Shown: one piece after another, positions 1-64,000 of the stretch
How positions within the stretch are numbered: the first letter of the stretch is position 1
How the letters are laid out: each line of letters opens with the position of its first letter
Assembly (NCBI RefSeq): GCF_006159205.1
Contig: NZ_CP040812.1
Coordinates: forward strand, 2,666,001-2,730,000
DNA from: Antarcticibacterium flavum
Lineage (GTDB): Bacteria; Bacteroidota; Bacteroidia; Flavobacteriales; Flavobacteriaceae
DNA length: 64,000 nucleotides
Reading direction: 5' to 3'
Notes under the pieces: generated by a model
The model's database searches: none
What the model saw: only the letters and a program-made list of their open reading frames with translations
What the model was told of the DNA's origin: nothing
Program-made: the position numbers and the translations under genes

Positions 1-744
1 CAATTATTTTTATGGCACGAAATGTTGATGAGCGGTCGTCGGGATCTTCAGAATATAGGTGGTTATAGAACCCATTCAGATCCCATGCAAATAGTCTCAG
101 GGTCTATGGGGCGGCCTATAGTTCATTTTGAAGCTCCACCATCTAGTCGAGTTAAAAAAGAAATGGATAAGTATATTTTATGGTTTAATGAAAAAGGCAG
201 TAAAAATCCCGGCCCTTTGGTTAAATCTGGTATTGCACATTTGTATTTTGAAAGTATTCATCCTTTTGAAGATGGAAATGGAAGAATTGGTCGTGCGCTA
301 TCGGAGAAAGTATTATCGCAATATTTGGAGCAGCCTACTTTGATTGCTCTTTCACATATCATAGAAAACAATAAGAAGCTTTATTACAAATCTTTGCAAC
401 TCAATAGTAAGGAAATTGATATCACTGGGTGGTTAGAATATTTTTCTGAATCGATACTTCTTGCTCAGGATTATACGCAAAGAATGATTGATTTTCTAAT
501 AGATAAAACGAAGTATTTTCAGGAATTTGATGGAAAATTCAATGAGCGCCAAAAGAAAGTGGTGCATCGAATTTTTCGGGAAGGAATAGAAGGATTCAAA
601 GGAGGTTTAAGTGCAGATAATTATATTAAGATAACCGGGACTACAGCTTCAACTGCCACCAGAGATTTGAAAAAAATGGTTGATTTAGGAGCTTTGAGAA
701 AAACTGGCGAAAGAAAAAGTACTCGTTATCATTTAAATCTGTGA
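1..744 (+). CDS. Fic family protein (AMP-transferase type), 5' partial
   Basis: The reading frame is open from base 1, so the N-terminus lies outside the window; the first ATG at 22 is internal. The Fic signature HPFEDGNGRIGR is intact (HxFx[D/E]GNGRxxR), with the usual upstream block GGYRTHSDPMQIVSG and HFEAPPS. The C-terminal 80 residues look like a winged-helix domain (TGTTASTATRDLKKMVDLGAL), as in stand-alone Fic proteins with an N-terminal DUF4172 domain. Such enzymes move AMP from ATP to hydroxyl groups on target proteins. Any inhibitory helix would be in the missing part, so activity control cannot be judged. It converges on degraded DNA at 745-870. Confidence 0.9.
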   Translation, partial: QLFLWHEMLMSGRRDLQNIGGYRTHSDPMQIVSGSMGRPIVHFEAPPSSRVKKEMDKYILWFNEKGSKNPGPLVKSGIAHLYFESIHPFEDGNGRIGRALSEKVLSQYLEQPTLIALSHIIENNKKLYYKSLQLNSKEIDITGWLEYFSESILLAQDYTQRMIDFLIDKTKYFQEFDGKFNERQKKVVHRIFREGIEGFKGGLSADNYIKITGTTASTATRDLKKMVDLGALRKTGERKSTRYHLNL

Positions 745-752
745 GATGCGTG

Positions 753-863
753 TTACCTAAAAGAACAGATATCAACCCCAGCGGCGCAAAATGGAATTTT
801 GTGATAGGTGACCCCACCAAAAGTTGTAGGCCTTTCAAATATTATCCCGATTCCACCTTCCAT
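753..863 (-). other. 36-codon minus-strand ORF beside operator array, probable remnant
   Basis: A short open frame starts 5 bp downstream of the leftmost operator of the 868-962 array and ends next to the Fic gene stop. The translation begins MEGGIGIIFERP and ends DICSFR. I do not recognise a family. It is probably a decayed piece of whatever the array once faced; coding is not demonstrated. Confidence 0.2.
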
Positions 864-867
864 AACA

Positions 868-962
868 TACACCTTTACGGGTGTAATATGCTTAATTTTT
901 AATATTCTATACTAAAAGGTACATTAATATTTTTTATAGAATATTATACCTGACCAGGTACA
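868..962. promoter_or_regulatory. Three-operator array, inverted copy of the hipB array
   Basis: Three 18-bp sites of the form TRTACC-N6-GGTAYA occur at about 39-bp spacing: 868-885 (TACACC-TTTACG-GGTGTA, perfect dyad), 906-923 (one half decayed, the other GGTACA) and 945-962 (TATACC-TGACCA-GGTACA). Read on the minus strand, the array and its flank (GAAGGTGGAA) match the array upstream of hipB at 13744-15266. No hipB-like gene is next to this copy, so it appears to be an orphaned regulatory region. Confidence 0.65.
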
Positions 963-968
963 TTTAAT

Positions 969-1331
969 TTACCTATTGAACTCCCGGTAATTAGGCTTGT
1001 TCCCAGTAAGTCGTTTCTTCTCCACCAGCAAGGGCTTCTTTTTTGGCTCTTCCTGTTCCAGTAGTGCCTGGAGAATGCCAATTGTAGGTTTGGTTTGGTT
1101 CTTCTCAATCTCTTTCATAACAGCTATTACTGCATTGATCCTTTTCTTAATCAAATTTTCAATTGTCCTTGCCCTGGGCCCCAATTTTTCCTTTGGTGAA
1201 ATTTCGTTGTAAAGGAAAAAATCCAGCATAGTTGACAAGGCTTCGGTATGGGTTTTAAAATGGCTTCTGGAAAATTCCTGAAACCTTGCTGCAGTTGTTT
1301 TTTTAAATCGAATATTTTTAAATGGTTCCAT
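969..1331 (-). CDS. BfmA/BtgA-like mobilization protein
   Basis: The 120-residue product has features I associate with the BfmA/BtgA mobilization family of Bacteroidota: a short basic opening (FKNIRFKKTTAARF), FSRSHFKTHTEAL, a MLDFF helix, and a strongly conserved stretch IKKRINAVIAVMKEIE followed by QTKPTIGILQALLE. These small DNA-binding proteins usually lie beside a relaxase; none is in view. The frame stays open to an ATG at 1394, but that extension overlaps two copies of the palindrome TTTGC-C-GCAAA, so the ATG at 1331 (MEPFKN) is preferred. The family call rests on recalled pattern and is moderately sure. Confidence 0.6.
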   Translation of the reverse strand: MEPFKNIRFKKTTAARFQEFSRSHFKTHTEALSTMLDFFLYNEISPKEKLGPRARTIENLIKKRINAVIAVMKEIEKNQTKPTIGILQALLEQEEPKKKPLLVEKKRLTGNKPNYREFNR

Positions 1332-1342
1332 AAATTTTACTA

Positions 1343-1395
1343 TTTGCCGCAAAAAATTGCTGTTTATTAGGGAGTTTAGGGACATTTGCCGCAAA
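1343..1395. promoter_or_regulatory. Paired palindromes upstream of the mobilization gene
   Basis: TTTGC-C-GCAAA occurs twice, at 1343-1353 and 1385-1395, exactly 42 bp apart (about four helical turns) and just upstream of the preferred start at 1331. Two in-phase dyads suggest an autoregulatory operator or iteron-like sites. Confidence 0.45.
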
Positions 1396-2396
1396 TCCTG
1401 TTTTTTGAATTTATACCTTATATTTTAATATATTGACAATCAACTACTTGAAATAGAAAAGGAATGCTTAACATCGCTCTGCGTGTTACCCTCTTGCTAT
1501 TCCTTTTCCTTTCTTAAATCGAATTTAATTCAATGTCGAAAGGGTTTAAATTCAGTGGAGAATTTTAAGAAAAAATCTTGTGTAGAATTATTATATCTTT
1601 AAGGAAGAAGTAGTTTCTATAGGAAAAACTAAATCCCTTTGCCATCTACATTGTTTTGAAAAGACGTAGTTTTTGTAAACTATAGTGATTAAATAAATTT
1701 ACTTTCCATATCCAAAGCGTTTTCCATTTTTTGATCAATCTATCTTTGGATTTGATAATTCCTTCATCAGCTTAATTTACTTCCCATAGAGCCATGGCTG
1801 TTACCATTTTTTGATGCCTTATAATTTGTGATTTAGAATTAGGATAGGCCGTAGGAGAGGAAAGATGCGGATCAAATTTTATCTTCAAGGCCGGCTAACT
1901 TCTAAATCACATTCTTTTGCTTCCCAAAAAATGGTTTTTCAGAGATGGTCTGGAGTGGAACTTTGCAGTGAAGTGACAGCCGGTGAATCTAATTTCGAAT
2001 GGGAGTTCAGGCAAAGCGGACTTGTGTCTGAAATTTTCTCCGGGAGTGAAGCGCTCCGCTTTTTTTGCGGAAAAGCGAAACGGGAGGAAGAAATTCCAGC
2101 CATATGTCCAAGATCTCTCGACGAAGCTCTTTTCCTGAAGTGGAGTGAAGCGGAATGGAGGGAAATGTGCTGAGGGTTTACAACCAAATAAATCAATTAA
2201 TCACCCAAGTTTTTTTAACCCATCTTCAACTTGTGCAGCAATCCATCTAATGGTCGACTTTTAGGAAAGAGTACACCATTTAATAAGCCCAACCGTACGA
2301 ACCTTTCATCCCATTTCCTCTCTGGTCCTGTCAAAATCTCCGGTACCCCAATTTTGATTTATAAAATCTAAAGTAATTGCCCGCAATTGATTCAAT
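1396..2396. other. 1-kb stretch with no convincing gene
   Basis: Only short open frames are found. A 102-codon frame at 1865-2173 has poor composition and no recognisable motif. The same stretch carries recurring GAGTGAAGCG / AGTGAAGC words and a small hairpin near 2048-2064, so it could be a structured or cis-acting site such as a transfer origin region next to the mobilization gene, but nothing proves this. Confidence 0.35.
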
Positions 2397-3230
2397 TTAT
2401 CTGGAAACTTGTTGTAGTTCATAGCAGGATAGGCGAGTTCCATCATCATAATCATAGCCCAAATTGGGAACCTCTGGAGTATACCAAATTTCTTTTAGAC
2501 CTAAAGTTCCTACGTGGAAAACGTAAGTGTTGGAGAGGGGTCCTTCTTCAATATAAGAATCAGAAAAAAGATAAATAATTTCTATCCATTCTCCGTTCAA
2601 TTTGCTTTTTTGTGTAACAGTACTGTCATTATAATTAAAAGTATGAAAAGTTTCCTCCTCAATTGTCTGAAGAATGATACCATTTCTTTCCCTATCATAA
2701 AAGGTGCTTTTAAATGTAAACACATTTTTCGATGTTGAATTCTTATTATTAGTCTTATAATTAGGTTGAGGTACAGCTGTTTCTCTGGTTTTAATCTGAG
2801 AGGGAGAAGAGTTATTTGGTGAGTTTAATTCCTCAATATTATTATGACTTCTTGTGCCGAAAAAAATTAGTGCTAAAATTCCTATTATTCCCAATATTAA
2901 ACCGAAATCCCATTTTTTTCTTTCTTTTTTACTAACGGCTCTATTCTCCTTTGGTTTCTTTTCAGCTGGTTTTTTACTTTCTAAAAATAAGGACTCTGAA
3001 GAGTGATTCGAGGAATAAATTTTCCACTGGCGCGGTTGGGACTGTGTTTGAATAGCATTTAACTTTTTTTGTTCTAAAAGTGATTTCAAAAAACCTCTAT
3101 CTCTTTCAAATTCGGTAATAAGCCTTTTATCCCATAGTAGCTTGTTTGCAGTACGAAGAGTAATAAATTTTTTTTGAGTTTCAGATAATTTTTCGTCCAA
3201 AGCAAATCGTATTTCTTCTAATCGGTCCAT
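2397..3230 (-). CDS. Membrane-anchored hypothetical protein
   Basis: The 277-residue product has an N-terminal helical, charged region (residues 1-60, MDRLEEIRFALDEKL), a polar linker rich in Lys and Ser (about 75-115), one transmembrane segment (FGLILGIIGILALIFFG, about 117-133), a low-complexity Asn/Ser linker, then a 100-residue C-terminal domain with aromatic beta-type pattern. No signal peptide, so the N-terminal part is predicted cytoplasmic and the C-terminal domain periplasmic, an arrangement used by signal-transducing or anti-sigma-like proteins. I do not recognise the family. It is divergent to the hsdM operon with a 284-bp gap and may belong to the island. Confidence 0.6.
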   Translation of the reverse strand: MDRLEEIRFALDEKLSETQKKFITLRTANKLLWDKRLITEFERDRGFLKSLLEQKKLNAIQTQSQPRQWKIYSSNHSSESLFLESKKPAEKKPKENRAVSKKERKKWDFGLILGIIGILALIFFGTRSHNNIEELNSPNNSSPSQIKTRETAVPQPNYKTNNKNSTSKNVFTFKSTFYDRERNGIILQTIEEETFHTFNYNDSTVTQKSKLNGEWIEIIYLFSDSYIEEGPLSNTYVFHVGTLGLKEIWYTPEVPNLGYDYDDGTRLSCYELQQVSR

Positions 3231-3514
3231 TATTTATAGTTGTAAATTTTAAAAATTTGAAAGAGTACTGGAAGATCCACTTATTACGCTTAGTTTAAAT
3301 CTATAAAAATCATTTGGTTAGACCAAATAAGAGTTTATTAATCAAAGTTGAGTTTATATTTTTTAAGGTTCTCGACTAGAATGAAAAAAAATCCGGTAGG
3401 AATTATAGCAGCGATTTTTATTTGTAGCCAGTGAGAGAAAACATCTTTTGTATTTCTTAACATTTCAGTACTTTTACCCATACCCTACCCTTAATTATAA
3501 TATACCCTAAATAA

Positions 3515-4972
3515 ATGTTTGAACAAACCTTCAAGAACATAGATGATATCCTGTACAAAGATGCAGGAGCCGATAGTGAATTAGATTACATAGGCCAAAC
3601 CTCCTGGGTGCTCTTCCTTAGATATTTAGATGAACTGGATAATGAAAAAGCCGATGAAGCTGCTTTAGAGGGGAAAGACTATGAATTTATCTTAGATGAA
3701 AAATACCGATGGTCTAATTGGGCAATGCCTAAGGATGTTAATGGTGAGTTAGATCATCATATCGCTATGACAGGTCCAGATCTTATAGCCTTCGTAAATA
3801 ATGAGCTATTTCCTTATCTTGCTGGGTTTAAATTAAAGGCTAAAGACAATCCGAAAACCATTGAATATAAAATCGGGGAGATCTTCAGCGAGATCGGCAA
3901 TAAAGTACAAAGCGGGTATAACTTACGGGAGATACTTTCTTTAGCTGATACTTTGCCATTTAAGTCTACTAAAGATAAGCACGAGCTAAGCCACCTGTAT
4001 GAAACTAAGATTAAGAATATGGGGAATGCAGGAAGAAATGGTGGACAGTATTATACCCCACGTCCTCTAATCAGGTCAATGGTGCAGGTCACTAATCCAA
4101 AGATCGGGGAAACTGTTTATGATGCAGCAGTGGGCTCAGCAGGCTTCTTGTGTGAGGCTTATGAGTATATGTATGAGAAGATGGATAAAACCACTTTTAA
4201 CCTCAAAACCTTGCAGGAAACTACCTTTTACGGAAAGGAGAAGAAGAATCTTGCCTATGTTATTGGTGTTATGAATATGATTTTACACGGCATCGAAGCT
4301 CCTAATATTATTCATATCAATACGCTAACGCAATCTATAAGAGATATACAGGAAGAGGACAGGTACGATGTAATCCTTGCTAATCCACCATTTGGGGGAA
4401 AAGAACGTAAAGAAGTACAACAAAACTTTGACATTAAAACAGGAGAGACGGCATTTCTGTTTTTACAACATTTTATAAAGAGCCTCAAAACGGGTGGAAG
4501 AGCAGCAATTGTTATAAAAAACACTTTTTTAAGCAACACCGATAATGCGTCTGTAAGCTTAAGAAAAAACCTTTTGGAAACCTGTAATCTGCATACGGTA
4601 TTAGATATGCCTGGGGGAACTTTTTTAGGGGCAGGAGTTAAAACCGTTGTCTTATTCTTTAGAAAAGGCGAACCCACAAAAAGTATTTGGTATTACCAGC
4701 TTGATCCAGGCAGGAATATGGGTAAAACCAATCCTTTAAATGATAAGGACTTAAAGGAATTTGTTAACCTGCAACCTACCCAACCTGAAACCGAAAAATC
4801 CTGGAATCTGAAACTGGCAGATATAGATGAAACCAGCTATGATCTTTCAGTTAAAAACACAAATACTCCTGAAGAAGCACCTTTACGGGTTCCAGAAGAA
4901 ATTTTACAGGAAATGAAAAGTTTGGATGCGGAAACCAATCAATTGCTAACTGAAATTGAGGAGTTAATATGA
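3515..4972 (+). CDS. hsdM: Type I restriction-modification DNA methyltransferase subunit M
   Basis: This 485-residue product has the HsdM layout: an N-terminal helical bundle (1-140), then an N6-adenine methyltransferase domain with the SAM-binding motif I as DAAVGSAGF (about residue 203) and catalytic motif IV as NPPFGG (about 290). With HsdS it methylates adenine in each half of the recognition site; with HsdR added it forms the restriction enzyme. The stop overlaps the hsdS start (ATGA), indicating translational coupling. Both key motifs are intact, so the methylase is predicted active. Confidence 0.95.
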   Translation: MFEQTFKNIDDILYKDAGADSELDYIGQTSWVLFLRYLDELDNEKADEAALEGKDYEFILDEKYRWSNWAMPKDVNGELDHHIAMTGPDLIAFVNNELFPYLAGFKLKAKDNPKTIEYKIGEIFSEIGNKVQSGYNLREILSLADTLPFKSTKDKHELSHLYETKIKNMGNAGRNGGQYYTPRPLIRSMVQVTNPKIGETVYDAAVGSAGFLCEAYEYMYEKMDKTTFNLKTLQETTFYGKEKKNLAYVIGVMNMILHGIEAPNIIHINTLTQSIRDIQEEDRYDVILANPPFGGKERKEVQQNFDIKTGETAFLFLQHFIKSLKTGGRAAIVIKNTFLSNTDNASVSLRKNLLETCNLHTVLDMPGGTFLGAGVKTVVLFFRKGEPTKSIWYYQLDPGRNMGKTNPLNDKDLKEFVNLQPTQPETEKSWNLKLADIDETSYDLSVKNTNTPEEAPLRVPEEILQEMKSLDAETNQLLTEIEELI

Positions 4973-6144
4973 AAGAAGGTTGGGAAATAACTACCCTGGG
5001 AAATATTGGGAAGGTTTCTATGTGTAAAAGAATTTTCAAAAAAGAAACCTCCGCAACTGGGGAAATTCCATTTTATAAGATAGGAACATTCGGTAAACAG
5101 GCTAATTCTTATATAAGTCAAGCCCTCTATAAAGAATATAGAGAAAAATATCCTTTTCCAAAATTAGGGGATATTTTACTATCAGCGTCTGGTACTATAG
5201 GAAGAGGTGTTGTGTACGATGGGGAACCTGCATATTTCCAAGACTCCAATATTGTATGGATAGATAATGATCAAAAAAAAGTATTAAATGAATATCTGTA
5301 TAAATTTTATGGTTATTGTAATTGGAATCCTTCAAAAGGAGCTACAATCTCCAGACTTTATAATGATGATCTAAAGAGAATCCAAATTCCAGTTCCACCA
5401 CTCGAGGAGCAAAAACAAATCGTTCAAATCTTAGACCAGGCTTTTAAAAAATTAGATCGAGCCATTGCCAATATTGAGCAGAATATTAAAAATGCCGAGG
5501 AACTGTTTCAAGCTGAGCTTAATGAGGTTTTTAGTCACAAAGGGGAAGGTTGGGATGAAAAAACTTTGGGGGAGTTAGGAAAAGTTTCAATGTGTAAAAG
5601 GATATTAAAAAAGCAAACTACTACTGAAGGTGGAGTTCCATTTTATAAAATTGGAACTTTTGGCAAAGAGCCCAATGCATTTATCCCTGAAGAAATTTAT
5701 AATGAATTTCGCAGTAAATATTCTTTCCCTAAGAAAGGAGATATTCTTATTTCCGCTTCGGGGACAATAGGTAGACGAGTCGTTTATGATGGAGAACCTG
5801 CATATTTTCAGGATTCAAATATTGTTTGGATTGATAATGATGAAAGTGAGGTATTAAATGAATTTTTATATGAGTTTTATGGTGTATGTAATTGGAATCC
5901 TTCGAAAGGTGCTACAATTGCTAGGTTGTATAATGATGATTTAAGAAGAATAAAAATATCCTATCCTCCAATAGAAAAGCAAAAAGCTATTGTTCCAGCA
6001 ATTAGAGAATTGAAGAAAAAAACGAAAAACATAGCGGACCAATACAGGATGAAACAGAAAAATCTTGAAGAATTGAAAAAGTCCTTATTGGAAAAAGGTT
6101 TTAAAGGGGAGTTGATTAAAGAGGAGGTGACGTATGAAGATTAA
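4969..6144 (+). CDS. hsdS: Type I restriction-modification specificity subunit S with duplicated recognition domains
   Basis: The 391-residue protein has the two-domain HsdS layout: target recognition domain 1 (about 3-150), central helix (LEEQKQIVQILDQAFKKLD), recognition domain 2 (about 192-340), C-terminal helix. The two recognition domains are unusually alike: by eye about 70% identical over some 150 residues, including identical blocks VSMCKRI, FYKIGTFGK, DGEPAYFQDSNIVWIDND and CNWNPSKGATI. Type I S subunits normally carry unrelated domains that read different half-sites. Identical half-site reading would give an interrupted palindrome. Codons differ between the repeats, so this is not a very recent duplication. 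Confidence 0.95.
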   Translation: MKEGWEITTLGNIGKVSMCKRIFKKETSATGEIPFYKIGTFGKQANSYISQALYKEYREKYPFPKLGDILLSASGTIGRGVVYDGEPAYFQDSNIVWIDNDQKKVLNEYLYKFYGYCNWNPSKGATISRLYNDDLKRIQIPVPPLEEQKQIVQILDQAFKKLDRAIANIEQNIKNAEELFQAELNEVFSHKGEGWDEKTLGELGKVSMCKRILKKQTTTEGGVPFYKIGTFGKEPNAFIPEEIYNEFRSKYSFPKKGDILISASGTIGRRVVYDGEPAYFQDSNIVWIDNDESEVLNEFLYEFYGVCNWNPSKGATIARLYNDDLRRIKISYPPIEKQKAIVPAIRELKKKTKNIADQYRMKQKNLEELKKSLLEKGFKGELIKEEVTYED

Positions 6145-7588
6145 GCATCAGGAAATAGTAGTGCCAAACGATGGCACAGATCCTTTTATAAATTGCAAAT
6201 TAGACCGTAGAGATTATGCAAATATTTTAACAGATATTGTTTCCACCTACGCTGATGGGTTTGTTATGGCTCTTAATAATGAATGGGGTGCTGGAAAAAC
6301 CACTTTTGTAAAAATGTGGAGACAAAGCCTTAAAAATGAAGGTTACAAAACTCTTTATTATAATGCCTGGGAAAATGATTTTGAAAAGGATGTTTTAGTA
6401 GCGTTAATTTCAGAATTGGAGGAATTAAAAGATGCTGATAAATTAGCTAATCCCGAGGCTGTTGAGAATGCTTATAAAAGTGTCGTAAAAAAGGCAGCTT
6501 TACTTACCAAAAAAGTTGGGCCAGGAATTATTAGAGCAGCATTTAAGAAATATGCAGATACCGACAGTGAGGATTTATTAAAAATAATAGAAGGAACGTC
6601 AGAAGTAGCTTTAGAAACTCTAGAGGCAGAAATCACCTCATATACTAAAAGAAAGGAGGGATTAAAAGAATTTAGGGGAAGCCTAGAACTACTAGTTAAG
6701 AATGTCACTTCAAAAAAACCTGTAGTTTTTTTTATTGATGAATTGGATCGCTGCAGACCAACCTATTCTGTTGAGGTTTTAGAAACAGTAAAACACTTAT
6801 TCAGTGTTCCAGGAATTGTATTTGTGCTTTCTATTGATAAGGAGCAATTGGGTCACGCAGTAAAAGGAGTTTATGGCAGTGAAGGTTTGAATTCCGATGA
6901 ATATCTACGGCGTTTTATAGATGTTGAATATAACTTACCAAAGCCAGATTCCAGGCAAGTGAGTGAATATTTATATCAGTATTTTGGCTTCGCACAATTT
7001 ATAGAGGAAACCAATCGAATTGGTTCAAGTTCCTTTCGGGATGATAAAATAAACTTCATCAATTTTGCAGCTCTTCTATTTCATAGTGAAAAAATTAATT
7101 TCCGTCAAGCAGAGAAAATATTTGCAATTGCTAGAGTGGCTTTGAAAACCTTCAAGCAAAACAATTTTATATTCCCTGACTTACTAATCTTTTTAATCTT
7201 CCTAAAAGTATTAAATCCAAAAGTCTATCTTGGAATTTTAAATAAAACATATACCGTTCAAGAGCTGATAGATGAAATAGATCGTTTTCTAATTGGAATG
7301 GCATCATCTGATGATGGTAAATATTTTGGTTTTGCCATAGTTGTGCAACTAGCTCATTATTACCATAATTTTAAAGTAGACGGGATATATTCTACTCAGC
7401 AGATTTCATTTAATAGGGAAGATAAAGGAATTCAGGATAAAATTTTCATTACTTCTAAATTGGAATCATCGGACGCTAATAAAGATCTAAAGAGAATAAA
7501 TGCAAATGGCTGGGCTCACAATCCTAATAGAGTGAAGATTGATTATTTGATGAATAAAATTGATCTACTTGATCCAGTAATTTTTTAA
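6134..7588 (+). CDS. KAP family P-loop NTPase inside the type I operon
   Basis: The 484-residue product has Walker A GAGKTT near residue 53, preceded by NNEWG, and Walker B with FFIDELDRC near 200, followed by the arginine and helix pattern of KAP ATPases (VEVLETVKHLFSVPGIVFVLSID). Many KAP proteins carry membrane helices between these motifs; none is evident here, so it is probably soluble. The start overlaps hsdS by 11 bp and follows a GGAGG site, and hsdR begins 3 bp after its stop, so it is embedded in the operon. Members of the wider STAND/KAP group act in phage defence. Its job here is unknown: accessory factor or separate effector. Confidence 0.85.
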   Translation: MKIKHQEIVVPNDGTDPFINCKLDRRDYANILTDIVSTYADGFVMALNNEWGAGKTTFVKMWRQSLKNEGYKTLYYNAWENDFEKDVLVALISELEELKDADKLANPEAVENAYKSVVKKAALLTKKVGPGIIRAAFKKYADTDSEDLLKIIEGTSEVALETLEAEITSYTKRKEGLKEFRGSLELLVKNVTSKKPVVFFIDELDRCRPTYSVEVLETVKHLFSVPGIVFVLSIDKEQLGHAVKGVYGSEGLNSDEYLRRFIDVEYNLPKPDSRQVSEYLYQYFGFAQFIEETNRIGSSSFRDDKINFINFAALLFHSEKINFRQAEKIFAIARVALKTFKQNNFIFPDLLIFLIFLKVLNPKVYLGILNKTYTVQELIDEIDRFLIGMASSDDGKYFGFAIVVQLAHYYHNFKVDGIYSTQQISFNREDKGIQDKIFITSKLESSDANKDLKRINANGWAHNPNRVKIDYLMNKIDLLDPVIF

Positions 7589-7591
7589 ATT

Positions 7592-9958
7592 ATGAACGAA
7601 GCCCAAACTGAACACGATTATATAGATCCCGCATTAAAAGACGCAGGTTGGGGAGTTGTAGAAGGAAGTTTTATTAAAAAACAATTTCCTATAACCCAGG
7701 GAAGATTGTTGGGCAACGGGAGAAGGCAAATGCCTTTAAAAGCAGATTATGTACTGCAATATAAAAACAGGAATTTAGCTGTTATAGAAGCCAAGGCGGC
7801 TGATAAATATTATACATCTGGTCTTGCACAAGCAAAAGAATATGCTGAGCGATTACAAGTTAGATTCACCTATGCTACCAATGGTTTAAAAATTTATAAA
7901 GTAGATTTAGAGGAGGGTATAGAAAATGACGTACCTAAATATCCTACTCCTCAGGAACTTTATGATTTAACTTTTTCCCAGACAATAGAATGGAGAGAGC
8001 GACTTTTTGAAATACCTTTTGAAGATAGAAGTGGAACTTGGCAACCAAGATATTATCAAAATAACGCAATTACAAAAGCTTTAGAGGCTATAGCGGTTAA
8101 AAGAAAGCGAATTCTACTAACTCTTGCTACTGGTACAGGAAAAACAGCCATAAGTTTTCAAATAGCCTGGAAGTTGTTTCACGCTAAATGGAATCTTTCG
8201 GCAATAGATAGTCGAAATTACCATTCCAGAAGTCCACGCATTTTATTTCTAGCAGATAGAAATATTTTGGCAGATCAGGCTTTTAATTCTTTTAGCGCTT
8301 TTGAAGAAGATGCACTGGTACGAATTAAGCCTTCAGAAATAAAGAAAAAAGGTAGTGTCCCTAAAAACGGGAGCATCTTTTTCACCATTTTTCAAACTTT
8401 TATGAGTGGCCCTGGCGACACACCATATTTTGGAGAGTATCCTAAGGATTACTTTGATTTTATAATTATTGATGAGTGTCACAGGGGAGGAGCTAATGAC
8501 GAAAGTTCCTGGAGGGCAATTATGGATTACTTTAAGCCAGCAGTACAATTAGGTTTAACCGCTACTCCTAAAAGAGATGTAAACGGAGATACTTATGACT
8601 ATTTTGGGGAACCCGTATATGAATATAGTCTAAAGGAGGGGATTAACGATGGATTTCTTACACCCTTTAAAGTAAAAGAGTTCAGCACAACGATAGATGA
8701 ATATACTTATGATCCAGAGGATGATGTAGAAGGAGAAATCCAACCTGATAGAACCTATAAGGAGCCTGACTTTAACCGTTCCATTGCAATGGAAGCCAGG
8801 GAAAATTATAGGGTAAAACTATTTATGGATCTGGTGAATGAAAATCAGAAAACTTTAATATTCTGTGCTACACAGGATCACGCAGCCCAGATAAGGGATA
8901 TGATCAACCAGTACAGCAGTAGTAAAAATCCTTTATACTGTTGTAGAGTTACAGCCGATGATGGCGGAATTGGAGAACAGTATCTAAGGGATTTCCAAGA
9001 TAATGAAAAATTGATTCCTACTATGCTTACAACTAGTCAGAAATTAAGCACTGGTGTAGACGCTCCTGAAATAAGAAATATCGTCCTGCTGAGATCGATT
9101 AATTCTATGGTAGAATTTAAACAAATTGTAGGTCGAGGAACCAGACTTTTTAGGGGCAAGGACTATTTTACCATTTATGATTTTGTAAAAGCACATAAAC
9201 ATTTCAAAGACCCAGAATGGGATGGTCCCCCATTGCCACCTGAAGTGATAGAGCCAAGACCTAAAAAGCCTTGTTTTGAATGTGGTGAATTTACCTGTGT
9301 TTGCGAAAAAGTTCCACCAGATCCTTGTCATATATGTGGATATGCACCGTGTAGGTGTAATAAGGTGAATAATGTTGTTAAGGTTAAATTATCAGATAGG
9401 AAAGTACGGGAATTGGATTCAATGGTGAAAACCAGTTTTTGGGATCCTGATGGGAAGCCAATTTCTGCTGAGACATTTATAAATAGGCTTTTTGGCGATA
9501 TTTCAGGATTATTTAAATCAGAAGAAGAGTTAAGAAAAATTTGGAGCACTCCTTCTACAAGAAAAAAGCTCTTAGAGGAGATGGAAGACAAAGGATATTC
9601 TGAAGCGCAACTGGAAGATTTGAGAAAAGTAGTTCACGGGGAAGACAGCGACCTTTTTGATGTGCTGTCCTATATAGCCTACCATAAAGATTTGGTTCCT
9701 AGAATAAAAAGGGCTGAGAATGCCAAGGTTCATTTAACCTCATATTCCTCGGAACAGCAGGATTTCTTGAATTTTGTTCTAAGGCAGTATGTTGAAGCAG
9801 GAGTTGGTGAATTGGATGAAAGCAAAATTAAGGATCTGCTTGTTCTGAAATACAAAGCAATTGCAGATGCGAAAATTAAATTAGGCGATATACCTTCCAT
9901 ACGACAAACTTTTATAGCATTTCAGCAGCATCTATATAGACAATCAAACACTGCGTAA
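7592..9958 (+). CDS. hsdR: Type I restriction subunit R (EcoEI-like helicase-nuclease)
   Basis: The 788-residue protein has an N-terminal PD-(D/E)xK nuclease core (ADYVLQ then VIEAKA, about 51-69), a superfamily 2 helicase with Walker A ATGTGKT (about 180), DECH box (about 293), LGLTATP, motif VI QIVGRGTR (about 512), and an EcoEI-type C-terminal domain from about 600. It translocates DNA and cuts unmodified DNA in complex with HsdM and HsdS. Between helicase and C-terminal domain lie two tandem C-x2-C-x4-C-x-C blocks (CFECGEFTCVC and CHICGYAPCRC, about 560-590), a possible zinc-binding linker. Catalytic motifs are intact. Confidence 0.93.
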   Translation: MNEAQTEHDYIDPALKDAGWGVVEGSFIKKQFPITQGRLLGNGRRQMPLKADYVLQYKNRNLAVIEAKAADKYYTSGLAQAKEYAERLQVRFTYATNGLKIYKVDLEEGIENDVPKYPTPQELYDLTFSQTIEWRERLFEIPFEDRSGTWQPRYYQNNAITKALEAIAVKRKRILLTLATGTGKTAISFQIAWKLFHAKWNLSAIDSRNYHSRSPRILFLADRNILADQAFNSFSAFEEDALVRIKPSEIKKKGSVPKNGSIFFTIFQTFMSGPGDTPYFGEYPKDYFDFIIIDECHRGGANDESSWRAIMDYFKPAVQLGLTATPKRDVNGDTYDYFGEPVYEYSLKEGINDGFLTPFKVKEFSTTIDEYTYDPEDDVEGEIQPDRTYKEPDFNRSIAMEARENYRVKLFMDLVNENQKTLIFCATQDHAAQIRDMINQYSSSKNPLYCCRVTADDGGIGEQYLRDFQDNEKLIPTMLTTSQKLSTGVDAPEIRNIVLLRSINSMVEFKQIVGRGTRLFRGKDYFTIYDFVKAHKHFKDPEWDGPPLPPEVIEPRPKKPCFECGEFTCVCEKVPPDPCHICGYAPCRCNKVNNVVKVKLSDRKVRELDSMVKTSFWDPDGKPISAETFINRLFGDISGLFKSEEELRKIWSTPSTRKKLLEEMEDKGYSEAQLEDLRKVVHGEDSDLFDVLSYIAYHKDLVPRIKRAENAKVHLTSYSSEQQDFLNFVLRQYVEAGVGELDESKIKDLLVLKYKAIADAKIKLGDIPSIRQTFIAFQQHLYRQSNTA

Positions 9959-10015
9959 GTCAAATGAAAAAAGGAAAAAAATTTAGCTCAAAGGTGATTA
10001 ATAAAATCCAATAGA

Positions 10016-10900
10016 ATGAAGCAAGAAAACAAAACCTGTTTTATAGTTACGCCCATTGGTGAAGTTTCCAGTGCAGAAAGGAGAAATACTGATGGTTTAA
10101 TCTCCTCTGTTTTAAAGCCGGTACTGCAGGAAGATTTTAATTTTAAGGATGTAGAAGCTGCCCACGAAATCAATTCTTCGGGATCAATAAATAACCAGAT
10201 AATGAAAAGAATTTTATATGATGATTTGGTTATTGCCAATCTAACAGGCGTAAATCCTAATGTAATGTATGAATTAGCAGTGAGGCATGCTACAATGAAG
10301 CCTATAATTCATATATGTGAGAATGGTACGAAATTGCCCTTCGATATAATTGATCAAAGAACAATATTTTATTTTAACGATATGTTAGGAGTGAAAGAGT
10401 TGAGGTCTAATTTGACTAAAATGATAAAAGCTGCACTTTCCAACCACGAATTTTTAGATAATCCTATTTACAATGCTAGTAGAAGCAAAATCTTTGAAGA
10501 AAACATTTTTAAAGATTCTGAAAAGAATTTTGAACAATTCCTACTACAAAAGTTAGAGAGATTAGAATCAAAATTAGGAAATTTCGCATCTCCAAAAACA
10601 TTTAATGCTGAATTCGCATATTCTAAGGAAATCTTTTTATATATAAATTTTTTCGGAAAAACAAGAATGAATTTTTTATCTAATGAATTGTCTTCATCCC
10701 TAAAAGCTTATGGATTAACTTTAACTAGTATGCATTTAAGAATGGAGGAGGAAAAAGTAGACAGTATGGTTTCTCTTTCCGTGGAAAGTAACATCCCTTT
10801 TTCTTTTGGGGATGTAAGGAGAATATTAAGTGGTTTGAAATCAGAAAATTTCAAAATTGTGGAAATTTCAGAGATACCACCTCCTCCTTCTAAGAAATAA
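10016..10900 (+). CDS. Protein with NDT/TIR-like nucleotide-processing domain
   Basis: The first 150 residues look like the Rossmann-type nucleoside 2-deoxyribosyltransferase/TIR-like domain found in bacterial immunity genes: opening CFIVTPIGE, then RRNTDGLI, AHEINSSGSI, DDLVIANLTG and NPNVMYELAVRHA, where the YEL glutamate is the likely catalytic residue. The C-terminal half (about 160-290) is helical then alpha/beta and unrecognised; it ends with a proline run. It lies 57 bp after hsdR on the same strand. Proteins of this type cleave NAD or nucleotides, or act as effectors; that role is inferred. No membrane segment is seen. Confidence 0.65.
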   Translation: MKQENKTCFIVTPIGEVSSAERRNTDGLISSVLKPVLQEDFNFKDVEAAHEINSSGSINNQIMKRILYDDLVIANLTGVNPNVMYELAVRHATMKPIIHICENGTKLPFDIIDQRTIFYFNDMLGVKELRSNLTKMIKAALSNHEFLDNPIYNASRSKIFEENIFKDSEKNFEQFLLQKLERLESKLGNFASPKTFNAEFAYSKEIFLYINFFGKTRMNFLSNELSSSLKAYGLTLTSMHLRMEEEKVDSMVSLSVESNIPFSFGDVRRILSGLKSENFKIVEISEIPPPPSKK

Positions 10901-10999
10901 ATTCGTTTTAAAAAAGGAATACTTATTTAAAAACGAATTAAAACTTACTAAGATTTAATAATAAAGGTGAATTTGTTGAGACCATAACTCTTTTGTGTA

Positions 11000-11027
11000 A
11001 AAAAACCTCCTTAAAAGGAGGCTGTTT
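11000..11027 (-). terminator. Bidirectional rho-independent terminator
   Basis: The stem CCTCCTT / AAGGAGG with a two-base loop has T-tracts on both strands. It ends the H1-like gene at 11029 on the minus strand and can stop read-through from the defence operon on the plus strand. A similar hairpin follows the second H1-like gene. Confidence 0.75.
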
Positions 11028-11028
11028 T

Positions 11029-11205
11029 TTACTTTTTTGATTCTGCAGCAGAAACCTTTTGGAATTCTTTTAGAAGCTTTTCCAGCTCCAAAGATGATTT
11101 TCTTGCCCTGGTCCCGGCAGCTTTATTGCCACTCTCTAATTGTGAATTAGCTTCTGTCTGGAAAGATTCAAAGGTGGACTGGATGTCTTCAATAAGTTTT
11201 TTCAG
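11029..11205 (-). CDS. Histone H1-like protein, copy 1, without an ATG start
   Basis: A 58-codon frame reads KKLIEDIQSTFESFQTEAN..., then NKAAGTRARKSSLELEKLLKEF and ends AAESKK. This is the pattern of the small Hc1/histone-H1-like DNA-binding proteins of Bacteroidota. It aligns without gaps to the copy at 15561-15737; most changes are silent, so it evolved under selection. At the position of the ATG in copy 2 this copy has CTG, and no in-frame ATG lies between it and the upstream stop. Either CTG is used as start or the gene is newly inactive. Confidence 0.6.
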   Translation of the reverse strand: MKKLIEDIQSTFESFQTEANSQLESGNKAAGTRARKSSLELEKLLKEFQKVSAAESKK

Positions 11206-11788
11206 GATCTTAAATTTGAAGTTTAAGAAGCGAAAATAAAAGAATTAGCCGGCCTGACCTTATTATTTAAACTTTTTAGTAATTACCAATCCTTATATTT
11301 TTACAATTGTTTTGACATTCTAAAAGCTCTTTATATCTAATGTAGTGTTTAACAGGGCTATGTGCAATTATAAATTATGCAGAATTCATATAGATTACTA
11401 AAAAAAGATTTGCCCATAATGGAAATGCTGTTAAATTGCATGAATTCTTTCCTGTTCTTGATGGTTATGAAATAGTAATAGAAAATACAATTTTGAAAGA
11501 AATTCACAACTTATACTTTATTCCTTTCTCTGTGGCAAACCCTGTGAATCCTAAGTGAAAATCCAACGAGGCTACTTGTACAGCAAATCAATCAAAGATA
11601 GACTTTGAACCAATAGTAATCCAATTAATAGACTTTACTTTACCATAATTAGTAAACAAGTGAAACACTACCATACCATTTTCCAGCCAACCAAAAAATA
11701 AACATGAAAACAGGTTAACGATGGCGCTGTCGCGCTGAGGAGATTTTTATTTTTTTAATTTTTTTGGTCTTCCTATATAACCTTTCCT
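11206..11788. other. Intergenic stretch; H1 leader homology and a coding-like remnant
   Basis: The first 70 bp (11206-11275) match the leader of the second H1-like gene (15738-15810). At about 11395-11560 a plus-strand frame of some 50 codons without an ATG (contains LHEFFPVLDGYEIV) looks like a fragment of a lost gene. Nothing else is recognised. Confidence 0.35.
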
Positions 11789-12538
11789 TTATGCTTTCAG
11801 TTTTTTCCGCTTACTGAAAAGAAAAAGAGGTAAAACGGTGTCAATTAGCTGCAATCGGGTTTTTCCTTCACGGCAGATCAAATTATTTCTCATATCATTG
11901 TATTTCAGGCAAAGCTCCATTGCTTTTTTATGGGGAATTATGTCGCTGAAGTTTTTCTGGATACTCAAAAGTTGATGATCTCCGGCCTTGTTTTTCAACC
12001 TTGATGCTGTTGATGGTGAAATTTGAAAAATTTTATTTATTCCTAAAACAGATATTGGAGCCTTAGCTTCAAAGGGGTTATAGTTAGGGGAGAGAAAATG
12101 ATAGGTACTGCCTTTTATCTGTACGCTTTTCTTTCTCCTAACTTTTCTCCAAAAGTCCTTGTGCAAATATCCATAAATGACTGCTCCTGTAACTGCTCTG
12201 ATGTTTCCGTAGGTGTAAAAATCTACCGGAAAAGCCATTCGAACCTTCCATCCCATTTCTCCTCTAATCCTGTCAAAGGACTTCAAGATGTAATAGCCGG
12301 TTTTGCTGTTGTAGTCAATCCAGCCTTTATCTAAAAGAAATTGAAGATATTTTAAAGTTGTTTTCCGGCACCTGATCTCTTCTACCAATTCGATAAATAA
12401 CAGCTCATTATCATCCAGTTTGGCCTTCCCGTTTTTATAAAGGAGTTTTAATGCAATAAATAATTTAAGTTTTCTGCTATATTGATGCTGTTGAGCATCA
12501 ATGAACATTTGAACTGGAACTGAGATACCTGGCTTCAT
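11789..12538 (-). CDS. Hypothetical protein of mobile-element type
   Basis: The 249-residue basic protein has no signal peptide or membrane helix. Its first 90 residues (KLKLFIALKLLYKNGKAKL, then ELVEEIRCRKTTLKYL) resemble a winged-helix region, and a second helix-turn-helix-like stretch is at about 165-185 (INKIFQISPSTASRLKNKAG). This pattern suggests a DNA-binding or replication-related protein of a mobile element. It is 10 bp downstream of the small helix-turn-helix gene on the same strand and is probably co-transcribed. I do not recognise a named family. Confidence 0.6.
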   Translation of the reverse strand: MKPGISVPVQMFIDAQQHQYSRKLKLFIALKLLYKNGKAKLDDNELLFIELVEEIRCRKTTLKYLQFLLDKGWIDYNSKTGYYILKSFDRIRGEMGWKVRMAFPVDFYTYGNIRAVTGAVIYGYLHKDFWRKVRRKKSVQIKGSTYHFLSPNYNPFEAKAPISVLGINKIFQISPSTASRLKNKAGDHQLLSIQKNFSDIIPHKKAMELCLKYNDMRNNLICREGKTRLQLIDTVLPLFLFSKRKKLKA

Positions 12539-12548
12539 CCTTTAAATA

Positions 12549-12830
12549 TTAGATCTCTTTCCTTCCCTTATGATTATTAAGGAACTCCTGGATGTCCTTT
12601 AGTTTGTAGTAGATCTTACCTTTTACCTGGGCAAATTGAATAAGTCCTTCATCCCTCCAGGTTTGAGCAGTTTTAGGACTAATCTTGAACATTTGAATAA
12701 AATCTGCATTGTCCAGAATTATAAACTGTGGATCACGAATTTGATTAATGCGATATTCTCTTAGAAGCTGCTCCACCTTTACCTCAAGAGAATTCATACT
12801 TACCAGAAATGGATGCTGAATGTCTTTCAT
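12549..12830 (-). CDS. Excisionase-like helix-turn-helix protein
   Basis: The C-terminal 60 residues form a MerR/excisionase-type fold: DNADFIQMFKISPKTAQTWRDEGLI followed by a wing and KLKDIQEFLNNH, as in HTH_17 proteins common in Bacteroidota mobile elements. The frame can start 11 codons earlier, but the ATG at 12830 (MKDIQH) follows a typical A-rich leader (TAAAATAAAAACT) and is preferred. With the following gene it forms a two-gene unit of a mobile-element relic; no integrase is nearby. Confidence 0.7.
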   Translation of the reverse strand: MKDIQHPFLVSMNSLEVKVEQLLREYRINQIRDPQFIILDNADFIQMFKISPKTAQTWRDEGLIQFAQVKGKIYYKLKDIQEFLNNHKGRKEI

Positions 12831-13204
12831 AGTTTTTATTTTAAAAATTAATACTGCAGACAAGGGTTAATTCCCTGAATTACATTGATATAAAGTTCAA
12901 AATTAAAAATGGGAGAATAAGAGAAATTTAAATGATTGCTTTTAACAGACTGAAGGATGAAGAATTATTAATTATTCAAAAAATTAAATATTTTGCCTTT
13001 TTTTAGATAACTCGTTTTTCGAAAAGTGGTCATTAAAGATTTTGCTCTGAGAATAGTAGGGACGAGGAAACCTATAATAGATTACTAGTTTTACCCATCG
13101 AAGAAACTGAAGGGTTGAAAATTTTATTTCCCTCCATACTCAATTTTGGAGCTTAAATTACCCGGTTTATTTCATCTAATTGACACATGCCGATGACAAA
13201 TGAT

Positions 13205-13320
13205 TCCAATTAAATGAAATTGTTTTTAGATAAGTTAAAGTTTTCTAAAAGGTGTCGAATTCGGTGAGTGTTACAAATGGCCCTTTGGGAGGCCTTGTAA
13301 ATAAAAGAGTTTAGCGGTTA
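13205..13320 (+). repeat. Conserved intergenic segment, copy 1
   Basis: Aligns to 16230-16345: shared AAATTG, TTTTTAGA, GTCGAATTCGGTGA, then AAATG...GCCTT.TAAATAAA and GGTTAG. Each copy lies beyond an H1-like gene and before a terminator, so the two may mark the ends of repeated insertion modules. Confidence 0.5.
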
Positions 13321-13351
13321 GTTCGAGTCTCGTCCAGACCGCATAATTGCA

Positions 13352-13381
13352 AAAGCCTTTCAGAAATGAGAGGCTTTTTTT
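13352..13381 (+). terminator. Rho-independent terminator
   Basis: AAAGCCTTTC with AGAAAT loop and GAGAGGCTTTTTTT tail forms a stem-loop plus T-tract on the plus strand, directly after the tRNA-like 3' sequence. Confidence 0.7.
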
Positions 13382-13462
13382 ATTGGCAAATTTTTGCAAA
13401 ATTGTGAAAACGGCTAAATTATGGATCAAGTATGATTGTTGGGGACTAAGCAAAAATTGTGG

Positions 13463-13525
13463 TTAATCTAAACAGGAAGAAATTCCTGCTATTTGTTGAT
13501 CTATTAAAATTTTAGCTTGTCGCAT
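13463..13525 (-). pseudogene. hipA N-terminal stub
   Basis: The frame starts with an ATG overlapping the hipB stop by one base (TAATG), as in intact hipBA operons. It reads MRQAKILIDQQIAG, like the start of HipA N-terminal domains of Bacteroidota, then meets a stop after 20 codons. The rest of the kinase toxin gene is absent, so the module has been truncated. The identification rests on position and a short match. Confidence 0.5.
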
Positions 13526-13740
13526 TAATCAAGAGGTTGAGGTTTTAATGTACTTCCAAAAAATTTAAGGACCTGGTTCACTTTGTCTGTCATTAAATTT
13601 GGTTTTCCCTGTTCGAGGTCCCTGATAAATCGCAATCCGACCCCAGTAAGATCGGAGATTTCAGACTGTGTCATGTTATTCTCTTTTCGCTGTGTTCGTA
13701 CAAACTTAGCAATAGGATCATTTCGGTTCCAGTTTTCCAT
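13525..13740 (-). CDS. HipB-like XRE family antitoxin/repressor, orphaned
   Basis: The 71-residue protein is a single Cro/C1-type helix-turn-helix domain: VRTQRKENNMTQSEISDLTGVGLRFIRDLEQGK, ending in the short tail LKFFGSTLKPQPLD, as in HipB/y4mF-type regulators. HipB proteins neutralise the HipA kinase and repress their own operon by binding tandem operators. The toxin gene downstream is only a stub. Upstream is a three-operator array whose middle site is split by an IS4-family element, so normal expression is likely disturbed. Confidence 0.8.
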   Translation of the reverse strand: MENWNRNDPIAKFVRTQRKENNMTQSEISDLTGVGLRFIRDLEQGKPNLMTDKVNQVLKFFGSTLKPQPLD

Positions 13741-13743
13741 AAG

Positions 13744-13761
13744 TATACCTTAACGGGTACA
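13744..13761. promoter_or_regulatory. Operator O1 of the hipB array
   Basis: TATACC-TTAACG-GGTACA lies 4 bp upstream of the hipB start. It matches the other sites of the form TRTACC-N6-GGTAYA, and the distance to the next site is 40 bp. Confidence 0.65.
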
Positions 13762-13783
13762 ATATGTGAATTTATTTGGTGTT

Positions 13784-13795
13784 TATACCCCTAGA
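13784..13795. promoter_or_regulatory. Left half of split operator O2 with target duplication
   Basis: TATACC is followed by CCTAGA, the left target-site duplicate, and then by the insertion sequence. The right half, CCTAGA-GGTATA, is at 15215-15226. Removing the element and one duplicate restores TATACC-CCTAGA-GGTATA, a perfect operator 40 bp from both O1 and O3. Confidence 0.8.
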
Positions 13796-13845
13796 GGCAC
13801 TGGCGTCCGGTAAACCAAATTAAATCCTACCTTAATACCATGAAA

Positions 13846-13881
13846 AAAGGGAGTCCTCGTTTTCGACCACAGACTCCCTTT
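13846..13881 (+). promoter_or_regulatory. Stem-loop upstream of transposase start
   Basis: A perfect 10-bp stem AAAGGGAGTC / GACTCCCTTT separated by 16 bases lies 26 bp before the transposase ATG. Such structures in insertion sequences hide the start region in transcripts coming from outside. Confidence 0.6.
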
Positions 13882-13906
13882 AAAGGTTCCACTTAAAGCG
13901 GACATT

Positions 13907-15157
13907 ATGGACAAAATTACAAGAAATTCTGGAATGCCGGTTCTCGGACAGCTGTTATCTTTTATTCCCCGGAACAATTTTAATCGTATTGTTGGTCAGC
14001 TAGGTGCGGATCGCTATACAAAACGATTTACCTCCTGGGATCATCTGGTCTGTATGTTGTTTGCTGTTATTGAAAATGTTGGTGGATTACGTGAGTTATG
14101 CTCAGGTTTAGCAGCACATAATCAAAGTTTAAAACATTTAGGAATGAGTTCTATGCCATGCAGAAGCACCGTGAGTGATGCTAATATGCGCCGGTGTTCT
14201 GACTTGTTTGAAAAAACCTTTATAAGCATATATAAGCAGCACTATCGTTTTTTCTCGGACAGCAGTATACCTAAAAATGAAAAATGGCTCTCTAGGCTAT
14301 TTTTGGTTGATTCTACAACTGTTACCCTTTTCAAGAATATAATGAAGGCCTGTGGTAATGCTATGGCCAACGGGAGGCGTAAGGGAGGAGTTAAAATACA
14401 TACTGGAATGTGGCTAAAAGAACAGGTTCCTTCCTTAATAATGATTACTAAGGCAGCGGAAAATGATAAAAATTTTATGCCCCGATTTAAAAAACTTCCT
14501 GCACAGATCATTGTAGTTTTTGATAAGGCATACTTAAATTTTGGTTTATTTATTCATTGGAGTAAAAACGATGTCAGTTTTGTAAGCCGACTGCACAAAA
14601 GATGCAAAGTAACTTGGGGGAATTATAACCTCTTAACTAAGGAGGATGAGAAATATGGCATATTGGAAGACTGTAGAGCAGAATTAGGGCATAGCCAGCA
14701 AAAACAAAAAGTAAAATGCCGCATTATAAAGTTTTATGATCACAAAGATCAACGGGAAATTGAATTTATTACCAATGATATGCAGCTGCCTGCTTGCACA
14801 ATTGCAGAAATATACAAGCAGCGATGGCAAATTGAGCTTTTATTTAAAAGGCTCAAGCAAAACCTTAAGATCACCAGCTTTATTGGCGATAATGAGAATG
14901 CAATACGAATTCAAATCTGGTGTGCACTTATAGCGGATTTACTCGTCCAAATAGCTCGAAAAGGATCGCGACGTTGTAGATTATCATATTCGGTTATCTG
15001 TGGGCTATTCAGGCTTCATTTAATGAATTATGTGAGAGTTACAGACTTACTTTTAAAATCAGCAGATCCTAACATTTATCCAAAAAATATACAGCTTGCA
15101 CCCAATCTTTTTGATCTAGGGCCCCATAAGCCGGAAATCAAAATCGAAGTGATGTAG
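13907..15157 (+). CDS. IS4-family transposase (DUF4372 + DDE domain)
   Basis: The 416-residue protein starts with the DUF4372-type N-terminal domain (residues 10-85, SFIPRNNFNRIVGQ) and continues with a DDE transposase domain: first Asp in LVDSTTV (about 135), second in VFDKAYL (about 205), and Glu in the YKQRWQIELLFKRLKQ signature (about 308), which fits the Y-x2-R-x3-E-x6-K motif of IS4. All catalytic residues are present and the frame is intact, so the element may be active. Confidence 0.95.
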   Translation: MDKITRNSGMPVLGQLLSFIPRNNFNRIVGQLGADRYTKRFTSWDHLVCMLFAVIENVGGLRELCSGLAAHNQSLKHLGMSSMPCRSTVSDANMRRCSDLFEKTFISIYKQHYRFFSDSSIPKNEKWLSRLFLVDSTTVTLFKNIMKACGNAMANGRRKGGVKIHTGMWLKEQVPSLIMITKAAENDKNFMPRFKKLPAQIIVVFDKAYLNFGLFIHWSKNDVSFVSRLHKRCKVTWGNYNLLTKEDEKYGILEDCRAELGHSQQKQKVKCRIIKFYDHKDQREIEFITNDMQLPACTIAEIYKQRWQIELLFKRLKQNLKITSFIGDNENAIRIQIWCALIADLLVQIARKGSRRCRLSYSVICGLFRLHLMNYVRVTDLLLKSADPNIYPKNIQLAPNLFDLGPHKPEIKIEVM

Positions 15158-15248
15158 AATCAAGGTTTATTAAGATTAAAACAAGAAATACTATTTTTAC
15201 CGGACGCCAGTGCCCCTAGAGGTATAATTAATAAAAATTTATTCATGT

Positions 15249-15266
15249 TATACCTGAAGAGGTATA
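15249..15266. promoter_or_regulatory. Operator O3 of the hipB array
   Basis: TATACC-TGAAGA-GGTATA is a perfect dyad. In the pre-insertion order it lies 40 bp from O2. It is followed by GAGAAGGTGGAA, matching the flank of the inverted array at 868. Confidence 0.7.
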
Positions 15267-15471
15267 GAGAAGGTGGAAAATATCGAGAAATTATAGCTAT
15301 GTACCTGTCATTGATTGCAACCTGGAATTTTTACAATTTGGATGCATTTTTTAGTAAATTTTTTTAGGGTTTTCCGGGGCCTCTGGAGGATTTTTAGTAA
15401 AAACAGGTCGAAGTTGTTATCTTAATTTAATTCCTTTATATATAATAAGTTAAAATTAAAAATTGCCAAAA

Positions 15472-15498
15472 AAAAACCTCCTGAATAGGAGGATATTT
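15472..15498 (-). terminator. Terminator of H1-like gene copy 2
   Basis: CCTCCTGAATAGGAGG forms a 6-bp stem with a long run of T on the minus strand and a shorter one on the plus strand, like the hairpin after copy 1. Confidence 0.6.
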
Positions 15499-15560
15499 TT
15501 TGAGAAAATAATTGAAATTGCATTCCACTTTATTTATCTCTGGGTTGTCCTTGAAAAGTC

Positions 15561-15737
15561 TTACTTTTTTGATTCAGCAACAGAAACTTTACGGAATTCT
15601 TTTAAAAGCTTTTCCAGCTCTAAAGATGATTTTCTTGCTCTGGTCCCTGCTGCTTTATTACCGCTTTCTAATTGAGCATTTGCTTCGGTTTGGAAAGATT
15701 CAAAAGTAGACTGGATGTTTTCAATAAGATTTTTCAT
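15561..15737 (-). CDS. Histone H1-like DNA-binding protein, copy 2
   Basis: This 58-residue protein begins MKNLIENIQSTFESFQTEA and has the conserved NKAAGTRARKSSLELEKLLKEFRK core, ending AESKK, the layout of Hc1-type histone-H1-like proteins of Bacteroidota. It probably binds and compacts DNA. It starts with a normal ATG, in contrast to copy 1 at 11029-11205, and shares leader and terminator with it, so a unit of roughly 300 bp was duplicated. Confidence 0.75.
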   Translation of the reverse strand: MKNLIENIQSTFESFQTEANAQLESGNKAAGTRARKSSLELEKLLKEFRKVSVAESKK

Positions 15738-16229
15738 GATTGTAGATTTAAAGTTTAAAAAGCGAAAATAAAAGAATTAACCGGCCTGGCATTGTTAATT
15801 GGACTTTTTTGAAGGTATATTTTTTTTATTTGTTCAAGTTTTGAAGCACGTAAGGCTGAAGCCAAAAGATAATTTTCTGATTCTTCAAAGTTTATGTACA
15901 AATGAAAATACGGGGACCCGATATTTTTTCCATGTCCATTTAATACAATCTCTCTTTTTTTAGCTTTGAAAGCTCAGCAAACTTTTTTGTGGTTATTGAG
16001 CACGCTGTAGCTCAAAAGTTCAATCCATTTCTCAGTATCTCTTTTTATGCTTTTCTCCCTGAGAGCCCTGCTCATTGATGTTTGGAGGGGAAACAGGAAT
16101 TTTACGCCCCGCTAAACAAACTAAATATTATTTGGTGAGTAAGTTGAAGAAGTATTATATTTGCCCCCGCTGCCAGATTTTGTGGCATAATGAAAGTTCA
16201 TTTTTTACGGAAAACCGGATACGTTTTTA

Positions 16230-16345
16230 ATCGATTTCCTTCAGTTAAATTGCTTTTTAGAAAATTGATGTAATCTGAAAATCGTCGAATTCGGTGACAA
16301 TTATAAATGCCCATTAGTGCAGCCTTTTAAATAAAGAAGTTAGAA
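16230..16345 (+). repeat. Conserved intergenic segment, copy 2
   Basis: Homologous to 13205-13320, including GTCGAATTCGGTGA at 16286. It lies beyond the second H1-like gene, as copy 1 lies beyond the first. Confidence 0.5.
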
Positions 16346-16505
16346 ATTGGTTAGGGTTACCACCCTGCCGTTTACCCGATCATAACGGGTGCAAAGAAGT
16401 TCTAAGAAATTAGCCGTATTCTTTGTAATATATGAAGTTGTGTTGTTTCCCCACTTGTGGGGTTATGTGGTTGAGATACTGATCTAATCAGTGTTGAGCC
16501 AATGA

Positions 16506-16542
16506 GAAGCTTTTTTCCATTAGATTGGAAAGAGGCTTTTTT
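16506..16542 (+). terminator. Rho-independent terminator
   Basis: AGAAGCTTTTTTCC pairs with GGAAAGAGGCTTTTTT, followed by more T, giving a stem-loop with a T-tail on the plus strand. Confidence 0.65.
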
Positions 16543-16741
16543 GTTTTTATATTGATTCTGAATTATTTCCGTATAATTTTAAAGGATCTGAATACCTCCA
16601 TATTTCCTTTTTTATTTTTATATTTTTCTGCTGATTGGAACAGAGAAAAATTTTGCATTTATAATATAACTTGCTTATATTTAGGTAATTATATCTTTAT
16701 CCCTACTGAAGATCCCAGTGAAACAACTAAAATCTTACAAG

Positions 16742-17338
16742 ATGAAAAAGTTTTATCTCATCCTGGCAGTAGGATCACTCATGTTTGGTGCCTGCCAAAA
16801 AGAAGAACTCCCGGAAGACTCTTCTGTAATTATTGAAGGTGTTTCTGAAAGTGTACAGGAAAGCACAGAACAGGCCGGGGAAGAAGAGGAAGGCCCGGCT
16901 GAATATTTCAAAGCTAAAATTAATGGAGATTTATTCGAAGTGGAGGATCCTCAATTAATTAAAGGGACAGTTTATCCCAGTCGCAATACTGGAGTTATAA
17001 ATTTTGACTTTTCAGCAGATGGAGTGGATACCTCTGGCGAAGAAAACGTCAATATGGGATTCCTTTTTAAGGTTTGCTTTTACGATGGTCCAAATACATA
17101 TTACACTGGTACTACAGAAACGGTGAGCTGGGCTATGTACTGGACAGATTATGGGTTTTGGGAAAATCACTATGCCTATGGCAATGAACCCGGGATTGTG
17201 ATTGTAACTAATGCTACAGATACTTTTGTGGAAGGAACATTTGAATTTGAGGCATATAGTAGTGATACAGAAACTACTATTGAGGTAGAGGGGGAATTTG
17301 GTATACGCCTCGAGTCAGAGGAGGATTATAACAGTTAG
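16742..17338 (+). CDS. Secreted lipoprotein, hypothetical
   Basis: The 198-residue protein has a lipoprotein signal (MKKFYLILAVGSLMFGAC) with the lipid-carrying Cys at residue 18. A negatively charged linker follows (EESTEQAGEEEE). The mature part starts with FKAKINGDLFEVE and has alternating polar/aromatic strands, like the immunoglobulin- or jelly-roll-type domains of small Bacteroidota lipoproteins (DUF6252-like opening). The frame can begin 8 codons earlier, but the ATG at 16742 gives a clean signal peptide. Function unknown; cell-surface or periplasmic location is inferred. Confidence 0.75.
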   Translation: MKKFYLILAVGSLMFGACQKEELPEDSSVIIEGVSESVQESTEQAGEEEEGPAEYFKAKINGDLFEVEDPQLIKGTVYPSRNTGVINFDFSADGVDTSGEENVNMGFLFKVCFYDGPNTYYTGTTETVSWAMYWTDYGFWENHYAYGNEPGIVIVTNATDTFVEGTFEFEAYSSDTETTIEVEGEFGIRLESEEDYNS

Positions 17339-17503
17339 CAGGCTTATTACCGAAAGGTTTTTAAATGGAAATCTGGCTTCCATGGCGAGAACTTCTTTCT
17401 GTTACTTCAAAAATTCTTTTGAAACCTCTTAAGACCATCATTAGATGTTTGAAAATAAAAACATACAATCCAATTCAAATTGATGTTTAGGGCAGGAAAC
17501 TTT

Positions 17504-18682
17504 TTATTTCCTCCCGCCGTACAATCCTAATAATCCCAAAATAGGCCCGGGCAATAACAGGAGAAATAAATATGCAGGAGGGAAACCTTTGGCCAGTAAG
17601 AGATTAAGGAGCAGGATACTCAAAATTGTTATTGCGAAACCAATGGAATTCACAATGGTAAGCGCAGTTCCCCTCCAATTGGCAGGGGAATTCTGGGCGA
17701 CCAGTGTGGAAAACAGAGGGGAATCGGCTACTACCGTGAATCCCCAGAATACTAGAAATATAAGCAGTACCTCCAATGAATCTTGCAGAAAGAAAAACGG
17801 GGAAAGCAGGCAGCATAAACCCGACAGGAAAAGAGCGGTGGCTGCCGACTTTTTAGTGCCGAATTTTCCTGAAAGATAGCCTCCCGCCACACAACCAATC
17901 CCGCCGGTGGCAATAATAAGGAAGGACCAGAGTGAAATATCATTTTCCTGGAGCCCATGGTAGCCGTAATAAGCTATGAGGAAGACAGGGGCAAAAGCCC
18001 AATAAGCATAGAGTTCCCACATATGGCCAAAATATCCTGAAGCTGCCCGCCGGAAATCTGATATCTTAAATAAATCTCCCAATACTCCAAATCTTATGTT
18101 TTGTAATCTTTTCCTGTAGGGGCCGTCTGGCACTATTATAAGGATCAAAGAGCCACCCAGCAGGGAAAGTATGGAGGTGGAGATGATCACGGCCTTCCAG
18201 GGGAGGACTATACTTCCTGTGATGAAGCGTAACAAATGTGGAAATGCAGTTCCCAAGACCAGAGCGCCCACCAGGAAGCCAAGGGACTTTCCAAGGCCTT
18301 TTTCAAAATGATCTGCAGCGATCTTCATTCCTACGGGATAAATGCCAGCCAGGGAAAACCCTGTAAGAAATCTAAGGAAACCAAGGGTTTCAAAACTGTT
18401 GTTTTCCAATGCCGTTCCCAGGTTCAAAAAACCTCCAGCCAGTGCACAAAAGAAAAAAACCCTTGAGGGTGAAAACCTGTCGGCAACGCTTAAAACTGCA
18501 AAGAACAGGGTGCCGGCAATAAACCCCAACTGCACTGCTGCCGTGATATAACCAAGAACAGTGAGGGGAAGGTTTAAAGATAGAATAAGATCATTTAAAA
18601 CCGCATTGCCTGCAAACCACAGCGAGGTGCAGCAAAATTGAGCAAAAACTATAACCGGTAAAATATAGGCGCGTCCCGCCAT
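17504..18682 (-). CDS. MFS transporter
   Basis: The 392-residue protein has about 12 hydrophobic segments in two halves, as in major facilitator carriers. The opening VFAQFCCTSLWFAGNAVLNDL and the loop FSPSRVFFFCALAG, with FLRFLTGFSLAGIYPVGMKIAADHF after TM4, fit the loop and motif pattern of the CynX/NreB-type branch. Substrate cannot be told; an anion, drug or metal exporter are all possible. It is a single gene between converging neighbours, with no regulator beside it. Confidence 0.88.
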   Translation of the reverse strand: MAGRAYILPVIVFAQFCCTSLWFAGNAVLNDLILSLNLPLTVLGYITAAVQLGFIAGTLFFAVLSVADRFSPSRVFFFCALAGGFLNLGTALENNSFETLGFLRFLTGFSLAGIYPVGMKIAADHFEKGLGKSLGFLVGALVLGTAFPHLLRFITGSIVLPWKAVIISTSILSLLGGSLILIIVPDGPYRKRLQNIRFGVLGDLFKISDFRRAASGYFGHMWELYAYWAFAPVFLIAYYGYHGLQENDISLWSFLIIATGGIGCVAGGYLSGKFGTKKSAATALFLSGLCCLLSPFFFLQDSLEVLLIFLVFWGFTVVADSPLFSTLVAQNSPANWRGTALTIVNSIGFAITILSILLLNLLLAKGFPPAYLFLLLLPGPILGLLGLYGGRK

Positions 18683-18879
18683 AATAATTTTTAGATCCTC
18701 CTGCTAAATAAAGCATTTTTTAATTAGCAGGGAAGTATGGCAAGCCTGCTTTCCTGCAGGCTTGCCATTCAAGTATTTCAAAATCGATTTTTAAGGGTTA
18801 AAACCCTGTTATTTAAACCTTCTTTAACGCACTTCCTGCACATTAATTTGGATATTAGTTTTGAACCATAAAAAAACTA

Positions 18880-19062
18880 ATGATGGATAAGCAAGATTTA
18901 AAAGAAGCTGCAAAGAATGCAGGGAAGTTATGGGTAGCCAAAAAGGGGTTTCAATGGACAACCAGTATACTTAAGGTTGGGATCGTTATAGGTGCCGGAT
19001 ATTTAGGATATAAGTACTTTCGTGAAAATGAGGATGAAATTAGAAAAAGACTTTCCCTTTGA
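18880..19062 (+). CDS. Small membrane protein, hypothetical
   Basis: The 60-residue protein has an amphipathic, Lys-rich N-terminal helix (DLKEAAKNAGKLWVAKKG), one transmembrane segment (ILKVGIVIGAGYLGYKYF) and a charged tail. It may start at the second ATG (18883). It resembles the 83-residue protein at 27960-28211 in layout. A strong terminator follows at 19094. Function unknown. Confidence 0.65.
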   Translation: MMDKQDLKEAAKNAGKLWVAKKGFQWTTSILKVGIVIGAGYLGYKYFRENEDEIRKRLSL

Positions 19063-19093
19063 TCCTGTTTAACGTAATTTAAAGCAAAAATAC

Positions 19094-19129
19094 AAAGCTT
19101 TTTTCCTTAATTGGGAAAAAGCTTTTTTT
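19094..19129 (+). terminator. Rho-independent terminator
   Basis: AAAGCTTTTTTCC and GGGAAAAAGCTTT form a long stem followed by TTTT, about 30 bp after the small membrane gene. Confidence 0.8.
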
Positions 19130-19283
19130 ATAACCGCTAATTATATATTTATTATTACTATAATTACATTTGAGACAGGCCTTCCCGGCTTTTCCCGTAG
19201 AATGACCTGGTAACCATTAAAATTATATTAGAAATAGGAAAGGTTTAACTATTTGTTATAAAAGTCATTTTTACCTTTATGCC

Positions 19284-19658
19284 ATGAAAAAGAAAGAGAT
19301 TTTTATAGTTGAGGATGATGATGGTATAAGGGAGCTTATAGAATACCTTTTGATAAGTCAGGATTACAAGGTGCAAACCTTTCCAAATGCTGAAAGGTTT
19401 AAACAAACCATAGACTCCCGCTCGCCAGACCTTATTCTTCTGGATGTTATGTTGCCAGATGGTAATGGGCTGGAGATTTGTGAATGCCTGGGAGAAAAGG
19501 AGAGAACCCACAATATTCCTGTTTTGTTAATGTCTGCACACGCACAGGTTGATACCCAAAAAACGGCCAATGCGAGGGATTTTATTGCCAAGCCTTTTGA
19601 TATAGAAGATTTTCTTCACAGGATAGAGAAACATGTAAAAGACCATCCTGCGGCTTGA
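19284..19658 (+). CDS. Single-domain response regulator
   Basis: The 124-residue protein is one CheY-like receiver: acidic cluster VEDDDG (10-15), phospho-acceptor Asp in LILLDVMLPDGNG (about 53), Ser in LLMSAHAQ (about 82) and Lys in FIAKPFD (about 104). There is no output domain, so it works by protein contact or as part of a phosphorelay. No histidine kinase is adjacent, so the partner is elsewhere. All phosphorylation residues are present. Confidence 0.93.
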   Translation: MKKKEIFIVEDDDGIRELIEYLLISQDYKVQTFPNAERFKQTIDSRSPDLILLDVMLPDGNGLEICECLGEKERTHNIPVLLMSAHAQVDTQKTANARDFIAKPFDIEDFLHRIEKHVKDHPAA

Positions 19659-19701
19659 TGTTCACGTTAACCGGGGAGAGTGTGGTTGTGGCGTATCATT
19701 A

Positions 19702-20166
19702 ATGACTAATTCAAACCTAAAAATAAGGTCCTTTACCTCAGCCGACCTTGACCGGGTCATGGAGCTGCTGCGGTTAAATACTCCTCAATATTTTAATGCA
19801 AGCGAGGAGAAAGACCTGCAGGAATATCTAACCAACAAAACTGAAGAATATTTTGTGGCAGAGCATGACAATGTAGTCATTGGAGCAGGGGGAATAAACT
19901 ATTTTCCGGCAGAAAAAACAGCACGTATTTCCTGGGATATCATACATCCTTCACATCAACGAAAGGGTATTGGAAAGCAATTGCTCCTTTACAGGCTTAA
20001 AATACTAACCTCGCACCCCTCTGTCCATAAGATAATAGTTAGGACAACACCTCTTGTTGCCGGTTTCTATGAGATTTTAGGTTTTACAAGTACCACTTTG
20101 GAAAAAGATTACTGGGCACAAGACCTTGATCTTCAGGTCATGGAAATGAATAATCCCGCCTTGTAG
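19702..20166 (+). CDS. GNAT family N-acetyltransferase
   Basis: The 154-residue protein has the GNAT fold: opening LKIRSFTSADLDRVMELL, the beta4 strand ARISWDIIHPSHQRKGIGKQLL with the acetyl-CoA loop (Q/R-x-x-G-x-G/A as QRKGIG), and C-terminal VRTTPLVAGFYEILGF. It transfers acetyl from acetyl-CoA to an amine or protein; the substrate is unknown. It lies 43 bp after the response regulator on the same strand and may be co-transcribed. Confidence 0.9.
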   Translation: MTNSNLKIRSFTSADLDRVMELLRLNTPQYFNASEEKDLQEYLTNKTEEYFVAEHDNVVIGAGGINYFPAEKTARISWDIIHPSHQRKGIGKQLLLYRLKILTSHPSVHKIIVRTTPLVAGFYEILGFTSTTLEKDYWAQDLDLQVMEMNNPAL

Positions 20167-20280
20167 CTGGGGAGTTTGTAAAGGAAAGTCAGGATTTACG
20201 ACTACTACAGCGTATATCTATGAACTTCAGTGATCTCCAATTTACAATCTGGAAGTTCTATTCTTAAAGCCTTGAAAACT

Positions 20281-21288
20281 ATGTCTGTAGACCTTAAAAA
20301 GATACCTTACTCAATTTTGGAACTTGCCACTGTTTCGGCAGGATCAAATCCTTCAGCAACATTTAAAAATAGCCTGCACCTGGCACAAAAAGCAGAAGAA
20401 CTGGGATACACCCGTTTCTGGCTTGCAGAGCATCATAATATGGTGAGTATTGCAAGTTCTGCCACTGCCGTTCTCATTGGACATATCGCAGGAGGTACTA
20501 AGACCATTAAAGTGGGCTCTGGAGGAATAATGTTACCTAACCATTCCCCATTAATAGTTTCTGAACAATTTGGTACCCTGGGTTCGCTTTACCCGGGGCG
20601 TATCGATCTGGGATTGGGCAGGGCCCCGGGAACAGACCAGGTGACTGCCCACGCCATACGAAGTGACAGGATGCAGGCGGTGTATAAATTTCCAGATGAG
20701 GTACAACAGATACAGCAATATTTTTCTCCCTCCAATAGCACCGCAAAGGTAAGAGCTACGGTGGCTGAAGGGGTGGATGTTCCAATCTACATACTTGGTT
20801 CCAGTACAGACAGTGCCCACCTTGCAGCAAAACTGGGCCTTCCCTATGCCTTTGCCAGCCATTTTGCACCTGCACAACTTTTTGAGGCACTTAATATATA
20901 CTATAATAATTTTCAACCTTCAGCCCAGCTTAAAGAACCTTATACAATGGCCTGTATCAATGTGATAGCAGCGCCAACAAATGAAGAGGCACTAAGGATC
21001 TCCACGTCGCTAATAAGAATGATGCTGGGAGTGATGACGGGAAAAATAGATTATATGCAACCTCCTACGGAATACACTGCCGACTTAAAAGCCCTGGCTG
21101 AAAATCCTGCTTTTGAACGAATGCTAAAGTTTTCCTTTGTGGGTGACAAGGAAAAGGTTAAGCAATCTACTATGGATTTTATCGAAAAAACCGGGGTAAA
21201 TGAAGTGGTGACGGTATCACATATCTATGATCATAATGACAGGCTAAGGTCCTTCGAGATATTTTCTGAAATTATGAAAGGTCAATAG
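20281..21288 (+). CDS. Luciferase-like (LLM class) flavin-dependent oxidoreductase
   Basis: The 335-residue protein matches bacterial luciferase-like monooxygenases: PYSILELATVSAG, the YTRFWLAEHHNM block, VGSGGIMLPNHSPL, and DLGLGRAPGTDQ, all typical of the group I have seen in many genomes under the name LLM class oxidoreductase (luciferase alpha-like). It would use FMNH2 and oxygen. The frame can begin 17 codons earlier at 20230, but the ATG at 20281 (MSVDLKKIPYS) matches the family start. A terminator follows. Confidence 0.93.
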   Translation: MSVDLKKIPYSILELATVSAGSNPSATFKNSLHLAQKAEELGYTRFWLAEHHNMVSIASSATAVLIGHIAGGTKTIKVGSGGIMLPNHSPLIVSEQFGTLGSLYPGRIDLGLGRAPGTDQVTAHAIRSDRMQAVYKFPDEVQQIQQYFSPSNSTAKVRATVAEGVDVPIYILGSSTDSAHLAAKLGLPYAFASHFAPAQLFEALNIYYNNFQPSAQLKEPYTMACINVIAAPTNEEALRISTSLIRMMLGVMTGKIDYMQPPTEYTADLKALAENPAFERMLKFSFVGDKEKVKQSTMDFIEKTGVNEVVTVSHIYDHNDRLRSFEIFSEIMKGQ

Positions 21289-21320
21289 ATCATTTGGACC
21301 ATAATTAAACTGATCAAAAC

Positions 21321-21354
21321 GAAAAAGCCCGTTCCTGGAGGTTCGGGCTTTTTC
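21321..21354 (+). terminator. Rho-independent terminator
   Basis: GAAAAAGCCCG and CGGGCTTTTTC form a stem around a 12-base loop; tails of T occur on both strands, so it can serve both converging genes. Confidence 0.85.
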
Positions 21355-21370
21355 TACCATTAATCAATCA

Positions 21371-21829
21371 TCATCTTCCTCTTTCATATTCAAGGGAGGG
21401 CCCGTCACAGGCATTCCAGGTGCTCCTCATTTTAAGGTCCCTGTAGATGAACAGGTATTCCTTAAGAGAAGCAGGATTGCAGGCCCCTATAATTTCATTG
21501 TTTGTTTGATAGGTAAACTCTAACGCCAGCTCAAGTTCAGGGTCATTCTGGACATCCTGTGAATTTTCATCGATCCTGTATGTGCCTTCAGCCGTTAAAA
21601 CTTCAGTCTCAGTTTCCCTTGTTTTAATAAAAGTGCCGTCCCGGTTAAGCAAATATTTTTCCTGCCAATGCATCTCTTCCCCGGTGGTTTCAGAATTCAC
21701 GAGGTTCGTACTCATTCTTACCAGCACCCATTCCCCGGTTACAGAGAATGGACTTTCTTCCTTTCCCGTTTCTGTAGAACAGGAGAGGAAAAGGGAGAAA
21801 AGTGTTAGGAAGAGAAATGCATTTTTCAA
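21371..21829 (-). CDS. Lipoprotein, lipocalin-like hypothetical
   Basis: The 152-residue protein has a lipoprotein signal with lipobox LFLSC. The mature part begins FSVTGEWVLVRMS and alternates short beta strands (YLLNRDGTFIKTRE, AEGTYRIDE), the pattern of small lipocalin-like domains common in Bacteroidota. Two Cys near the C-terminus may form a disulphide. Function unknown. It shares direction with the barrel and sigma genes upstream, 34 bp away, so it could be read from the same transcript. Confidence 0.7.
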   Translation of the reverse strand: MKNAFLFLTLFSLFLSCSTETGKEESPFSVTGEWVLVRMSTNLVNSETTGEEMHWQEKYLLNRDGTFIKTRETETEVLTAEGTYRIDENSQDVQNDPELELALEFTYQTNNEIIGACNPASLKEYLFIYRDLKMRSTWNACDGPSLEYERGR

Positions 21830-21863
21830 ATGACAGGAGTTTTTAGATTAAAGGAAACAGGTG

Positions 21864-23198
21864 TTAAAATTTAAAGCTTAGACCGGAATAAACCCCAAAA
21901 ATATAAGGGCTAAGGCCGGCACTGTTATTATAGGTGTTGAGTTGATATTTAAAAATTGGTTCCAGGTTGAGCTGAAATTGCTGTGATATGTTATAATTGA
22001 CCCCTAAACCAATATTTGTACTAAAACTCACATTGTTAAGGTTATTCGCCTGCCCAAGCTCTGTAGTTGCCATTGGGGAGGTGTGGGAGATCATATTCTC
22101 ATCCAGGAAGAAAGTACTGGCGCCACCAATTAGATTGATCCCAATTTTACTTTCCAGGAGTGCAAACTCCATCTCCAAAGGAACTTCAATGAAACCAAGG
22201 CTCTGGTTAAGGTATCCGCTGCTGGCATCAGATCTTACGATCATAGTGGAAGCTGTGCTATAATTAATATCTGGGTTTGTAAGTGCCTGGCTTTGGGCTG
22301 CCGCCATATATCCTACACCATTGGTGTTGTGGCTAAGGTTTACTTTACTTACCCCCGTGCGTACCTTTACACGGGGTGTCACCTGGTAGGCCACATTAAC
22401 TCCATAGGCCATAGTTAATTCCCCGGCAGAACTGTTGGAGCCAAATTGGGCATCCAGGGCATTGCCTTTACCCAGGTTGTCAAAATACACGGCTGCAGCG
22501 GTAGGTCTCACACTAAAGCGCTTTGACATTCCTGTTGCTTCTGCTATTTCTTCCATTTCTTCCTTACCGGGCAAACTGGCAATTTCTATCTCCCCGGCTC
22601 CCTTATTTTCCTTGTTTTCTTTTTTTTCTTCGGAAATAGCCGTTATGGCAGAATCTGCTTCTAAAATTGACTTATCTGTCCCTGCAGGAGTTATTATTAA
22701 TGGATTTGCTTTTAAGTAATTCGGAAATGAATAGGTTAATTCTGTTGTTCCCGGTTCTGTAGATTCTTCAAATATAGTTTCGTTAAAAATGCCGGCAAAA
22801 TAGCTTCCTATGTTATGTACTGCCTCTCCCGAAGGGGAAGCGGTATTGTTAACTGCCAGGCCGGTATTCATTTTCAAGGCCTCAAGAATAATTGAAGACC
22901 TAAGCATGGATTCCCTAAAAGTAGGAGAAACAGTCCTTAGTTCTGGTCTATTTGGCTGATGATCAAAACCTACCAATTTCACATCTGGATTGGTGGTGTT
23001 GCCGGTAAATGCCTGGTACAGGGTGAACAGCAGGGCAAGTGCTGCCGCAGTACCTGCAACTTCGTACCAGAAAGGAAGGATCCTCCTTCTCTTCTTTTGT
23101 GGCAAAGCTGCAAGAATGTTCTCCCATGACTCTTGCGGGGGAGTTGTTTCTACATCCCTGAACCTCTCGCGGTAAATGTCGTCTATCTTCTTTTTCAT
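21864..23198 (-). CDS. Outer-membrane beta-barrel protein with anti-sigma-like N-terminus
   Basis: The 444-residue protein has an odd layout. Residues 1-40 (KKKIDDIYRERFRDVETTPPQESWENILAAL) look like the cytoplasmic part of anti-sigma-type proteins; residues about 43-62 are a transmembrane helix; then a long low-complexity region; then, from about 240, a beta-barrel ending in SGLSFKF with terminal Phe, as in porin-type proteins. The start overlaps the sigma factor gene stop (ATGA), so the two are coupled. A single chain crossing the inner membrane and ending as an outer-membrane-like barrel could link envelope state to the sigma factor. This is inference. Confidence 0.75.
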   Translation of the reverse strand: MKKKIDDIYRERFRDVETTPPQESWENILAALPQKKRRRILPFWYEVAGTAAALALLFTLYQAFTGNTTNPDVKLVGFDHQPNRPELRTVSPTFRESMLRSSIILEALKMNTGLAVNNTASPSGEAVHNIGSYFAGIFNETIFEESTEPGTTELTYSFPNYLKANPLIITPAGTDKSILEADSAITAISEEKKENKENKGAGEIEIASLPGKEEMEEIAEATGMSKRFSVRPTAAAVYFDNLGKGNALDAQFGSNSSAGELTMAYGVNVAYQVTPRVKVRTGVSKVNLSHNTNGVGYMAAAQSQALTNPDINYSTASTMIVRSDASSGYLNQSLGFIEVPLEMEFALLESKIGINLIGGASTFFLDENMISHTSPMATTELGQANNLNNVSFSTNIGLGVNYNISQQFQLNLEPIFKYQLNTYNNSAGLSPYIFGVYSGLSFKF

Positions 23199-23737
23199 AA
23201 TCCTTTTACCGATTTTCTTTGCTGGTGTGCCTCGATTTGTTCTTTTAATTTTAATCTTGCACGGGCCAGATTTGATTTGGAGGTGCCCTCTGTTATATTA
23301 AGCAGTTTGGCTATTTCCTTATGTGTAAATCCGTCCATTGAATAAAGGTTAAAGACCAGCCTGTAACGCTCCGGCAGCTCCCTTATGATCTGCATAAGAA
23401 AATCTGAGGAAACGATCTCATCATCTATTTCTACTTCCGGGTCCTCCAGTTGTTCCTCATAAATGGTGAGGTGAAAATCCTTTTTTTCATACTTCTTGAT
23501 CGCCGTATTGATTATTATACGGGTCATCCATCCTTCAAAAGTTCCCCTCCCGTTAAATTGATCAATGTTCTGGAATATTTTGATGAAGCCATCCTGCAGG
23601 GTATCCCTCGCCTGCTCATAGTCTGTCGAATATTTTAGGCATAGGGTAAAGAACTTCCCGGCGTAGGTGTTGTAAAGTTCCTCCTGCGCCTTCCTGTCCT
23701 GTTTTTTACATTGAGCTATGAGCTTTTTTAAACCCAC
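23195..23737 (-). CDS. RNA polymerase sigma factor, ECF type
   Basis: The 180-residue protein has sigma region 2 (residues 10-80: EELYNTYAGKFFTLCLKY, ARDTLQDGFIKIFQNIDQF) and region 4 (about 110-165: IIRELPERYRLVFNLYSMDGFTHKEIAKLLNITEGTSKSNLARARLKLK). It directs RNA polymerase to envelope or stress genes. The coupled downstream gene encodes the barrel protein with an anti-sigma-like N-terminus, its likely partner. The layout is common in Flavobacteriia. Confidence 0.95.
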   Translation of the reverse strand: MGLKKLIAQCKKQDRKAQEELYNTYAGKFFTLCLKYSTDYEQARDTLQDGFIKIFQNIDQFNGRGTFEGWMTRIIINTAIKKYEKKDFHLTIYEEQLEDPEVEIDDEIVSSDFLMQIIRELPERYRLVFNLYSMDGFTHKEIAKLLNITEGTSKSNLARARLKLKEQIEAHQQRKSVKGL

Positions 23738-23799
23738 AGGATGTCTCTTTTTTTCATATTCCTTTACGCTATTTTAGCAGGTCTTAATTACCAAGGGGA

Positions 23800-24255
23800 T
23801 TAATCTGCATTTGGAAATCCGGATTCCTCTACAGGTACTTCCACAACAGTGTATTGGTTCTCCATATTATCATCTACCCCGCTCCAAAGATAAAACGTAT
23901 ATGGCTCATCCTCATCGATTAAAATAGAAAAGGATGCTTCTTTTTCCAGGTCATTACTTTCCCTGTTGCACTCTGTTTGATTGGCGTCATAGCTTCCAAT
24001 CCCCACTACATAAATATCCCTTCTTTGGGCTCCGCTGTCATTTCCTCTTTTTACCTCAAGTCCGGCAGCGGTATGGCAGGCAGAAGGTAGCAGGTAGGTG
24101 ATGTCTACCTTATAAGTTTTTCCTTTTTCAAAGAATTCCGGGAGGTTTTCACCGGTTACCTCGGCAAATTGATAGGCAATACGAGGGCCATCATCATCGA
24201 TACTGCAGCTTGACAAGGTTAAAATGGCAACGAATAATAAAGCAAATTTTTTCAT
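23800..24255 (-). CDS. Lipoprotein, hypothetical
   Basis: The 151-residue protein starts with a lipoprotein signal (MKKFALLFVAILTLSSC). The mature part has four Cys-containing strands, including LLPSACHTAAG and NQTECNRES, and an acidic C-terminal half, suggesting a small beta-sandwich domain with a disulphide. No family recognised. It is 62 bp upstream of the sigma factor gene on the same strand and could be the first gene of that unit. Confidence 0.7.
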   Translation of the reverse strand: MKKFALLFVAILTLSSCSIDDDGPRIAYQFAEVTGENLPEFFEKGKTYKVDITYLLPSACHTAAGLEVKRGNDSGAQRRDIYVVGIGSYDANQTECNRESNDLEKEASFSILIDEDEPYTFYLWSGVDDNMENQYTVVEVPVEESGFPNAD

Positions 24256-24491
24256 AGGTGTTAAAAATGAATTGTTCTTTTCTTATATGACCGGCATGTG
24301 AGGAAATGGTTGCGTATACTGTGGAAGAATTTTCAGGAAAATGTGTTTATTCCCCAGGTTAGTGAATTATGGTAATGAAATATTAAGCTGGAATCACCCA
24401 AATGACGGGGACTTCCCGAACTTTAAAATGCTTCTTTCTCTTTGGCAAAGTTCTTGAACTCCTGTATGACTAATAACAAAAAAACTTGAAT

Positions 24492-24977
24492 ATGTTTAAC
24501 TCAAAAAAAATTGCTGCTTTCTTTTTATTCTTTACAATAATAGGTAGCTCCGCAATATTTGCCCAAACCCAGCAACAACTGCCACAACAGCAGCAACAAC
24601 CTGAAAAGGTTGAAGTAAGCCAAGCTGAACTTGAAAAGTTTGCCAATGCGTTCCAGGCAATTACTGCTATAGGACAACAGGCCCAGCAGGAAATGGCAGG
24701 TGTGGTTGAGGAAAAAGGTATGGCCATCCAGAGATTTAATGAAGTACACCAGGCTACTCTTGACCCACAGGCTGAAGTAACTGTTACTGCTGAAGAAAAA
24801 GAACAGCACAAGGAGATCATTACTGCGCTTGAGTCTATGCAGGTGGAATTCCAGGGAGAAATGACCAAAGTTATTACTGAAGTTGGTCTAACTCCTGAAA
24901 GATATGAGCAAATCGCTATGGGACTTCAATACGATGAAGAATTGCAAACCAGGTTAAGAGCCGTTTTACAAAGCTAA
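24492..24977 (+). CDS. DUF4168 domain protein, secreted
   Basis: The 161-residue protein has a signal peptide (MFNSKKIAAFFLFF... to IFAQ), a Gln-rich linker (QQQLPQQQQQP), and a helical domain with EVSQAELEKFANAF and LTPERYEQIAMGLQYDEEL, the DUF4168 pattern. DUF4168 proteins are periplasmic and of unknown role. A TTG two codons upstream could serve as start, but the ATG at 24492 is preferred. A terminator follows the stop closely. Confidence 0.85.
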   Translation: MFNSKKIAAFFLFFTIIGSSAIFAQTQQQLPQQQQQPEKVEVSQAELEKFANAFQAITAIGQQAQQEMAGVVEEKGMAIQRFNEVHQATLDPQAEVTVTAEEKEQHKEIITALESMQVEFQGEMTKVITEVGLTPERYEQIAMGLQYDEELQTRLRAVLQS

Positions 24978-24995
24978 TTACTACCCCCGGAAATT

Positions 24996-25024
24996 AAAAA
25001 GGTGACCTCGCGTCACCTTTTTTT
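24996..25024 (+). terminator. Rho-independent terminator
   Basis: AAAAAGGTGAC / GTCACCTTTTTTT around a short CTCGC loop. T-tracts on both strands serve the converging genes. Confidence 0.88.
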
Positions 25025-25051
25025 GTTTTAGGTATTGCCGATGTCTGGCTC

Positions 25052-27199
25052 TTATTTTTTTCTGAATAAACTTCCAATTGTTTTCCCAATTTCATCCAGC
25101 CTCTCAATGGGTTCCATAAGCGATGGGTTGGTAAGATCTATTCCCCTTGGGTCGGCAACCCCTGCCTGGATGGGGAATACCAGTATAAAGCTGTTCCTCT
25201 GGAAATAGTTGTTGAGGTAGTCTGGGATATTGGCCATGTTCTTTTGATAGGAAAGCTTGTCCTTCCTGCTCATAATAATAAAGAGGTTATCATCTTTATC
25301 AATTTCCCTTGATAAGATTAAAAAGTCATTCCATTGACTAAATTCCCTGAATTCACATTCAATAGGATGCTTTTCCTGTACTTTCTTTATATAATCCAGG
25401 GTTTCGGCTGTAGCATAAAACACCAGTTTAGCCCCTGTATTTCGTGCGAGGTTCCATAATTTGACCAGCCAGAAAGGAAATCCTGTTTCTTTTTCGGCTT
25501 TTGCAGGGACAACTACCAGTTGTCTTTTGATCGTGGCAATGGGCTGTGCCGCCTTATAGATCAAGGTGGTGGTGTTACATTTTGTGAGTAAGCCTTCCGT
25601 AAGATCTCCCAGGAAGGAGTCTGAGATGCCAGACTGTTGATGCAAGCCCAGGATTAGATCTGTTATTCCCTTTTCTCTTACCACACTGGTGATCCCGTTC
25701 ACTATATCAATATCATACCGCAGGAGTTCGTGAATGAAATTATCTGTGGCAGAAGCAGTCACCGAAGCCTGATTGAGTAATTTCCCGGCTTTTTTAACGG
25801 CAGGCTCATCCACAGTCGCATTATTTATGATCGTAAGAGCATACAGGCCCTCCACATTGCGTTTGGATTTCAATATTAGCCCCAGATTGATAAGTTCATC
25901 TGTGGTTTCGCTATTGCTAATTGGAATAAGGATCCTTTCCCGGGTTTCAGCGTCGCCCGGCTCGGTAGAGGAAGCATCTGCCAGGGATTGTTTTTTGGCC
26001 GCCTTTTGTGCCACAAAGGAGGAAATGGTACAGGTTATAAGGATCATTAGGATAGTGCCGTTCAGGACACTTTCATTTAACAAACGTACGGGTTCTCCAT
26101 CTACAGTCTCACCTAAGATAATATTGTAACCTACCAATACAGCCGCCAGGGTGGCGGCGGCCTGTGCGTTGCTCAATCCAAAGATGAGTGCGCGTTCTGT
26201 AGACGTAAAATTATAGGTTTTTTGGGTTAACCAGGCAGCAAGATATTTGGCAGAGGTTGCAATGATTGTCATTATAGCCGCAACCTTCAGGGTTTCCAGG
26301 TCCTGAAAAAACACCCTGTAATCTATAAGCATTCCTACCCCTATAAGAAAAAATGGGATAAAGATCGCGTTTCCTACAAATTCTATCCTGTTCATTAAAG
26401 GCGAGGTGTGGGGTATCAACCTGTTCATTGCAAGGCCTGCAAGAAAAGCTCCAATGATGGCTTCTATTCCTGCCAGCTCTGCCAGCACAGCTCCTGAGAA
26501 TACCATCACCAGTACAAATATGTACTGGGAAACATTATCCTCAAATCTTTTGAAGAACCATCTACCTATGATTGGAAAGAGAAACATTACTATAAGTCCA
26601 AAAATGATAAGGGAGATGGTGAGCCTCACCCAAAATTCTGTATTCACTTCCCCTGTGGTCATCCCAACGATCACGGCAAGAACAAGTAATGCCAGTGTAT
26701 CGGTGATCATGGTGCCTCCAACAGTAATGTTAACGGCCCTGTTCTTCGCTACTCCCATTTTACTCACCAGTGGATATGCGATAAGGGTATGGGACGCAAA
26801 CATACTGGCAAGCAGCACCGAGGTATAGATCGAAAAGTTAAGGATATAGAGTCCCCCCAGGATTCCCAGAGTCATGGGGATCAAAAAGGTGAACATGCCA
26901 AAGACTATACTCTTTTTGGAATTCTTTTTAAAATCGGCCATATCTATCTCAAGGCCTGCCAGGAACATAATGTAAAGCAAACCTGCTGTTCCTGAAAGTA
27001 TGATACTGCTGTCCCGCTCCATAAGGTAAAACCCATGAGGTCCCACAATGGCACCTGCGATGATCATTCCCAATAAAGGCGGGATCTTTATCCTGTTCAG
27101 AAGCAAAGGGGCAATGAGGATGATCACCAAAATGAGGAGAAATTTCAGCACCGGATTGGCTAGAGGCAAACTGGCATCAAATGCGCTTAAAAATATCAT
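25052..27199 (-). CDS. Cation:proton antiporter (CPA2/Kef type) with C-terminal universal-stress-like domain
   Basis: The 715-residue protein has about 12 membrane helices in residues 15-400 with the CPA2 signature (IPPLLGMIIAGAIVGPHGF, LFLAGLEIDMADF, and GAFLAGLAMNRL). The C-terminal 300 residues are soluble and resemble two weak UspA-type units (ILIPISNSETTDELINLGL; DLILGLHQQSGISDSFLGDLTEGLL). It would exchange Na+ or K+ for protons, with the tail as a nucleotide- or signal-sensing part. It is monocistronic. Confidence 0.92.
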   Translation of the reverse strand: MIFLSAFDASLPLANPVLKFLLILVIILIAPLLLNRIKIPPLLGMIIAGAIVGPHGFYLMERDSSIILSGTAGLLYIMFLAGLEIDMADFKKNSKKSIVFGMFTFLIPMTLGILGGLYILNFSIYTSVLLASMFASHTLIAYPLVSKMGVAKNRAVNITVGGTMITDTLALLVLAVIVGMTTGEVNTEFWVRLTISLIIFGLIVMFLFPIIGRWFFKRFEDNVSQYIFVLVMVFSGAVLAELAGIEAIIGAFLAGLAMNRLIPHTSPLMNRIEFVGNAIFIPFFLIGVGMLIDYRVFFQDLETLKVAAIMTIIATSAKYLAAWLTQKTYNFTSTERALIFGLSNAQAAATLAAVLVGYNIILGETVDGEPVRLLNESVLNGTILMILITCTISSFVAQKAAKKQSLADASSTEPGDAETRERILIPISNSETTDELINLGLILKSKRNVEGLYALTIINNATVDEPAVKKAGKLLNQASVTASATDNFIHELLRYDIDIVNGITSVVREKGITDLILGLHQQSGISDSFLGDLTEGLLTKCNTTTLIYKAAQPIATIKRQLVVVPAKAEKETGFPFWLVKLWNLARNTGAKLVFYATAETLDYIKKVQEKHPIECEFREFSQWNDFLILSREIDKDDNLFIIMSRKDKLSYQKNMANIPDYLNNYFQRNSFILVFPIQAGVADPRGIDLTNPSLMEPIERLDEIGKTIGSLFRKK

Positions 27200-27326
27200 A
27201 ATCAGAAATTTTAAAGTCGGAAATTTGAGGCCTCCGTAGCTGCAAATAACGAAAAAATTTTCAGTATATTTTTCTTGACTTAACTATCGCATCAATAGAT
27301 AAATATGAGTGCCTGAAATAAAGATT

Positions 27327-27881
27327 ATGAAAATTCCCTGGATACAATTAAAAGCAGTTCCCTTATTTATAACAATGTTGATCTTTCTTACCGGTTGTAA
27401 GGATGGAACCACCCTAACGGGGGGAGATAGAGATGCCACAGAGAAAAAAGAAAAAGAGGCGGAGGCGCCGGAAGAAGAAGGAGGAGAACCCATAGTGCTA
27501 AATATTGAGGAAGCGACAATATCGAATCCTCACTACAGGATTGAACAATGGACAGGCAAACAAATGCAAATGGTCTTAATGGCGGTAAAACCGGGAGAGG
27601 AAATAGATCTCGAAGTTCATGAAGGTCACGACCAGTTCATCAGGATCGAGCAGGGAGAGGCTCGTGTACTAATGGGAAAAACTGAAGATGATCTTTCCTT
27701 TGATGAAACGGTCACAGATGACTGGGCAATATTCATTCCCGCGGGGTATTATCATAATGTAAAAAATACAGGCAGCGAGGACCTAAAGGTCTATACTATA
27801 TATGCACCAAAGGAACACGAGAAAGGAGCGCTTCAACGTACGTATGAAGCAGCAAGGGAAACGCATGAAAAAGGACGTTGA
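27327..27881 (+). CDS. Cupin domain lipoprotein
   Basis: The protein of about 184 residues has a lipoprotein signal ending in LTGC, then a highly acidic linker, then a cupin: motif 1 as DLEVHEGHDQFIRIEQGEARV (His, His and Glu ligands) and motif 2 as FIPAGYYHNVKN. Cupins of this small type bind a metal and may act as isomerase or sensor. An upstream GTG at 27309 gives a worse signal peptide. An outer- or inner-membrane lipid anchor for a cupin is a little unusual. A terminator follows. Confidence 0.85.
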   Translation: MKIPWIQLKAVPLFITMLIFLTGCKDGTTLTGGDRDATEKKEKEAEAPEEEGGEPIVLNIEEATISNPHYRIEQWTGKQMQMVLMAVKPGEEIDLEVHEGHDQFIRIEQGEARVLMGKTEDDLSFDETVTDDWAIFIPAGYYHNVKNTGSEDLKVYTIYAPKEHEKGALQRTYEAARETHEKGR

Positions 27882-27907
27882 GCTTATCTCAAGTAACACA
27901 ATTGATA

Positions 27908-27946
27908 AAAAAAAAGGGAAGCAATTTTTAGAATGCTTCCCTTTTT
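27908..27946 (+). terminator. Rho-independent terminator
   Basis: AAAGGGAAGCA and TGCTTCCCTTT stem with T/A tails on both strands; shared by the two converging genes. Confidence 0.85.
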
Positions 27947-27959
27947 ATAGATAGTGCTG

Positions 27960-28211
27960 TTATACCACTATTTTTTTATCTCCCGGGATACCGGGATTAT
28001 TATTCTCGATATCATCTATATGAGTAATATCAGCTTTTTTTCTTTTATTCTTATTTATAAGGCTGTAAGCAAGATAACCCGCACCGGCAACTGCACCCAC
28101 ACCAAGACCTATAAGTCCTGTACGTTTATTTAAAACGGCCTTACCGGCTTTTAATGCAACCTTTCCTTTTAAATACTTCTTTCCTAAATTGATTATTGAA
28201 CTCGTATCCAT
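27960..28211 (-). CDS. Small membrane protein, hypothetical
   Basis: The 83-residue protein begins MDTSSIINLGKKYLKGKVALK (positive amphipathic), has one glycine-rich membrane segment (LIGLGVGAVAGAGYLAYSLI) and a charged tail. The frame extends upstream to 28250, but the ATG at 28211 follows an A/T-rich leader and fits better. Similar in design to the protein at 18880. Function unknown; such proteins are often stress-induced. Confidence 0.6.
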   Translation of the reverse strand: MDTSSIINLGKKYLKGKVALKAGKAVLNKRTGLIGLGVGAVAGAGYLAYSLINKNKRKKADITHIDDIENNNPGIPGDKKIVV

Positions 28212-28464
28212 AATATAGTTTTTTAGTTGAATGTTAGAAAAATACTCCAACCAGGGCCCTGCTGATATTTACCACCACTTCCTGGCAGCTGCAGCATGCT
28301 TACGGTAATTTTTTTTTTAAAATTTCCTTCCCTTTTCCACGTCGAGGTATTAAGAAATCGGGGCTTTCCCAATTTAAACTTCAATACAATATCGAGGTTT
28401 TATAAGTGCCCTAACGTTAAGGAGTTTTGAAATAACACAGTTTTAACGTCTTTCTAAGAGGCTT

Positions 28465-29367
28465 TTATCCCTGGCGGTTGAGCCGGTTTTCGGAATAGAC
28501 TTCTGTGGCAGAATTTACTTCGGCCCCCAGGAGGATGATGAAACTGGTGAGGAAAAGCCACAATAATAATATCACTACTGCTGAGATGGACCCATACATC
28601 TCCCCATAATTTCCGAAGTTACTTACGTAAAAAGAGAAGCCCAGGGAGGCTATAAGCCATAAGACCGTAGCCAAAGAAGCTCCCACCAGCACCCACTTGA
28701 ATTTAGGGGTGCGCCTGTCTGGTGCATACCTGTAAATGAGACTTATTACAAGAATTACAATACCAGCCAGGAGAGGCCACCTCAACCAGCTAACCAGGCC
28801 TTCAATATTTGCGGGTAAGCCAAATGTATTTACTATAGCAGGAAAGATCACGATCAAAGCTAAACTTAAAAGCAAAGTGATTATAGCGCCTAAAGTAAAT
28901 AAGAGAGTAATTGCATTTTGCTTGATAAATCCCCGGTTGTTTTTAGTTTCATAAGCTATATCAATTCCTTTAAAAAGAGATTTTGTGCCTGCATTGGCAC
29001 TCCATAAACTTATAAGTATACCAAGTGCCGTTCCCCAGCCCAGTGCACTGCCAGAGGTGGAGATCAAATTCTCAACCCGGTCCTTAATTATGGAAAATGC
29101 CTCCTCTGGCATCATGCCCGAGAGTTGGGATATTTGCCTTTCAGCCTGCTCTGGATCTACAGCCAGCCCGTAAATACTCAATAGTGCCATCAAGGCCGGG
29201 AAGATGGCCAAAAATGCATAAAAAGCCACACCTGCTGCAACGATCGTTAGATTATCTTCTTCTATGCGGTCTTTTACCCTTATTAAAATTTGTTTCCAGC
29301 CGGAGGTTTTGATTTTCTTGGGTGATTTTAACACCTTCGTTTTTTTCATTTTTCTCTCTGCCTTCAT
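28465..29367 (-). CDS. YihY/BrkB family inner-membrane protein
   Basis: The 300-residue protein has six membrane helices and the YihY/virulence factor BrkB pattern: DNLTIVAAGVAFYAFLAIFPALMAL near the start, then LGWGTALGILISLWSANAGTKSLF, RYAPDRRTPKFKWVLVGA, and LLWLFLTSFIILLGAEVN. The family is widespread; its biochemical role is unsettled. The protein starts with a Lys-rich cytoplasmic stretch. Confidence 0.92.
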   Translation of the reverse strand: MKAERKMKKTKVLKSPKKIKTSGWKQILIRVKDRIEEDNLTIVAAGVAFYAFLAIFPALMALLSIYGLAVDPEQAERQISQLSGMMPEEAFSIIKDRVENLISTSGSALGWGTALGILISLWSANAGTKSLFKGIDIAYETKNNRGFIKQNAITLLFTLGAIITLLLSLALIVIFPAIVNTFGLPANIEGLVSWLRWPLLAGIVILVISLIYRYAPDRRTPKFKWVLVGASLATVLWLIASLGFSFYVSNFGNYGEMYGSISAVVILLLWLFLTSFIILLGAEVNSATEVYSENRLNRQG

Positions 29368-29472
29368 TTCAAAGCTTTTTAATCGGTTTTGGTTTTATTA
29401 GTTGTGGGGGTTGATAGTTTACGTTTAAGGGGATATTCCTAAAGATGCGAAAGGAAAATTAAAGTATAAGCC

Positions 29473-30048
29473 TTAAGCCACTTCCTTTTCTATAGCAAGG
29501 AAATGGGAGATATTTCTGTTTGCATCTGTCAAAGGAATTATTGTGATCTCACATTTATATTGTTCTTTGGTTTTCCTATAATTTACAACAATTTCTGTAA
29601 ACACTTCTTTATCCAGTAATTTCTGGCGTATCCTATTTCGGTTTTCTTCTTTTGTATCCTTGCCCTGCAGGAATCTGGGTGTTTTTCCAAGTGCAAAACC
29701 TGCCGTATAGCCGGTCATTTTTGAGAACCCTTTGTTCACCCATTGGATTTTTTGGGCGAGATTGGTTAAAACAAGGGCATCATAGGAGGTGTTTAGAATA
29801 ATACCGGGATCGATTTGATTGTTGAAACCGGGGGCAAAATCCAGGATGTCCTGCAGGTCCTTTTTCCTCCTCCCCAGTTCCACCTCAGCCTGAAAGCTTG
29901 CAGCATAAAGGTCTAACCCCAATAGTGGAGAAGCGTGGTTTAAGGGTTGTATGCGTAATTTGAGGTTCTCATATTCCGTATGGGATCTGGCCTCAAGGTA
30001 AAGATCAAGGCACATCATGTTGCTAAGGTTATCTTTAAAATCACTCAT
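29473..30048 (-). CDS. PAS domain protein, LOV-like without photo-active cysteine
   Basis: The 191-residue protein has a helical N-terminal part (1-85) and a PAS domain (about 90-190) of LOV type: ALVLTNLAQKIQWVNKGFSKMTGY, then GKTPRFLQGKDTKEENRNRIRQKL, then YKCEITIIPLTD and SHFLAIEKE. In true LOV photosensors the core is GxNCRFLQ, whose Cys bonds to flavin; here Cys is Pro (GKTPRFLQ). It may still bind flavin or another ligand but cannot form the classic adduct. No output domain is present. Confidence 0.82.
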   Translation of the reverse strand: MSDFKDNLSNMMCLDLYLEARSHTEYENLKLRIQPLNHASPLLGLDLYAASFQAEVELGRRKKDLQDILDFAPGFNNQIDPGIILNTSYDALVLTNLAQKIQWVNKGFSKMTGYTAGFALGKTPRFLQGKDTKEENRNRIRQKLLDKEVFTEIVVNYRKTKEQYKCEITIIPLTDANRNISHFLAIEKEVA

Positions 30049-30220
30049 AGATCCTGTTCTAATTAATTAATAAAAAAATGGAAAAGCCTCTAACCTCCTT
30101 TTGAAAGATGCCTTTGGAATCAAACATTTCCTGTTTCTTGTATAAATATAGCAGCTACAGGTGAGGATTTTTAAAATTTAATATGTTTTATGATTTGTGG
30201 GACTGAGGAAGCAACCAGGA

Positions 30221-31483
30221 TTACCCCTTCTTTTCCGGGGGATTAGGATATTCTTTTCTTTTGGCGAAATAATCTATGATGGAGGGCGCGGTGAGCCCAT
30301 GTATAACAATGGAAATGAGGATCACATAAGCTGTAATGCCGTATAGCTCATTTTTATTTTCAAAATTATCATATTGCATAAATGCCCAGGCCAGGTAAAA
30401 AACCGAGCCTATTCCCCGTATTCCCAAAAAGCCCACCGCGAGTTTCGATCTTTTGGGATCGTTAACCCCTATCAGGGAAATATAACCGGCCAAAGGCCTT
30501 ATGATAAGAATAAACCCAAAAGCGAACAAAATACCTTTCCAGTTTGTAAGAGTGAGGATACCGTTAAGTAAGGAACCACCGAATAGAATGATCCAAACCG
30601 TGAGCAGGAGCCTCTCAATTTCGTGAATGAAATCGTGCATCTTCTTTTTGTAGTCCCCGCTTATTTTCTCATAGTATCTCAGGGTTAATCCCACAAAGAA
30701 AACTGCTAAAAATCCGTATCCATGTAGTAATTCTGTTAAACCATAACTCATAAAAGTAAGGGAGAGGGATACAAAGCCATCAAATGTTTTGACTCCGGTC
30801 ACAATGTGCAGCCTGTCGAGTAAGTAACCAATAATTCTTCCAATAATTATTCCCAGGATAATTCCAATAACTACTTTAAGCAATAGCTTATCCCAAAACC
30901 AGTCAGAAAAATTAAGGGCTGCCCAACCTCCCGCTTGTGCTACCATGACTGCCAGGTAGGTAAAGGGAAATGCCATCCCATCATTCAAACCAGCCTCTGT
31001 TGTAAGGGTGAAGCGCCTTTTATCCTCCGGCTCCTTTTCCCGGGTGGGTTCATCAAGTTGGACTTCTGCTGCCAGCACCGGGTCTGTAGGTGCCAGAATA
31101 GCAGCCAAAAGGAGGGAGGATGGAACGCTTAGAGCCAGGAAATATACTCCAAGAAAATATGCAGCAGCCATTGTAATTGGCATAGCGATAAACACTAACA
31201 ATAATGGTCTTTTCCAGGCGCTAAAGGAAAAAACACTTCCTATTTTAAGGCCTGCGCCCATTAAAGCTATGATTACAATTGCTTCAGAAAAATACATTAG
31301 CCCCTGGTCATTCCACAAGGGATCGGGCCATTGTAAGGGGGTGCCAATATAAAAAAGTAGAAAACCTATGAATAAAAGGATGATGGGGAAGCTTACTTTG
31401 ATCCTTTTTGAAATAGATGGAAGCCATGCCATCACAAGGGTTGCAAATCCAATCGCTGCTAATACCAGGTAGTGGTCTTCCAT
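30221..31483 (-). CDS. Cation:proton antiporter, CPA1 (NhaP/NHE) type
   Basis: The 420-residue protein has about 12 membrane helices and typical CPA1 blocks: ALMGAGLKIGSVF, LLLAAILAPTDPVLAAEVQ (ion-binding TM with the DP Asp), LTTEAGLNDGMAFPF (ND motif) and LGIRGIGSVFYLAWA. It likely exports Na+ in exchange for H+, supporting life in salty or alkaline conditions. Second antiporter of the window, of a different class from the one at 25052. Confidence 0.93.
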   Translation of the reverse strand: MEDHYLVLAAIGFATLVMAWLPSISKRIKVSFPIILLFIGFLLFYIGTPLQWPDPLWNDQGLMYFSEAIVIIALMGAGLKIGSVFSFSAWKRPLLLVFIAMPITMAAAYFLGVYFLALSVPSSLLLAAILAPTDPVLAAEVQLDEPTREKEPEDKRRFTLTTEAGLNDGMAFPFTYLAVMVAQAGGWAALNFSDWFWDKLLLKVVIGIILGIIIGRIIGYLLDRLHIVTGVKTFDGFVSLSLTFMSYGLTELLHGYGFLAVFFVGLTLRYYEKISGDYKKKMHDFIHEIERLLLTVWIILFGGSLLNGILTLTNWKGILFAFGFILIIRPLAGYISLIGVNDPKRSKLAVGFLGIRGIGSVFYLAWAFMQYDNFENKNELYGITAYVILISIVIHGLTAPSIIDYFAKRKEYPNPPEKKG

Positions 31484-31651
31484 AGAATGTTAAAATTAGT
31501 ATGAGGGTTTGTATTATGAAAAGTTCAAACATTGTAAAACCTTTAAGAGGCAAGATGCTTGACCCGGGCAAGTTTACTATTTTGTGTATCTTTAAAAGAA
31601 GGAAGATTTTAGTAGCTGATATTAATCATATCTTGCTGAAAAAGAGAGTTA

Positions 31652-31659
31652 TAACTTTG
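31652..31659 (+). promoter_or_regulatory. Bacteroidota-type promoter (-7 element)
   Basis: TAACTTTG fits TAnnTTTG, with TTG about 17 bp upstream (31633), and lies 20 bp before the start of the barrel gene at 31679. Confidence 0.55.
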
Positions 31660-31678
31660 CGTATATAAAACACCAACA

Positions 31679-32260
31679 ATGAAAGAGTTAAAGTTTTTAT
31701 TGGCTGGCATAATCATTCTGGTTTTTACCAATGCAGGCCTTGCCCAGGAGAGATGGACAGCAGAATTCAGGCCCGGAGTAAATTTTCCTATAGATAAAGT
31801 GGCAGGGATTGAAGTGAAAACCGGTTTTGGTTTTGAAGCTGCTTTATCCTATGAAATCATCCCACACCTGGAAGCTTACGCGGGCTGGAGCTGGAATAAG
31901 TTTGGAGGAGATAGTGGATTTGGGCCTTCCAATCTTGATGTGGAAGAAACGGGCTATACTTTTGGCTTTCAATTCATACATCCTATTGCTAACTCATCCC
32001 TCTCCTATTCTTTGAGAGGTGGGGCCGTATATAATCATCTGGAGTTTGAGGATCAGGGAGGCAATACGATAGTGGACTCCGGTCACGGCTTTGGCTGGCA
32101 GGTAGGAGGAGGCCTGGATTGGGAAATAGGAAATAATTTTCACCTGCGTCCCGGGATTCGCTACAGGTCTCTTACAAGACAACTTGAAATGGAAATAGGA
32201 AATCTTGAAGCCAAACTCAATTACCTTTCATTTGGTTTGGGTCTGGCCAAACGTTTTTAA
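31679..32260 (+). CDS. Outer-membrane beta-barrel protein
   Basis: The 193-residue protein has a cleavable signal peptide (to GLAQ), followed by eight or so amphipathic strands (WTAEFRPGVNF, EAALSYEIIPHLEAYAGWSW, YTFGFQFIHPI) and ends LGLAKRF with terminal Phe, the signal for outer-membrane insertion. It fits the OmpA/OmpX-like or porin-type small barrels of Bacteroidota. Specific role unknown. Confidence 0.85.
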   Translation: MKELKFLLAGIIILVFTNAGLAQERWTAEFRPGVNFPIDKVAGIEVKTGFGFEAALSYEIIPHLEAYAGWSWNKFGGDSGFGPSNLDVEETGYTFGFQFIHPIANSSLSYSLRGGAVYNHLEFEDQGGNTIVDSGHGFGWQVGGGLDWEIGNNFHLRPGIRYRSLTRQLEMEIGNLEAKLNYLSFGLGLAKRF

Positions 32261-32284
32261 TTTAATCCTCCTAAAATTAATGCA

Positions 32285-33175
32285 ATGAGGACGCCGGGGA
32301 TCATTTTTATACTTTCCCTTTTAATCATTCTTGCCGCAATAGGCAATGCTATTCCTGCAATTTTAAATGCCTTTCCTCCACAACCCTGGAGTTTTCAAAA
32401 TATATATGGAGATGCCATTGAGATATATGGAAGTGGCACCTATAGGAATGACAGTGTTTTTTCTGCCCTGGGATTTCTTTCTCAGGATATAATAATGTTG
32501 TTTCTGGTTATTCCGTTATTGATCCTGTGTATGGTTTTATATCTAAAGCGAAAGGAAAAAGCTGCCGGCCCGGGTTTGATGGCTTTGATAGGATTTATTC
32601 TGTATGCTTATAGTTCACTTTCACTTTCAGCTTATTATAACCACTACTTCCTCCTTTATATTCTGGCCTTTTCGGCTTCTTTTTATACTCTTATTTTGCT
32701 TTTCGGTGAAGTGCAGCTTTCGGTGGCAATCGTAAAAAAGTTACCTAATAAATTTCCGGGAATTTTTCTAATAGTCAGCGGTGTAATCACCCTGATTATT
32801 TGGGGGGTACCTCTTATTTTGGCAGTTTTTGATGGGCTGGTTCCGGGGCTTGTTTTTCATTATACCACTTTGGTCACCCATGCACTGGACCTGGCAATAA
32901 TTGTTCCCGCTTCTATAGTGGGAGGAATTCTAATACTTAAAAGAAATGCTGTTGGCTATAAGATCGCTTTTCCCTTGTTGGGAATTATAATTTTTCTGCT
33001 ACCGGTGATCCTTCTCTCCAGTTATTTACAATATAAGCAGGGAGTGATCTTTTCACCTGCGGAAGTAGCAGGGCCCATAACCGGATTTTTATTATTAGGT
33101 CTCCTGGGAATATGGATAATGATCAAAATCCTCCGAATTCTGAAGAAAAATGACCTAAAAAATCTATCCTCATGA
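32285..33175 (+). CDS. Multi-pass membrane protein, hypothetical
   Basis: The 296-residue protein has about eight hydrophobic segments (first at 6-24, GIIFILSLLIILAAIGNAI; last near 262-280). After the first helix comes an extracytoplasmic loop of about 30 residues. No signature of a transporter family is seen. It starts 25 bp after the barrel gene and its stop overlaps the start of the DUF6544-like gene (ATGA), so the last two are coupled. Confidence 0.7.
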   Translation: MRTPGIIFILSLLIILAAIGNAIPAILNAFPPQPWSFQNIYGDAIEIYGSGTYRNDSVFSALGFLSQDIIMLFLVIPLLILCMVLYLKRKEKAAGPGLMALIGFILYAYSSLSLSAYYNHYFLLYILAFSASFYTLILLFGEVQLSVAIVKKLPNKFPGIFLIVSGVITLIIWGVPLILAVFDGLVPGLVFHYTTLVTHALDLAIIVPASIVGGILILKRNAVGYKIAFPLLGIIIFLLPVILLSSYLQYKQGVIFSPAEVAGPITGFLLLGLLGIWIMIKILRILKKNDLKNLSS

Positions 33176-34275
33176 AGATCCTTTTCAGTATTATACTCTT
33201 GCTTCACGGCCTTCTTCATTTTATAGGCTTTGCTAAGGCTTATAAGCTAGCTTCCCTTCCACAATTAGAGCTTTCTGTTTCTAGATCGTTGGGAACCCTG
33301 TGGCTCATTGCAGGAATTATTTTTTTACTGGCTTTGGTGCTTTTTATACTTGATAAAAAGTTCTGGCCTTTCTTTGCCCTGGCAGGGGTACTGATATCTC
33401 AAAGCTTAATAATTATTTCCTGGCAGGATACGAAATTTGGAACAATCCTGAATATTATTATCCTGCTGATGAGCATTCCTGCACTGGGAAATTTTCATTT
33501 TAAGGATATGCTGAAAAATGAAAAGGAAGCTTTCCGGCAGGAACTTAAGGAACCGGCTAAACAAGTAATCACGCATGAAAATTTAAAATCTCTTCCGCCG
33601 GCCGTGGGTAAATGGCTGGAAACCTCTGGAGTAGTAGGGAAACCTAAAATTTCCTATGGCTATTTGATACAGAGAGGGGAGATGCGGACCAGCCCCGATG
33701 GAAATTGGATGGCGTTTGAAGCAAAACAGCTGGTAAATTTAGAAAACCCTTACTTCATCTGGAATACTGAAGTTGAAATGGCACCCTTCATTACCCTGCA
33801 TGGCAGGGATAAATTGATGAATGGGGAAGGAGAGATGTTAATAAAACTTCTTTCTCTGGTACCGGTGGTGGATGAAGGCCCCGGAGAAAAGATGAATACC
33901 GGTGCTATGCTACGATACCTTGGAGAGATATGCTGGTTTCCCTCCGCAGCTTTAAGTGAACACATCACCTGGGAAGAAACAGGCAGATACACGGCAATGG
34001 CAACTTTAAGAATTGGTGAAACAGAAGTTTCCGGAGAATTTACTTTTAATGGTGCCGGGGATATGGAGTCCTTTGAAGCGTTGAGGTATTATGGAGGAGG
34101 GGAAGAGGCCAAACAGGAGAAATGGTATATTAAAGCGGTGGCGTACCGGGAGTTTTCCGGGTACCGGATCCCCGCGAAATGTGCGGTTACCTGGAAGCTT
34201 CCGGAAGGCGACTTCAATTGGCTTAATCTCGAGATCACTTCCATTGAATACAATCAGCTGCCGGGGCAGGAATAA
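33172..34275 (+). CDS. DUF6544-like membrane protein
   Basis: The 367-residue protein has four membrane helices in the first 115 residues, then a soluble domain with MRYLGEICWFPSAAL-type motif (here LRYLGEICWFPSAAL), WEETGRYTAMATL, and YIKAVAYREFSGYRIPAKCAVTW, which I recognise as the DUF6544/DUF6920 pattern. The function of the family is unknown. It is translationally coupled to the preceding membrane protein, which suggests that the two act together. Confidence 0.75.
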   Translation: MKILFSIILLLHGLLHFIGFAKAYKLASLPQLELSVSRSLGTLWLIAGIIFLLALVLFILDKKFWPFFALAGVLISQSLIIISWQDTKFGTILNIIILLMSIPALGNFHFKDMLKNEKEAFRQELKEPAKQVITHENLKSLPPAVGKWLETSGVVGKPKISYGYLIQRGEMRTSPDGNWMAFEAKQLVNLENPYFIWNTEVEMAPFITLHGRDKLMNGEGEMLIKLLSLVPVVDEGPGEKMNTGAMLRYLGEICWFPSAALSEHITWEETGRYTAMATLRIGETEVSGEFTFNGAGDMESFEALRYYGGGEEAKQEKWYIKAVAYREFSGYRIPAKCAVTWKLPEGDFNWLNLEITSIEYNQLPGQE

Positions 34276-34291
34276 GGCGCAGGTTTAAAAC

Positions 34292-35233
34292 CTAAGAGCC
34301 GTTCACTTCTACCTTTAGTTCCCTGAACAATTTTTCAGCATTCTCACGGGTAAGAAGTTCAGTTCCGGGAGATTTTATGGTTGCGCTACCGCAGGCTATT
34401 CCAAATAACACTGCATCCTCAATGTCATTCCCTCTGGAGAGGCTGCACACCATGCCGGCCACCATACTGTCCCCTGCGCCTATGGAACTTATGAAATCCA
34501 CCTTGGGAGCGGGAAATTCAACTATCTTGTTTTGTGTTGCCATGATAGCTCCATCGGGTCCTAGAGAAAGCACTATCACTTCCACATTATAATTATCGAG
34601 GACTTCCTGCAATAATTTCTTTTGCTCCTCCCGGTTTCCGGCTTCTTTTCCCGTTAGATCTGAAAGTTCATCTTTATTGGGTTTTATGAGATAGGCACCA
34701 ACATTGAGGACCTCTCTTAGTGCTTCTCCGGAAGTATCAATGATAAATTTCAGGTTCTTCTCTGCAGCCACTTTGGCTACCTGTGTATAATAATCTTCCG
34801 GTGCCCCAGGTGGCAAACTTCCACTGGCAACAAGAAATTCAGAACCTTTAGAACCTCTTATCTTTTCCAGCAATTCCTCATATTCCTCCTCCTGCAGTTC
34901 CGCACCGGGAAATCCGAATCTGTAGAGATCTCCGCTGGAGGTTTCACTTACGGCAAAGTTCTGCCGCAGGTCATTTTTCACCTCCAGCGCATCCTGGTGG
35001 ATGTCTTCCCCGTCCAGTAAGGAACCAAAAATCCCGCCGGTGTATCCGCCGCGGGTGTAGATGGTATGGGCATCTGTTCCCAGTCTCTTCAACACCCGGG
35101 AAACATTTACCCCGCCACCACCGGGATCTTTAGTGGAAGCTGCACAGCGTAATTTTTTTTCCGGTTCCAGCTTGTCTACCGTTGTATAAACATCCAATGC
35201 GGGATTAACGGTTAAGGTGATGATCTTGTCCAT
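34292..35233 (-). CDS. PfkB-family hexose kinase, 6-phosphofructokinase II-like
   Basis: The 313-residue protein has the PfkB-family ribokinase fold: N-terminal LTVNPALDVYTTVDKLEPEKKLRC and the GGGGVNVSRVLKRLG motif, and the catalytic C-terminal motif SSIGAGDSMVAGM with its Asp base. The KLRC...PGGGG pattern is closer to E. coli Pfk-2 than to 1-phosphofructokinase. It would phosphorylate fructose 6-phosphate or a related sugar phosphate with ATP. Single gene, converging with the upstream unit. Confidence 0.88.
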   Translation of the reverse strand: MDKIITLTVNPALDVYTTVDKLEPEKKLRCAASTKDPGGGGVNVSRVLKRLGTDAHTIYTRGGYTGGIFGSLLDGEDIHQDALEVKNDLRQNFAVSETSSGDLYRFGFPGAELQEEEYEELLEKIRGSKGSEFLVASGSLPPGAPEDYYTQVAKVAAEKNLKFIIDTSGEALREVLNVGAYLIKPNKDELSDLTGKEAGNREEQKKLLQEVLDNYNVEVIVLSLGPDGAIMATQNKIVEFPAPKVDFISSIGAGDSMVAGMVCSLSRGNDIEDAVLFGIACGSATIKSPGTELLTRENAEKLFRELKVEVNGS

Positions 35234-36185
35234 TCTGAATGAAATTTCTGTTCTTCCTTAAATGTAATCCTTCTCCTCTTAATGTCCATATTTAAGAGGT
35301 GGTTTGGAATTAATTTAACACCGTTGGAAAAAGATAAGCCACGAATGCACGAATGTTTTTCTAATGCTCCTGAAAACCCTGAACCTTAAAGGGGTATTAA
35401 ACCCCTGAGGTTTCTTCGAAGACTCATTTGGGAAATAAACCTATGGGTGAAATTTTCCCCGCTCGTCCTTCCAATTAGATGAGATTTAATTAGAGAAGCT
35501 TGGTTTTAGCGGGAAATGCGTTTTTGTATTAGTAATATTGTCCCGTAGGGACATACTATTGGTAGAAAAAATTTGTAAAAGAAATCTTTGTGCCTTTAGG
35601 TATAAAATATATGAGTAACATTTATATGCCGTACCTAAAGGCATGGTGGGAATGTTGCATTATCGATTCTACCCATATTTAGTCCCTGACAGGACTGATT
35701 ATTTTTCTCGGGTAAATCGATGGATGAGCGCAAGAAAACATCTCAGTGGGAGGTGAGGTGCGATGTAAACCTCTGTATAGACCTGCCAGGTTTCTTCTTT
35801 GCAAGTTTTATAGTTAAATAAGAGGACCGTACTCTCATTGAAGATCCAACCTGGTAGGTCTTCCTCGCTGTGAAAAGCTCTTCTCATTTGAAATGTTAAA
35901 CCTCACAGATTTAGCAAACCTGTGAGGTTTCTTACGAAAACCAATTTAGAAAGAAATCTTTTGCGCGAATTTGTTCCTGCCTTTGAAGAAAAACCATTTA
36001 TAATGCTCCTTCTCCGGGAGATTTTGAAGAAGACTACTCCTCTTGGCTTTCCTCAAATGATAAAGAGCAAACCTCCGCAAAATCCTGGAACCCCCTTCTC
36101 CGTCCCCAGTTCTCTATTTCCTCTTTCGCCAGACCCCATACTCCCCAGACCCCTTATCATAAAGACCTTTCACCACTTAATCTCC
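35234..36185. other. Intergenic stretch of repeats
   Basis: It contains the REP-like word GCCACGAATGCACGAATG (35338), a unit beginning CCGTACCTAAAGGCA and holding TTCTACCCATA and AGTCCCTGACAGGACT (35629-35697) that recurs at 55430-55500, and a perfect hairpin AAACCTCACAG / CTGTGAGGTTT (35898-35930). Open frames at 35699 and 35922 have no protein-like pattern. Confidence 0.5.
35629..35697 (+). repeat. Dispersed repeat, copy 1
   Basis: Shares CCGTACCTAAAGGCA, a central ATTATC, TTCTACCCATA and AGTCCCT with 55430-55500. The end contains a dyad GTCCCTGACAGGAC. Confidence 0.6.
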
Positions 36186-38366
36186 CTAAACCCTGCCCTG
36201 TCTCAAAGAAGGTATATCACTCATATTTTCTCGAAAATTAATTTGTCTTACTATAGTTTTGATAGATTTTGCATCTGAACCTTTCTCGAGCTTCTTAAGA
36301 AGATATAAACCTATCCTGATCTTCCAGTAGGGGATCTCGGCATTTAGATATTCAAACAAGGATTTTAAAGCTTCGCTACCTCCTACAGACTCGATAGCAC
36401 TTTTTATTTTTTCAAACTCTTTTGGTGTGATCAGCCTTTCCGTATTGAAAATCTCACCCGCTTCCAAAACTTTCAGGAGATGCGAGCCAATTGTTTCTGC
36501 TTTTAAAAATCGTTGTTGGGCTATTTCGTCAACACTGGCTCCGGCCTTAAAAAGGTGCAGACTTTGCAGATGGGTAGGAATTTTTGGCTTATCGATTTGC
36601 TTAAAGTTATAAATCACTTTCAGGAAACGCAGTGCATATTTTTCCTGTTTTATCCTGCCCACACCGGAGATGTTTCCGAACTCTTCTTCTGAACCCGGCA
36701 GCCGTTCTTCCATATGTCTTAAGCTGGCATCACTGAAGATCATATATGCAGGTACACCCTCTTCAGCGGCTAAACGAGATCTCAGGCTTCTCAATTTTTC
36801 AAATAAGGATGCTGAGTTCCTTTCAGTAAACGTTTCCTTAGCCTCTTTTACAACCTGATCTATTAAAGCCAGCTTCACCTGTTCATCGCGGAACAACACC
36901 GCATTTGCCCTGGGAGTGAGCAGGAGCCTTCCGCCCTGGTGAAAACGTATTTCCAGTACTCCCTGGTTGATCAACTGTATCACGTACTGGTGCAGATCCC
37001 TCCAGGCGATATCCTTTATACTGCCGTAGGATTTTATCTTATTATATCCCTTTTCCAGTACCGCCGCATTTTGTGCGCCTCTTAATACATCCACCAGCAT
37101 TCCCGGGGCTTCACGTTCCTTAAGCCTCATCACGGCTGAACAGATCTTCTGTGCCAGAATGGTGCCGTCAAAATACTTTGGCGGGGCATTGCATATATCA
37201 CAATTGCCGCAATTGGAGGATACGTGTTCCCCGAAATAATTGAGCAGAGCTATGCGTCGGCAGCTTAATGCCTCGGCATACTGCTGCATCCTCTCCAGCT
37301 TTGCCAGCTGGAATTCTTCTGTGGCAGTTCCTTTGGCAAATTTTCGCAGCTGGATGATATCTGCATAACTGTAGAACAGCAGGGTATATGCGGGAAGTCC
37401 ATCCCTGCCACCGCGGCCTATCTCCTGGTAATAGCCTTCAATGTTCTTTGGCAGATTATAATGTATCACCCAGCGCACGTTGCTTTTGTCTATTCCCATT
37501 CCAAAGGCAATGGTGGCCACTATAATTGGCACCCGATCATTCACAAAATCTTCCTGGATTCGGTTCCGGTCTTCCGGCGTCATCCCGGCGTGATAGGCTT
37601 TTGCTGTATGGCCATTTGCCAGCAGGGTGGCGGCGAGTTTTTCAGTCCCTTTCCTGCTCAAACAGTAGATGATCCCGCTTTCCTGCTGTTTCTTTTTCAG
37701 AAAATTCAGGATATGCTTTTGCCGATTATTGCCCGGCTTTACTTCCAGGTAGAGGTTTTTCCTGTCAAAGGAAGCGATGTGCCTGGACGCCTCGGGAATA
37801 TTCAGCTGCTCCAGGATGTCGTCCTGCGTGGCCCTGTCGGCAGTGGCAGTGAGAGCCAAAATTGGGATTTCGGGAAATTTATTCCGTAACACCCGCAGCT
37901 TGGTATACGCCGGCCTGAAGTCATGGCCCCAGGAGGAGATACAATGGGCTTCATCTATGGCGATAAGGTTAATGTTGCTGTTTACCAGCCGCGATAATAA
38001 GAACGGAAGACTTTCCGGAGCAAGATAGAACAGGTCCAGCTTGCCCTCCCGCAACCTTGTGAGAACTTCTGTCTGTATTTGTGGCGGCTGACTGCTATTA
38101 TAATACGCCGCCTTAATTCCGTTGACCAGCAGGGCGTCCACCTGATCTTTCATCAGGGCGATAAGCGGAGAAATAACAAGAGTAGTGCCCGGCAGTGCCA
38201 GTGCCGGTAGTTGGTAACAAAGGGATTTGCCTCCACCGGTGGGCATAATGGCCATGACATCCTTGCCGGCCAGGAGTTCCAGAATAATCTGTTTCTGGTT
38301 TGGCCGAAAGCTATCAAAGCCGAAATTCTCCTTTAAAAGTGATATAAGGTTGAGATTTGTACTCAT
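36186..38366 (-). CDS. recQ: ATP-dependent DNA helicase RecQ
   Basis: The 726-residue protein carries all RecQ parts: motif 0 and Walker A (FRPNQKQIILELL; MPTGGGKSLCYQLPAL), DEAH box (IAIDEAHCISSWGHDFRP), motif VI (QEIGRGGRDG), a zinc-binding RQC region (CRRIALLNYFGEHVSSNCGNCDICN, four Cys), an HRDC domain (about 520-600), and a C-terminal extension found in Bacteroidota RecQ. It unwinds DNA in recombination and repair. No lost residue is seen. Confidence 0.97.
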   Translation of the reverse strand: MSTNLNLISLLKENFGFDSFRPNQKQIILELLAGKDVMAIMPTGGGKSLCYQLPALALPGTTLVISPLIALMKDQVDALLVNGIKAAYYNSSQPPQIQTEVLTRLREGKLDLFYLAPESLPFLLSRLVNSNINLIAIDEAHCISSWGHDFRPAYTKLRVLRNKFPEIPILALTATADRATQDDILEQLNIPEASRHIASFDRKNLYLEVKPGNNRQKHILNFLKKKQQESGIIYCLSRKGTEKLAATLLANGHTAKAYHAGMTPEDRNRIQEDFVNDRVPIIVATIAFGMGIDKSNVRWVIHYNLPKNIEGYYQEIGRGGRDGLPAYTLLFYSYADIIQLRKFAKGTATEEFQLAKLERMQQYAEALSCRRIALLNYFGEHVSSNCGNCDICNAPPKYFDGTILAQKICSAVMRLKEREAPGMLVDVLRGAQNAAVLEKGYNKIKSYGSIKDIAWRDLHQYVIQLINQGVLEIRFHQGGRLLLTPRANAVLFRDEQVKLALIDQVVKEAKETFTERNSASLFEKLRSLRSRLAAEEGVPAYMIFSDASLRHMEERLPGSEEEFGNISGVGRIKQEKYALRFLKVIYNFKQIDKPKIPTHLQSLHLFKAGASVDEIAQQRFLKAETIGSHLLKVLEAGEIFNTERLITPKEFEKIKSAIESVGGSEALKSLFEYLNAEIPYWKIRIGLYLLKKLEKGSDAKSIKTIVRQINFRENMSDIPSLRQGRV

Positions 38367-38570
38367 GAAATTATTTTTTTAGGATTAATAAAAAGAGACA
38401 GCCGGGGATATCCTTGTTATCCATTTTCACCCTAAACCTGTAATAGTTTCGGAGATTTTAATGGTATAACAATTTGAGCAATCAGGGAGGATTATCCTGC
38501 AGCCTGTCCAAAAATGAAATAGGTGGTTTTGACCAAAGATTTGGGGAGGAGTGACCTTTGGGTTTTAAGA

Positions 38571-38602
38571 AACATCACCACGCCCAAGAACGTGGTGATG
38601 TT
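38571..38602 (-). terminator. Terminator of ssb
   Basis: AACATCACCACG and CGTGGTGATGTT form a 12-bp perfect stem around an 8-base loop just after the ssb stop; the T-tail on the minus strand is short. Confidence 0.65.
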
Positions 38603-38610
38603 AAAATGTT

Positions 38611-38943
38611 CTATTTACTCAGCAATAATAGTTCGCTGCAAACAACTTCTGTGGTATAGCGTTTCTGGCCTTCTTTGTCTTCCCATGAGCGGGTGGTGAG
38701 CTTACCTTCCACAGCGATCTCTTTTCCCTTGTTCACAAATTTCTCAATGATCTCTGCCGTCTTGCCCCAGGCCACCACATTATGCCAGTCTGTATGCTCA
38801 ACTTTCTCACCTTTGGCGTTTGTGTAATTGTCATTGGTGGCGATGGAGAATTTCGCCAGCTTCTTTCCGGTTTCCAGATCAAGGATCTCTGGATCCTGTC
38901 CTACTCGTCCAATCAACTGTACTTTGTTTCTAAGTGCGTTCAT
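38611..38943 (-). CDS. ssb: Single-stranded DNA-binding protein
   Basis: The 110-residue protein is an OB-fold Ssb: NKVQLIGRVGQDPEI, KLAKFSIATND, HTDWHNVVAWGKTAEIIEKFVNKGKEIAVEGKLTTRSWED. It lacks the acidic C-terminal tail that recruits partner proteins in longer Ssb proteins, which is usual for the second, shorter Ssb of Bacteroidota. It may serve in competence or repair rather than replication. It lies beside recQ but is separated by 240 bp. Confidence 0.93.
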   Translation of the reverse strand: MNALRNKVQLIGRVGQDPEILDLETGKKLAKFSIATNDNYTNAKGEKVEHTDWHNVVAWGKTAEIIEKFVNKGKEIAVEGKLTTRSWEDKEGQKRYTTEVVCSELLLLSK

Positions 38944-39348
38944 AATAATATTAAATTAATGGTTAAACAGTTAATGCAATTGAACCTTCGTGATTCAACA
39001 AGGCAAACTTAGAACAGGAGCAAAAGGAGATTCGGTTATTAAGTAATTACTTTCATTTACTGTCGTTTGCAAGTGTTTGTAGTCGTTTGTTGTCGGATAC
39101 TTAAAGAGAAATTTCCTGTCGATTTTAAAAAACTAGCCACAAATGCACTAATGATTTTTGGATAGGCACCTGCGGTGCTAAGGTGATTTTTATTGAAGAC
39201 TGGAGGGGTAGGGCGCTGTTTAAACTGTAGTAGGCGATGTCTGGAGACCTCGCGCAGCGGTGGCTAGATTTCGATCCCAAATTTTGAGCTCTTAAAAAAC
39301 CTATATCAGGATTTGAAATATAGTAACTTTTAAGTTACCTTTGGTTTA
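38944..39348. repeat. Intergenic stretch with copy 1 of the double-hairpin repeat
   Basis: At 39128-39275 a degenerate copy of the repeat found at 40021, 40837 and 41585 is seen: ACTAGCCACAAATGCACTAATG, then GATGTCTGGAGACCTCGCGCAGCGG. The HigB/HigA operator and promoter follow at 39323. Confidence 0.5.
39323..39343 (+). promoter_or_regulatory. Promoter and operator of toxin-antitoxin module 1
   Basis: A perfect dyad GTAACTT-TT-AAGTTAC (39323-39338) overlaps the -7 element TACCTTTG (39336-39343), 6 bp before the toxin start. The antitoxin is likely to bind here and repress its operon. Confidence 0.65.
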
Positions 39349-39705
39349 ATGGAAAAAGTAAGGGAGGTAATTCAGTATAAGCATTACTTTGAAGAATTCT
39401 TGCTAGCACAGCCAATTAAAGTGCAGGACAAGATATTTAAGATTCTTGAAATAATCGAAACTTACGAAAGAGTTCCTTCTACGTATTTAAAATCCATATC
39501 CGGAGCGAAAGGGCTGTACGAGGCACGGATAAAATTGGGCTCAAATATATGGCGAGTTTTTTGCTTCTTCGATGAGGGTAAACTTGTAATCCTTTTGAAC
39601 GGATTTATTAAAAAAACACAGAAAACTCCTCAAAAGGAAATTGCCAAGGCTATTGATTTAATGGCCTCATATTACGCAGATAAAGAAAAGAACTATGGAA
39701 ACTAA
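39349..39705 (+). CDS. RelE/HigB-type toxin (Gp49-like)
   Basis: The 118-residue protein has the phage-derived Gp49-like/HigB pattern: VQDKIFKILEIIETY, YLKSISGAKGLYEARIKLGSNIWRVFCFFDEGKLVILLNGFIKKTQKTP, and ends with AIDLMASYYADK. Such toxins cleave mRNA on the ribosome. The toxin gene comes first and overlaps the antitoxin gene by 11 bp, the order typical for higBA. Confidence 0.9.
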   Translation: MEKVREVIQYKHYFEEFLLAQPIKVQDKIFKILEIIETYERVPSTYLKSISGAKGLYEARIKLGSNIWRVFCFFDEGKLVILLNGFIKKTQKTPQKEIAKAIDLMASYYADKEKNYGN

Positions 39706-39985
39706 AAGTTGGAAAGACATAAAAGACACCGTTTACGGAAAAAAAGGAACCGAACGCAGGGATGAACTGGAAAGGGATTTTGAGTCCTTTAAGATCGGGT
39801 TATTATTGAGAAAAGCAAGAGAAGAAAAAAACCTGACCCAGGAACAATTAGCCGATTTAGTAGATAAAAAGCGGACTTATATTTCCAGAATTGAAAATAA
39901 CGGAAGTAATATGACCTTAAAAACTTTATACGATATAGTAGAAAAGGGGCTGGGTGGAAAGGTGAAGATTTCTATAGAAGTCTAA
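39695..39985 (+). CDS. HigA-type antitoxin, XRE family
   Basis: The 96-residue protein contains a Cro/C1-type helix-turn-helix (LRKAREEKNLTQEQLADLVDKKRTYISRIENNGSNMTL), after an N-terminal stretch that probably wraps the toxin. It would neutralise the toxin and repress the operon at the dyad at 39323. It overlaps the toxin gene. Confidence 0.92.
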   Translation: METKSWKDIKDTVYGKKGTERRDELERDFESFKIGLLLRKAREEKNLTQEQLADLVDKKRTYISRIENNGSNMTLKTLYDIVEKGLGGKVKISIEV

Positions 39986-40020
39986 TCTTCACTACTCCAT
40001 TAATTAGGTTAATTTTAAAC

Positions 40021-40170
40021 ACTAACCGCGAATGAACGAATGATTTCGTGGTGTTATCACCTCGGGTCTAAGGAAGATATTCGTGGAAGTCTGGAGACTT
40101 CGGGTCCTTTGTTGTTTTTTTTGAAATGGTAGGAGGCGCGAGGTCGAGAAAACTCACGTAGCGGTAGGGC
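40021..40170 (+). repeat. Double-hairpin repeat, copy 2
   Basis: It starts ACCGCGAATGAACGAATG and contains GAAGTCTGGAGACTTC (perfect 6-bp dyad) followed by GCGAGGTCGAGAAAACTCACGTAGCGG. The layout is the same as at 40837 and 41585. Confidence 0.55.
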
Positions 40171-40490
40171 TACAAATTTGATCTCTGAATTTTGGCGGGA
40201 TACTGTTGAGTATCGAAAACATCTACAATTTCAACTTGATTTTTTTCTCTATTTAACCAATAGATGATCTTGTAAGTTTGGTGAACTAAATAGCGAAATT
40301 CCTGTTCTCTGTCTACTAATAATTGTTCAACCTGGCCGATTTCCGGTTGCGATTTAAGTCTGTATGTAGCTTTAACGATTTTCTTAGTCTCATTCCGGGC
40401 CACCTTTAGGCTGGCATTTTCTTTTAAATATTTGAAGATTTTTTGGAGTTCGTATTTTGCGAAGTCCGTCCAAAATAAATTTAGCTCCAT
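40170..40490 (-). CDS. ParE/RelE-type toxin
   Basis: The 106-residue protein has the ParE pattern: FWTDFAKYELQKIFKYLKENAS, VKATYRLKSQPEIGQVEQLL, EFRYLVHQTYKIIYWLNREKNQVEIVDVFDTQQYP. ParE toxins act on gyrase, RelE toxins on mRNA; sequence alone does not decide. The start overlaps the upstream antitoxin gene by 10 bp. Confidence 0.88.
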   Translation of the reverse strand: MELNLFWTDFAKYELQKIFKYLKENASLKVARNETKKIVKATYRLKSQPEIGQVEQLLVDREQEFRYLVHQTYKIIYWLNREKNQVEIVDVFDTQQYPAKIQRSNL

Positions 40491-40723
40491 TTATCAATAT
40501 CAGCTATTAAATCATCTGCGTCTGTTAACTTTCCTTCACTGGAATCTTTCATTGATTGATCTATCCTATTATTGAACTCCTGTACTGTCATTGGCTGGAT
40601 ATCTTTATTTCCTGACAGTTTTTTCTCCTTTTTCAAAACTTTCTCAAGCCGGGCTATCGCTTCCTCGCTCTGAAGTTTTAAAAATTCCCGAATAAATTCT
40701 GTTTTTCTGGCTTCTAAATCCAT
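40481..40723 (-). CDS. Antitoxin of the ParE-like module
   Basis: The 80-residue protein is short, acidic and helical (ARKTEFIREFLKLQSEEAIARLEKVLK; then MTVQEFNNRIDQSMKDSSEGKLTDADDLIADIDKW). The C-terminal part is the same design as the antitoxin at 44076 (DADSGK, LYEKWL), typical of Bacteroidota addiction modules. It precedes and overlaps the toxin gene. Confidence 0.82.
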   Translation of the reverse strand: MDLEARKTEFIREFLKLQSEEAIARLEKVLKKEKKLSGNKDIQPMTVQEFNNRIDQSMKDSSEGKLTDADDLIADIDKWS

Positions 40724-40836
40724 TTCTCAGCTTTTAATCAAAAATACGCATTTCCTACATAATCAATTCTTTTATAGTCAAAACCGTCTAGCTTTCGTCT
40801 AACTTTTCAATGAGCAAGCTGATTATTTTTGATTAG

Positions 40837-40965
40837 AACAGGTGGAGCAGCTAGGTTTTTAAGAAGATTAGTATTTGAAGTCAGGAGACTTCAGGTCGTT
40901 TTTTGTTTCTTTTGAAATTGTGGGAAGCGCGAGGTCAGGAGACCTCACGCAGCGGTTTTTAAATT
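40837..40965 (+). repeat. Double-hairpin repeat, copy 3
   Basis: Contains GAAGTC-AGGA-GACTTC, then a spacer with TTTTGAAATTGTGG, then GAGGTC-AGGA-GACCTC and CACGCAGCGG; both dyads are perfect in this copy. Confidence 0.6.
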
Positions 40966-40977
40966 TTCCTCTTTTTG

Positions 40978-41240
40978 GCTGTCGAGTTTACCTTTCCTCC
41001 ATAAGACCGCTCCTTCTTTTTTGCTGCAATCCTCTCCCTTTGGTCGCCGGTTGCAAGAAAAGAAGCAAAAAAGTCTAGGCTTACGAAAGCTTCTCTAAAT
41101 TTTTCATTCGGTAGCTAAATTTTAGGAACTCGCGGAATGGTAAATCCTGGCGAGATTAATTTGTTTCGCTCAAACAGCCTAAAATTCTTAACGCCCCTCT
41201 CATTTCAAATTTTACGATAAGCTTTCGTAGGCCGGAAAAA
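40978..41240 (+). repeat. Structured dispersed repeat, copy A
   Basis: About 260 bp, similar to 44415-44715 and 44736-45025. Begins near CTGTCGAGTTTA, has an inner inverted pair (TTTTTTGCTGCAA / TTGCAAGAAAAG) and an outer pair GGCTTACGAAAGCTT / AAGCTTTCGTAGGCC bounding the last 160 bp. Confidence 0.7.
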
Positions 41241-41584
41241 ACCTTCTAACTCCATCTTTTCATCCTTCCATAGCTTAAGGAAAAACAGGTTGAAAAATTG
41301 AGGAGGGCTTACCTACTTTTGCGACAAATGCGAATAAGAATTCTAATTATTATGAATTGTAAATGCAGCTTTAATTAGGTTAATTTGAGATTTAAACCCA
41401 CTAGCTATTTTTTCGTAAACTTTCTCTCTGAATATTTACCTAACCAATAAAAAGCTAATAAAGCAACTAATCCGAATTGTGCATATTCTTCCAGAAGATC
41501 AAGTCGGTTTAAGGTCAGTAGCAGTACAGCCATTGAAAGAATCATTAGAAGATCAAAATGTATTTTTTACAAGTCAGTTCTTAG

Positions 41585-41790
41585 AATAAAGCCATGAATG
41601 CACGAATAATTTTAGTACTGCCCGGGTCCTAAAAGAGATTTGCGGTTAAAGTCAAAAGACTTCAGGTTGTTTGTCGTTCCTTTCGAAATTGTGAGGGACG
41701 AGAGGTCAGGAGACTTCACGCACCTTGGTGCGGCGAGAAGACCAGGAGAAGACAATAAAATATTCGTGCATTCGTGGCTAAAAATTTCTT
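41585..41790 (+). repeat. Double-hairpin repeat, copy 4
   Basis: Starts AGCCATGAATGCACGAATAA, contains AAGTC-AAAA-GACTT and GAGGTCAGGAGACTTCACGCACC, and ends with the inverted form ATTCGTGCATTCGTGGCTA (41764-41782). Here the REP words at both ends show a full unit. Confidence 0.6.
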
Positions 41791-41979
41791 TCCACAACAT
41801 TTAATCCCGGAATAATAACCCCCCTGATTTAAAAAAATCCAGAAAAGATACTTCAGCAAAAACTTAACAGAATTCCCAACCACCTCATTATCAGCATTCC
41901 TTCACAAACCCCAAAAACACTGGTAAAACAAATCCCTTTATAACTGATCTTCCTCATATTTATCCAGCCATTCCCGCGG

Positions 41980-41987
41980 TAAATTTG
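41980..41987 (+). promoter_or_regulatory. Bacteroidota-type promoter (-7 element)
   Basis: TAAATTTG fits TAnnTTTG and lies 32 bp before the hibernation factor start at 42020. Confidence 0.45.
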
Positions 41988-42019
41988 ACTATTCTTAATA
42001 ACCAAAAGCCATACGGACC

Positions 42020-42319
42020 ATGACTATAAATATTCAGTTTGTAAAAATGCCTACAAGTGAAACAATGAGTCAGTTTGTTTCTCAAAAATTAGAAAAGTTA
42101 GCCGATAAATATGAATGGATCATCAATGCCGATGTTTATTTTAAACTGGAAAATGATCCTGCAGGAAACGGCAAAATATGTGAGATCGAATTAAGTATGC
42201 CCGGGCCAAGAATATTTGCATCCTCCAGGGAAGAGAACTTTGAATTAGCCGCAAAGAAAACCACTTTTGAATTGGACAAACAGCTACAAAAACGAAAAGC
42301 TGTAATGATGGCCCACTAA
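42020..42319 (+). CDS. hpf: Ribosome hibernation-promoting factor, short HPF/RaiA type
   Basis: The 99-residue protein has the HPF/RaiA beta-alpha fold: INIQFVKMPTSETMSQFVSQKLEKLADKY, then DVYFKLEND and basic QLQKRKAVMM at the end. It binds the small ribosomal subunit in stationary phase and blocks translation. It is a short form without the dimerising C-terminal domain. A good terminator follows. Confidence 0.9.
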   Translation: MTINIQFVKMPTSETMSQFVSQKLEKLADKYEWIINADVYFKLENDPAGNGKICEIELSMPGPRIFASSREENFELAAKKTTFELDKQLQKRKAVMMAH

Positions 42320-42364
42320 TGATGCCGCAACAGGCGGTTGTTTAATTTGTTTTATGTGTTGATG

Positions 42365-42392
42365 AGCCCGTTGCCCCGCAGCGGGCTTTTTA
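42365..42392 (+). terminator. Rho-independent terminator
   Basis: AGCCCG and CGGGCT around an 11-base loop, followed by TTTTTATTT, 45 bp after the hpf stop. Confidence 0.85.
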
Positions 42393-42765
42393 TTTAAGAT
42401 CATCTCGAAGGTTTTAAATAGAATCAAAGTCACTGGTCTTACAGAACCTGGCTCCCGTGATGTACAAATTGATAAACACTTTCCAGACATACAATAATCT
42501 CGTTTCCAGATTCCAGATGGACCTTTTTCTCGACGAAAACGAGCAGACTTTTTCTAGATACTCACCCCTAAATCCCCTGAAGGGGACTTTTTGATACTGC
42601 AAATACATTATTTCTTAAGGTCCACATAGTAGCCCACGGCGGTTTTTTGAGTCGGCTTTTTCACTGGTGCAGAATACTTTTTCCGCCACCCTTTAGGGAG
42701 GGGCAAAGCGGAAAAAGATTTGATGTAGAGTTAATTACTTAGAATCTGGAGGCTAGAAAAATCTA

Positions 42766-42835
42766 TAGACTCCAGACTCCAGACTCCAGACTCCAGACTC
42801 CTGGCTCTTGGCTCTTGGCTCTTGACTCTTGTTTC
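42766..42835. repeat. Heptamer tandem repeat
   Basis: Units of 7 bases: GACTCCA repeated about four to five times, then GGCTCTT three times, then decaying GACTCTT/GTTTCTT units. One of several unrelated period-7 arrays in the window. Confidence 0.75.
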
Positions 42836-42881
42836 TTGACTTTTGGTTTCTTCGGGACTTGTACTATAATTCCTGTACCTC

Positions 42882-43379
42882 TTAAAACAATACCTCCCGA
42901 AACTCCCAGACCTTATAGAAGAACAATAACAGAAAGCCGCAGGCGACAATAAACTCCATAAAACTGGAGGCCAGAAAACCTACAAAAGAACCAAAGGCCG
43001 CCCTTAATGCAGATTTCCGGTTGCTCTTATTAATGATCTCTCCAATAAAAGCTCCAACGAAAGGGCCTATTATGATCCCAAAAGGAATGGGTGCGATGAT
43101 ACCGACTACCAACCCGATTGTTGCGCCAATCATCCCATACCTGCTGCCGCCGTATTTTTTCGTCCCCATGGCGGGGATGATCCAGTTAAGTGCGTAAATA
43201 AGCGCCGCTACTACGAAGGTAATTCCCAGGAACCAGTAATTCATAGGAATGGAAGGAGCCAGGTGCAGCACCAGCAATCCCAGCCAACTTACGGGAACTC
43301 CCGGTAAGACCGGTAAGAAACTTCCCAGAATTCCTACTAAAATCAAAACTGCGCCCAGGACTACTAATAAAACATCCAT
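42882..43379 (-). CDS. DUF456 family membrane protein
   Basis: The 165-residue protein is almost wholly hydrophobic with about five helices and the DUF456 pattern: LVVLGAVLILVGILGSFLPVLPGVPVSWLGLL and GATIGLVVGIIAPIPFGIIIGPFVGAFIGEI, rich in Gly and Pro. Function unknown. The start overlaps the stop of a 54-codon gene upstream by one base (TAATG), so the two are coupled. Confidence 0.9.
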   Translation of the reverse strand: MDVLLVVLGAVLILVGILGSFLPVLPGVPVSWLGLLVLHLAPSIPMNYWFLGITFVVAALIYALNWIIPAMGTKKYGGSRYGMIGATIGLVVGIIAPIPFGIIIGPFVGAFIGEIINKSNRKSALRAAFGSFVGFLASSFMEFIVACGFLLLFFYKVWEFREVLF

Positions 43380-43543
43380 TAATTAAGTCGGTCTTTAAAA
43401 GGTTCGTCTTTTTGATCTGCTGCTTTTTCTTCAGGTTTCTTGCGGCGCCTTTCTTTCATGAATTTCAGGAAATCCTTTAGTTGTTCATCAGTGGCAGAGT
43501 CCAGGAAATCGTTGAACTCCTTCTTTATTTTCTTCTTGTCCAT
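43379..43543 (-). CDS. Small charged protein coupled to the DUF456 gene
   Basis: A 54-codon frame begins MDKKKIKKEFNDFLDSATDEQ, continues LKDFLKFMKERRRKKPEEK and ends FKDRLN. It is highly charged, helical, without membrane segment. The stop and the next start share a base (TAATG), and base composition matches the coding pattern of its neighbour, so I regard it as a real gene. Unknown function; perhaps a partner of the DUF456 protein. Confidence 0.65.
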   Translation of the reverse strand: MDKKKIKKEFNDFLDSATDEQLKDFLKFMKERRRKKPEEKAADQKDEPFKDRLN

Positions 43544-43605
43544 AGGTTTTTTTAAAATTTTCTTGTCCGGATAATTGAGTTAAGATCGCTATATCTTCTA
43601 TGCTC

Positions 43606-43642
43606 CGGAGTCTAGAGGCTAGAGTCTAGAATCTAGACTAAA
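43606..43642. repeat. Heptamer tandem repeat
   Basis: GGAGTCT-AGAGGCT-AGAGTCT-AGAATCT-AGACTAA: five 7-base units. Confidence 0.65.
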
Positions 43643-43788
43643 TTTGAGTGTTTGAGAACTTGCCTTTTAACTCCTGCTATATAATCTTGGAAGGTTCCTA
43701 AACTATTTCAGGTTAAAAACCACAAAAATCAGAATAGTCAATCCCTTAATTTATTTCCATTGACCTCCCGAATAACGCACAGCTGTTT

Positions 43789-44085
43789 TTAGATTCTTAT
43801 CTTGTTCGGGTTTTGCCTGTTGGAGAAAAGAGATAAAATTTCAATGGTTTCGTTATTTTGTCGGTAGTAGAGATTATTAAATTTTGCAACCACCGCTCTT
43901 CTAGCAGTTTTCTTCTGTTTTGAAGTTGGGAAGGGTGCTGGATTTTTAGAAATTAATTCAATTGTATGGTCAAGTTCCTGAGAGAATTTTTTCAGTTCTC
44001 TCTCCGTCCAGTTTTTTTCTAAATACTCAATAGTATCTTCTATTTCCAGAAAGTGCGTGGTCAGTCCATCGAATTTTATAACCAC
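43789..44085 (-). CDS. ParE/RelE-type toxin
   Basis: The 98-residue protein has the pattern EIEDTIEYLEKNWTERELKKFSQELDHTIELISKNPAPFPTSKQKKTARRAVVAKFNNLYYRQNNETIEILSLF, ending RQNPNKIRI, typical of RelE/ParE toxins of Bacteroidota. The start overlaps the antitoxin gene by 10 bp. Confidence 0.88.
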   Translation of the reverse strand: MVIKFDGLTTHFLEIEDTIEYLEKNWTERELKKFSQELDHTIELISKNPAPFPTSKQKKTARRAVVAKFNNLYYRQNNETIEILSLFSNRQNPNKIRI

Positions 44086-44309
44086 TTTTCATATAATTTT
44101 CTTGCTTCTGAATGAGATTTTAATTTTCCGGAATCAGCATCTTTAATTCCTTGATCTATAGACTTCTTTTCCTCCTTGGAGATTTCTTTCCACCAGTCAG
44201 TTTTCTCACTCTCGCGCAGCTTCATTATTTTTTCAACAATGGTTTTATCATTCAAAGTGAATAACCACTGAATTAATTCTATTTTTTTATTTTGAAGATC
44301 TAGGTCCAT
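44076..44309 (-). CDS. Antitoxin of the third module
   Basis: The 77-residue protein is acidic and helical (NKKIELIQWLFTLNDKTIVEKIMKL), ending in the common antitoxin tail SGKLKSHSEARKLYEKWL that should bind the toxin. No DNA-binding domain is obvious. It precedes and overlaps the toxin gene. Confidence 0.85.
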   Translation of the reverse strand: MDLDLQNKKIELIQWLFTLNDKTIVEKIMKLRESEKTDWWKEISKEEKKSIDQGIKDADSGKLKSHSEARKLYEKWL

Positions 44310-44414
44310 ATCTCAAATTTACAATTTAGAACTTAAATAATTTTCTTTGTTCCAAAGTTTTTAACTGCTGCATAACGTATTTATTATAGTGTATTTTTCT
44401 CCTTCTCGAAGAAA

Positions 44415-44715
44415 CGCTGTCGGGTTTATCCTCATTTCATAAGACCACTCCTTCTTTTTTGCTGCAACCCTCTCCCGTTGGTCGTCGGTTGCAAGAAAGA
44501 AGCAAAAAAGCCCAGGCTTACGAAAGCTTCTCTAAATTTTTTATTCGGTGACTAGATTTTTGGAACTCCCGTGAAAGTAAATCCTGGCGAGATTAATCCG
44601 TTTCGCTCAAACAGCCTAAAATTCTTAACGCCCCTCTCATTTCAAATTTTACGATAAGCTTTCGTAGGCCGGAAAAGTCCTTCAAATCAAGAAAGTTGAC
44701 TACCATTGGACGTAT
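44415..44715 (+). repeat. Structured dispersed repeat, copy B
   Basis: Same order of parts as copies A and C; ends GGCCGGAAAAGTCC...GACTACCATTGGACG. Confidence 0.7.
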
Positions 44716-44735
44716 TCTATTTTTCTTACATTTTC

Positions 44736-45025
44736 CAGGCGAGTTTATTGGCATTTCATAGGACCGCTTGTTCTTTTTTGCTGCAATCCTCTCCCGTTGG
44801 TCGTCGGTTGCAAGAAAAGAACCAAAAAAGTCCAGGCCTACGAAAGCTTCTCTAAATTTTTCATTCGGTGGCTAAATTTTAGGAACTCGCGGGCAGATAA
44901 ATTCATGCGAGATTAATCCGTTTCGCTCAAACAGCCTAAAATTCTTAACGCCCCTCTCATTTCAAATTTTACGATAAGCTTTCGTAGGCCGGAAAAGTCC
45001 TTAAAATCAAAAAGGTTGACTACCA
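44736..45025 (+). repeat. Structured dispersed repeat, copy C
   Basis: Contains CAGGCCTACGAAAGCTT (about 44832) and its inverted partner AAGCTTTCGTAGGCC (about 44981); ends GACTACCATTGACG. Confidence 0.7.
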
Positions 45026-45186
45026 TTGACGATTCTCCTACGTCATAACCTTGCGCTAATATTTTTTATAAGGGTCTAAGAAAAATTTTATAAAAATCCT
45101 CTCTATATAATTCACGCCCATTAACTCAAAATTACAAATTTTTCAGTCAATGATAAGTTCAAAAAATAGCCGACTAAAACTTTTAA

Positions 45187-45227
45187 CTAATTTATTAGGT
45201 GAAACTAAATAATTAGTTTTATATTTG
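45187..45227 (+). promoter_or_regulatory. Likely BlaI operator and promoter
   Basis: AAACTAA-ATAA-TTAGTTT (45202-45219) is a perfect dyad directly before the -7 element TATATTTG (45220-45227); a further AACTAATT at 45185-45192 is inverted to AATTAGTT. A repressor bound here would block the promoter. BlaI/MecI proteins bind dyads of this size and repress their own operons. Confidence 0.65.
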
Positions 45228-45322
45228 AATTGTTGGCAGATCAGGAATTTACAATCTGCTCAATATTTTAACCACTAATCACCAAAGGAGCTGAATATTT
45301 CAGCAAGGAAAATCAAGATATC

Positions 45323-45685
45323 ATGAAACAACTCACCAAAGCCGAAGAAGAGATCATGCACATCCTGTGGCAACTTAAGGAAGCCAATGTTGCCGCAATT
45401 ATTGAGGAGATGCCGGAGCCTAAACCTGCATATAACACGGTTTCCACTATTGTTCGCATCCTGGAAAGCAAGGGCTTTGTAGACCACAAAAAGCAGGGGA
45501 AGGGCTATAATTATTTTCCCGTGGTAGATAAGGAAACCTACAGCAACCAGAGCATGAACAAGCTTATGGACAGCTATTTCAACGGTTCTTTTAAAAGTAT
45601 GGTGTCTTTCTTTATGAAGAAGAATGACCTGGATACCAAGGAACTGGAGGCTATTTTGAAAGAGATCAACAAAGAAGAGAAATAA
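45323..45685 (+). CDS. BlaI/MecI/CopY family repressor
   Basis: The 120-residue protein has an N-terminal winged helix (LTKAEEEIMHILWQLKEANVAAIIEEMPEPKPAYNTVSTIVRILESKGFVDHKKQGKGYNYFPVV) and a helical C-terminal dimerisation part with the stretch where BlaI is cut by BlaR1-type peptidases. It represses the operon until the peptidase downstream acts. The M56 gene starts 1 bp after its stop. Confidence 0.93.
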   Translation: MKQLTKAEEEIMHILWQLKEANVAAIIEEMPEPKPAYNTVSTIVRILESKGFVDHKKQGKGYNYFPVVDKETYSNQSMNKLMDSYFNGSFKSMVSFFMKKNDLDTKELEAILKEINKEEK

Positions 45686-45686
45686 A

Positions 45687-47084
45687 ATGAGCGCCTATAT
45701 CCTACATGTCGTCCTGTTCCAACTCCTGTTTTTGCTGGTGTACGAGCTCCTTTTAAAGAATGAGACCTTCTTCACCTTGAACCGCTGGTATCTCCTGGCG
45801 ACCGCTGTAGCTTCTCTGTTGCTGCCTTTTATAGAAATAGAAATGCTCTCTATTTGGCTGCCTGCGGAAAATATCTCGCAGCTCCCCCTCAACTGGTTTA
45901 CAATAGAAGGTGCAGAAGCCGCGGCGACGACAGAAATTGCTGCCTCCTCCGCTTCAACTGCTTCAGGTTTTAATATTAACTGGTGGTTCATTATATATGC
46001 GGCCGGAGCACTGATGAGCCTTCATTTTTTTCTGAAAAAATACAATGAATTAAGCCGAATGTTCAGGTTCAGGACCATTGCTTCGGAAGGTGACTACCAC
46101 ATCATTGAAATTCCCAATTCCACGATCGCGTGCACTTTTAGCAGAACGATCTTTTTGGGCGACCAACTTTCAGAAGCAGAAAAACAACAAATTCTCACCC
46201 ACGAACTCGTTCACGTGAATCAGAAACATAGCCTGGACCTGGTTTTTTTCGAACTGCTGAAGATCATTTTCTGGTTCAATCCGCTCATTTACATCTACCA
46301 GAACAGGATCACCACCCTGCACGAATATATTGCCGATGCTGAGGTTATAAAGGTAACGGCCAAGCGCAGCTATTACGAGCAGCTGCTCAACAGCGCCTTC
46401 AGTACAAAAGATATTTCATTCATCAATCAATTTTTTAGTCAGTCATTAACCCGCCTTAGCGCCTTTGGGAAGAGCATCAGCTTTGGAAGTACCGGCGCAG
46501 AGGTCAAAAAACGAATTATTATGTTACAGAGATCAAGATCAAAGACCACCGCAAGAATTAAATACCTGGCCTTATTGCCAATTACGCTGCTTATGTTATC
46601 CTTTGTAGCCTATTCAGGAACAGGAAAAGAAGTTATTGCAGGAGCAGAAACCGATACTATTGCGGCAGAAGAGATTGCTGTTGCACAACAACTGGATATG
46701 CCATATGCCATAGTGGACCAAATTCCGCTATATCCCGGTTGTGATGAAGTAACTGGGGACGCCGGCCGGGACTGTTTTGATTCCCGTCTTAAAAATTACA
46801 TCAACAGTAATTTCAACACGGCAACAGTAAAGCCTTATTTAAAGGAGGGATCAAACAGGATCGTCCTGGTATTCACCATAGGAGCAGACGGGGAGGTTAC
46901 AGGAGTGAAATCCCGTATGGTGACCCCGGGAATCCCGGTAGAGGATAAAGCCGAAATAGAGAAAGAAGCAAACCGGGTGGCGCAAACAATTCCAAAGATG
47001 AAGCCGGGAATGCAAGACGGAAAGGCAGTGGGGGTTTCCTATTCCCTTCCAATAGAGATTTTCAATACCGGCGAGGTTGAGTAG
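45687..47084 (+). CDS. M56 (BlaR1-like) membrane metallopeptidase with TonB-like C-terminus, copy 1
   Basis: The 465-residue protein has four membrane helices in the first half and the zinc motif HELVHVNQKH (HExxH, about 171), followed by EYIADAE with the third ligand. After a last helix (LALLPITLLMLSFVAYSG) the C-terminal 115 residues resemble the TonB energy-transducer domain: IPLYPGCDEVTG, CFDSRLKNYI, NRIVLVFTIGADGEVTGVKSR, VAQTIPKMKPG. The usual penicillin-sensor domain of BlaR1 is absent. It probably senses an envelope signal and cleaves the BlaI-like repressor. Confidence 0.9.
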   Translation: MSAYILHVVLFQLLFLLVYELLLKNETFFTLNRWYLLATAVASLLLPFIEIEMLSIWLPAENISQLPLNWFTIEGAEAAATTEIAASSASTASGFNINWWFIIYAAGALMSLHFFLKKYNELSRMFRFRTIASEGDYHIIEIPNSTIACTFSRTIFLGDQLSEAEKQQILTHELVHVNQKHSLDLVFFELLKIIFWFNPLIYIYQNRITTLHEYIADAEVIKVTAKRSYYEQLLNSAFSTKDISFINQFFSQSLTRLSAFGKSISFGSTGAEVKKRIIMLQRSRSKTTARIKYLALLPITLLMLSFVAYSGTGKEVIAGAETDTIAAEEIAVAQQLDMPYAIVDQIPLYPGCDEVTGDAGRDCFDSRLKNYINSNFNTATVKPYLKEGSNRIVLVFTIGADGEVTGVKSRMVTPGIPVEDKAEIEKEANRVAQTIPKMKPGMQDGKAVGVSYSLPIEIFNTGEVE

Positions 47085-47149
47085 AAAGTAGACCCCGGGT
47101 ATAAGGATTATAAACCCATCAAAGTTTCAGAAATTTAAAACCAGAAGTG

Positions 47150-48676
47150 ATGTTAGCATTTATCTTACAAGTCGTATTATTTCAGCTCCTGTTTTTACTG
47201 GTGTATGAAGTATTGCTGAAAAAGGAAACTTTTTTCACCTATAACCGCTGGTACCTGTTGGCCACTTCAATCATTTCCCTGCTGTTACCGCTCATAAAGA
47301 TCGAAGCCCTGGCCTTTTTACTTCCGGCAGAATCTTTTCAAGGGATATCAACAATTTTTTTACCCGAAGTCATTATTGGAGAAGCCCCTGCAGCAGCAAA
47401 TTCAGTCACGGAAGTATCCACCGCTTCTTCCGGCTTCAGCATCAACTGGTGGCTGGTAGCTTACGGCACGGGTGTAACAGCCAGTCTGTTCCTGTTCTTT
47501 AAAAAATATCAGGATTTGAGCAGATTGTTCAGGTTCAGGGCCATTGCTGCGGAAAGCGACCTGCGCATCATTGAAGTTCCAAATTCCACAATTGCCTGCA
47601 CCTTTTACAAGACCATCTTCCTGGGAGACAAATTAGCAGAAGCTGAAAGGCACCAGATCCTGTCCCACGAACTGGTACACGTAAAGCAGAAGCACAGCCT
47701 GGACCTGTTATTCTTTGAGCTTTATAAGATACTTTTTTGGTTTAATCCGCTTATATACATCTACCAAAGCAGGATCGCAACTTTGCACGAGTTCATCGCA
47801 GATGCCGAGGTGGTGCAGACAACAGAGAAAAAAACTTATTACGAACAACTTTTAAATTCAGCTTTTAACACCGCAAATATTTCATTCATCAATCAATTTT
47901 TCAATCATTCATTAATCAAAAAACGAATCGTTATGTTACAAAAATCAAAATCAAAAACAATTTCAAAATTCAAGTTCCTGGTACTCTTGCCGCTTATGCT
48001 GGTGATGCTTTCTTATGTGGCTTGTAGTGATGATGCCAATCCTAATCACAATGTAGTGGAGGAATCATCGACACAGGAGATATTAATTGAAGTAGAAAAC
48101 TTCAGTTCCTTTACGGAGGAAGAAAACGCAGCAATTCAGGCCGCGGCAGAGGAATTACATAGCACAAGTGGGGTTTCTTCAATAAAGATCACCGATGGAA
48201 ATAAAACGATCACCATGTCTGGCAATGCTGAAACCGGTAAGGTCGATGTAATTACAGTTGATAAAAATGGTGAAGAAAATAAAAAAGCTCCCAAAAGAGA
48301 GTATGCTGAAGGTGCAGATGTTCCCTTTGCCGTAATTGAACAGGTACCTGTCTTCCCCGGTTGTGAGAACCTTGGTTCCAACGAGGAGCAAAAGAAATGT
48401 ATGACTGGAAAGATCGCAGAATTTGTTTCAGAAAAATTTGATTCCAGTCTGGGTGAAAAGCTAGGATTAACAGGAGTGAACCGTGTAATTGTAGTTTTCA
48501 AGATTAGTCCCGGGGGAGAAATTACAGATGTACGGGCTCGCGCGGCACATCCGGATTTGGAAGTAGAGGCAAAACGAGTAATTGAGCAGCTTCCGCAAAT
48601 GGAACCTGGTAAACATAATGGAAAAGCGGTAGCCGTTTCCTATTCTTTACCTATAGTATTCCAGGTTGGTGAATAA
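47150..48676 (+). CDS. M56 (BlaR1-like) membrane metallopeptidase with TonB-like C-terminus, copy 2
   Basis: The 508-residue protein is a clear paralogue of the preceding one: same order of helices, HELVHVKQKH, FIADAEV, then a lipoprotein-like SYVACSDD after the last helix, an inserted region of 80 residues (about 290-380), and the TonB-like tail (VPVFPGCENLG, NRVIVVFKISPGGEITDVRARA, IEQLPQMEPG). A short segment near residue 265 present in copy 1 is missing. A GTG one codon upstream is possible. Tandem duplication followed by divergence suggests two sensors for one repressor. Confidence 0.9.
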   Translation: MLAFILQVVLFQLLFLLVYEVLLKKETFFTYNRWYLLATSIISLLLPLIKIEALAFLLPAESFQGISTIFLPEVIIGEAPAAANSVTEVSTASSGFSINWWLVAYGTGVTASLFLFFKKYQDLSRLFRFRAIAAESDLRIIEVPNSTIACTFYKTIFLGDKLAEAERHQILSHELVHVKQKHSLDLLFFELYKILFWFNPLIYIYQSRIATLHEFIADAEVVQTTEKKTYYEQLLNSAFNTANISFINQFFNHSLIKKRIVMLQKSKSKTISKFKFLVLLPLMLVMLSYVACSDDANPNHNVVEESSTQEILIEVENFSSFTEEENAAIQAAAEELHSTSGVSSIKITDGNKTITMSGNAETGKVDVITVDKNGEENKKAPKREYAEGADVPFAVIEQVPVFPGCENLGSNEEQKKCMTGKIAEFVSEKFDSSLGEKLGLTGVNRVIVVFKISPGGEITDVRARAAHPDLEVEAKRVIEQLPQMEPGKHNGKAVAVSYSLPIVFQVGE

Positions 48677-49814
48677 GCTAATACTAACTTTCATTATTTT
48701 GTTAGCGGCAAAGGCCGGAGCTCAGGCTCCGGCTTTGGCTGTTGCAGACAGCCTCTTCGCCGTAGGCGAAACCACTGCTGCACTGGAGCACCTCGAAGAA
48801 ATCGATCCCAAAACCGAAGCAGTTTATTTAAAGCTCGCCAAATACCAGTCGGCAACCGGAAGGAATGCTGCTGCAATGGAGAATTATCAAATTGTTCTAA
48901 AGGAAAATCCTGAGAGGGTCCTGACTACGATAAATTATGCAAAGGCATTGGCAAAAGCAGGACTGTTCAGAGAGGCAGATAGTTTGTATAGTAATCTAAG
49001 CCAGAGATATCCGGAAAATGCCAATTTCTATTATCAGCGTGGGCTTATAAAAGAGCATCAAAAAGAGGAGGGGGCTTTAGATTTCTATAAGCAAACCATA
49101 GAATTTGATCCCCGCCACCAGGCGGCGCTTTATAAACTCGCAAGACACGAACTGGGTAAAAGCAGTTATGATATGGCAAAGAATTACTGTCTAATGGGCC
49201 TTGAACATCATCCCGATAACGCTTCCCTGCTATCTGTACTTGGGCAAACCTATTCTGCCAGGGCGCAGTACAAAAAAGCCATTCCGGTCTATAAAAAACT
49301 TGTCGCCCTTGGACAGGAGAGTGAATTTATTTTCACCAGGCTTGGCTTCGCCTATTACCGGGAGGGGGATATCACTGCCGCGATAGAGGCTTATAACCGG
49401 GCTTTGATCCTGGAAAACGGCAACTCTGCCACTCATTACATCCTTGGAAAATTGTATGCCCTTAAAAATGAGCTGGACAAATCTGAAACTCATTTATTAA
49501 TGTCCATCCTCATAAAGAAGCAACCCGTGGATGCAGAATATCTTAGCCTTGGCCTCACCTATAAGCTGAAGGAGCAATACAAGGATGCGCTGGATTATCT
49601 GAACAAAGCCCTGGATGAAAACAGGGATAACGAACGCGCTATGTATGAAAGAGCCATCGCTGCAGATAACTATTTTGCAGACCTAAGCGTGAGGATCAAA
49701 TACTACCGGGATTACCTGGAAAAATATGAAACTATTGGGGATGAAAGAATGCTGCAGCTGGCGGAAAATCGGTTAAGCGATCTTGTAAGGCAACGACATT
49801 TGGCTGGGGAGTAG
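48666..49814 (+). CDS. Periplasmic TPR protein
   Basis: The 382-residue protein begins with a signal peptide (to AGAQA) and consists of tandem tetratricopeptide repeats of 34 residues throughout (AAMENYQIVLKENPERVLTTINYAKALAKAG; ALDFYKQTIEFDPRHQAALYKLA; KKAIPVYKKLVALGQES). It starts with TTG (48666) or GTG (48669), inside the end of the M56 gene, hence coupled to it. It probably works as a protein-binding platform for the sensor proteins. Confidence 0.88.
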   Translation: MVNKLILTFIILLAAKAGAQAPALAVADSLFAVGETTAALEHLEEIDPKTEAVYLKLAKYQSATGRNAAAMENYQIVLKENPERVLTTINYAKALAKAGLFREADSLYSNLSQRYPENANFYYQRGLIKEHQKEEGALDFYKQTIEFDPRHQAALYKLARHELGKSSYDMAKNYCLMGLEHHPDNASLLSVLGQTYSARAQYKKAIPVYKKLVALGQESEFIFTRLGFAYYREGDITAAIEAYNRALILENGNSATHYILGKLYALKNELDKSETHLLMSILIKKQPVDAEYLSLGLTYKLKEQYKDALDYLNKALDENRDNERAMYERAIAADNYFADLSVRIKYYRDYLEKYETIGDERMLQLAENRLSDLVRQRHLAGE

Positions 49815-49891
49815 TGGTGAAAAACCCGGAACAATTTTAATTAACAAAACTGCCAAACAAGAATTATATTCCCAAAGTGGTAACTTATTTC

Positions 49892-49899
49892 TATCTTTG
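49892..49899 (+). promoter_or_regulatory. Promoter of toxin-antitoxin module 4
   Basis: TATCTTTG fits TAnnTTTG and lies 18 bp before the GTG start of the toxin gene. Confidence 0.55.
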
Positions 49900-49916
49900 C
49901 CTCAAAGATTTATAAT

Positions 49917-50210
49917 GTGAGGATAATTGCAAGACGAACATTACGGGATTTTTGGGAGAAACATGCCGACTGTGAAGATCAATTAAAATCCTGGTTTAGA
50001 GAAACAGAAAAATCTGAATGGAGCACAATTAATGAGTTGAAAAAGGAATATCCAAGTGCAAGTATCTTAAGAGATAATCGAATAGTATATAACATCAAAG
50101 GAAATAAATATAGATTGATCGTAAAATTCAATTTCGAGTTCAACATATGCTGGATAAGGTTTATAGGAACACATGCAGATTATGATAAAATAGACGCAAA
50201 TAATATTTAG
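49917..50210 (+). CDS. higB: HigB-type toxin (mRNA interferase)
   Basis: The 97-residue protein fits HigB: MRIIARRTLRDFWEKHADCEDQLKSWF, INELKKEYPSASILRDNRIVYNIKGNKYRLIVKFNFEFNICWIRFIGTHADYDKID. HigB cleaves mRNA during translation. It starts with GTG and is followed 2 bp later by the antitoxin gene, the order typical of this type. Confidence 0.93.
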   Translation: MRIIARRTLRDFWEKHADCEDQLKSWFRETEKSEWSTINELKKEYPSASILRDNRIVYNIKGNKYRLIVKFNFEFNICWIRFIGTHADYDKIDANNI

Positions 50211-50212
50211 TT

Positions 50213-50569
50213 ATGGATATCAAACCTATAAGAAATGAACAGGATTATCAAAATGCACTCGACCGGCTTGAAGTGATTTTTGATGCAAAAAAGGGAACTG
50301 AAGAAGGAGATGAATTGGAAATTCTTTCCATATTGATTGACCGCTACGAAAATGAGAATTTCCCAATTGAAATGCCAGATCCAATCGAAGCTATAAAATT
50401 CAGAATGGAACAAATGGGGATGAAACAAAAGGATCTGGCAGAGATTGTTGGTTTTAAAAGCAGGGTAAGTGAGGTCTTAAATAAAAAACGAAAACTAACC
50501 CTGGATATGATAAGGAAGCTGAATACAACGCTACACATTCCAACAGAGGTTTTAATTCAGGATTATTGA
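50213..50569 (+). CDS. higA: HigA-type antitoxin, XRE family
   Basis: The 118-residue protein has an N-terminal toxin-binding part (RNEQDYQNALDRLEVIFDAKKGTEEGDELEILSILIDRYE) and a C-terminal helix-turn-helix (MEQMGMKQKDLAEIVGFKSRVSEVLNKKRKLTLDMIRKL), the layout of HigA. It lies directly after the toxin gene. Confidence 0.93.
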   Translation: MDIKPIRNEQDYQNALDRLEVIFDAKKGTEEGDELEILSILIDRYENENFPIEMPDPIEAIKFRMEQMGMKQKDLAEIVGFKSRVSEVLNKKRKLTLDMIRKLNTTLHIPTEVLIQDY

Positions 50570-50712
50570 TGAAATGAACAGGGACCCAAATAGTTTGAAA
50601 AATAGTCCACATTATTTATGCTATTCTTATCTTTCCTGTGCAGCTGCAAATTGTAACAATAACCTATAAAACCTTACCAATAATTAAACTTCTTTTAATT
50701 TAAATCAAACCA

Positions 50713-51303
50713 ATGTTTAAAACTACCCTCAGGTTCTTTGTTGTATTTTCATTCTTTTTCATTTCCAATACTTCCTTCTCCCAGGAAAACAATAAGATCC
50801 TGGTTTATTATGGGATTTCTGATTCTAAATTACTGAGGACTGATGACCTTATTGGAGCCGGCAGTGAAGAGATCGAGAATTTAACTGAGTTCGGATTCAG
50901 GTACCTGAGAAAGATCAATGATCATCTAGCGATAGAGACGGGCGTTAATTATACAACTGCCGATTTAAAAATAACTCCGCATTATATGGGAGAACCTGTT
51001 CAAACGAGAGGGGAAGAATTTGAACTTATTTCTATTCCAATATATGCCAATTATACTTTATGGAAATATTTCTTTATTAATGGAGGCCCAATGGTGGATT
51101 TTCAGCTTTCTGAGACCACTACAGATTCTCAATCGGGAATTGGATATGGGCTGGGTTTTGGCGGTAAATATAATTTCAACAACTTCAGCATTTTTTTAAA
51201 TCCAAATTTCAAAAGACACGCTGTAATCCCATTCGAAAAGGAACAATTTCATCAAAAATTAACGGAATTCGGGATCCAGTTTGGACTGGGTTATAGCTTC
51301 TAA
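50713..51303 (+). CDS. Outer-membrane beta-barrel protein
   Basis: The 196-residue protein has a signal peptide (to SFSQ) and alternating strands with turns (FGFRYLRKINDHLAIETGVNYTT; ELISIPIYANYTLWKYFFINGGPMVDF), ending FGIQFGLGYSF with terminal Phe. This fits a porin-type or OmpX-like barrel. The specific role is unknown. Confidence 0.85.
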   Translation: MFKTTLRFFVVFSFFFISNTSFSQENNKILVYYGISDSKLLRTDDLIGAGSEEIENLTEFGFRYLRKINDHLAIETGVNYTTADLKITPHYMGEPVQTRGEEFELISIPIYANYTLWKYFFINGGPMVDFQLSETTTDSQSGIGYGLGFGGKYNFNNFSIFLNPNFKRHAVIPFEKEQFHQKLTEFGIQFGLGYSF

Positions 51304-51395
51304 AAATCAACATCCATTTTTTTAAAAAAAAAATATTCTTAACCAGAGACGAAGAAATCTTCTCAACAATTTAATTTGAATTATCCCAAATCAAA

Positions 51396-51929
51396 ATGAA
51401 AAAAGCATTATTACTTCTAAGCCTTATATTATTTTCTGCAAACAGTTTTGGACAGAACTCTTCTGAAACAAACAGTCAATTTTCACTGAATCTGCTAATA
51501 CCATCTTTAGAATGGGAAGTGAAAACAGGCCAATCCTCTACTATAGATTTGATTCTAGGAGCCGGTTTTGGATATCACGAATCTGGTTCACAAAGCGATT
51601 TTGGTGTTCTCCCTGCATTTCAGTCAGCATACAGGTATTACTACAATCTTAATAAGAGACTGGGAAAAGGCAAAAAAGTTTCTGAAAACAGCGGTAATTA
51701 CATAGCGGCTATCGGCACCATTCAAAGCGGCAATCCCATTATTGGGGATTACGATCTAAATCACGATTATTCAGTTCTCATAGGCCCCGCCTGGGGAATG
51801 CAAAGAGTATACAACAGCGGATTCAAACTAAATCTAAACCTTGGTGCCGGTTATGGTTTTAACGACATTGGCGATTCGTATTTTTCTCCGTTTGTAGGTA
51901 TTCAATTAGGTTGGCTTATCGCAAAATAG
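51396..51929 (+). CDS. Outer-membrane beta-barrel-like protein, hypothetical
   Basis: The 177-residue protein has a signal peptide (MKKALLLLSLILFSANSFGQ) and strand-like, Gly- and Tyr-rich segments (LILGAGFGYHES, FKLNLNLGAGYGFNDIG) and ends SPFVGIQLGWLIAK. It is probably a small outer-membrane barrel; the C-terminus is Lys rather than Phe. It may be co-transcribed with the gene 92 bp upstream. Confidence 0.75.
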   Translation: MKKALLLLSLILFSANSFGQNSSETNSQFSLNLLIPSLEWEVKTGQSSTIDLILGAGFGYHESGSQSDFGVLPAFQSAYRYYYNLNKRLGKGKKVSENSGNYIAAIGTIQSGNPIIGDYDLNHDYSVLIGPAWGMQRVYNSGFKLNLNLGAGYGFNDIGDSYFSPFVGIQLGWLIAK

Positions 51930-52431
51930 GATTTGTGTAGAATTATTTCCTGTTTAAAAGAAAGCCACGAATGCACGAATAATTTTAATGGGAATTCCTG
52001 GAGAGAGAAAACTAAAAAGAGCCACTAATACACGAATAATTTATGGGGTGAATCCCCGCATAGAAAAGAAAAACATTCGTGCATTCGTGGCTAAAAAAAC
52101 CCTGTCAGTTTTGGAATAGAGCCACTAAGGCACTAATAATTTATAGGCTGTATCCCGCGAGAAAGAAGAAAAACATTCGTGCATTCGTGGCAAAGAAATC
52201 CCTGTCCCTCCTAAAAGAGCGCCACTAATCCAAGAATGCTCTATAAGTTTCTTCCCGAAACGATTTTAAAAAAAAACATTCGTGCATTCGTGGCTAAAAA
52301 ATTTTCCGGTCAAAAGCTCCTTTGTAAGAGAAGCAGGTTTTTGTACTTTTATTAATTAACGATTTAAGAAAGATAATTAATAAAAGACCCTCACTTCAGC
52401 AAAAAAAGCTGTTGTCATACCTTCCCGACAA
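51930..52431. repeat. Tandem array of REP-like inverted repeats
   Basis: Four related units occur between 51961 and 52300. Each starts with GCCACGAATGCACGAATAA or a decayed form (GCCACTAATACACGAATAA, GCCACTAAGGCACTAATAA), has a different inner part of 40-60 bp, and ends with the complement ATTCGTGCATTCGTGGC (about 52077, 52178, 52279). The left ends vary, the right ends are conserved. No gene is seen. Confidence 0.75.
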
Positions 52432-53205
52432 ATGAAAAATGAAATTCGCCCATACATATTAGCCGAAACCAACTGGAAGCAGGTAAAAGATGAGAACTAC
52501 AGCTTTGCGGTGCTTCCCTGGGGAGCTACCGAGGCACATAATTATCATCTTCCATACGCGACAGATAATATTCTGGCAGAAGAGGTAGCCGCGGAAGCTG
52601 CCCGCAAGTGCTGGGAAAACAATGGAAAGCCACTGGTCTTGCCCACCATTCCATTTGGGGTGAATACGGGGCAGATGGATGTGAAGTTCTGTATGAATAT
52701 GAATCCCTCCACTCAGCTGGCAGTCCTCCGGGATATTGTGCAGGTGCTGGACAGGCACGGGATGAGAAAGCTGGTGATCCTGAATGCACACGGCGGGAAT
52801 AATTTTAAGCAGATAATTCGTGAATTGAGCCTGGAATTTCCGAAGGTTTTTGTCTGCTCCATCAACTGGTGGCAGGTTGGGGATGCAGCCTCTGTTTTTG
52901 ACGTTCCGGGAGACCACGCCGGGGAACTGGAGACCGCTGCCGTAATGCACCTGGCTCCGCAGCTGGTCCTGCCTCTGGAAGAAGCCGGGGACGGAAGGGC
53001 AAAGACTTTTAAGATAAAAGCCCTAAAAGAAGGCTGGGTGACTGCACAGCGGGAGTGGAACAATGTCACTGAAGATACCGGGGTAGGGAACCCGAAAGCC
53101 GCCACTCCTGAAAAAGGCCTGAAATATTTTGAAATGACCACAGATATCATCGCCGGCTTCTTTGACGAACTGCACGCTGCAGATGTGGAGGATATGTATG
53201 AATAA
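52432..53205 (+). CDS. Creatininase family metallohydrolase
   Basis: The 257-residue protein has creatininase-type ligands: PWGATEAHNYHLPYATD (Glu, His, Asp), LVILNAHGGNN (His) and GDHAGELETA (Glu). Family members hydrolyse amide bonds in small rings or formamides; some act in cofactor synthesis. The substrate is unknown. It is the first gene of an operon with LrgA- and LrgB-type genes, which start 6 bp later. Confidence 0.92.
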   Translation: MKNEIRPYILAETNWKQVKDENYSFAVLPWGATEAHNYHLPYATDNILAEEVAAEAARKCWENNGKPLVLPTIPFGVNTGQMDVKFCMNMNPSTQLAVLRDIVQVLDRHGMRKLVILNAHGGNNFKQIIRELSLEFPKVFVCSINWWQVGDAASVFDVPGDHAGELETAAVMHLAPQLVLPLEEAGDGRAKTFKIKALKEGWVTAQREWNNVTEDTGVGNPKAATPEKGLKYFEMTTDIIAGFFDELHAADVEDMYE

Positions 53206-53211
53206 TTCGAA

Positions 53212-53544
53212 ATGATAAAAGCCCTGTTCTATATTTTCGGATTTCTCCTGGCGGGGGAATTGATCAGGTATATCTTCAATATTCCCGTCGCCGGAAATAT
53301 CATTGGAATGCTGCTTATTTTCCTTGCCCTCCGGTTTAAATGGATAAAACTGGAAGATGTGAAACCTGCTTCAGATAAGCTTATAAAATATCTTATCCTG
53401 TTTTTCATTCCCTATGGCGTCGGACTTATGGTTTATTACGACATCATCCAGGGACACCTGATCCCGATAAGCATAGCAGTGGTAATAAGCACGATCATAA
53501 GCTTCTACATTACCGGGATAATAATGGAAAAATTCGGGAAATGA
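53212..53544 (+). CDS. CidA/LrgA family holin-like protein
   Basis: The 110-residue protein has four hydrophobic segments with the LrgA signature (GNIIGMLLIFLALRFKWIKLEDVKPASDKLIKYLILFFIPYGVGLM). In other bacteria the LrgA/CidA pair controls cell death or carries small acids such as pyruvate or glycolate. The stop overlaps the LrgB start (ATGA). Confidence 0.92.
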   Translation: MIKALFYIFGFLLAGELIRYIFNIPVAGNIIGMLLIFLALRFKWIKLEDVKPASDKLIKYLILFFIPYGVGLMVYYDIIQGHLIPISIAVVISTIISFYITGIIMEKFGK

Positions 53545-54233
53545 GAGACTTTTTTCAGCTTCCGGTATTTGGGATCTTCATCACGTTGCTGGCATTCTTT
53601 GTGGCCGGAAAAATAAAGAGAAAATGGGACTATGTGCTGCTTAATCCGGTGCTGCTTTCTATAACTTTCATTATTCTTTTTCTTCTGATATTCAATATAG
53701 ACTTTGAAGATTATAACCGGGGAGGTCAGTACCTGAGTTTCTTCCTGGGCCCGGCGGTTGTTGCTCTTGGTGTATTCTTCTATGAAAAATATGAGGAGAT
53801 AAAACAGAATATAAAACCCTTTTTAGTGGCTGTTGCCGCTGGAGGAGTCAGCGGGATTATTAGTATAATCCTTCTTTTAATGTTGTTCCGCGTTCCGGAT
53901 CTAATCATTAACTCCTTAGCGGCGAAATCGGTTACCACTCCTATCGCTATAGAGATCTCGAGACTAACGGGCGGGGTACCGGAAATAACCGCAGGGATAG
54001 TGATCGCCGTGGGGATCTTTGGGAATGCCTTTGGGCCTGCAATCCTAAGGCTTCTGAAAATAAAAAATAAAGCCGCCATAGGTGCTGCCCTGGGAACAGC
54101 GGCTCACGGGATTGGGACAGCAAGAGCTTTTGAAGAAGGGCACCTGGCCGGGGTTTACAGCGGCCTCGCGATGTGCGTAAACGGAATAATCACCGCGCTG
54201 CTGGCACCATACCTGCTTCAATGGATCATATAA
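53541..54233 (+). CDS. LrgB/CidB family membrane protein
   Basis: The 230-residue protein has six to seven helices and LrgB blocks: LLNPVLLSI, YLSFFLGPAVVALGVFFYEKYEEIKQNIKPFL, LAAKSVTTPIAIEISRLTGG, and GTAAHGIGTARAFEEGHLAGVYSGLAM. It works with LrgA. Together with creatininase upstream it suggests a unit that takes up or releases a small product of the hydrolase (inference). Confidence 0.94.
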   Translation: MRDFFQLPVFGIFITLLAFFVAGKIKRKWDYVLLNPVLLSITFIILFLLIFNIDFEDYNRGGQYLSFFLGPAVVALGVFFYEKYEEIKQNIKPFLVAVAAGGVSGIISIILLLMLFRVPDLIINSLAAKSVTTPIAIEISRLTGGVPEITAGIVIAVGIFGNAFGPAILRLLKIKNKAAIGAALGTAAHGIGTARAFEEGHLAGVYSGLAMCVNGIITALLAPYLLQWII

Positions 54234-54332
54234 TTAAGCACTTCAAATTCAGTGATTATACCTACCCGGAATCTGTTAAAGATTGATTTGTTTTACTTAT
54301 TTTTGAGCTGTAATTGACCAGAAAAATCCTTC

Positions 54333-54815
54333 ATGAGAATATCTTTACTCCTGTTACTGATCCCGTTCCTGGTTGGCTGCGAAAATTTCGAGACAAAAAA
54401 GATCTCCTCGGAAGAAGTTCTGGACCAGGAAACAAGAAGCCTTAACTGGAAGGAAGTAGACGAATATCCCGCTTTCGAAAATTGTAAGAATATTACCGAA
54501 CTCCAAAAGGCCAGGAATTGTTTTGAGACCACGATTACTAAATCTGTTTATGCCTACCTGGAAAAACAGGAACCCGTGGTAACAGAGGCTATAGATGATA
54601 CGGTAGTTCTTTACCTCAAAGTAGAAAAGACCGGCCGTCCCGCCATAGATTCCATTTTGGTAGACACCACAGTTACAAACCAGTTACCCGACATCCGCCT
54701 CTGGCTGCAGCAAAGTGTGGATTCCCTCCCAAAGATCTACCCCGCCAGCAAACGCGGGATCCCCGTCTCCAGCACCTACATGATGCCGATAGTTATTAGG
54801 GCGGAGGAAAACTAA
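54333..54815 (+). CDS. Lipoprotein with TonB-C-like domain
   Basis: The 160-residue protein has a lipoprotein signal ending LVGC. The mature part (YPAFENCKNITELQKARNCFETT, LYLKVEKTGRPAIDSILVD, PKIYPASKRGIPVSSTYMMPIVI) follows the same pattern as the C-terminal domain of the two M56 proteins (FPGCE, a Cys ten to fifteen residues later, KMKPG, VSYSLPI). It is thus likely a free-standing member of the TonB-C-like family. Role unknown. Confidence 0.72.
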   Translation: MRISLLLLLIPFLVGCENFETKKISSEEVLDQETRSLNWKEVDEYPAFENCKNITELQKARNCFETTITKSVYAYLEKQEPVVTEAIDDTVVLYLKVEKTGRPAIDSILVDTTVTNQLPDIRLWLQQSVDSLPKIYPASKRGIPVSSTYMMPIVIRAEEN

Positions 54816-54819
54816 AGTT

Positions 54820-54890
54820 GTAGGTTGTAGGTTGTAAGTTGTAGGTTGAAAAAGTAGAGAGTGGAAAGTGGAGAGAGGAAAGTCTGGACG
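54820..54890. repeat. Heptamer tandem repeats
   Basis: GTTGTAG repeated four to five times, followed by a second array AGTAGAG-AGTGGAA-AGTGGAG-AGAGGAA-AGTCTGG. Both have period 7. Confidence 0.75.
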
Positions 54891-55429
54891 CAGGTTTTTT
54901 ACGTTCTAATATTCAGAGTGAATCTATTTCTAAACAGTACGGTCGTCACTTCGTGTTTTTTTGACCGATAGGGAAAGAAAAAATGTATCGAGAAGTCTTC
55001 GGAGTTCGAATTTCTAAAGGATTTTCGAGTCTTTTCAGTTAGCCACGAATGCACGAATGTTTTTTTGTTTTCTGCTCTTCAAGTCACCGTCATCCTGAAC
55101 TTGTTTCAGGATCTAATGGGCTTGGGTGTAGCTCATCTCACCTGCAGGAAAAAAGTGGAGAGTGTAAAGTGGAGAGTGGAAAGTCTGGTCGAATGTAAGA
55201 CCCTCTGTTAGTTGTTCTGTCGTCACTTCGAGTGTTTTTTCTTGACCGATAGGGAAAGAAAAAATGTATCGAGAAGTCTTCGGAGTTCGAATTTCTAAAG
55301 GATCTCGATTCTTATCATTTAGCCACGAATGCACGAATGTTTTTTGTTTTCTGCTCCTCCGCCCACCGCCATCCTCAGACTTTGATATTTTTTTTATTAG
55401 CGTGAGGTGATGGCGTTTTTCCCCGGCCT

Positions 55430-55500
55430 ACCGTACCTAAAGGCACGGAGAATCCATTATCATCCCGGTTCTACCCATACGGAGTCCCTAACGGGACAAA
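55430..55500 (+). repeat. Dispersed repeat, copy 2
   Basis: Matches 35629-35697: CCGTACCTAAAGGCA, ATTATC, TTCTACCCATA, AGTCCCTAACGGGAC. Confidence 0.6.
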
Positions 55501-55623
55501 ATACCTTTTACTATTATGTCAATGGTAACCTGCCTGTCCGGCAGGCAGGCTTGTTTCAGGATCTTATGGACTCCGGGATAGGTAAATGCAACAGTTCTCG
55601 AAGCCCTATTGAACTATGTTCAT

Positions 55624-56640
55624 TTAATCGATCTCCAATCGATCCAGGTAAGATCCCATAAGCTTGAGGTATTTTTCTGCCTCCTGGAGGGCATTTTTTT
55701 TAGAGGAATTTTCAGAGGAACCTGAAGCCCGAAGGCTATTTACTTTTGCACGCACATTGGCGCGATAACTCTTATAATTAATAAATAGTTGCCTTTCCGT
55801 ATTGTTCCTCATCGCAGGAAAGTGAAGGTTATAATGTTCAATAAAAAGCCTGGAAAGATCTTCTCTTTGTAATGCATCAAGATCCATACAAAGAAAAGCT
55901 ACTTCATTTAAGACATCAATTTGCCGATAATCATCATTAAATTCTATACAATCAAAGGGCTGTGGTGCCGGCAGGAGAAAAATATTCCGGGTATGTAGAT
56001 CACCGTGACAATCCCTGAAGAATCCGGAGCTTAAGCGGCTCTCTAGTAACTCGCTGTTTTGATTAAGGAAAATGTTTGATCTTTCTATCGCACGATCAAT
56101 GAGATTACCTATTTCCTGTCCAAGGTTTTCTGAGAGAAACTCCTTCTCTGCCTTAAGTTCATTGAATTTATTCTTGTCATCCTGAAGATCTTTTTTATAA
56201 ATGACCTCTGTCTTTTTATGAAAGACAGCTATATATTTGGCCAGTTTTTTAATATCTGCCGGGCGTACCTTGTCTTTTGAAAGAAGAACATCCATTTGCT
56301 TTTCAGGGTCAAGTTTTCGCATCCTGACGGCATAATCGATCACCTCGCCTTCATCCTCTCCTATGCCGTATTTTCCATTCAATGAAGATACCGGCAATAC
56401 TTCAAGATAAACATCCTTGGACAGCCGCCGGTTTAGCTCGATCTCCCGTTTGCAATAGTGTTTTCTTAGAGGAAGCGTAGAAAAATCTAAAAAAGAATAC
56501 AAAATAGGCTTTTTGATCTTATAGACGAATTCATCGCATAGGATCACCCAGGAAATATGGGTTTCCACCAATTTCTTCTGATGGGTTAGCTCGGGAAACC
56601 GGCCATCAGAAAGCAGCTTTTCAATTTGTTCTTTTGTCAT
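55624..56640 (-). CDS. Aminoglycoside phosphotransferase-like kinase
   Basis: The 338-residue protein has kinase-like motifs: HISWVILCDEFVYKIKKPI (nucleotide-binding Lys), catalytic loop FFRDCHGDLHTRNIFL, and metal Asp in FDCIEFNDDYRQIDVLNEVAFLCMDLD. This is the branch usually fused to an AAA-type kinase domain in proteobacteria. Here the partner is a separate gene upstream that overlaps by 20 bp. The substrate is unknown. Confidence 0.85.
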   Translation of the reverse strand: MTKEQIEKLLSDGRFPELTHQKKLVETHISWVILCDEFVYKIKKPILYSFLDFSTLPLRKHYCKREIELNRRLSKDVYLEVLPVSSLNGKYGIGEDEGEVIDYAVRMRKLDPEKQMDVLLSKDKVRPADIKKLAKYIAVFHKKTEVIYKKDLQDDKNKFNELKAEKEFLSENLGQEIGNLIDRAIERSNIFLNQNSELLESRLSSGFFRDCHGDLHTRNIFLLPAPQPFDCIEFNDDYRQIDVLNEVAFLCMDLDALQREDLSRLFIEHYNLHFPAMRNNTERQLFINYKSYRANVRAKVNSLRASGSSENSSKKNALQEAEKYLKLMGSYLDRLEID

Positions 56641-57124
56641 CTTTTAGATAGTCTTCAGCCTTTTGCAGCATAGCGTCAATATTCTCATTAGTAGACTCAA
56701 GAATCAAATGTGGTTGTTTCACAGGCTCCCATTGTCGCTTCAGTAATTTATATACATCAAAATCGGCTTCACTGAATTTTCTTTTTTTCTGAATTCTGTC
56801 CTTTGTGAGTTTCTCATTTGCCCAAACCTTAATAAACGCTATTCTTTCGCCACCGTTAGTTGTAAATAGTTTCCTGAATTTATCCTTATAAAATGTCGCG
56901 TCCACAACAACGTCTTTTCCCTTATTAGTCGCCTCCTTCATTTTTTTTAAAAGTGCGTTATAAACCTTTTCTTTTTCTGAATCTGAATAGGTTCTTTCAA
57001 AAAATATCTCTTTCCGAAGCCGGTCACTATTATAGTAATCTGCGCCTATTTTTTGTGCGAGTCTTTCAGCAAAAAAGCTTTTTCCGGAACCCGGCAAACC
57101 TATTACCAGTATAACCATTGTCAT
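56621..57124 (-). CDS. P-loop kinase (AAA_33 type)
   Basis: The protein of about 167 residues starts MTMVILVIGLPGSGKSFFAERLAQ (Walker A GLPGSGKS), with a lid and kinase pattern: YYNSDRLRKEIF, DVVVDATFYKDKFRKLF, and IQKKRKFSEADFDVYKLL. It resembles the small-molecule or nucleotide kinases fused to APH-like domains elsewhere. The frame extends to 57148; the ATG at 57124 or 57118 directly before the P-loop is preferred. The end overlaps the downstream kinase gene. Confidence 0.85.
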   Translation of the reverse strand: MTMVILVIGLPGSGKSFFAERLAQKIGADYYNSDRLRKEIFFERTYSDSEKEKVYNALLKKMKEATNKGKDVVVDATFYKDKFRKLFTTNGGERIAFIKVWANEKLTKDRIQKKRKFSEADFDVYKLLKRQWEPVKQPHLILESTNENIDAMLQKAEDYLKDDKRTN

Positions 57125-57374
57125 TGTTATTAAAGAATGAATTCTCACCTGAAACAGTCCGGGGCAATAGCTGTCCTGGTCGTAAGTGATGACCAGAAAA
57201 GATGAACCCGGTTATGACCCTTGAATTCCTTTCCTTTAAATTTATTAAAAATATACGACTGGTCCTTTTCATAGTCCCACCCCCAAATTTTAATTGATGA
57301 TTATTTAAATTAAATGATTAACTTTTAATGCCCTGAAAACAAATAGATTATTCTAACCAATCAATCTTTAAAAG

Positions 57375-58841
57375 ATGAAAAAAGAAGTTTTGAACCTTCA
57401 GAAAACGGGGCTGCTTACTTTGTTTTTCCTGTTCAGCTCCGGGATTTTTTATGCCCAGGATAACAGGGAGCAGATAAAAAACCTCCTGGACAAATATCAC
57501 GAATATGACCAGTTCAACGGCTCGGTGCTGGTGGCCAATGATGGGGAAGTTATTTTTTCTGATGGGTTTGGCATGGCCAATATGGAATATGATATTCCTA
57601 ACAGGCCGCAAACCAAACACCGGATTGGATCCATCACAAAGCAATTCACCGCAGCCCTTATCCTGCAACTGGTGGAAGAGGGAAAACTGGAACTGGATCA
57701 ACCCATTTCCAAATACCTGCCCGAATATAAAGGACCGGCGGCAGAGGTTGTGACCATTCACCACCTGCTTACCCACAGCTCGGGTATTCCCAGTTATACT
57801 TCCTTCCCTAATTTCTTTAAGGATCAAAGCCGGGACCCATACACCCCGGAAGAATTCGTAAAGACCTTTGCCGACTCCACCCTGCAATTCAGTCCGGGGG
57901 AGAAATTTTCCTATAACAACTCCGCTTACTTTCTGCTGGGACATATTATTGAGGAAATTGAAGGTAAAAGCTATGCAGAGGTTCTGCGGGAAAGGATCCT
58001 GGAACCTTTAGATATGGGGGATACAGGATATGATCTTCACGAGACCATTCTTAAGAACAGGGCCACAGGCTACGAACGCCGCGGGACCGAATATATAAAT
58101 GCACCATACCTGGATATGTCCCTGCCGTATGCGGCGGGATCCCTTTATTCCAAGGCAGAAGACCTTTATAAATGGGACCGGGCACTCTACGAAAATAAGC
58201 TCCTCTCTGAAAGTTCCAAAGAACTCATGTTCTCCCCGCATATTAAGATGGGGAATGCACATTATGGCTATGGCTGGATGACAGGTAAGATGCCGGTTGG
58301 CAAGGCCGGCGATAGTATACAGATGGTAGGCCATGGGGGAGGCATTAACGGGTTTAATACGATTATGGTGAGATTTCCTGAAGAGGAGGATCTTATCGTG
58401 CTGCTCAACAATACAGGTGGTACCAACCTGAACAGTATCGCTGAGGGTATCCTTAGCATAATGCATGGAGAAGAAGCCCCTATGCCCAAACGATCTATCG
58501 CAAAGGAGATCCTGCCAGTCTTTGAAAAGCAGGGGATCGATGCCGGAATGAAAAGATATAAAGAATTAAAAGCTGATGAGACCTATGCCCTGGATGAAGG
58601 AGAAATGAACCAGGTAGGCTATGTCCTGCTGCAAAACGGAAAGGTGAAGGAAGCTATAGAGATCTTTAAGATAAACACCGAAGTCTTCCCTGATTCCTGG
58701 AACACCTATGATAGCCTGGGAGAAGCTTATATGCATGACCGCCAAAAGGAAAAGGCAATTGAGAACTTTGAAAAATCCATAGAAATGAATCCCAATAATA
58801 CAAACGGGAAAGAGATGCTGGCGAAGATAAAGTCGCTGTGA
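57375..58841 (+). CDS. Beta-lactamase-fold serine hydrolase with TPR tail
   Basis: The 488-residue protein has a signal peptide (to FYAQ), a class C beta-lactamase/penicillin-binding domain with HRIGSITKQFTA (S-x-x-K nucleophile), FSYNNSAY (Y-x-N) and VGHGGGINGF (HGG in place of KTG), and a C-terminal region (about 400-488) with two tetratricopeptide repeats (YVLLQNGKVKEAIEIFKINTEVFPDSWNTYDSLGEAYMHDRQKEKAIENFEKSIEMNP). It probably cleaves peptides or esters in the periplasm. Confidence 0.92.
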   Translation: MKKEVLNLQKTGLLTLFFLFSSGIFYAQDNREQIKNLLDKYHEYDQFNGSVLVANDGEVIFSDGFGMANMEYDIPNRPQTKHRIGSITKQFTAALILQLVEEGKLELDQPISKYLPEYKGPAAEVVTIHHLLTHSSGIPSYTSFPNFFKDQSRDPYTPEEFVKTFADSTLQFSPGEKFSYNNSAYFLLGHIIEEIEGKSYAEVLRERILEPLDMGDTGYDLHETILKNRATGYERRGTEYINAPYLDMSLPYAAGSLYSKAEDLYKWDRALYENKLLSESSKELMFSPHIKMGNAHYGYGWMTGKMPVGKAGDSIQMVGHGGGINGFNTIMVRFPEEEDLIVLLNNTGGTNLNSIAEGILSIMHGEEAPMPKRSIAKEILPVFEKQGIDAGMKRYKELKADETYALDEGEMNQVGYVLLQNGKVKEAIEIFKINTEVFPDSWNTYDSLGEAYMHDRQKEKAIENFEKSIEMNPNNTNGKEMLAKIKSL

Positions 58842-59067
58842 TGTACCTTGTCTATTTTCTGAAGAGGCAGAGGATGGAGGACAAAGTGCAGAGGTTAATA
58901 TGTATGAGAGTAATCTCACTTCTGGATATAAAACCAAACGTTCGCCCCCTTTAGGGAAGCCGGCGGGTCCAGGAAAAGTGGTCAATCTCAACCTGCTCCT
59001 CTAAAGACTAAAGACTAACGACTATAATCAGAGTCTTTATAGAAGAAACTACCATACCCATATCGAA

Positions 59068-59409
59068 ATGGAGATGCACAAAAAACTCCTGGCTATTAAA
59101 CTGCTTCATACCCTGGTGTGGTCGTTCTTCGTTTTTATTATCTTTTATATTGTTTATTCCGGCCTCACAAATAAAATTACCCTCTTTACCTGGATAGCCA
59201 TAGGACTCGTGGTGGCAGAGGGCCTGGTGCTGCTTGTTTTTAAAATGTTTTGTCCGCTAACCCTTATAGCAAGAAAATACTCCGATTCTCAAAAAGATAA
59301 TTTTGACATATTTCTTCCGAACTGGCTGGCAAAATATAACAAGATCATCTTCACGACAATTTATATAGCCGGTGTCATTTTAGTACTCATAAGGACATTT
59401 AGAAATTGA
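59068..59409 (+). CDS. Membrane protein, hypothetical
   Basis: The 113-residue protein has three membrane segments (LHTLVWSFFVFIIFYIVY; LFTWIAIGLVVAEGLVLLVF; IIFTTIYIAGVILVLI) with a polar loop (CPLTLIARKYSDSQKDNFDIF) between the second and third. The sequence and layout resemble small conserved membrane proteins of Bacteroidota. Function unknown. Confidence 0.75.
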   Translation: MEMHKKLLAIKLLHTLVWSFFVFIIFYIVYSGLTNKITLFTWIAIGLVVAEGLVLLVFKMFCPLTLIARKYSDSQKDNFDIFLPNWLAKYNKIIFTTIYIAGVILVLIRTFRN

Positions 59410-59460
59410 TAAAGGTGCCTTGGTTCCTGTCTTTTGATTCTTGATTTTATCGTCACTTCG

Positions 59461-59942
59461 AGTGTTTTTTCTTGACCGATAGAGAAAGAAAAAATGTATC
59501 GAGAAGGGCTTTGTAGTTGGAACTTCAAAAGGATCTCGATACAATTTTCACCTCCGCTTTCGCTACGGCAAAAATCACTCGATCTGACGATGAGGGATAG
59601 TGAGAGTGGATTTGTTTCTCAGCAGCACTGTCGTCACTTCGAGTGTTTTTTCTGACCGCCAGGGAAAGAAAAAATGTATCGAGAAGGGCTTTGTAGTTGG
59701 AACTTCAAAAGGATCTCGATACAATTTTCACCTCCGCTTTCGCTACGGCAAAAATCACTCGATCTGACGATGAGGGATAGTGAGAGTGGATTTGTTTCTC
59801 AGCAGCACTGTCGTCACTTCGAGTGTTTTTTCTGACCGCCAGGGATAGAAAAAATGTATCGAGAAGTGCTATGGAGTTCGAATTTCTAAAGGATCTCGAT
59901 ACAATTTTTTCCTCCGCTGCCGCTACGGAAAAAATCACTACC
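59461..59942 (+). repeat. 180-bp tandem repeat, two and a half copies
   Basis: Units start at 59461, 59641 and 59821, exactly 180 bp apart; the first two are nearly identical, the third is cut off by the IS110 element at about 59941. Each contains an imperfect palindrome: GTCACTTCGAGTG near its start and CACTCGATCTGACGATG near its end, with GTATCGAGAAG / GGATCTCGATAC between. The same type of REP occurs singly at 54945 and 55210. Confidence 0.85.
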
Positions 59943-59955
59943 ATTGACGTATTTT

Positions 59956-61272
59956 TTAACTAGCTGTATTATAGCTAATTACCATCCCAAGCTCTTTCGC
60001 CATTTTTCTTACACTTCTTTCTTTGTTGAGGTTAATTTTCTCTTCATAATCTTTTATTCCTTTTTCTATATAATCTAAACCTCTAACAAATAACTTCCAG
60101 TAAAGTTCTGCCAGTTTTCTGGCCATTGCTTTTATAGCGTGGCTCGGTCCCTTTCTGGCTCTTAGTTTTCTGCCGAAGGCACCTAGTGCAATTTTTTTGC
60201 TGTTGAGAAGGCTTGTGGCCACTTGTTTGAAGATTAATCCTGCTTTGGGCTGACCTTTTGATTTATGGTTTTTCCTCATTTTGCCGGAGTGGTGCTGTTT
60301 TGGAGCAAGGCCAAGCCAGGAAGTAAAATGTTTTTCTGTTGCCCATTTCTTCATATCTGTACCTACCTCGGCAAGGAGTTGCATCCAGGTATAATCTGTT
60401 ATTCCAGGCAGAACAGTGGCATCCCTATGGTTAAATACACTTAGTAGATAGCGGTCGAGGTTTTTAATCTTGGGTTTGTGATGCCTTATAGGCTTCCTTG
60501 TTTTTTTCTTGCCGGGTTTTAGGGATGCATCACCATTCTCTCCGCTCATCTTCTTAAGAACTTCATCCAATTTTTCATCACACCGCACTATTTGTACCTG
60601 ATAAAAATCATAGCAAGCAACTGCCTGCTCCAGTGCGAATAGACCTGCCTGAGTGTAGTGCCCTTTTAGAGATTTTATTACCAGTTCCCTTTTTGTTTTT
60701 AAAATGCTTTTTTCGCATAACTCCACCAGGACTTTCGGGTTTCTTTCTCCTTTGAGAATAGCTCTGATTACCCTCAATCCACTGGCTCCATGTACTTGAC
60801 TTAAAACTTCTTTTAAGCGGATGTTCATCATGGTGAGGGCTTTTTGCATATGATTTATATGCATTGCCGCACTGCGAATGTGATCTTCCCGAAGGCGTTG
60901 ATATTCCCGAAGTTCCTGGACAAGATCTTCTGCTACAAAACATCTGCTAAGAAGACCATGGCTATGTAACTGTTGTATCCACTGGCAATCCTTTACATCT
61001 GTTTTTCTGCCGGGAACTTGTTTAGTACTTCTCCCATCTACCAACCAGACATCGATTCCTCTGGCCTGTAGAATATCAAAGAGAATAACCCAATAAACTC
61101 CAGTGGCTTCCAAAGCAACAGTTTCGATATTATTATCGATCAAATAATCCGCTGCCATTTCCAAATCCTCAGTAAAAGTCTCGAAGCTTTTTACTTCTCT
61201 CCCTTCAAGACCTACAAAAATTTTGCGGGCTCCAATATCAATGCCCGCAGCATGGTTGTGAATTTTCTTCAT
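59956..61272 (-). CDS. IS110-family transposase
   Basis: The 438-residue protein has the DEDD N-terminal domain of IS110 transposases (AAGIDIGARKIFVGL, VALEATGVYWVILF, RKTDVKDCQWIQQL) and a C-terminal Transposase_20 domain (VLPGITDYTWMQLLAEVGTDMKKW, TSWLGLAPKQHHSGK), including the Ser used in catalysis. The full length and intact frame suggest activity. These enzymes use a structured RNA from the element's end to pick target and donor. Confidence 0.95.
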   Translation of the reverse strand: MKKIHNHAAGIDIGARKIFVGLEGREVKSFETFTEDLEMAADYLIDNNIETVALEATGVYWVILFDILQARGIDVWLVDGRSTKQVPGRKTDVKDCQWIQQLHSHGLLSRCFVAEDLVQELREYQRLREDHIRSAAMHINHMQKALTMMNIRLKEVLSQVHGASGLRVIRAILKGERNPKVLVELCEKSILKTKRELVIKSLKGHYTQAGLFALEQAVACYDFYQVQIVRCDEKLDEVLKKMSGENGDASLKPGKKKTRKPIRHHKPKIKNLDRYLLSVFNHRDATVLPGITDYTWMQLLAEVGTDMKKWATEKHFTSWLGLAPKQHHSGKMRKNHKSKGQPKAGLIFKQVATSLLNSKKIALGAFGRKLRARKGPSHAIKAMARKLAELYWKLFVRGLDYIEKGIKDYEEKINLNKERSVRKMAKELGMVISYNTAS

Positions 61273-61463
61273 AATAGAAAAAGTTTAAAAACCACATCGG
61301 AGAATTCTAAAGCAGTAAGACTACCATGCGGGCATCAATACGAAGTTGAGCACCAAAATCGCTACCATTATTTTCCGAAAACCATACTCGAACACAGGTA
61401 AAAAACACTATGTGTATATCGGCCAAATTGTGGTTTAAATTCCCTTATAAAAATACAATCCCC
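61273..61463 (-). ncRNA. Candidate bridge RNA region of the IS110 element
   Basis: The 190-bp non-coding stretch between the right end of the element and the transposase start is where IS110-group elements encode their bridge RNA. It contains small inverted pairs, but I cannot fold it reliably by eye. Position is the main evidence. Confidence 0.4.
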
Positions 61464-61472
61464 TACGTCAAT

Positions 61473-61791
61473 ATTCTTCGCTAGATAAAATTTTTTTTAT
61501 CTCAAATCTCGATCTGACGGGTGAGGAAGGGAGTGGGAGTTTTGAATTATGCAATATAGAAAACTCGTCTCCCTCGAGAGCACAAGCGTCCTCCCCCTTT
61601 AGGGGACCCAAGGGGTCGAGGAAAATTGGCCAATTTCACCCTGCTCATTCTAACAACTAACAACTAAAGGCTAAAGACTACAATCCCCGTCTCTTCTCTC
61701 TTCTCTTTTTTCTCTCCTCTTGTTTCTTGTCTTTTGTCTCCTGAATCTTTTTTTCGCTACCACAAAAGTTCCCCCTTTGGGGGCTAGGGGC
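61473..61791. other. Intergenic stretch with REP rest and heptamer arrays
   Basis: Contains the resumed REP end (CGATCTGACGGGTGAGG, 61509), a CCCCCTTTAGGGG unit (61598), a period-7 array TAACAAC-TAACAAC-TAAAGGC-TAAAGAC (61651-61680), a second (TCTCTTC-type, 61690-61745), and CCCCCTTTGGGGG-CTAGGGG (61771-61788) next to the glycosyltransferase stop. Confidence 0.6.
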
Positions 61792-62931
61792 CTATTTGTT
61801 AAATTTTCTCCCCTTCCACTCAAACCCTCTAAACAGTGACAACACCGCCACATAGGTTGAAAAAAAAGGATACACTATGCTGCTCCAAAAATAATTTCGC
61901 AACACCTCCTGCCGGTCAAAGAATTTAGCCGACTGGTATATGAGCAAGAAATCCAGGTTGAATTTGAAAAGGAAAACGATGAGCAGCGGCTGATAAGGGA
62001 TTATGCTGAAGAGCGCGAGGAAAGCGCCAATGATGAGCAGAAGGTTCATAAGAAGCACTGTAATACCCAGGAGCTTCGCGAAACTGCTCTTGTAGGCCGA
62101 TGTTTTCGCTGCCCAGCGAATACGTTGGGAAATAAGAGCGTAAAAATCGGGCTGGGGTTTGGTAAGAATTATGGCTTCTTTGGCTTTTAAGAATTCTAAT
62201 TGGAGCCCGGCTGCCGCGAATTTCTGCAGGAGGAAAACATCGTCACCGCTGGAGATATGATCATTTCCCTCAAAACCTCCTACCTCATAAAAAGCTTGTT
62301 TGGAATAACAAAGATTGGCGCCGTTGCACATAAAGGGCTGATCGAGTCCGAAGCCGCCTGCACCGGCTGCCTGCAGGCTCAGGAAATCCATCTCCTGGAA
62401 ATGCCGGAAATATTTCCTTCCGGTTTTTTCCCGTACAGGAAAAAAAGCCACGGGTCCTGCGACCAGTTGTGCGCTAGTTTCGGCTATTTTTTCGTTATAA
62501 GCCTGTAGCCAGGTTTCGGGTACGATACAGTCGGCATCTGTGGTAAGGAGATATTCAAATTGGGCGTTTTTGAGAGCGGTTAAAATCGCATCTTTTTTTG
62601 GGGAGGAGGTGATCCGCTCATTTTCGAGCAGGTGGATATTTAGATCGGGATTTGCATCCTTGTATTGTGAACATATCTCCCGGGAAGCATCTTCAGAAGC
62701 ATCGTTGACCAACAGGATCTCGAAATGTGAAGCAGGATACTTCAGCAGGGAAAGAGAGTTCAAAAGGTCCGGCAGATTTTCAGCTTCATTGCGGTAAGGA
62801 ACTACGATGGAAAATCGAATTTCGGGAGGCTTTCCGCTTAAAACATATTCAGGAATTTTTCTCCACCCAAAAATTAAAGTGCCGGTGAGAAAGACGTAGG
62901 CCAGGCTTACAATTATGAGGAGGATTATCAT
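61792..62931 (-). CDS. Family 2 glycosyltransferase, membrane-bound
   Basis: The 379-residue protein has an N-terminal helix (IILLIIVSLAYVFLTG), a GT2 domain: FSIVVPYRNEAENLPDLL, LLVNDASEDASREI, LLTTDADCIVP (DxD), GANLCYSKQAFYEVGGF, SSGDDVFLLQKF and QRIRWAAK (QxxRW), and three C-terminal membrane helices. The QxxRW motif links it to processive or lipid-linked sugar transfer. It probably acts at the inner membrane in cell-surface polysaccharide or glycolipid synthesis. Confidence 0.93.
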   Translation of the reverse strand: MIILLIIVSLAYVFLTGTLIFGWRKIPEYVLSGKPPEIRFSIVVPYRNEAENLPDLLNSLSLLKYPASHFEILLVNDASEDASREICSQYKDANPDLNIHLLENERITSSPKKDAILTALKNAQFEYLLTTDADCIVPETWLQAYNEKIAETSAQLVAGPVAFFPVREKTGRKYFRHFQEMDFLSLQAAGAGGFGLDQPFMCNGANLCYSKQAFYEVGGFEGNDHISSGDDVFLLQKFAAAGLQLEFLKAKEAIILTKPQPDFYALISQRIRWAAKTSAYKSSFAKLLGITVLLMNLLLIIGAFLALFSIIPYQPLLIVFLFKFNLDFLLIYQSAKFFDRQEVLRNYFWSSIVYPFFSTYVAVLSLFRGFEWKGRKFNK

Positions 62932-63043
62932 TTTTCAAAAGTTTGTAAAGCATTCCCGGCTGCGCAGAAATGCTTAGCTTTGTAATGTAAGGGCCAAGTT
63001 ACCAATTTTTTCAGCAGGTCCCGTAAAACCTACAGTTAAGCCA

Positions 63044-63679
63044 TTGAACAAGGAAAGGATCATTTTAGGAATAGACCCGGGGACCACGATTATGGGCTTT
63101 GGGCTTATCAAGGTGGAAAATAAAAAAATGCATTTCCTGCAGCTTAACGAGTTGCAGCTTAGCAAATACAGCGATCCTTATATTAAGCTGAAACTTATTT
63201 TTGAACGCACCATTGAACTCATTGACACTTATAATCCCGATGAGATCGCGATCGAGGCCCCTTTCTTCGGAAAGAATGTGCAGTCCATGCTCAAACTGGG
63301 ACGCGCCCAGGGAGTAGCCATGGCCGCCGGACTTTCACGCCAGATCCCCATCACAGAATACCTTCCGAAGAAAATAAAAATGGCCATTACCGGCAACGGA
63401 AATGCCAGCAAGGAACAGGTGGCGAAGATGCTTCAAAGTCTTTTAAATCTTAAAACCCTTCCGAAGAACCTGGATTCCACGGATGGGCTCGCGGCTGCGG
63501 TTTGCCATTTTTACAATTCGGGAAGGGTGGAAGTGGGAAAAAGCTATTCCGGCTGGGATTCCTTTGTGAAACAGAATCAAGATAAAATAAGCCCCCTAAC
63601 CCCAAAGGGGGAAAGCCCCCTAGCCCCCAACGGGGGAACTAAAAAAATAATAAATGAAAGATCAATCTCAACATCCTAA
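63044..63679 (+). CDS. ruvC: Crossover junction endodeoxyribonuclease RuvC, with repeat-derived tail
   Basis: The 211-residue protein has the RuvC core: IILGIDPGTTIMGFGLI (first Asp), PDEIAIEAPFFGKNVQSMLKLGRAQGV (Glu), and LDSTDGLAAAVCHFY (Asp pair). It resolves Holliday junctions. Flavobacterial RuvC usually ends soon after WDSFVKQNQDKI, near residue 184. Here the frame runs on through two units of the palindromic CCCCCTA...GGGGGA repeat, giving the extra tail SPLTPKGESPLAPNGGTKKI and overlapping the hemW start. A repeat insertion seems to have removed the old stop. Confidence 0.93.
   Translation: MNKERIILGIDPGTTIMGFGLIKVENKKMHFLQLNELQLSKYSDPYIKLKLIFERTIELIDTYNPDEIAIEAPFFGKNVQSMLKLGRAQGVAMAAGLSRQIPITEYLPKKIKMAITGNGNASKEQVAKMLQSLLNLKTLPKNLDSTDGLAAAVCHFYNSGRVEVGKSYSGWDSFVKQNQDKISPLTPKGESPLAPNGGTKKIINERSISTS
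63592..63639 (+). repeat. Palindromic CCCCCTA repeat inside ruvC
   Basis: Two units, CCCCCTAACCCCAAAGGGGG and CCCCCTAGCCCCCAACGGGGG, each a stem of five to six G-C pairs. Related units lie at 61598 and 61771 in intergenic DNA. Confidence 0.75.
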
Positions 63680-64000
63680 CCAACTCCTCCCCTTTGGGGA
63701 GGCGGGGAGGGGAGCTGGGGCTTTGTACATCCACATCCCATTTTGCAAGCAGGCCTGTCATTACTGTGATTTTCATTTTTCGACTTCGATGAAGAAGAAG
63801 GACGAGTTGGTAGCGATGTTGTGCAGGGAGATCGTGCTGCGGAAGGGGGAACTGCCGGCCGGGGAGTTGCAGACTATCTATTTTGGAGGAGGAACCCCTT
63901 CACTACTTTCTTCGGAAGAACTGAAACTGATATTCGACACCATCTATGAGCATTTCACTGTTGCCGAAGATGCCGAAATAACCCTCGAAGCCAATCCAGA
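63654..64000 (+). CDS. hemW: HemW-like radical SAM protein (heme chaperone), 3' partial
   Basis: The frame is open from the ATG at 63654 to the window end. From about residue 25 it reads LYIHIPFCKQACHYCDFHFSTS, with the radical-SAM C-x3-C-x2-C cluster and the HemW start pattern, then TIYFGGGTPSLLS and ITLEANP. HemW delivers heme; it was formerly named after anaerobic coproporphyrinogen oxidase. The first 24 residues (QLLPFGEAGRGAGA) are encoded by a CTCCCCTTTGGGGAGGCGGGGAGGGG repeat, not by a normal HemW start; a TTG at 63723 is an alternative start. It overlaps ruvC by 26 bp. Confidence 0.9.
   Translation, partial: MKDQSQHPNQLLPFGEAGRGAGALYIHIPFCKQACHYCDFHFSTSMKKKDELVAMLCREIVLRKGELPAGELQTIYFGGGTPSLLSSEELKLIFDTIYEHFTVAEDAEITLEANP

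Follow-up and report, generated by a model that had tools for sequence, protein, structure and literature searches.

The rlo genes (R-linked ORFs), of which RloF is an example, are described as unrelated genes lying between hsdS and hsdR of type I restriction-modification (RM) operons (PMC4619093). In E. coli, the same junction is reported to harbour DarTG2 as a separate defence unit, and its authors call the insertion site a potential recombination hotspot (PMC12255303). TgvAB of V. cholerae is likewise embedded in a type I operon; it is reported to protect in the absence of hsdR activity and to cover modified phages, and, for several phages, the full cluster gave better protection than TgvAB alone (PMC11411939). 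The locus described here resembles these cases by the presence of an additional gene, encoding a KAP P-loop NTPase, between hsdS and hsdR. It differs from them in the nature of this cargo, as RloF is a GmrS/DUF262 protein (PMC4619093), DarTG2 is a toxin-antitoxin pair under the control of the RptR repressor (PMC12255303) and TgvAB is a two-gene type IV restriction system (PMC11411939), whereas a single KAP gene is found here. Read from sequence, and with a probability that we put at about 0.75, the locus would be a type I system of the ordinary sort whose KAP cargo is exchangeable, coupled to it in translation and independent in function, followed by N, a separate unit of a viral family. It clearly exemplifies guilt by embedding, the approach by which the PADLOC candidates (PDCs) are reported to have been derived (Payne et al. 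2024, bioRxiv, as cited in PMC12988326).

Gene content and layout of the operon

In the window (i.e., the whole stretch of DNA analysed, 64,000 nucleotides), the ORF list gives five open and tightly packed ORFs on one strand. The features of the region are:

3515-4972, + strand: hsdM, N6-adenine methyltransferase, 485 aa (Pfam N6_Mtase, 1.2e-62, plus HsdM_N)
4969-6144, + strand: hsdS, specificity subunit, 391 aa (Pfam Methylase_S, 6.3e-56, two stretches)
6134-7588, + strand: KAP P-loop NTPase gene, 484 aa (Pfam KAP_NTPase, 1.3e-40, 140 bits)
7592-9958, + strand: hsdR, restriction/translocation subunit, 788 aa (ResIII, EcoEI_R_C)
10016-10900, + strand: N, NDT/TIR-like gene, 294 aa (phrog_10872 match)
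11004-11023, no strand assigned: weak terminator-like inverted repeat, 3' of N

The start of hsdS overlaps hsdM by 4 nt, the start of KAP overlaps the end of hsdS by 11 nt, and gaps of 3 nt and 57 nt separate the KAP stop codon from the hsdR start and hsdR from N, respectively. The close packing of hsdM, hsdS, KAP and hsdR (overlaps or at most 3 bp) and the NDT/TIR-like gene 57 bp further on, from which the earlier note had started, were confirmed for both coordinates and gene families.

The hsdM product carries an NPPF motif at residue 290 and matched PADLOC MTase_I with 531 bits. Aligning the halves of HsdS showed that the protein is made of two similar halves, and hsdS contains a direct repeat of 300 nt that is 71% identical. 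HsdR has DECH at position 294 and EAK at position 66, and its score of 797 bits against NF046051 (NCBIfam, EcoAI/FtnUII) passes the cut-off of 550. Judged by domains and by this curated cut-off, hsdM, hsdS and hsdR constitute a complete type I RM system of the EcoAI/FtnUII type.

A GGAGG-like site is located near the 3' end of hsdS, immediately before the start of KAP. Because KAP starts within the end of hsdS after this site and hsdR begins 3 nt past the KAP stop codon, KAP is placed for co-translation with the RM genes. Tight packing with hsdS is also compatible with a working partnership between KAP and the RM system. In the region, terminator-like sites (6 found, 6.4 expected from shuffles) and sigma-70 promoter-like sites (26 found, 31.1 expected; chance level) were not enriched. 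The scan with a Bacteroidota-type promoter pattern gave 7 matches in the window for 4.1 expected, and none before hsdM or before N.

The hsdS-hsdR junction and the distribution of KAP genes

We fetched 39 hsdR loci from other genomes. Thirty of them, with hsdS upstream on the contig, were evaluable; the 9 others were left out, as the stretch did not show hsdS in order upstream of hsdR. The gap between hsdS and the related hsdR was empty (≤22 nt) in 4 of the 30 evaluable operons and filled (736-3202 nt) in 26, and KAP was absent from this gap in all 30. The slot contents were read in 12 loci, from which 17 proteins were scanned in Pfam and 9 in PADLOC. The cargo included (i) Schlafen/AlbA genes (SLFN_AlbA with HATPase_c_4) in L131, L133, L159 and L161, (ii) DUF5131 pairs in L128 and L137, that of L137 corresponding to PADLOC PDC-M30, (iii) HipA_2 with DUF3037 in L134, corresponding to PADLOC PDC-M66, (iv) an M78 peptidase in L146, L149 and L158, alongside DUF4411 (PIN) in the latter two, and (v) Xre/ParS in L141. 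These sequences mark the hsdS-hsdR junction as a site where diverse genes settle, an arrangement of a known kind. Within one type I family of the phylum, the genes found there are alternatives to one another, and several have a known or candidate role in defence. A GGAGG-like site was present at the hsdS end of all filled junctions read (8/8) but of only one of the four empty ones (L129), and the idea that the cargo captures hsdR's own start signal was therefore dropped.

PADLOC candidate PDC-S20 matched the KAP protein with 515 bits over residues 1-480 of 484. At the sequence level the KAP family is one already listed by PADLOC under this name, and we found no difference from it; the status of PDC-S20 is that of a candidate only, and a literature search did not find it by name. 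KAP also matched phrog_8614 (8.1e-69), and phages carry KAP relatives. Comparison with PDB structures suggests a fold resembling RdrA first and ORC/Cdc6-like ATPases next, but RdrA, the best match, has an rmsd of 6.0 and 12% identity; the KAP profile returned mostly general P-loop matches from solved structures. Assignment of KAP as the RdrA of RADAR was rejected, as no deaminase (RdrB) family occurs among the five operon proteins, and so was assignment as QatA of the Qat system (63 bits against a cut-off of 600). Across 51 aligned KAP rows, the Walker B region (FFIDELDR) was invariant and the P-loop residues were conserved.

That the position of KAP between S and R is not due to chance, as the earlier note had argued, was borne out: among 63 other KAP loci, nine have the S-KAP-R order as well, and in six of these nine KAP starts in a 4-nt overlap with hsdS. 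In L050, the slot KAP lies beside a longer hsdR (1044 aa). KAP is also located upstream of the hsd genes (L005, L056), downstream of hsdR (L018), antiparallel (L051), after an AccI type II RM system (L015) and after a type ISP enzyme (L016), so that the same family has landed beside type I, type II and type ISP restriction systems. With our own M, S and R profiles, type I genes were not seen beside KAP in 49 of the 63 loci, a label of stand-alone that includes L015, L016 and L073 despite a methylase gene adjoining KAP and that was judged on ∼1.5 kb of flank for L069-L079. L045 has a split KAP frame beside open M, S and R frames.

Constraining the 10 slot KAPs to a single clade lowered the log-likelihood by 746 (p-AU 1e-12), in a test that mixes Bacteroidota rows with the distant L026, L050 and L052. 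In this tree, which left out proteins outside 380-560 aa (including the split L045 and the short L051), the slot-borne KAPs form more than one clade. The slot labels required 7 changes on the tree versus 9.5 when shuffled (5 of 500 shuffles were as low), and the window KAP groups with L006, L008 and L009 plus one stand-alone row; this clustering makes a lasting association in one lineage possible. L007 shares 80% identity with L011/L012 in M and 70-71% in R, but only 40-41% in KAP. The view that KAP is a component dedicated to the restriction machinery was not upheld, as the slot is empty or filled with other cargo in related operons, and the stand-alone and phage copies, the AccI and type ISP neighbours, the multiple clades and the split L045 gene all argue against it.

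The NDT/TIR-like gene downstream of hsdR

Pfam gave no family match for N at E 0.001, a sequence search against solved structures returned nothing usable, and the PADLOC TIR-effector match was weak (37.9 bits). The AlphaFold model and its PDB matches predict a Rossmann-like fold of the NDT/DNPH1/TIR glycosidase superfamily, with a glycosidase-fold domain (∼1-145), helices (150-191) and a separate beta-alpha domain (202-285). The Tyr85-Glu86 pair (YE motif) was invariant in 64/64 aligned rows; we take Glu86 to be the catalytic position of the superfamily. Swarozyc, a DUF4062 TIR-like NADase, is likewise described as a single protein with a TIR/NDT-like domain, a helical stalk and a separate sensor part (PMC13174449). 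Identification of N as Swarozyc was rejected, as N has no DUF4062 Pfam match at E 0.001.

N matched the viral family phrog_10872 over residues 3-199 (3.9e-59). Its family was found in 60 of 395 genomes of the phylum and in 294 of 346 viral stretches, with varying neighbour genes. The N profile matched no ORF in the 63 KAP loci and, for the 39 hsdR loci, no gene in the lists of those surrounding hsdR. An hsdR-profile match occurred near N in 2 of 30 N loci, L107 (21 bits) and L122 (53 bits), where the N-like protein has 637 aa and a ResIII/Helicase_C gene fragment lies 570 nt upstream, at the locus edge; both may be hsdR-N pairs but were left uncounted as such. The proposed order M-S-KAP-R-NDT is thus found elsewhere in its S-KAP-R part and not in its last gene: N follows an hsdR of the EcoAI/FtnUII type only in this genome among the loci examined. 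Occurrence beside hsd genes in this strain only, which the earlier note had named as speaking against its proposal, is what we observed for the NDT-like gene and not for KAP; this confinement, the viral family and the varying neighbours disfavour N as a backup effector.

Possible roles of the KAP and N proteins

We propose that the hsdS-hsdR junction of the EcoAI/FtnUII-type M-S-R operon holds a single cargo gene that can be exchanged. Gene order suggests that KAP is functionally independent: the protein would act alone, as an AAA+/STAND-like NTPase triggered by phage. Most likely, it would assemble in response to a phage cue and halt the infection, much as RdrA or PifA do. It may cover phages that escape restriction, by analogy with TgvAB as reported in its type I host (PMC11411939). 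N would be a separate, prophage-type single-gene unit of a family frequent in viral contigs, and would probably use Glu86 to cleave the N-glycosidic bond of NAD+ or of a nucleotide; detection of a phage product by its variable C-terminal part would set off this activity. Its location after hsdR would reflect a local arrival, outside any conserved system. The natural empty slots and stand-alone copies are controls that make the dependence of an embedded gene on its host system testable.

Dependence on the RM system is the core of another reading, in which KAP alone is a guard that fires once restriction has been blocked or evaded by a phage, N being unrelated. The KAP start inside the hsdS end and the repeated arrival beside type I (with two hsdR lengths), AccI type II and type ISP systems are consistent with such a guard; however, the 49 of 63 KAP loci showing no adjoining type I genes, the phage-borne copies and L045, where KAP is split and the hsd genes are open, make it unlikely. 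A slot KAP made with HsdS might also monitor HsdR translocation or its failure and trigger arrest upon phage blockage of, or escape from, restriction, a viral-type TIR/NDT-like glycosidase having been enlisted in this genome as a further effector; we regard this as quite improbable.

The composite system put forward earlier, in which KAP senses restriction or DNA ends (here extended to a stalled HsdR) and the NDT/TIR-like protein serves as its backup effector, accounts for the packing of five genes on one strand and the recurrence of KAP at the S-R junction. It would also agree with a KAP fold closest to RdrA, followed by ORC/Cdc6-like ATPases, a group in which some members act on nucleic acid, and with the predicted TIR/NDT glycosidase fold of N. 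We nonetheless consider it very improbable, as the N profile is found neither in the KAP loci nor in the gene lists around hsdR, KAP has no adjoining type I genes in most of its loci (49/63), other cargo occupies the same junction and the slot KAPs are not one clade. Least probable of all is that KAP is a passenger maintained by operon expression, with no defence role: the purely candidate standing of PDC-S20, a name not found in the literature search, leaves room for it, but the invariant Walker B region, the conserved P-loop residues and the recurring links to restriction systems and phages argue against it.

Gene content of the restriction-modification operon

The earlier note described hsdM, hsdS, a KAP P-loop NTPase gene (KAP), hsdR and an NDT/TIR-like gene following one another, a layout borne out by the ORF coordinates, the Pfam and PADLOC families and the hsdR cut-off:

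3515-4972, + strand: hsdM, expected type I families
4969-6144, + strand: hsdS, expected type I families
6134-7588, + strand: KAP, KAP_NTPase; PADLOC PDC-S20, 515 bits
7592-9958, + strand: hsdR, type I families, above the curated EcoAI/FtnUII cut-off
10016-10900, + strand: NDT/TIR-like gene, weak PADLOC TIR-effector match

hsdM and hsdS overlap by 4 nt and hsdS and KAP by 11 nt; 3 nt separate KAP from hsdR, and 57 nt separate hsdR from the NDT/TIR-like gene, for which no Pfam family was found at E 0.001. A TIR-like NADase that senses a phage portal has been described (PMC13174449). The PDC-S20 profile spans nearly the whole KAP protein. PDC stands for phage defence candidate (PMC11514479), and these are presented as single-gene, guilt-by-embedding candidates, most with validation pending (PMC12988326); PDC-S20 by name was not found in the papers searched. 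HsdS has two highly similar halves, including the target-recognition parts (300-nt direct repeat, 71%), and because of this likeness its target is predicted to be a near-palindromic bipartite site.

Distribution and phylogeny of KAP

A profile scan of genome contigs yielded 63 KAP loci. KAP lies between hsdS and hsdR, hereafter the slot, in nine of them (L006, L007, L008, L009, L011, L012, L045, L050 and L052), which upholds the claim that its position is not due to chance. The L052 hsdR match is weak (30 bits) and truncated where the contig stops, and additional ORFs accompany KAP in the slot of L008, L011, L012 and L045. At L026, hsdS is followed by KAP at a contig end, and at four loci (L005, L018, L051 and L056) KAP adjoins type I genes outside the slot. 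KAP also follows an AccI-type type II restriction gene and Eco57I-type methylase after 3 nt (L015, 4765-9386) and a type ISP enzyme after 48 nt (L016). In the remaining 47 loci, no gene immediately next to KAP on the same strand matched the hsdM, hsdS or hsdR profile. This is the largest number that could be free of restriction genes, because Pfam covered 19 neighbour proteins from 15 chosen loci and some contigs stop early; in L021 and L025 an hsdR-profile match lies on the opposite strand, two to five genes away. At L030 a Fic gene starts 15 nt after KAP, and L053 encodes a SEFIR/TIR-NACHT protein (9493-12423) 151 nt beyond KAP.

Within the phylum, KAP was matched in 51 of 395 genomes at E 0.001 and above 100 bits in 12, including the window's own; hsdS and hsdR were not found within the ~1.5 kb flanks of the other 11 loci (L069-L079), one of which (L073) has an hsdM-profile match 85 nt from KAP. 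KAP relatives are also present in five phage-collection records, one spanning the whole protein at 39%, and in eight viral contigs.

In a KAP tree of 73 rows, ten of them labelled as slot rows from gene order, well-supported branches force at least six changes of label. Forcing the ten slot KAPs into one clade cost 746 log-likelihood units (p-AU 1e-12) in a test mixing Bacteroidota rows with distant ones; the Bacteroidota slot rows alone occupy three places (L011/L012; the window with L006, L008 and L009; L007). The slot rows nevertheless cluster on the tree more than under label shuffling (as few changes in 5 of 500 shuffles), and therefore some lineages may have retained KAP in the slot. Between L007 and L011/L012, hsdM is 80% and hsdR 70-71% identical and KAP 40-41%; L007 KAP is 45% identical to the window's. 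The L045 KAP gene is broken into two frames, possibly by a sequencing error, and hsdM, hsdS and hsdR there are all open. Taken together, the tree test, L007, the phage and viral copies and the L045 split favour KAP as an independent, swappable gene.

Alternative cargo in the slot of hsdR relatives

Relatives of hsdR occur in 74 of the 395 genomes at E 1e-60, the window's own counted. Loci were taken from 39 other genomes (hsdR at least 48% identical), and 30 had hsdS upstream on the stretch. The slot measures at most 22 nt in four of these (L129, L135, L140 and L148) and 736-3202 nt in 26, four of which (L136, L142, L145 and L147) have no unassigned ORF of at least 110 aa listed. Of the listed genes flanking hsdR in the fetched loci, none was identified as KAP or as the NDT/TIR-like gene. 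Slot proteins were scanned in Pfam (17, from 12 long-gap loci) and PADLOC (nine).

Slot cargo in hsdR relatives
L131, L133, L159, L161: SLFN_AlbA + HATPase_c_4 (Pfam)
L128, L137: DUF5131 with partner (Pfam; PADLOC PDC-M30 for L137)
L134: HipA_2 with DUF3037 (Pfam; PADLOC PDC-M66)
L146, L149, L158: M78 peptidase (RmrA-like for L158; DUF4411 also in L149 and L158)
L141: Xre/ParS antitoxin
L138: family match not found

The Schlafen/AlbA cargo is thus recurrent, at four loci. The compared hsdR proteins closest to the window's belong to L045 (72%, KAP), L129 (71%, empty), L009 (71%, KAP) and L128 (69%, DUF5131 pair); L129 hsdM reads as two overlapping frames. In the literature, Campylobacter RloF is located between hsdS and hsdR (PMC4619093), as is DarTG2, the site being termed a potential hotspot (PMC12255303). 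Embedded TgvAB protects apart from hsdR activity, although on its own more weakly against several phages than the full cluster (PMC11411939).

The operon layout is real and not due to chance, and consists of cargo in a slot of a known type and a neighbouring viral-type gene. The five-gene composite anti-phage system proposed earlier, with KAP sensing restriction or DNA ends and the NDT/TIR-like protein as backup effector, is not supported by the loci examined: KAP is slot cargo, for which hsdR relatives carry alternatives, and the NDT/TIR-like gene is the viral-type neighbour.

Junctions and surroundings

A GGAG/GAGG-like site is present at the hsdS end in all eight filled junctions read, the window's included, and in one of four empty ones (L129). 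The hsdS stop and next start overlap as ATGA in seven of the eight filled junctions; the window has its 11-nt overlap. KAP and hsdR are 0-19 nt apart in seven of the ten slot loci, window included. With both junctions this tight, KAP is positioned for co-translation with the restriction-modification genes, which does not require a joint function.

A 34-nt AT-rich inverted repeat (arms 3331-3364 and 9975-10008, 76% complementary) has one arm 5' of hsdM and the other directly 3' of hsdR, enclosing hsdM to hsdR and leaving the NDT/TIR-like gene outside; it may be due to chance. A Fic/DOC family gene (22-744) lies upstream of the operon, and a transposase gene (DUF4372 + DDE_Tnp_1; 13907-15157) 3 kb past the NDT/TIR-like gene.
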